Shown one piece after another: positions 1 to 10,568 of a stretch of 10,568 nt of DNA. Within the stretch, counting starts at the first letter, position 1. Each line of letters opens with the position of its first letter. Below the pieces are notes generated by a model, which did not search any database, was not told where the DNA came from, and saw only the letters and a list, made by a program, of their open reading frames with translations. The DNA is from Rubrivivax sp. (GTDB lineage: Bacteria; Pseudomonadota; Gammaproteobacteria; Burkholderiales; Burkholderiaceae_C): contig JADZCL010000194.1 of assembly GCA_020851615.1 (NCBI GenBank), positions 1 through 10,568 of the forward strand. Reading direction: 5' to 3'. The translations under genes and the position numbers were made by a program.

Positions 1-372
1 GCCACCGTGCGCGCGCTCGTCGGCGACAACGTCATCCGCAGCGACCGCTGCTGCGGCGAGAGCGGGACCCTGGGCGTCGGGCGGCCGGACATCGCCACCC
101 AGGTGCGCTTTCGCAAGGAAGAGGAGATCCGCCGCGGCGAGGCCGCCCTGCGCGCCACCGGCGCGGTGGCCCCAGGGCAGAACCTGAAGATCCTGACCTC
201 GTGCCCGAGCTGCCTGCAGGGCCTGCACCGCTACCGCGACGACCTCGCCAGCGGCCTGCTCGAAGCGGACTACATCGTCATCGAGATGGCGCGCCACCTG
301 CTCGGGCCGACCTGGCTCGAGGACTTCGTCGCCCGCGCCAATGCCGGGGGCGTGGAGCGGGTGCTGGTCTGA
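1..372 (+). CDS. C-terminal end of CCG-domain (heterodisulfide reductase-like) FAD-linked oxidoreductase, 5' partial
   Basis: The reading frame is open from the first base and ends at a TGA at 370-372, so only the last 123 residues are present. Two cysteine clusters are visible: a Cys-Cys-Gly motif in DRCCGESGTLG and a CPSC motif in LTSCPSCLQGL. This pairing is the hallmark of the CCG domain found in heterodisulfide reductase subunit B and GlcF-type proteins, where the cysteines bind an iron-sulfur cluster. In Burkholderiales the gene upstream of DUF971-ubiE is often a very large FAD/FMN dehydrogenase with such a C-terminal CCG domain, so that is the likeliest identity (inference from context). 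The substrate cannot be read from this fragment; a lactate- or glycolate-oxidase-like subunit is the alternative. The protein is probably cytoplasmic or membrane-peripheral. Confidence 0.75.
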   Translation, partial: ATVRALVGDNVIRSDRCCGESGTLGVGRPDIATQVRFRKEEEIRRGEAALRATGAVAPGQNLKILTSCPSCLQGLHRYRDDLASGLLEADYIVIEMARHLLGPTWLEDFVARANAGGVERVLV

Positions 373-390
373 AGGCCTGAACTCCTGCAC

Positions 391-405
391 GCGCCGCCGC
401 GGCGC
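391..405. other. Small GC-rich palindrome downstream of the oxidoreductase
   Basis: The 15 bases form two perfect 7-base inverted arms around one central base, lying 19 bases after the oxidoreductase stop codon. As a hairpin it could fold with a 5-bp stem and a 5-base loop. No T-tract follows, so at most it is a weak or factor-assisted transcription end. In DNA this GC-rich, such palindromes also arise by chance. Confidence 0.25.
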
Positions 406-464
406 TGGGCGCAAAGCCCCTGTGCCGCGAGGGTGCGCCGCGCGCGCGGTCGCGCGCCGCTGGC

Positions 465-470
465 TAGACT
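465..470 (+). promoter_or_regulatory. Putative -10 box (TAGACT) upstream of DUF971-ubiE
   Basis: TAGACT lies 49 bases before the ATG of the DUF971 gene and resembles the sigma-70 -10 consensus TATAAT in 4 of 6 positions. It sits in the 147-base gap after the oxidoreductase, where a promoter for the DUF971-ubiE unit would be expected. No convincing -35 hexamer is seen at the usual distance; that region is a run of alternating G and C. The same nine bases (TAGACTGCC) recur at 2163-2171 upstream of the next gene block, which supports a functional element. Transcription would start near 477, leaving a leader of about 43 bases. Confidence 0.4.
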
Positions 471-519
471 GCCGCATCCTTTGTCCCGTGTCCGCGCACC
501 GGTGTGCGGCCTCTCCGTC

Positions 520-963
520 ATGGCCTCCAGTCCCAACGCCCCCAAGCCCCTGTCGCTGACCCTGCACCAGGCCTCGCGCGTCCTCGAGATCGGCTTCGAC
601 GACGGGCGCAGCTTCCGCATCCCCTTCGAGTTGATGCGCGTGTACTCGCCCTCGGCCGAGGTGATGGGCCACGGCCCGGGGCAGGAGGTGCTGCAGACCG
701 GCAAGCGCGAGGTCGGCATCACCGAAGTCACTCCCGTCGGGCACTACGCGATGCAGCCGCGTTTCTCCGACGGTCACGAGAGCGGTCTCTTCACCTGGGA
801 GTACCTCTACCACCTCGGCGCCGACGAGGCCGAGTTGTGGGCCCGCTACGAAAAGCGCCTGGCCGAGGCCGGCCTCGAACGCGACACGCCCATGGGCCCG
901 CGGCTGGGCACCAAGGTCGTGCGCACCAAGGACGCGCCGGCCGGCGGCTGCGGCCACCACTGA
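520..963 (+). CDS. DUF971 (GBBH-like N-terminal) domain protein
   Basis: This small cytoplasmic protein of 147 residues is built mostly of one DUF971 domain (PF06155, also called gamma-butyrobetaine hydroxylase-like N-terminal). Visible family features are [27 protein letters not shown] at about residues 22-48 (described here by its conserved FDDG, FRIP and LRVxSPSAEV-type core) and the later [23 protein letters not shown] stretch, whose FxDGHxSGxxxWxYL pattern is typical. The domain is also found at the C-terminus of the iron-sulfur carrier HCF101, which hints at metal or Fe-S handling, but the exact role here is unknown. The tail ends Gly-Gly-Cys-Gly-His-His, a possible metal ligand set. 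ATG 520 was chosen because the open frame upstream (GTG at 433) is Arg-rich and unlike the family. ubiE follows after 17 bases, so the two are probably co-transcribed, as in many Burkholderiales. Confidence 0.85.
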
Positions 964-980
964 AGCGAGGCTCCCCAGCC

Positions 981-1712
981 ATGACGCAGACCCACTTCGG
1001 CTACGAGACCGTCGACGAACACGAAAAGGCCAGCCGCGTGCGTGGCGTCTTCGACTCGGTGGCGCAGCGCTACGACCTGATGAACGACCTGCTGTCGCTG
1101 GGCATGCACCGGCTGTGGAAGAACTACACGGTTGCAGTGGCCGATCTGCGTGCGGGCGACAAGGTGCTGGACATCGCCGGCGGCACCGGCGACCTGGCGC
1201 GCGCCTTCGCGCCCAAGGTCGGGCCGCAAGGCATGGTCGTGCTGACGGACATCAACGAGGCGATGCTGCGCGTGGGCCGCGACCGCCTGCTCGACGCCGG
1301 CCTCGTGCCGCCCACTCTGGCCTGTGACGCCGAGCACCTGCCATTCCCCGACGGCAGCTTCGATCTGGTGAGCGTGGCCTTCGGTCTGCGCAACATGACG
1401 CACAAGGAGCAGGCCCTGGCCGAGATGGCGCGCGTGCTGCGCCCAGGCGGTCGGCTGCTGGTGCTCGAGTTCTCGCGCATCGCTGCGCCGCTGCGCAAGC
1501 CCTACGACTGGTACTCCTTCCACGTGATGCCGCGCATCGGCAAGTGGGTGGCGCAGGACGAAGAGAGCTACCGCTACCTGGCTGAATCGATCCGCATGCA
1601 CCCCGACCAGGACACGCTCAAGTCGATGATGAAGACGGCCGGCTTCGGCCATGTCGACGTGCACAACCTCGCTGCCGGCGCAGTGGCCTTGCACGTGGGG
1701 CGGCGTTGCTGA
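981..1712 (+). CDS. ubiE: Bifunctional demethylmenaquinone / 2-polyprenyl-6-methoxy-benzoquinol C-methyltransferase
   Basis: UbiE adds a methyl group from S-adenosylmethionine to the ring of 2-polyprenyl-6-methoxy-1,4-benzoquinol in ubiquinone synthesis, and to demethylmenaquinone where menaquinone is made. The 243-residue length is normal (about 250 in E. coli). The N-terminus has the family block [20 protein letters not shown] (residues 24-43). The SAM-binding motif I is [10 protein letters not shown] (62-71), followed by the acidic D90 at the end of strand 2. The UbiE signature [20 protein letters not shown] lies at about 137-156, and LVLEFS follows at 160-165. The start at ATG 981 is supported by the purine-rich GCGAGG at 965-970 and by alignment of the N-terminal block with the family. 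It lies in a probable operon with DUF971 upstream and overlaps the next gene by 7 bases. Confidence 0.96.
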
Positions 1713-2149
1713 ACCCCTTGCGCCAACGCCTGGCCGCCGCCGGTCTGCGCGGGCGCGCGCCGCCGCGGCTGCCGCTGCCGCCGCTCGACGAGGTCTGCGC
1801 CTTCCTGGACGTGGCGCGCAGCAGCTTCGTGGGCGTGCAACAGGCCTGGGATCGTGCCGACCTGGCCCTCCTGGCCATGCTGACGACCGAGCCCTTGTTC
1901 GACGAGCTGCGCCGGCAACTGGCCGAGCGCGGCGCCGAGCCCAACCACACCGAGGTGCTCGAGGTCGATGCGCGGCTGCTGGCCCTGGATGAACTGCACC
2001 AGGGCTGCATCGCCTGCGTCGAGTTCTGCGGGCGGGTGCGCGAACAACCGCAGGCGCAGCCGGTGCCGTTTCGCGAGCTGTGGATGTTCGCCCGGCTGCA
2101 ACAGGCCGACGCGCGCTGGCGCCTGGCGCGGGTCCAGGCTCTTTGCTGA
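1706..2149 (+). CDS. Short Tim44-like domain protein lacking the usual membrane N-terminus
   Basis: The 147-residue protein resembles the C-terminal Tim44-like domain (PF04280) of the gene that commonly follows ubiE in Burkholderiales. Recognisable parts are [20 protein letters not shown], then a [21 protein letters not shown] helix, RRQLAERG, the pattern [12 protein letters not shown] and the closing [11 protein letters not shown]. Relatives, as I remember them, are roughly twice as long, with an N-terminal signal or membrane segment and a Gly-rich stretch; here residues 1-25 are only a short Arg/Pro-rich lead. No ATG is available: TTG 1706 overlaps the ubiE stop and is preceded by GTGGGG (1695-1700), while TTG 1718 is an alternative. 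It is probably translationally coupled to ubiE. The function is unknown; the fold binds lipid or protein surfaces in mitochondrial Tim44. Confidence 0.7.
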
Positions 2150-2156
2150 TGCCGCC

Positions 2157-2175
2157 CGCGGGTAGACTGCCCGCG
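2157..2175 (+). promoter_or_regulatory. Putative -10 box (TAGACT, 2163-2168) framed by an inverted repeat
   Basis: TAGACT at 2163-2168 repeats the box seen at 465-470, and the two sites share nine bases. Here the box is flanked by a perfect 6-base inverted repeat, CGCGGG (2157-2162) and CCCGCG (2170-2175). The partly matching CTTTGC at 2141-2146 lies 16 bases upstream and could serve as a poor -35. Transcription would begin near 2175, at or just before the first ATG of the next gene, giving a leaderless message or favouring the internal GTG at 2207. The flanking repeat could be an operator or a chance GC palindrome. Confidence 0.4.
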
Positions 2176-2176
2176 C

Positions 2177-3097
2177 ATGCAAGCAAGCGATCAGGCTGCA
2201 CCATCAGTGCGCAGGTTCCGGCCATGGCTGGTGGTCCTGTTGGCCACGCTGCCTTGGCTCCACGGCTGCGACGAGAAGAAGAAGGAGCGTCCACAGAGTC
2301 AGATTGCCGCACGCGTGGACGGCCATGAGATCACCCTGACGCAGATCAGGCACGTGCTGGAACAGCAACAGCCGCCGCTGCGGGCCGAGCAGCTCGATGC
2401 CGCCAGTCGCCAGGTGCTGGCCCACCTGATCGACCAGCGGCTGCTGGTGGATGAGGCAAAGCGTCTGGAGCTCGAGCGTGAACCGCGTGTGCGCGAGCGG
2501 CTGGAGACTGCCCGACACGAAGTCCTGGCCCGTGCCGTGGTCGAGCGCATCGGTGAAGCGGCCAGTGCGCCCACGCCTGCAGAGATCGCTGACTACTATC
2601 GCAGCCACCCCGCGCTGTTCGAGCAACGCCGCGTCTACGTGATCCAGGAGCTGGTCATCGAGTCTTCGCCGCAGCAGCTCGAAACCCTGCGCCAGCAATT
2701 GCAGGCTGCGGCCTCGATCGACGACTTCGCCGCCCGGCTCCGGGCCGACGGCCACCGCCATGCGGTGACGCGTGTGGTCCGTGCGGCCGAGCAGCTGGCG
2801 CCCGCGGCGCTGCAGGCGTTCTCGCACCTGCCCGATGGGGGCTCGATCCTGACTCCCATCCAGAACGGCGCGCTGGTCAGCACGCTGATCGGTTCACGGG
2901 CCGAGGGCCTGACGCCGGAGCAGGCCAGCCCGCTCATCGTGAAACGGCTGCAGGGTGAGCGCCAGCGCGAGCGGGTCGAGCTGGAGTTGCAGGCCCTGCA
3001 CAAGCGGGCACGGATCGAATTCCGCGGTCGCTTTGCACAGGGCGCAGCCTCTGGTGCGAGCGCGACCGATGCGGGCGCGAGTATGCCGAAGATATGA
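2177..3097 (+). CDS. epsD: EpsD-family peptidyl-prolyl cis-trans isomerase-like lipoprotein
   Basis: The protein looks like the EpsD family (TIGR02925), SurA/PrsA-like folding factors encoded in exopolysaccharide loci. An N-terminal signal with hydrophobic core WLVVLLATLPWL ends in the lipobox LHGC (Cys31), so it should be a lipoprotein facing the periplasm. The family pattern follows: an ARVDGHEITLTQI segment, then LAHLIDQRLLVDEAKRLEL, then a helical chaperone-like stretch ending in PTPAEIADYYRSHPALF. The parvulin-like part (about 155-255) is divergent, and isomerase activity is uncertain. The C-terminus is a charged helix with a short Ala/Gly-rich tail. ATG 2177 gives 306 residues. GTG 2207 would give a more compact signal with Cys at position 21 and fits the promoter position better, so the start is unsettled. 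It leads a three-gene run of exported proteins. Confidence 0.8.
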   Translation: MQASDQAAPSVRRFRPWLVVLLATLPWLHGCDEKKKERPQSQIAARVDGHEITLTQIRHVLEQQQPPLRAEQLDAASRQVLAHLIDQRLLVDEAKRLELEREPRVRERLETARHEVLARAVVERIGEAASAPTPAEIADYYRSHPALFEQRRVYVIQELVIESSPQQLETLRQQLQAAASIDDFAARLRADGHRHAVTRVVRAAEQLAPAALQAFSHLPDGGSILTPIQNGALVSTLIGSRAEGLTPEQASPLIVKRLQGERQRERVELELQALHKRARIEFRGRFAQGAASGASATDAGASMPKI

Positions 3098-3150
3098 TTT
3101 CGGGCGCCCTGCCTCCTTGTCCTTCCACCACTCCTGCAGGCGCAGTGACT

Positions 3151-3155
3151 GGAGA
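3151..3155 (+). promoter_or_regulatory. Ribosome binding site GGAGA of the binding-protein gene
   Basis: GGAGA lies 4 bases before ATG 3160 and 7 bases before ATG 3163. It is one of the clearer Shine-Dalgarno matches on the + strand of this window. It argues against the longest frame, whose ATG at 3094 overlaps the epsD stop (ATGA) and would put about 65 residues ahead of the lipobox cysteine. Confidence 0.55.
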
Positions 3156-3159
3156 CACG

Positions 3160-4383
3160 ATGATGCGTTTGGCCCGCCCCGAGCAGTGCGCGACTTCCGA
3201 GCATGACCCGCAAGGCCGTCGCCGTGCGGCGGGCGTCGTGGCCCGTGTGGCGGCGGCTGTCGGGCTGTCCGCGCTGCTGGCCCTGGGCGCCTGTTCCAGC
3301 GAGCCCGACGTCATCAAGATCGGCGTCGGCCAGCCGCTCACCGGTCCGCTGGCCGCGCTCGGGCAGGACATGGTCAACGGCGTGCGCATGGCGGTCGATG
3401 AAATCAATGCCGTCGGCGGTGTGCGTCTGGGCACCCGGCGCGTCAAGATGGAGGTCGTGACCGTTGACGACAAATCGGACGCGAAGACGGGGATTGCCGG
3501 CGCGCAGTCGCTCGTTGCAGCCGGCGTCACGGTAGCGGTGGCACATCTGAACTCCGGTGTGAGCATCGCGGCGGCCAAGACCTACGCCGAGGCCGGTGTG
3601 CCGCAGCTTGCGATCTCGACCAACCCGGCCTACACGCAGCAAGGCCTGCCCACGACGCTGCGCCTGGTTGCCAACGACACGCTGCAGGCCAAGGCGCTGG
3701 GCTCCTACGCAGGCCAGCTGCCGGGGGCCGAGCGCTTTGCCGTCGTCGACGACGGCACGCCCTACGGCAAGGGACTGGCCGACGCCGCGGCCAAGGAACT
3801 CGCGGCGGCCAAGAAGGAGGTGTTGCTGCGCCAGACCACCGACGACAAGACGACCGACTTTGGCGCCCTGGTCGATGCGATGGGCAAGGGCAAGGTGGAC
3901 GTGCTGGTTGCCGCGCTGAACGACTTCCAGATCGAGGCCATCGTCCAGCTCGTGGGCAAGGCCGGGATGCAGCGCCTGCGGATCATCGGCGGCGATACGG
4001 TGAAGACCGACCGCATGGCCAAGGTCAGCCACCCGGCGGTGACGATCTATGCCACCTCACCCATCGTCGATGCACGCGAGTTCCAGGCTGGTACGACGCA
4101 TTTCCTGAGCAATTTCCGCAAGCGCTTCGGCAGCGACCCGGTCTACGGCGCACACTACGCCTATGACACGGTCTACCTGGTGGCTGATGCGATGACGCGC
4201 AACAAGAGCGCCGATCGGGCGCGGCTGCTGCAGCGCCTGAAGGATCCGCAGTTCGACGGCAACGCGCCGGTCACCGGCTTCATGCGCTTTGGCGCCGACG
4301 GCGAGCAGCGCTACTCGGCCGTGGCCGTCTACCTGCTGCGCGACGGAGTCTGGCAGCTCCAGTTGCGCAGCGATCGCTGGTAG
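3160..4383 (+). CDS. LivK-type branched-chain amino acid ABC transporter substrate-binding lipoprotein (orphan)
   Basis: This is a periplasmic binding protein of the Peripla_BP_6 / Leu-Ile-Val-binding type (407 residues). The mature part opens with IKIGVGQPLTGPLAALGQDM, continues with NGVRMAVDEINAVGGV and a VTVDDKSDAKTGIAGAQSLV segment, and has the hinge-region pattern AVVDDGTPYGKGLADAAAKEL. Near the end are GAHYAYDTVYLVADAM and VTGFMRFGADGE, both typical of the family. A hydrophobic stretch ends in lipobox LGAC (Cys45), so it is probably a lipoprotein. The segment before the hydrophobic core is long (about 27 residues) and contains RRR, so a Tat-like signal or a later start (GTG 3238, Cys at 19) is possible. 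ATG 3160 follows GGAGA. No permease or ATPase gene is nearby; the ligand cannot be deduced. It follows epsD by 62 bases and precedes the caspase gene by 8. Confidence 0.85.
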   Translation: MMRLARPEQCATSEHDPQGRRRAAGVVARVAAAVGLSALLALGACSSEPDVIKIGVGQPLTGPLAALGQDMVNGVRMAVDEINAVGGVRLGTRRVKMEVVTVDDKSDAKTGIAGAQSLVAAGVTVAVAHLNSGVSIAAAKTYAEAGVPQLAISTNPAYTQQGLPTTLRLVANDTLQAKALGSYAGQLPGAERFAVVDDGTPYGKGLADAAAKELAAAKKEVLLRQTTDDKTTDFGALVDAMGKGKVDVLVAALNDFQIEAIVQLVGKAGMQRLRIIGGDTVKTDRMAKVSHPAVTIYATSPIVDAREFQAGTTHFLSNFRKRFGSDPVYGAHYAYDTVYLVADAMTRNKSADRARLLQRLKDPQFDGNAPVTGFMRFGADGEQRYSAVAVYLLRDGVWQLQLRSDRW

Positions 4384-4391
4384 CCCTGCGC

Positions 4392-6476
4392 ATGAACCTG
4401 TGCCTGCTGCGTCGCTGCCTGTATCCGCTGCTGCTGGCGCTGCTCGTGGCGGGCTGGGTGGCGCCGGCGCAGGCCCGTCGCCTGGCGCTGGTGGTCGGCA
4501 ACGATGCGTACCAGAAGGTGGTCAAGCTCGATCGCGCCGGCGCCGACGCCGAGGCGGTGGCGCGCGAGCTCGGCGCCGCAGGCTTTGAGGTCTCGCTGCA
4601 CCGGGACCTGAGCAACACGCGCTTTGCTGTGGCGGTCTCCGAGTTCTACGACAAGGTGAAGAAGGGCGACGAGGTCGTCGTCTTCTACGCCGGGCACGGC
4701 GTGCAGACCGAGCGTGGCGCACAACTGCTGCCGATCGACATCGAGGGCGACACCGAGTTCGTCGTGGAGCGGCTGTCGCAACCGGTCAACGGCCTGCTCG
4801 ACAGCCTCGAGCGACTGCAGCCGCGCGTGTCGCTGGTGATCATCGACGCGTGCCGAGACAACCCGCTGCGCGCGCAAGGACGCTCGATCGGCGCAGCACG
4901 CGGCCTCTCCGGCCCCAACGTGGCGCGCGGGCAGATGCTGATGTTCTCGGCCGCCAGCCGCGAGCGTGCGCTCGATTCGCTGGGCAAGGACGACAAGAAC
5001 GCCAACGGCGTCTTCACGCGCGAGTTGGTGGCACGCCTGCGCACGCCGGGCATGCCCTTCGAGAAGGTCGCGCGCGAGGTGCAGAACGCGGTCGAGCAGC
5101 TCGCGGCCACCGTCAATCACAAGCAGCGGCCGCTGGTCGTCAACGATTCGATCGGCGACTTCGCCTTCTACCCGGCCGCAGGCGCGGCACCCGCCGCACC
5201 CGTGGCCGCGCCGGCGCCCGACGCCGCCCAGCTGGCGGCCTCGCGCGAGGACCGCTTCTGGGATGGTGTGCTCAAGGCGGACACGGTGGAGGCCTATCGC
5301 GGCTATCTGGAGCGCTACCCGCAGGGCGAGTACGCCGTGGTTGCGCGGGCGGCCATCGCCAAGCGCATGCCCGCAGGCGGTGCCGTGGTGGCGCAGAACA
5401 GCACGCGTGGGGCCGACGGGGGGCATGCCGACGCCGGGGCGTCGAGCACGCCGGCCGCAGCGGCACAGCCGGCCTTGCTGCCGGCACCTGCCGCCGCGCC
5501 GGCTGCACCGGCTGCACCGCCTGCGGCGACAGCCCCAGGCGTTGCACCCGGCACGGCGCCTGCCGCCGCAGCGCCCGTGCCCGGCGTGGCACAGCCGGCG
5601 CCGGCAGCGGCTTCGTCACCCGCAGGTGCGCTGGCGCGCCAGCATGCGGCCTATGCACTGCCCAACGGCGACCGCTTCGAGGGCGACGTGCAGGGCAACC
5701 GGCGCAACGGCCAGGGGGTGTACCGGTTTGCCAATGGCGACCGCTACGAGGGCCAGTTCGCCGACGACCGCTTCATGGGCCAGGGCGTGATGCACTACGC
5801 CAGCGGCGACCGCTACGCGGGGGGCTTCCTCGACATCGCCCGCCAGGGCAAGGGCACGATGGTGTTTGCCAACGGGGATCGCTACGAGGGTGAGTTCGAC
5901 AACAACCTCTACGAGGGGCAGGGCAGCCTGAGCTTTGCCTCCGGCGAGCGCTACACGGGCGGCTTCCACGGGGGGCGAAAGAGCGGGCAGGGCGAGCAGA
6001 TCTTTGCCAACCAGGACCGCTACAGCGGGCCTTTTGCCGATGACAAGCCGCAGGGCAAGGGGACGATGCGCCACGCCAACGGCGATGTCTACGAAGGGGA
6101 GTTCGTGCGGGGCGTGAAGCAGGGTCTCGGTCGCTACCGCTTTGCCAACGGCGACCGCTATGAAGGCGGCTTCGAGGGTGGCCTGTTCAGCGGCAAGGGC
6201 GTCCTGGTGCTGGCCAATGGCGACCGCTACGAAGGCGGCTTCCACAACAATGCCAAGGAAGGCGCGGGCGTGCACTACTTCGCCAACAAGGACCGCTACG
6301 AAGGCGCGTTCCACAACGGGGTGCAGCACGGCCAGGGCACGCACTACTTCGCCAACGGGGACCGCTACGTCGGCCCCTTCGTCGCCGGGGTGCGCCATGG
6401 CAAGGGCAGCTACCGTTTCGCCAGCGGCGACGTGCGCGAGATCGAGTACGACAAGGGCGTCGAGAAGACGCCCTGA
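4392..6476 (+). CDS. Secreted caspase-like (peptidase C14) protein with eleven C-terminal MORN repeats
   Basis: This 694-residue protein has a Sec signal peptide (core YPLLLALLVAGWV, probable cut after AQA, residue 28). A caspase/metacaspase-like p20 domain follows (about 29-260). It starts RLALVVGNDAYQKV and carries the catalytic His102 in VVFYAGHGVQ and Cys154 in LVIIDACRDNP, so the dyad is intact. The later FSAASRERALDS and NGVFTRELVARLRTPG correspond to the substrate-side part of bacterial C14 proteins. A segment FWDGVLKADTVEAYRGYLER (289-308), common after bacterial caspase domains, leads into an Ala/Pro-rich linker (about 352-412). Residues 427-679 are eleven MORN units, with a short 15-residue tail. 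The start lies 8 bases after the binding-protein stop with no clear Shine-Dalgarno, suggesting coupled translation. The target is unknown; export points to an envelope role rather than cytoplasmic cell death. Confidence 0.88.
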   Translation: MNLCLLRRCLYPLLLALLVAGWVAPAQARRLALVVGNDAYQKVVKLDRAGADAEAVARELGAAGFEVSLHRDLSNTRFAVAVSEFYDKVKKGDEVVVFYAGHGVQTERGAQLLPIDIEGDTEFVVERLSQPVNGLLDSLERLQPRVSLVIIDACRDNPLRAQGRSIGAARGLSGPNVARGQMLMFSAASRERALDSLGKDDKNANGVFTRELVARLRTPGMPFEKVAREVQNAVEQLAATVNHKQRPLVVNDSIGDFAFYPAAGAAPAAPVAAPAPDAAQLAASREDRFWDGVLKADTVEAYRGYLERYPQGEYAVVARAAIAKRMPAGGAVVAQNSTRGADGGHADAGASSTPAAAAQPALLPAPAAAPAAPAAPPAATAPGVAPGTAPAAAAPVPGVAQPAPAAASSPAGALARQHAAYALPNGDRFEGDVQGNRRNGQGVYRFANGDRYEGQFADDRFMGQGVMHYASGDRYAGGFLDIARQGKGTMVFANGDRYEGEFDNNLYEGQGSLSFASGERYTGGFHGGRKSGQGEQIFANQDRYSGPFADDKPQGKGTMRHANGDVYEGEFVRGVKQGLGRYRFANGDRYEGGFEGGLFSGKGVLVLANGDRYEGGFHNNAKEGAGVHYFANKDRYEGAFHNGVQHGQGTHYFANGDRYVGPFVAGVRHGKGSYRFASGDVREIEYDKGVEKTP
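5670..6428 (+). repeat. Eleven tandem 69-bp units encoding 23-residue MORN repeats
   Basis: Eleven consecutive units of exactly 69 bases code for 23-residue repeats with consensus DRYEGxFxxxxxxGxGxxxFANG. Gly5, Gly14, Gly16 and Ala21 are present in all eleven, and Phe7 in ten (Val in unit 1). There is no insertion or deletion between units. The DNA is similar but not identical: codon choice varies between units, so the array is not a very recent amplification. MORN repeats (PF02493) form an elongated beta-sheet that in other proteins binds membranes, phospholipids or partner proteins. A final half-unit, DVREIEY, begins a twelfth copy and then diverges. Confidence 0.93.
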
Positions 6477-6502
6477 GGCCGGCTGCGGCCGACCTCAGGG
6501 CG
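6469..6502. terminator. Bidirectional hairpin between convergent caspase and rfbC genes, containing both stop codons
   Basis: Perfect 10-base arms, CGCCCTGAGG (6469-6478) and CCTCAGGGCG (6493-6502), enclose 14 bases. Those can extend the stem by 4 bp beyond one C-A mismatch, closed by a TGCG loop. The + strand gene stops at TGA 6474-6476 in the left arm; the - strand gene stops at the complement of TCA 6495-6497 in the right arm. On the - strand the hairpin is followed by TCTTCTCG, a weak pyrimidine/T tract. On the + strand a G/C-rich sequence follows, so intrinsic termination there is doubtful. The convergent position supports a shared termination role. Confidence 0.65.
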
Positions 6503-7073
6503 CCGGCGGCAGTTCGGCCGCGTTCAGTCGCGGTGCGGCAGCGTCCTTGGCGGCGACCAGGGGTGCGGCGCCGATGCGCGCCAGCGGCCAGTCGATGCCG
6601 ATGGCCGCGTCGTCCCAGCGCAGCGCACGCTCGCAGTCGCGGGCGTAGACGTCGGTCGTCTTGTAGAGGAAATGCGTGTCGTCGGCGAGGGCGAGAAAAC
6701 CGTGCGCGAAACCCTCGGGGATCCAGAGCTGGCGACCGTTCTCGGCACTCAACTCGACGCCCGTCCAGTTCCCGAAGGTGGGCGAGCCGCGGCGGATGTC
6801 GACCGCCACGTCAAACGCGGCGCCACGCACCACGCGTACCAGCTTGCCCTGCGGATGCGGCGGCAACTGGTAGTGCAGGCCGCGCAGCACCCCGGCCTTG
6901 CTGCAGGAGTGGTTGTCCTGCACGAAGGCGCGCGGCGGCGGCAGGCCGAGCATGCGCAGGCCGGCGTCGAAGCGGGACTGGTTCCAGCTCTCCATGAACC
7001 AGCCGCGCTCGTCGGCGAACACCGCCGGCTCGACGATGACGACGCCGGGCAGGCTGCTTGGCAGCAGCTTCAC
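6495..7073 (-). CDS. rfbC: dTDP-4-dehydrorhamnose 3,5-epimerase
   Basis: RfbC (RmlC) inverts C3 and C5 of dTDP-4-dehydro-6-deoxyglucose, the third step in making dTDP-L-rhamnose. The 192-residue length is within the family range. Family signatures are visible: [13 protein letters not shown] near the start, GVLRGLHYQ with the catalytic base His67, [15 protein letters not shown] (87-101), [11 protein letters not shown] (117-127), and FLYKTTDVY, in which Tyr137 occupies the position of the catalytic acid (70 residues after the His, as in characterised RmlC enzymes). The start is a GTG at 7073 that overlaps the rfbA stop by four bases (GTGA), implying translational coupling. It is the last gene of the nucleotide-sugar operon and ends inside the shared hairpin. 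Confidence 0.95.
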
Positions 7074-7954
7074 CGGAACACCTTCTCGGCCAGGACCTGC
7101 ATCAGATATTGCCCGTAGCCGTTCTTCAGCATCGGCTGCGCCTGGCGCTCGAGCTCGGCGGCGCTGATCCAGCCGGCGCGGTAGGCGATCTCCTCCGGGC
7201 AGGCAACCTTCAGGCCCTGGCGCTTTTCCAGGGTGGCGATGAACTGGCTCGCCTCGAGCAGGCTGTCGTGGGTGCCGGTGTCCAGCCAGGCGTAGCCGCG
7301 GCCCATGATCTCGACCTCGAGCTGGTGCTGGCGCAGGTAGCGGGCGTTGACCTCGGTGATCTCCAGCTCGCCGCGCTGGCTTGGCTTGATGTCGGCGGCG
7401 ATGTCGCAGACCTGCTCGTCGTAGAAGTAGAGGCCGGTGACCGCGTAGTTGCTCTTGGGTCGTGCCGGCTTTTCCTCGATGCTGATCGCGTGCCGCTGGT
7501 CATCGAACTCGACCACGCCGTAGCGCTCGGGGTCATGCACGTGGTAGGCGAACACCGAGGCGCCGCTGGCACGCGCGTGGGCACGGCGCAGCAGCGGCTG
7601 GAAGTCGTGGCCATGGAAGATGTTGTCGCCCAGCACCAGCGCGCTCGGGGCGCCGCCGATGAACTGGCGCCCGAGGATGAAGGCCTGCGCCAGGCCGTCT
7701 GGACTGGGCTGCACGCAGTAGCTCAGGTTCATGCCCCAGCGGCTGCCGTCACCCAGCAGCGCGGCAAAGCGCGGCGTGTCCTGCGGCGTGCTGATGACGA
7801 GCACGTCGCGCATGCCCGCCAGCATCAGCGTCGAGAGCGGGTAGTAGACCATCGGCTTGTCGTACACCGGCAGCAACTGCTTGCTCATGGCGAGAGTGGC
7901 CGGATGCAGCCGGGTGCCGGAGCCCCCGGCGAGGATGATGCCCTTGCGGTTCAT
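7070..7954 (-). CDS. rfbA: Glucose-1-phosphate thymidylyltransferase
   Basis: RfbA (RmlA) joins glucose-1-phosphate and dTTP to give dTDP-glucose, the first step of dTDP-L-rhamnose synthesis. The protein is 294 residues, the normal size. The nucleotide-binding signature [11 protein letters not shown] is at residues 10-20, followed by [20 protein letters not shown]. Metal-binding aspartates are expected at D110 (in [10 protein letters not shown]) and D225 (in WLDTGTHDS), and the [20 protein letters not shown] stretch (159-178) is characteristic. ATG 7954 was chosen because residues 1-10 ([10 protein letters not shown]) match the family start; the frame upstream lies in the rfbD 3' region. It is separated from rfbD by 28 bases, the only real gap in this operon, and overlaps rfbC. 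In related enzymes dTDP-rhamnose inhibits RmlA allosterically. Confidence 0.97.
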
Positions 7955-7982
7955 GACGGGGTGAGTCCTGCAGGTGGCGGGT

Positions 7983-8882
7983 TCAGACGCCGAGCGCTTC
8001 GTGCAGCATGCGCTCGACGCCGGCTTGCCAGTGCGGCAGCACGAGGCCAAAGGTCCGCTGCAGCCGGGTCGTGTCCAGGCGCGAGTTCAGCGGCCGGCGC
8101 GCCGGCGTCGGGAAGGCGTGGGTCGGGACGGGGTGGACGGCGTCTGGCGCCACGCGCACCGTCTGCCCATGCGCGCGCGCCCACTCGATCACGCAGCGCG
8201 CGTAGCCGTGCCAGCTCGTCTGCCCGCCGGCCACGCAGTGGTAGGTGCCGGCCAGGGCCGGGTTGGCGAGTGCGGCGCGCAGCGCATGCGCTGACGCGTC
8301 GGCCAGCAGGTCGGCGCCGGTGGGCGCGCCGATCTGGTCGTCGATGACGCGCAACTCGTCGCGCTCGGCGGCCAGGCGCAGCATGGTGCGCGCGAAGTTG
8401 GCGCCGCGTGCGGCATAGACCCAGCTCGTGCGCAGGATCAGGTGGTGGCAGCCACTGGCGCGGATCGCCTCCTCGCCCTCGAGCTTGGTCTGGCCGTAGA
8501 TGTTCAAGGGGCCCGTTGCAGCGTCCTCGCTGCGTGGGGTGCTGCCACTGCCGTCGAAGACGTAGTCGGTGCTGTAGTGCAGCAGCCAGGCGCCCTGTGC
8601 GGCCGCAGCGCGCGCCAGCACGCCCGGTGCGGTGGCGTTGAGCGCGCGTGCACGCGCGGGCTCCCCCTCGGCCTGATCGACCGCGGTGTGCGCCGCCGCG
8701 TTGGCGATGAGCGCCGGCTGCACGCGCTGCACCAGATCGGCCAGCGACTCGGGGTCGCTGAAGTCCGCGCGCAGCGGCGCCGGTGAATCGAAGTCGCAGG
8801 CGAGCACCTCGCCCAGCGGCGCGAGCGCGCGCTGCAACTCCCAACCCACCTGGCCCTTGCAGCCCAGCAGCAGGATCTTCAT
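7983..8882 (-). CDS. rfbD: dTDP-4-dehydrorhamnose reductase
   Basis: RfbD (RmlD) reduces dTDP-4-dehydro-L-rhamnose to dTDP-L-rhamnose with NAD(P)H, the final step of the pathway. The 299-residue protein is a short-chain dehydrogenase/reductase of the extended type. It has the nucleotide-binding GCKGQVG (7-13), [12 protein letters not shown] (61-72), the family block STDYVFDG (104-111), the catalytic YGQTK (Tyr129, Lys133) and RTSWVY (151-156). ATG 8880-8882 overlaps the rfbB stop (ATGA, four bases), which fixes the start and implies coupled translation. Its placement between rfbB and rfbA follows the common rfbBDAC order. Confidence 0.97.
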
Positions 8883-9946
8883 CCGCGGCCCGCGTAGTTC
8901 GTTGCCACCCAGTCGCGGTAGCTGCCGCTCTGCACGGCGGCCACCCAGGCAGCGTGCGCCAGGTACCAGTGCACGGTCTTGCGGATGCCGCTGTCGAAGG
9001 TCTCGCCGGGGCGCCAGCCGAGTTCGCGCTCGATCTTGCGCGCATCGATCGCGTAGCGGCGGTCGTGGCCGGGGCGGTCCTTCACGTGCGTGATGAGGCG
9101 CGCGTAGGTGCCGCCCGGGTCGGGCCGCAACTCGTCGAGCAGGCCACAGATGGTGTGCACGATCGCGCGGTTGGGCTGTTCGTTCCAGCCACCGATGTTG
9201 TAGACCTCGCCCGGTGTGCCCCGGGCGAGCACGGTGCGGATCGCGCTGCAGTGGTCGCCCACGTAGAGCCAGTCGCGCACCTGCTGCCCGTCGCCGTAGA
9301 TCGGCAGCGGCTTGCCGGCGAGCGCGTTGGCGATCATCAGCGGAATCAGCTTCTCGGGGAACTGCAGGGGCCCGTAGTTGTTGCTGCAGTTGGTCGTCAG
9401 CACCGGCAGGCCGTAGGTGTGGTGCCAGGCGCGCACGAGGTGGTCGCTGGCGGCCTTGCTGGCGCTGTAGGGGCTGTTGGGGGCGTAGGGATGCTGCTCG
9501 GTGAATGCCGGGGCATCGGGGGCCAGGCTGCCGTAGACCTCGTCGGTGCTGACGTGCAGGAAGCGGAATGCCGCGCGGGCGTCGTGCGGCAGCGCGCTCC
9601 AATACGCGCGCACGGCTTCCAGCAGCGTGAACGTGCCTTCGACGTTGGTCTTGATGAAGGCGCCGGGGCCGTGGATGCTGCGGTCGACGTGGCTCTCGGC
9701 GGCCAAATGCAGGACGGCACGCGGTCGGTGCTCCTGCAGCAGGCGGTCCAGCAGCTCGCGCGTACCGATGTCGCCGTGCACGAAGAGGTGGCGGCCGTCG
9801 TCGGCCAGCGCGGCCAGGTTCTGCCGGTTGCCGGCGTAGGTGAGGGCGTCGAGGTTGACGATGGGCTCGGCTGCCGGGTCGGCGAGCCAGTCGAGCACGA
9901 AGTTGCTGCCGATGAAGCCGGCGCCGCCGGTGACGAGAAGAGTCAT
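8879..9946 (-). CDS. rfbB: dTDP-glucose 4,6-dehydratase
   Basis: RfbB (RmlB) converts dTDP-glucose to dTDP-4-dehydro-6-deoxyglucose using tightly bound NAD, the second step to dTDP-L-rhamnose. The protein has 355 residues, as expected. The N-terminal Rossmann motif is TGGAGFIG (6-13). [11 protein letters not shown] lies at 81-91. The active-site triad region is STDEVYG (133-139, with Asp135 and Glu136 as the usual acid/base pair), followed by YSASK (Tyr160, Lys164). [17 protein letters not shown] and [14 protein letters not shown] are characteristic of RmlB. ATG 9944-9946 overlaps the stop of the upstream manC-type gene by four bases (ATGA). Confidence 0.97.
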
Positions 9947-10568
9947 TTCCTGCCGTAGGTGTCCTCGTAGCGGACGATGTCGTCCTCGCCGAGATAGGAC
10001 CCGGACTGTACTTCGATGATCTCCAGCGGCACCTTGCCCGGGTTGGCCAGCCGGTGCACCTGCCCGAGCGGGATGTAGGTGCTCTGGTTCTCGGAGAGCA
10101 GCATCACCTTGTCGCCGACGGTGACCTCGGCGGTGCCGCTGACGACGATCCAGTGCTCGGCGCGGTGGTGGTGCATCTGCAGGCTCAGGGATGCGCCGGG
10201 CTTGACGAGGATGCGCTTGACCTGGTGGCGCGGGCCGTGGTCGACGCTGTCGTACCACCCCCAGGGGCGATGCACCTTGCGGTGCAGCGCGTGCTCGCCG
10301 CGTTGCTCGCGGCCGAGCTGGCTGACGATCTTCTTCACGTCCTGGCTCTTCTGGCGGTCGGCCACGAGCACGGCGTCGGGGGTCTCGACGATGACGACGT
10401 TGTCCAGGCCCACGGCCGCGACCAGGCGGCTGGTGGCGTGGACCAGGGTGTTGTGGCTGTCGGTGACGATGGCGTCGCCGCGGCTGGCGTTGCCCTGTGC
10501 ATCGTGCGCGGCGACCTGCCACACGGCCTCCCAGGCGCCGAGATCGTTCCAGCCGGCGTCCAGCGGGA
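9943..10568 (-). CDS. Mannose-1-phosphate guanylyltransferase / mannose-6-phosphate isomerase (AlgA/ManC type), 5' partial
   Basis: About 207 C-terminal residues are present; the frame runs off the right edge of the window. The edge encodes [14 protein letters not shown], the conserved end of the nucleotidyltransferase domain of AlgA/CpsB/ManC enzymes, followed by a left-handed beta-helix-like linker ([20 protein letters not shown]). A type II phosphomannose isomerase cupin comes next: [11 protein letters not shown], then [23 protein letters not shown], in which Gln, His and Glu are the expected metal ligands, and [13 protein letters not shown] with another His. The enzyme makes mannose-1-phosphate-derived GDP-mannose and can interconvert fructose-6-phosphate and mannose-6-phosphate. 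It is the first visible gene of the operon and its stop overlaps the rfbB start. The promoter must lie outside the window. Gene naming differs between loci (manC, cpsB, algA, xanB). Confidence 0.95.

Follow-up and report, generated by a model that had tools for sequence, protein, structure and literature searches.

A candidate exported C14 (caspase-fold) protease joined to an eleven-unit MORN array in Rubrivivax

Most discussion of bacterial caspase homologues places them in stress responses, cell death, or defence, and to our knowledge the majority have no known function. Peptidase families C14 and C13 belong to the same clan (CD). The paracaspase MALT1 acts in signalling inside eukaryotic cells and carries partner domains of other kinds. 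N-terminal helices, possibly signal peptides, have already been noted in bacterial C14 proteins (PMC3501461), and Baltic Sea metagenomes have yielded MORN/metacaspase ORFs, tabulated as six in all with one to four MORN counted per ORF (PMC4933709). The fusion described here lies in a window of 10,568 nucleotides (the whole stretch of DNA analysed), which is one entire contig of a Rubrivivax genome that is 76% complete and distributed over 435 contigs.

The gene (4392-6476, forward strand) starts with ATG, has no internal stop, and encodes 694 amino acids (Table 1). Pfam matches and the sequence itself confirm the architecture given in the preliminary description, namely a C14 domain, an Ala/Pro linker, and eleven MORN units in a single polypeptide, and this C14-linker-MORN arrangement is nearly certain. 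Since the same protein occurs end to end in separately assembled genomes, it is not an artefact of assembly. It is the sole C14 match above the search threshold in its own genome, and Cys154 is the only cysteine outside the signal peptide. Two parts located between the C14 domain and the main linker, a first Ala/Pro stretch (residues 261-282) and a helical segment (283-325), are absent from the preliminary description. The helical segment has a mean pairwise identity of 0.64 among seven representatives and, on inspection, similar segments also follow C14 in relatives lacking MORN. The main linker shows an identity of 0.15 across the representatives and pLDDT values of 25-42 from residue 331 onward, while residues 681-692 of the C-terminal tail have a mean identity of 0.49 between the 11- and 9-unit groups. 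No C-terminal PEP sorting signal (PEP-CTERM/exosortase substrate) was seen, the protein ending, by inspection, in EYDKGVEKTP.

Table 1. Features of the fusion gene and its surroundings (positions in the window).
Feature	Position	Strand	Remarks
EpsD-family peptidyl-prolyl isomerase gene, upstream	2177..3097	+	TIGR02925, 184 bits; cut-off 108.9
Sec-type signal peptide (predicted)	4392..4475	+	aa 1-28; cleavage between AQA and RR, by inspection
Peptidase_C14 (caspase-fold) domain	4476..5171	+	aa 29-260; Pfam PF00656
Catalytic His102 codon (CAC)	4695..4697	+	invariant; MALT1-aligned
Catalytic Cys154 codon (TGC)	4851..4853	+	invariant; MALT1-aligned
First Ala/Pro stretch	5172..5237	+	aa 261-282; 82% Ala+Pro+Gly
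Helical segment EDRFW...YLERYP.GEY..VAR	5238..5366	+	aa 283-325; conserved; helices in model
Disordered Ala/Pro/Gly linker (95 residues)	5367..5651	+	aa 326-420; 69% Ala+Pro+Gly
Eleven MORN units, 23 aa each	5673..6431	+	aa 428-680
MORN units 5-6 (approximate)	5949..6086	+	missing from 9-unit relatives; borders alignment-dependent
C-terminal tail, ends REIEYDKGVEKTP	6432..6473	+	conserved between 11- and 9-unit groups
rmlC-rmlA-rmlD-rmlB cluster, convergent	6495..9946	-	all four above NCBIfam equivalog cut-offs

Peptidase_C14 is matched by residues 29-251 (E 1.9e-26; 93.6 bits against a Pfam cut-off of 21.4). The catalytic pair proposed in the preliminary description is present at the positions assigned to it, His102 within YAGHGVQ and Cys154 within IDACRDNP, and both residues are invariant in seven representatives. 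A profile built from the C14 clade retrieves MALT1 (E 1.1e-9), the closest solved C14 relative by profile, and caspase-1; His102 aligns with the GHG of MALT1 and Cys154 with the Cys of its DMCR. Asp52 and Asp152, likewise invariant in the seven representatives, are aligned with Asp residues of MALT1 that we take to be its Arg-binding S1 pocket, and because of this alignment the enzyme is proposed to cleave after a basic residue, probably with Arg/Lys specificity (basic P1). The AlphaFold model has a mean pLDDT of 58 and a pTM of 0.42, and its C14 part, computed from a four-row alignment, is poor (pLDDT 20-58 over most of residues 30-280).

Proteolytic activity is likely. The competing view, that the C14 domain no longer cuts and that the protein is a structural scaffold, draws on a plasmid-borne C14-SH3-MORN protein of Azospirillum that, by inspection, has lost both catalytic residues, from which it follows that inactive forms exist. 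For the protein in the window we consider this improbable, as GHG and DACR are intact in 10/10 clade members and C14 is the most constrained part of the polypeptide. Between the window and three orthologs, dN/dS is 0.10-0.18 in C14 and 0.14-0.18 in the helical segment, against 0.34-0.42 in MORN and 0.34-0.49 in the linker, a part with much synonymous change. Purifying selection is strong on C14 and weaker on MORN and the linker.

The N-terminus reads as a basic n-region and a hydrophobic core followed by PAQA and, after the cleavage site, RR, and it lacks a lipobox. The Sec signal suggested earlier is borne out by this reading; aligned orthologs retain the signal-peptide form despite low sequence conservation, and the sequence drifts (dN/dS 0.48-0.57). 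Export of the fusion protein is likely, and the signal would place it in the periplasm. The accompanying suggestion, that an exported bacterial caspase homologue would be out of the ordinary, was not borne out: 56 of the 63 usable C14 ORFs have an upstream hydrophobic segment, by a crude criterion (a hydrophobic 12-mer at most 60 residues before C14) applied to a non-random set. That set comprised 65 C14 rows, 63 of them with sequence before the domain; most were best-scoring loci of the family and genus, and it also included orthologs L002-L004 and the Azospirillum plasmid protein. One of the seven misses is a protein of reversed order from genome G342, in which an apparent signal peptide precedes the MORN part. 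An effector of abortive infection or programmed cell death, like other bacterial caspase homologues, is brought to mind by the match of the fusion protein to the PADLOC "caspase" model (E 2.2e-12) and by a weak match to the NCBIfam EACC1-associated caspase (NF047832). The latter reaches 49 bits against a cut-off of 140, which does not indicate membership; together with the export signal, and with no PADLOC match among ten neighbouring window proteins (E 0.001; ubiE not included), this makes such a role very improbable.

The MORN match lies far above its Pfam cut-off (E 4e-57; 187.2 bits against 22.5), with seven stretches passing individually. A motif of our own located eleven unit starts at residues 428, 451 ... 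658 with a constant spacing of 23 residues. In the AlphaFold model this part is an unbroken beta array, confidently predicted (pLDDT 90-95 for residues 511-680 and 71-88 for 421-510), and Foldseek returned MORN1 of Toxoplasma, Trypanosoma, and Plasmodium as best matches (E 6.8e-22); the tether to a long MORN rod is thus upheld as a predicted beta array matching solved structures.

The same preliminary description had envisaged a rod that possibly binds lipid at the outer membrane, and the corresponding alternative is that the array anchors the protease either on the inner membrane or at the outer membrane's inner leaflet. MORN repeats take their name from membrane occupation, and phosphatidylethanolamine is reported to co-purify with full-length trypanosome MORN1, but the same work found no binding of that protein to vesicles in vitro or to membranes in vivo (PMC7725318). 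Moreover, the array has a net charge of -2 and a pI of 6.6, and the window protein lacks the lipobox which, by inspection, most MORN-C13 proteins (see below) possess, indicating that the anchor of the latter comes from elsewhere than the array. Lipid binding is therefore unsupported here, and we regard it as unlikely.

The array is conserved in register. Each window unit is closest to the unit of the same number in 11/11 cases in L003 and 10/11 in G230, and in 22 of 25 comparisons with the five 9-unit proteins the closest counterparts of window units 7-11 are units 5-9 (ties included in all counts; G027, in which a simple motif counts eight units and alignment shows nine, was renumbered after alignment). 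Units 1-6 showed no comparably clear register against the 9-unit proteins. The difference between nine and eleven units is a single clean gap of 46 residues (two units) in 5/5 9-unit relatives. Conservation in register fits a specific binding surface; the likeness could also stem from descent alone.

A contig scan of genomes returned 22 loci, three of which are full-length orthologs (L002, L003, and L004; L003 is Rubrivivax sp. SCN 71-131) with 72-74% identity in the best segment, the other 19 matching in the MORN part. Within the genus, a search of 81 genomes with the N-terminal 261 residues gave some C14 match in 36, and close orthologs (at least 65% identity) in five, including the window's own genome and L002-L004. 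All five close-ortholog genomes of the genus have eleven units; five other genomes of the family have nine. Across the family, C14 was found in 101/200 genomes and MORN in 71/399. Of the 70 MORN-positive genomes besides the window's own, 48 were examined through stretches around MORN ORFs, usually one ORF each; among the resulting 49 genomes, C14 precedes MORN in eight and follows it in one; with 22 MORN-positive genomes outside this sample, the true number of fusions may exceed the count. At class level the clade C14 profile (A2) matches 16 of 369 genomes at E 1e-25, the window's own included. By inspection, 21 other class-wide C14 ORFs carry varied tails (FGE-sulfatase-like, PEGA-like, and others) or end soon after C14, and one of them (L187) has a short MORN-like tail. 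Phylum-wide, MORN occurs in 91/398 genomes, and no C14 domain was detected in MORN ORFs from 39 of the 90 other genomes with a local profile (E 1e-5) that could miss very divergent domains.

The preliminary description had left open how common the architecture is. It proved to be uncommon, well supported in one family, and accompanied by independent parallels, and the opposite order, MORN with metacaspase, had already been published (PMC4933709). In related exported C14 proteins the C-terminal module is a different one, for example SBP_bac_3 (ligand-binding) or, by inspection, an FGE-sulfatase-like end; given this variety, the C-terminal part looks like an exchangeable recognition part. Mobile sources for the fusion were considered and rejected: phage matches were to MORN only, in two phage records, and plasmid matches had less than 60% identity, none covering 80% of the query.

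A maximum-likelihood tree was built from the 65 C14 domains; 16 rows carry the MORN label, two duplicate pairs among them. All ten proteins with 9 or 11 units fall into one clade (support 100/98). The MORN label requires four changes on this tree, three of them forced by well-supported branches, although the tree alone cannot separate gains of MORN from losses. The C14-MORN combination seems, from these sequences, to have arisen more than once. MORN-labelled rows outside the main clade are the pair G064 and G019, the reversed protein of G342, and the Azospirillum plasmid protein, the placement of the last two being unsure owing to their long branches. The MORN parts of G019 and G064 are each closest to the array of an ORF that has MORN but no detected C14, which points to module exchange. 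The 9-unit proteins form a paraphyletic group from which the 11-unit group emerges, and the two additional units were therefore probably gained once.

Mapping of the neighbouring genes, proposed at the outset, revealed no conserved operon partner; the upstream genes vary among the 11-unit genomes. The rmlCADB order is the same downstream in 5/5 11-unit genomes, in one of which the contig ends within rmlB, and is a synteny marker lying outside the protease system. Homologs of epsD are also found upstream, directly adjacent at L105 and some 5.5 kb away at L107, but not in 19 kb upstream in G249 or in 3.3 kb at L109, and neither epsD nor rml homologs were found around four 9-unit genes (about 20 kb each, E 1e-5); for the fifth (G283) the surroundings comprise 3.7 kb only. 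One neighbour was scanned for each of the four, namely RCC1 repeats (L158), recQ (L159 and L161, in both cases divergent and near the fusion gene), and an FAD oxidoreductase (L160). In the window, a solute-binding protein gene lies upstream with 8 bp between the ORFs. A general operon with this gene was rejected, as G230 has no such gene separating the fusion from epsD, none was found in the upstream stretches covered in G249 (L108, L166), and further ORFs intervene at L107.

These surroundings bear on whether the protein serves an exopolysaccharide locus as a maturation or quality-control protease, together with EpsD and the rml sugar pathway. The convergent rml genes, the epsD genes at three of the loci, and, in G249, a glycosyltransferase gene and a gene for exosortase EpsH some 16 kb upstream speak for it. 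Exosortase was detected in 26 of 30 genomes tested, comprising 10/10 of the clade (one weak, with a stop), 16 of 17 genomes of the genus chosen for lacking a close ortholog, and 0/3 other fusion genomes. As it is also present in those 16 genus genomes, exosortase does not discriminate, and a link to exosortase or exopolysaccharide was rejected as unspecific. Considering also that the fusion gene lies on the strand opposite rml and that epsD and rml are missing from the loci named above, an exopolysaccharide role is unlikely.

A parallel was found in family C13. In the phylum sample, loci L241 and L245-L247 encode eleven MORN units followed by Peptidase_C13, in what their lipobox suggests are lipoproteins. 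C13 matches were obtained in 20 of 29 chosen genomes, 17 of them strong. The three weak ones all come from 9-unit genomes, and that of G110 overlies its C14 match, from which we surmise that all three are probably cross-matches. Every one of 15 genomes of family f161, chosen for having MORN, possesses C13, while a strong match occurs in none of the ten C14-MORN clade genomes. The same ORF also encodes a MORN array, with 6 to 11 units counted, in all strong cases but one; in that 17th case (L278) MORN units were found with a looser motif only. The f161 proteins resemble the window protein in combining a putatively exported clan-CD cysteine peptidase with a MORN array, of 10-11 counted units in 14/16; they differ in that the peptidase is C13, MORN comes first, and a lipobox is readable in 14/16. 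Nothing on MORN joined to C13, or on MORN with exosortase, was found in the open-licence literature.

Our preferred reading, to which we give roughly even odds, is that of an exported, dyad-bearing C14 cysteine endopeptidase with the MORN array as a docking rod. The protein would be exported by Sec and cleaved after Ala28; its caspase-fold domain, with His102 and Cys154, would cut after a basic residue, and some 95 disordered linker residues would give the enzyme reach. The rod may dock to a particular protein of the envelope or pair with a second copy of itself; Trypanosoma MORN1 is reported to dimerise tail-to-tail via its C-terminus (PMC7725318). Docking would concentrate the protease and, by analogy, possibly activate it by proximity. 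More tentatively, MORN may be an envelope docking module that has repeatedly been joined to clan-CD cysteine peptidases in Gram-negatives, forming an as yet unrecognised class of periplasmic scaffolded proteases whose rods are of fixed length. It would have been joined to C14 at least twice in one family, with the reversed MORN-C14 protein and the Azospirillum pseudo-C14 in addition, and in a second family to C13, in what are putatively lipoproteins, the rod of one clade having shifted by precisely two units. Being conserved and apparently exported, the form described here, with its proposed docking rod open to removal or exchange, offers a tractable route to the partners and substrates of a periplasmic caspase-fold protease. 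If the wider pattern is true, a MORN array in the envelope of a Gram-negative would be the mark of a scaffolded protease, and what MORN repeats do in bacteria would become testable.

Among the open-licence matches listed, no text describes a C14-then-MORN protein, and the C14-linker-MORN order with 9-11 fixed units, together with its phylogeny, is without precedent there. The components are each familiar. MORN1 of Toxoplasma, Trypanosoma, and Plasmodium (6t6q, 6t4r, 6t4d) shares with the window array 23-residue units, an elongated beta rod, and 31-36% identity in the structural match, but is eukaryotic and consists of MORN only, without a protease. Bacterial metacaspases and orthocaspases have, like the window protein, a C14 domain, sometimes a putative signal peptide, and varied partner domains, although the word MORN is absent from the main text of the survey describing them (PMC3501461). 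Bradyrhizobium A5ECX2 comes close in combining a signal peptide, C14, and a C-terminal envelope module, which is a pair of YARHG domains in place of MORN (PMC3355149). The combination of C14 and MORN is itself in print in the opposite order: the Baltic Sea ORFs likewise unite MORN and a bacterial C14 domain in one ORF, but are listed with MORN before the protease, whereas in the clade of the window C14 comes first, followed by the linker and then 9-11 units (PMC4933709).

The MORN parts of the C14 proteins of G019 and G064, a pair placed apart from the ten-member C14-MORN clade, match best the arrays of C14-free MORN ORFs of the kind found at loci L112, L113 and L114. Signal peptides are apparent on the ORFs at these three and at similar loci of the family. 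The Alphaproteobacterial loci L005-L018 encode 15-18 MORN units per ORF of 465-610 aa, with the C14 motif absent, and at L229 four units share one putative lipoprotein with an FGE-sulfatase domain.

At L241, L245-L247 and L262-L277, Peptidase_C13 follows a MORN array of 6-11 counted units. A lipobox is readable in most of these proteins, and the His motif TSHG and the Cys motif (SACYSG or SSCYSG) are intact. The hosts belong to another family of the same class, that of L277 to a third.

The C14 domain also occurs with other partners. The L060 protein (G235:C206), from the same genus, carries it behind an apparent signal peptide and in fusion with a solute-binding domain of family 3 (SBP_bac_3), and looks like a ligand-gated protease. 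On plasmid p4 of Azospirillum argentinense, a signal peptide, C14, two SH3-like segments and MORN are combined at L024; on reading, His and Cys are missing from this C14, and tssA, a Ser/Thr kinase gene and a PP2C gene lie close by. Judged by sequence, the locus is one for type VI secretion and the protein a predicted pseudo-caspase.

Features with coordinates
Location	Position	Strand	Feature
L024	3321-5489		C14-SH3-MORN gene
L060	aa 23-250, 393-622		C14 and SBP_bac_3
L229	1237-2835	-	MORN units and FGE-sulfatase domain
Window	1706-2149		small Tim44-like protein
Window	3094-4383		Peripla_BP_6 solute-binding protein
L158	6433-9018		RCC1 repeats, 862-aa ORF

Within the window, the Tim44-like gene is flanked by ubiE and epsD. 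A lipobox-like LGACSS lies far inside the longest Peripla_BP_6 ORF, the true start of which is probably downstream of 3094. In G288, the RCC1-repeat ORF lies upstream of the C14-MORN gene with 9 units, at a distance of two called genes, and encodes a further eukaryote-like repeat protein besides the C14-MORN protein itself.
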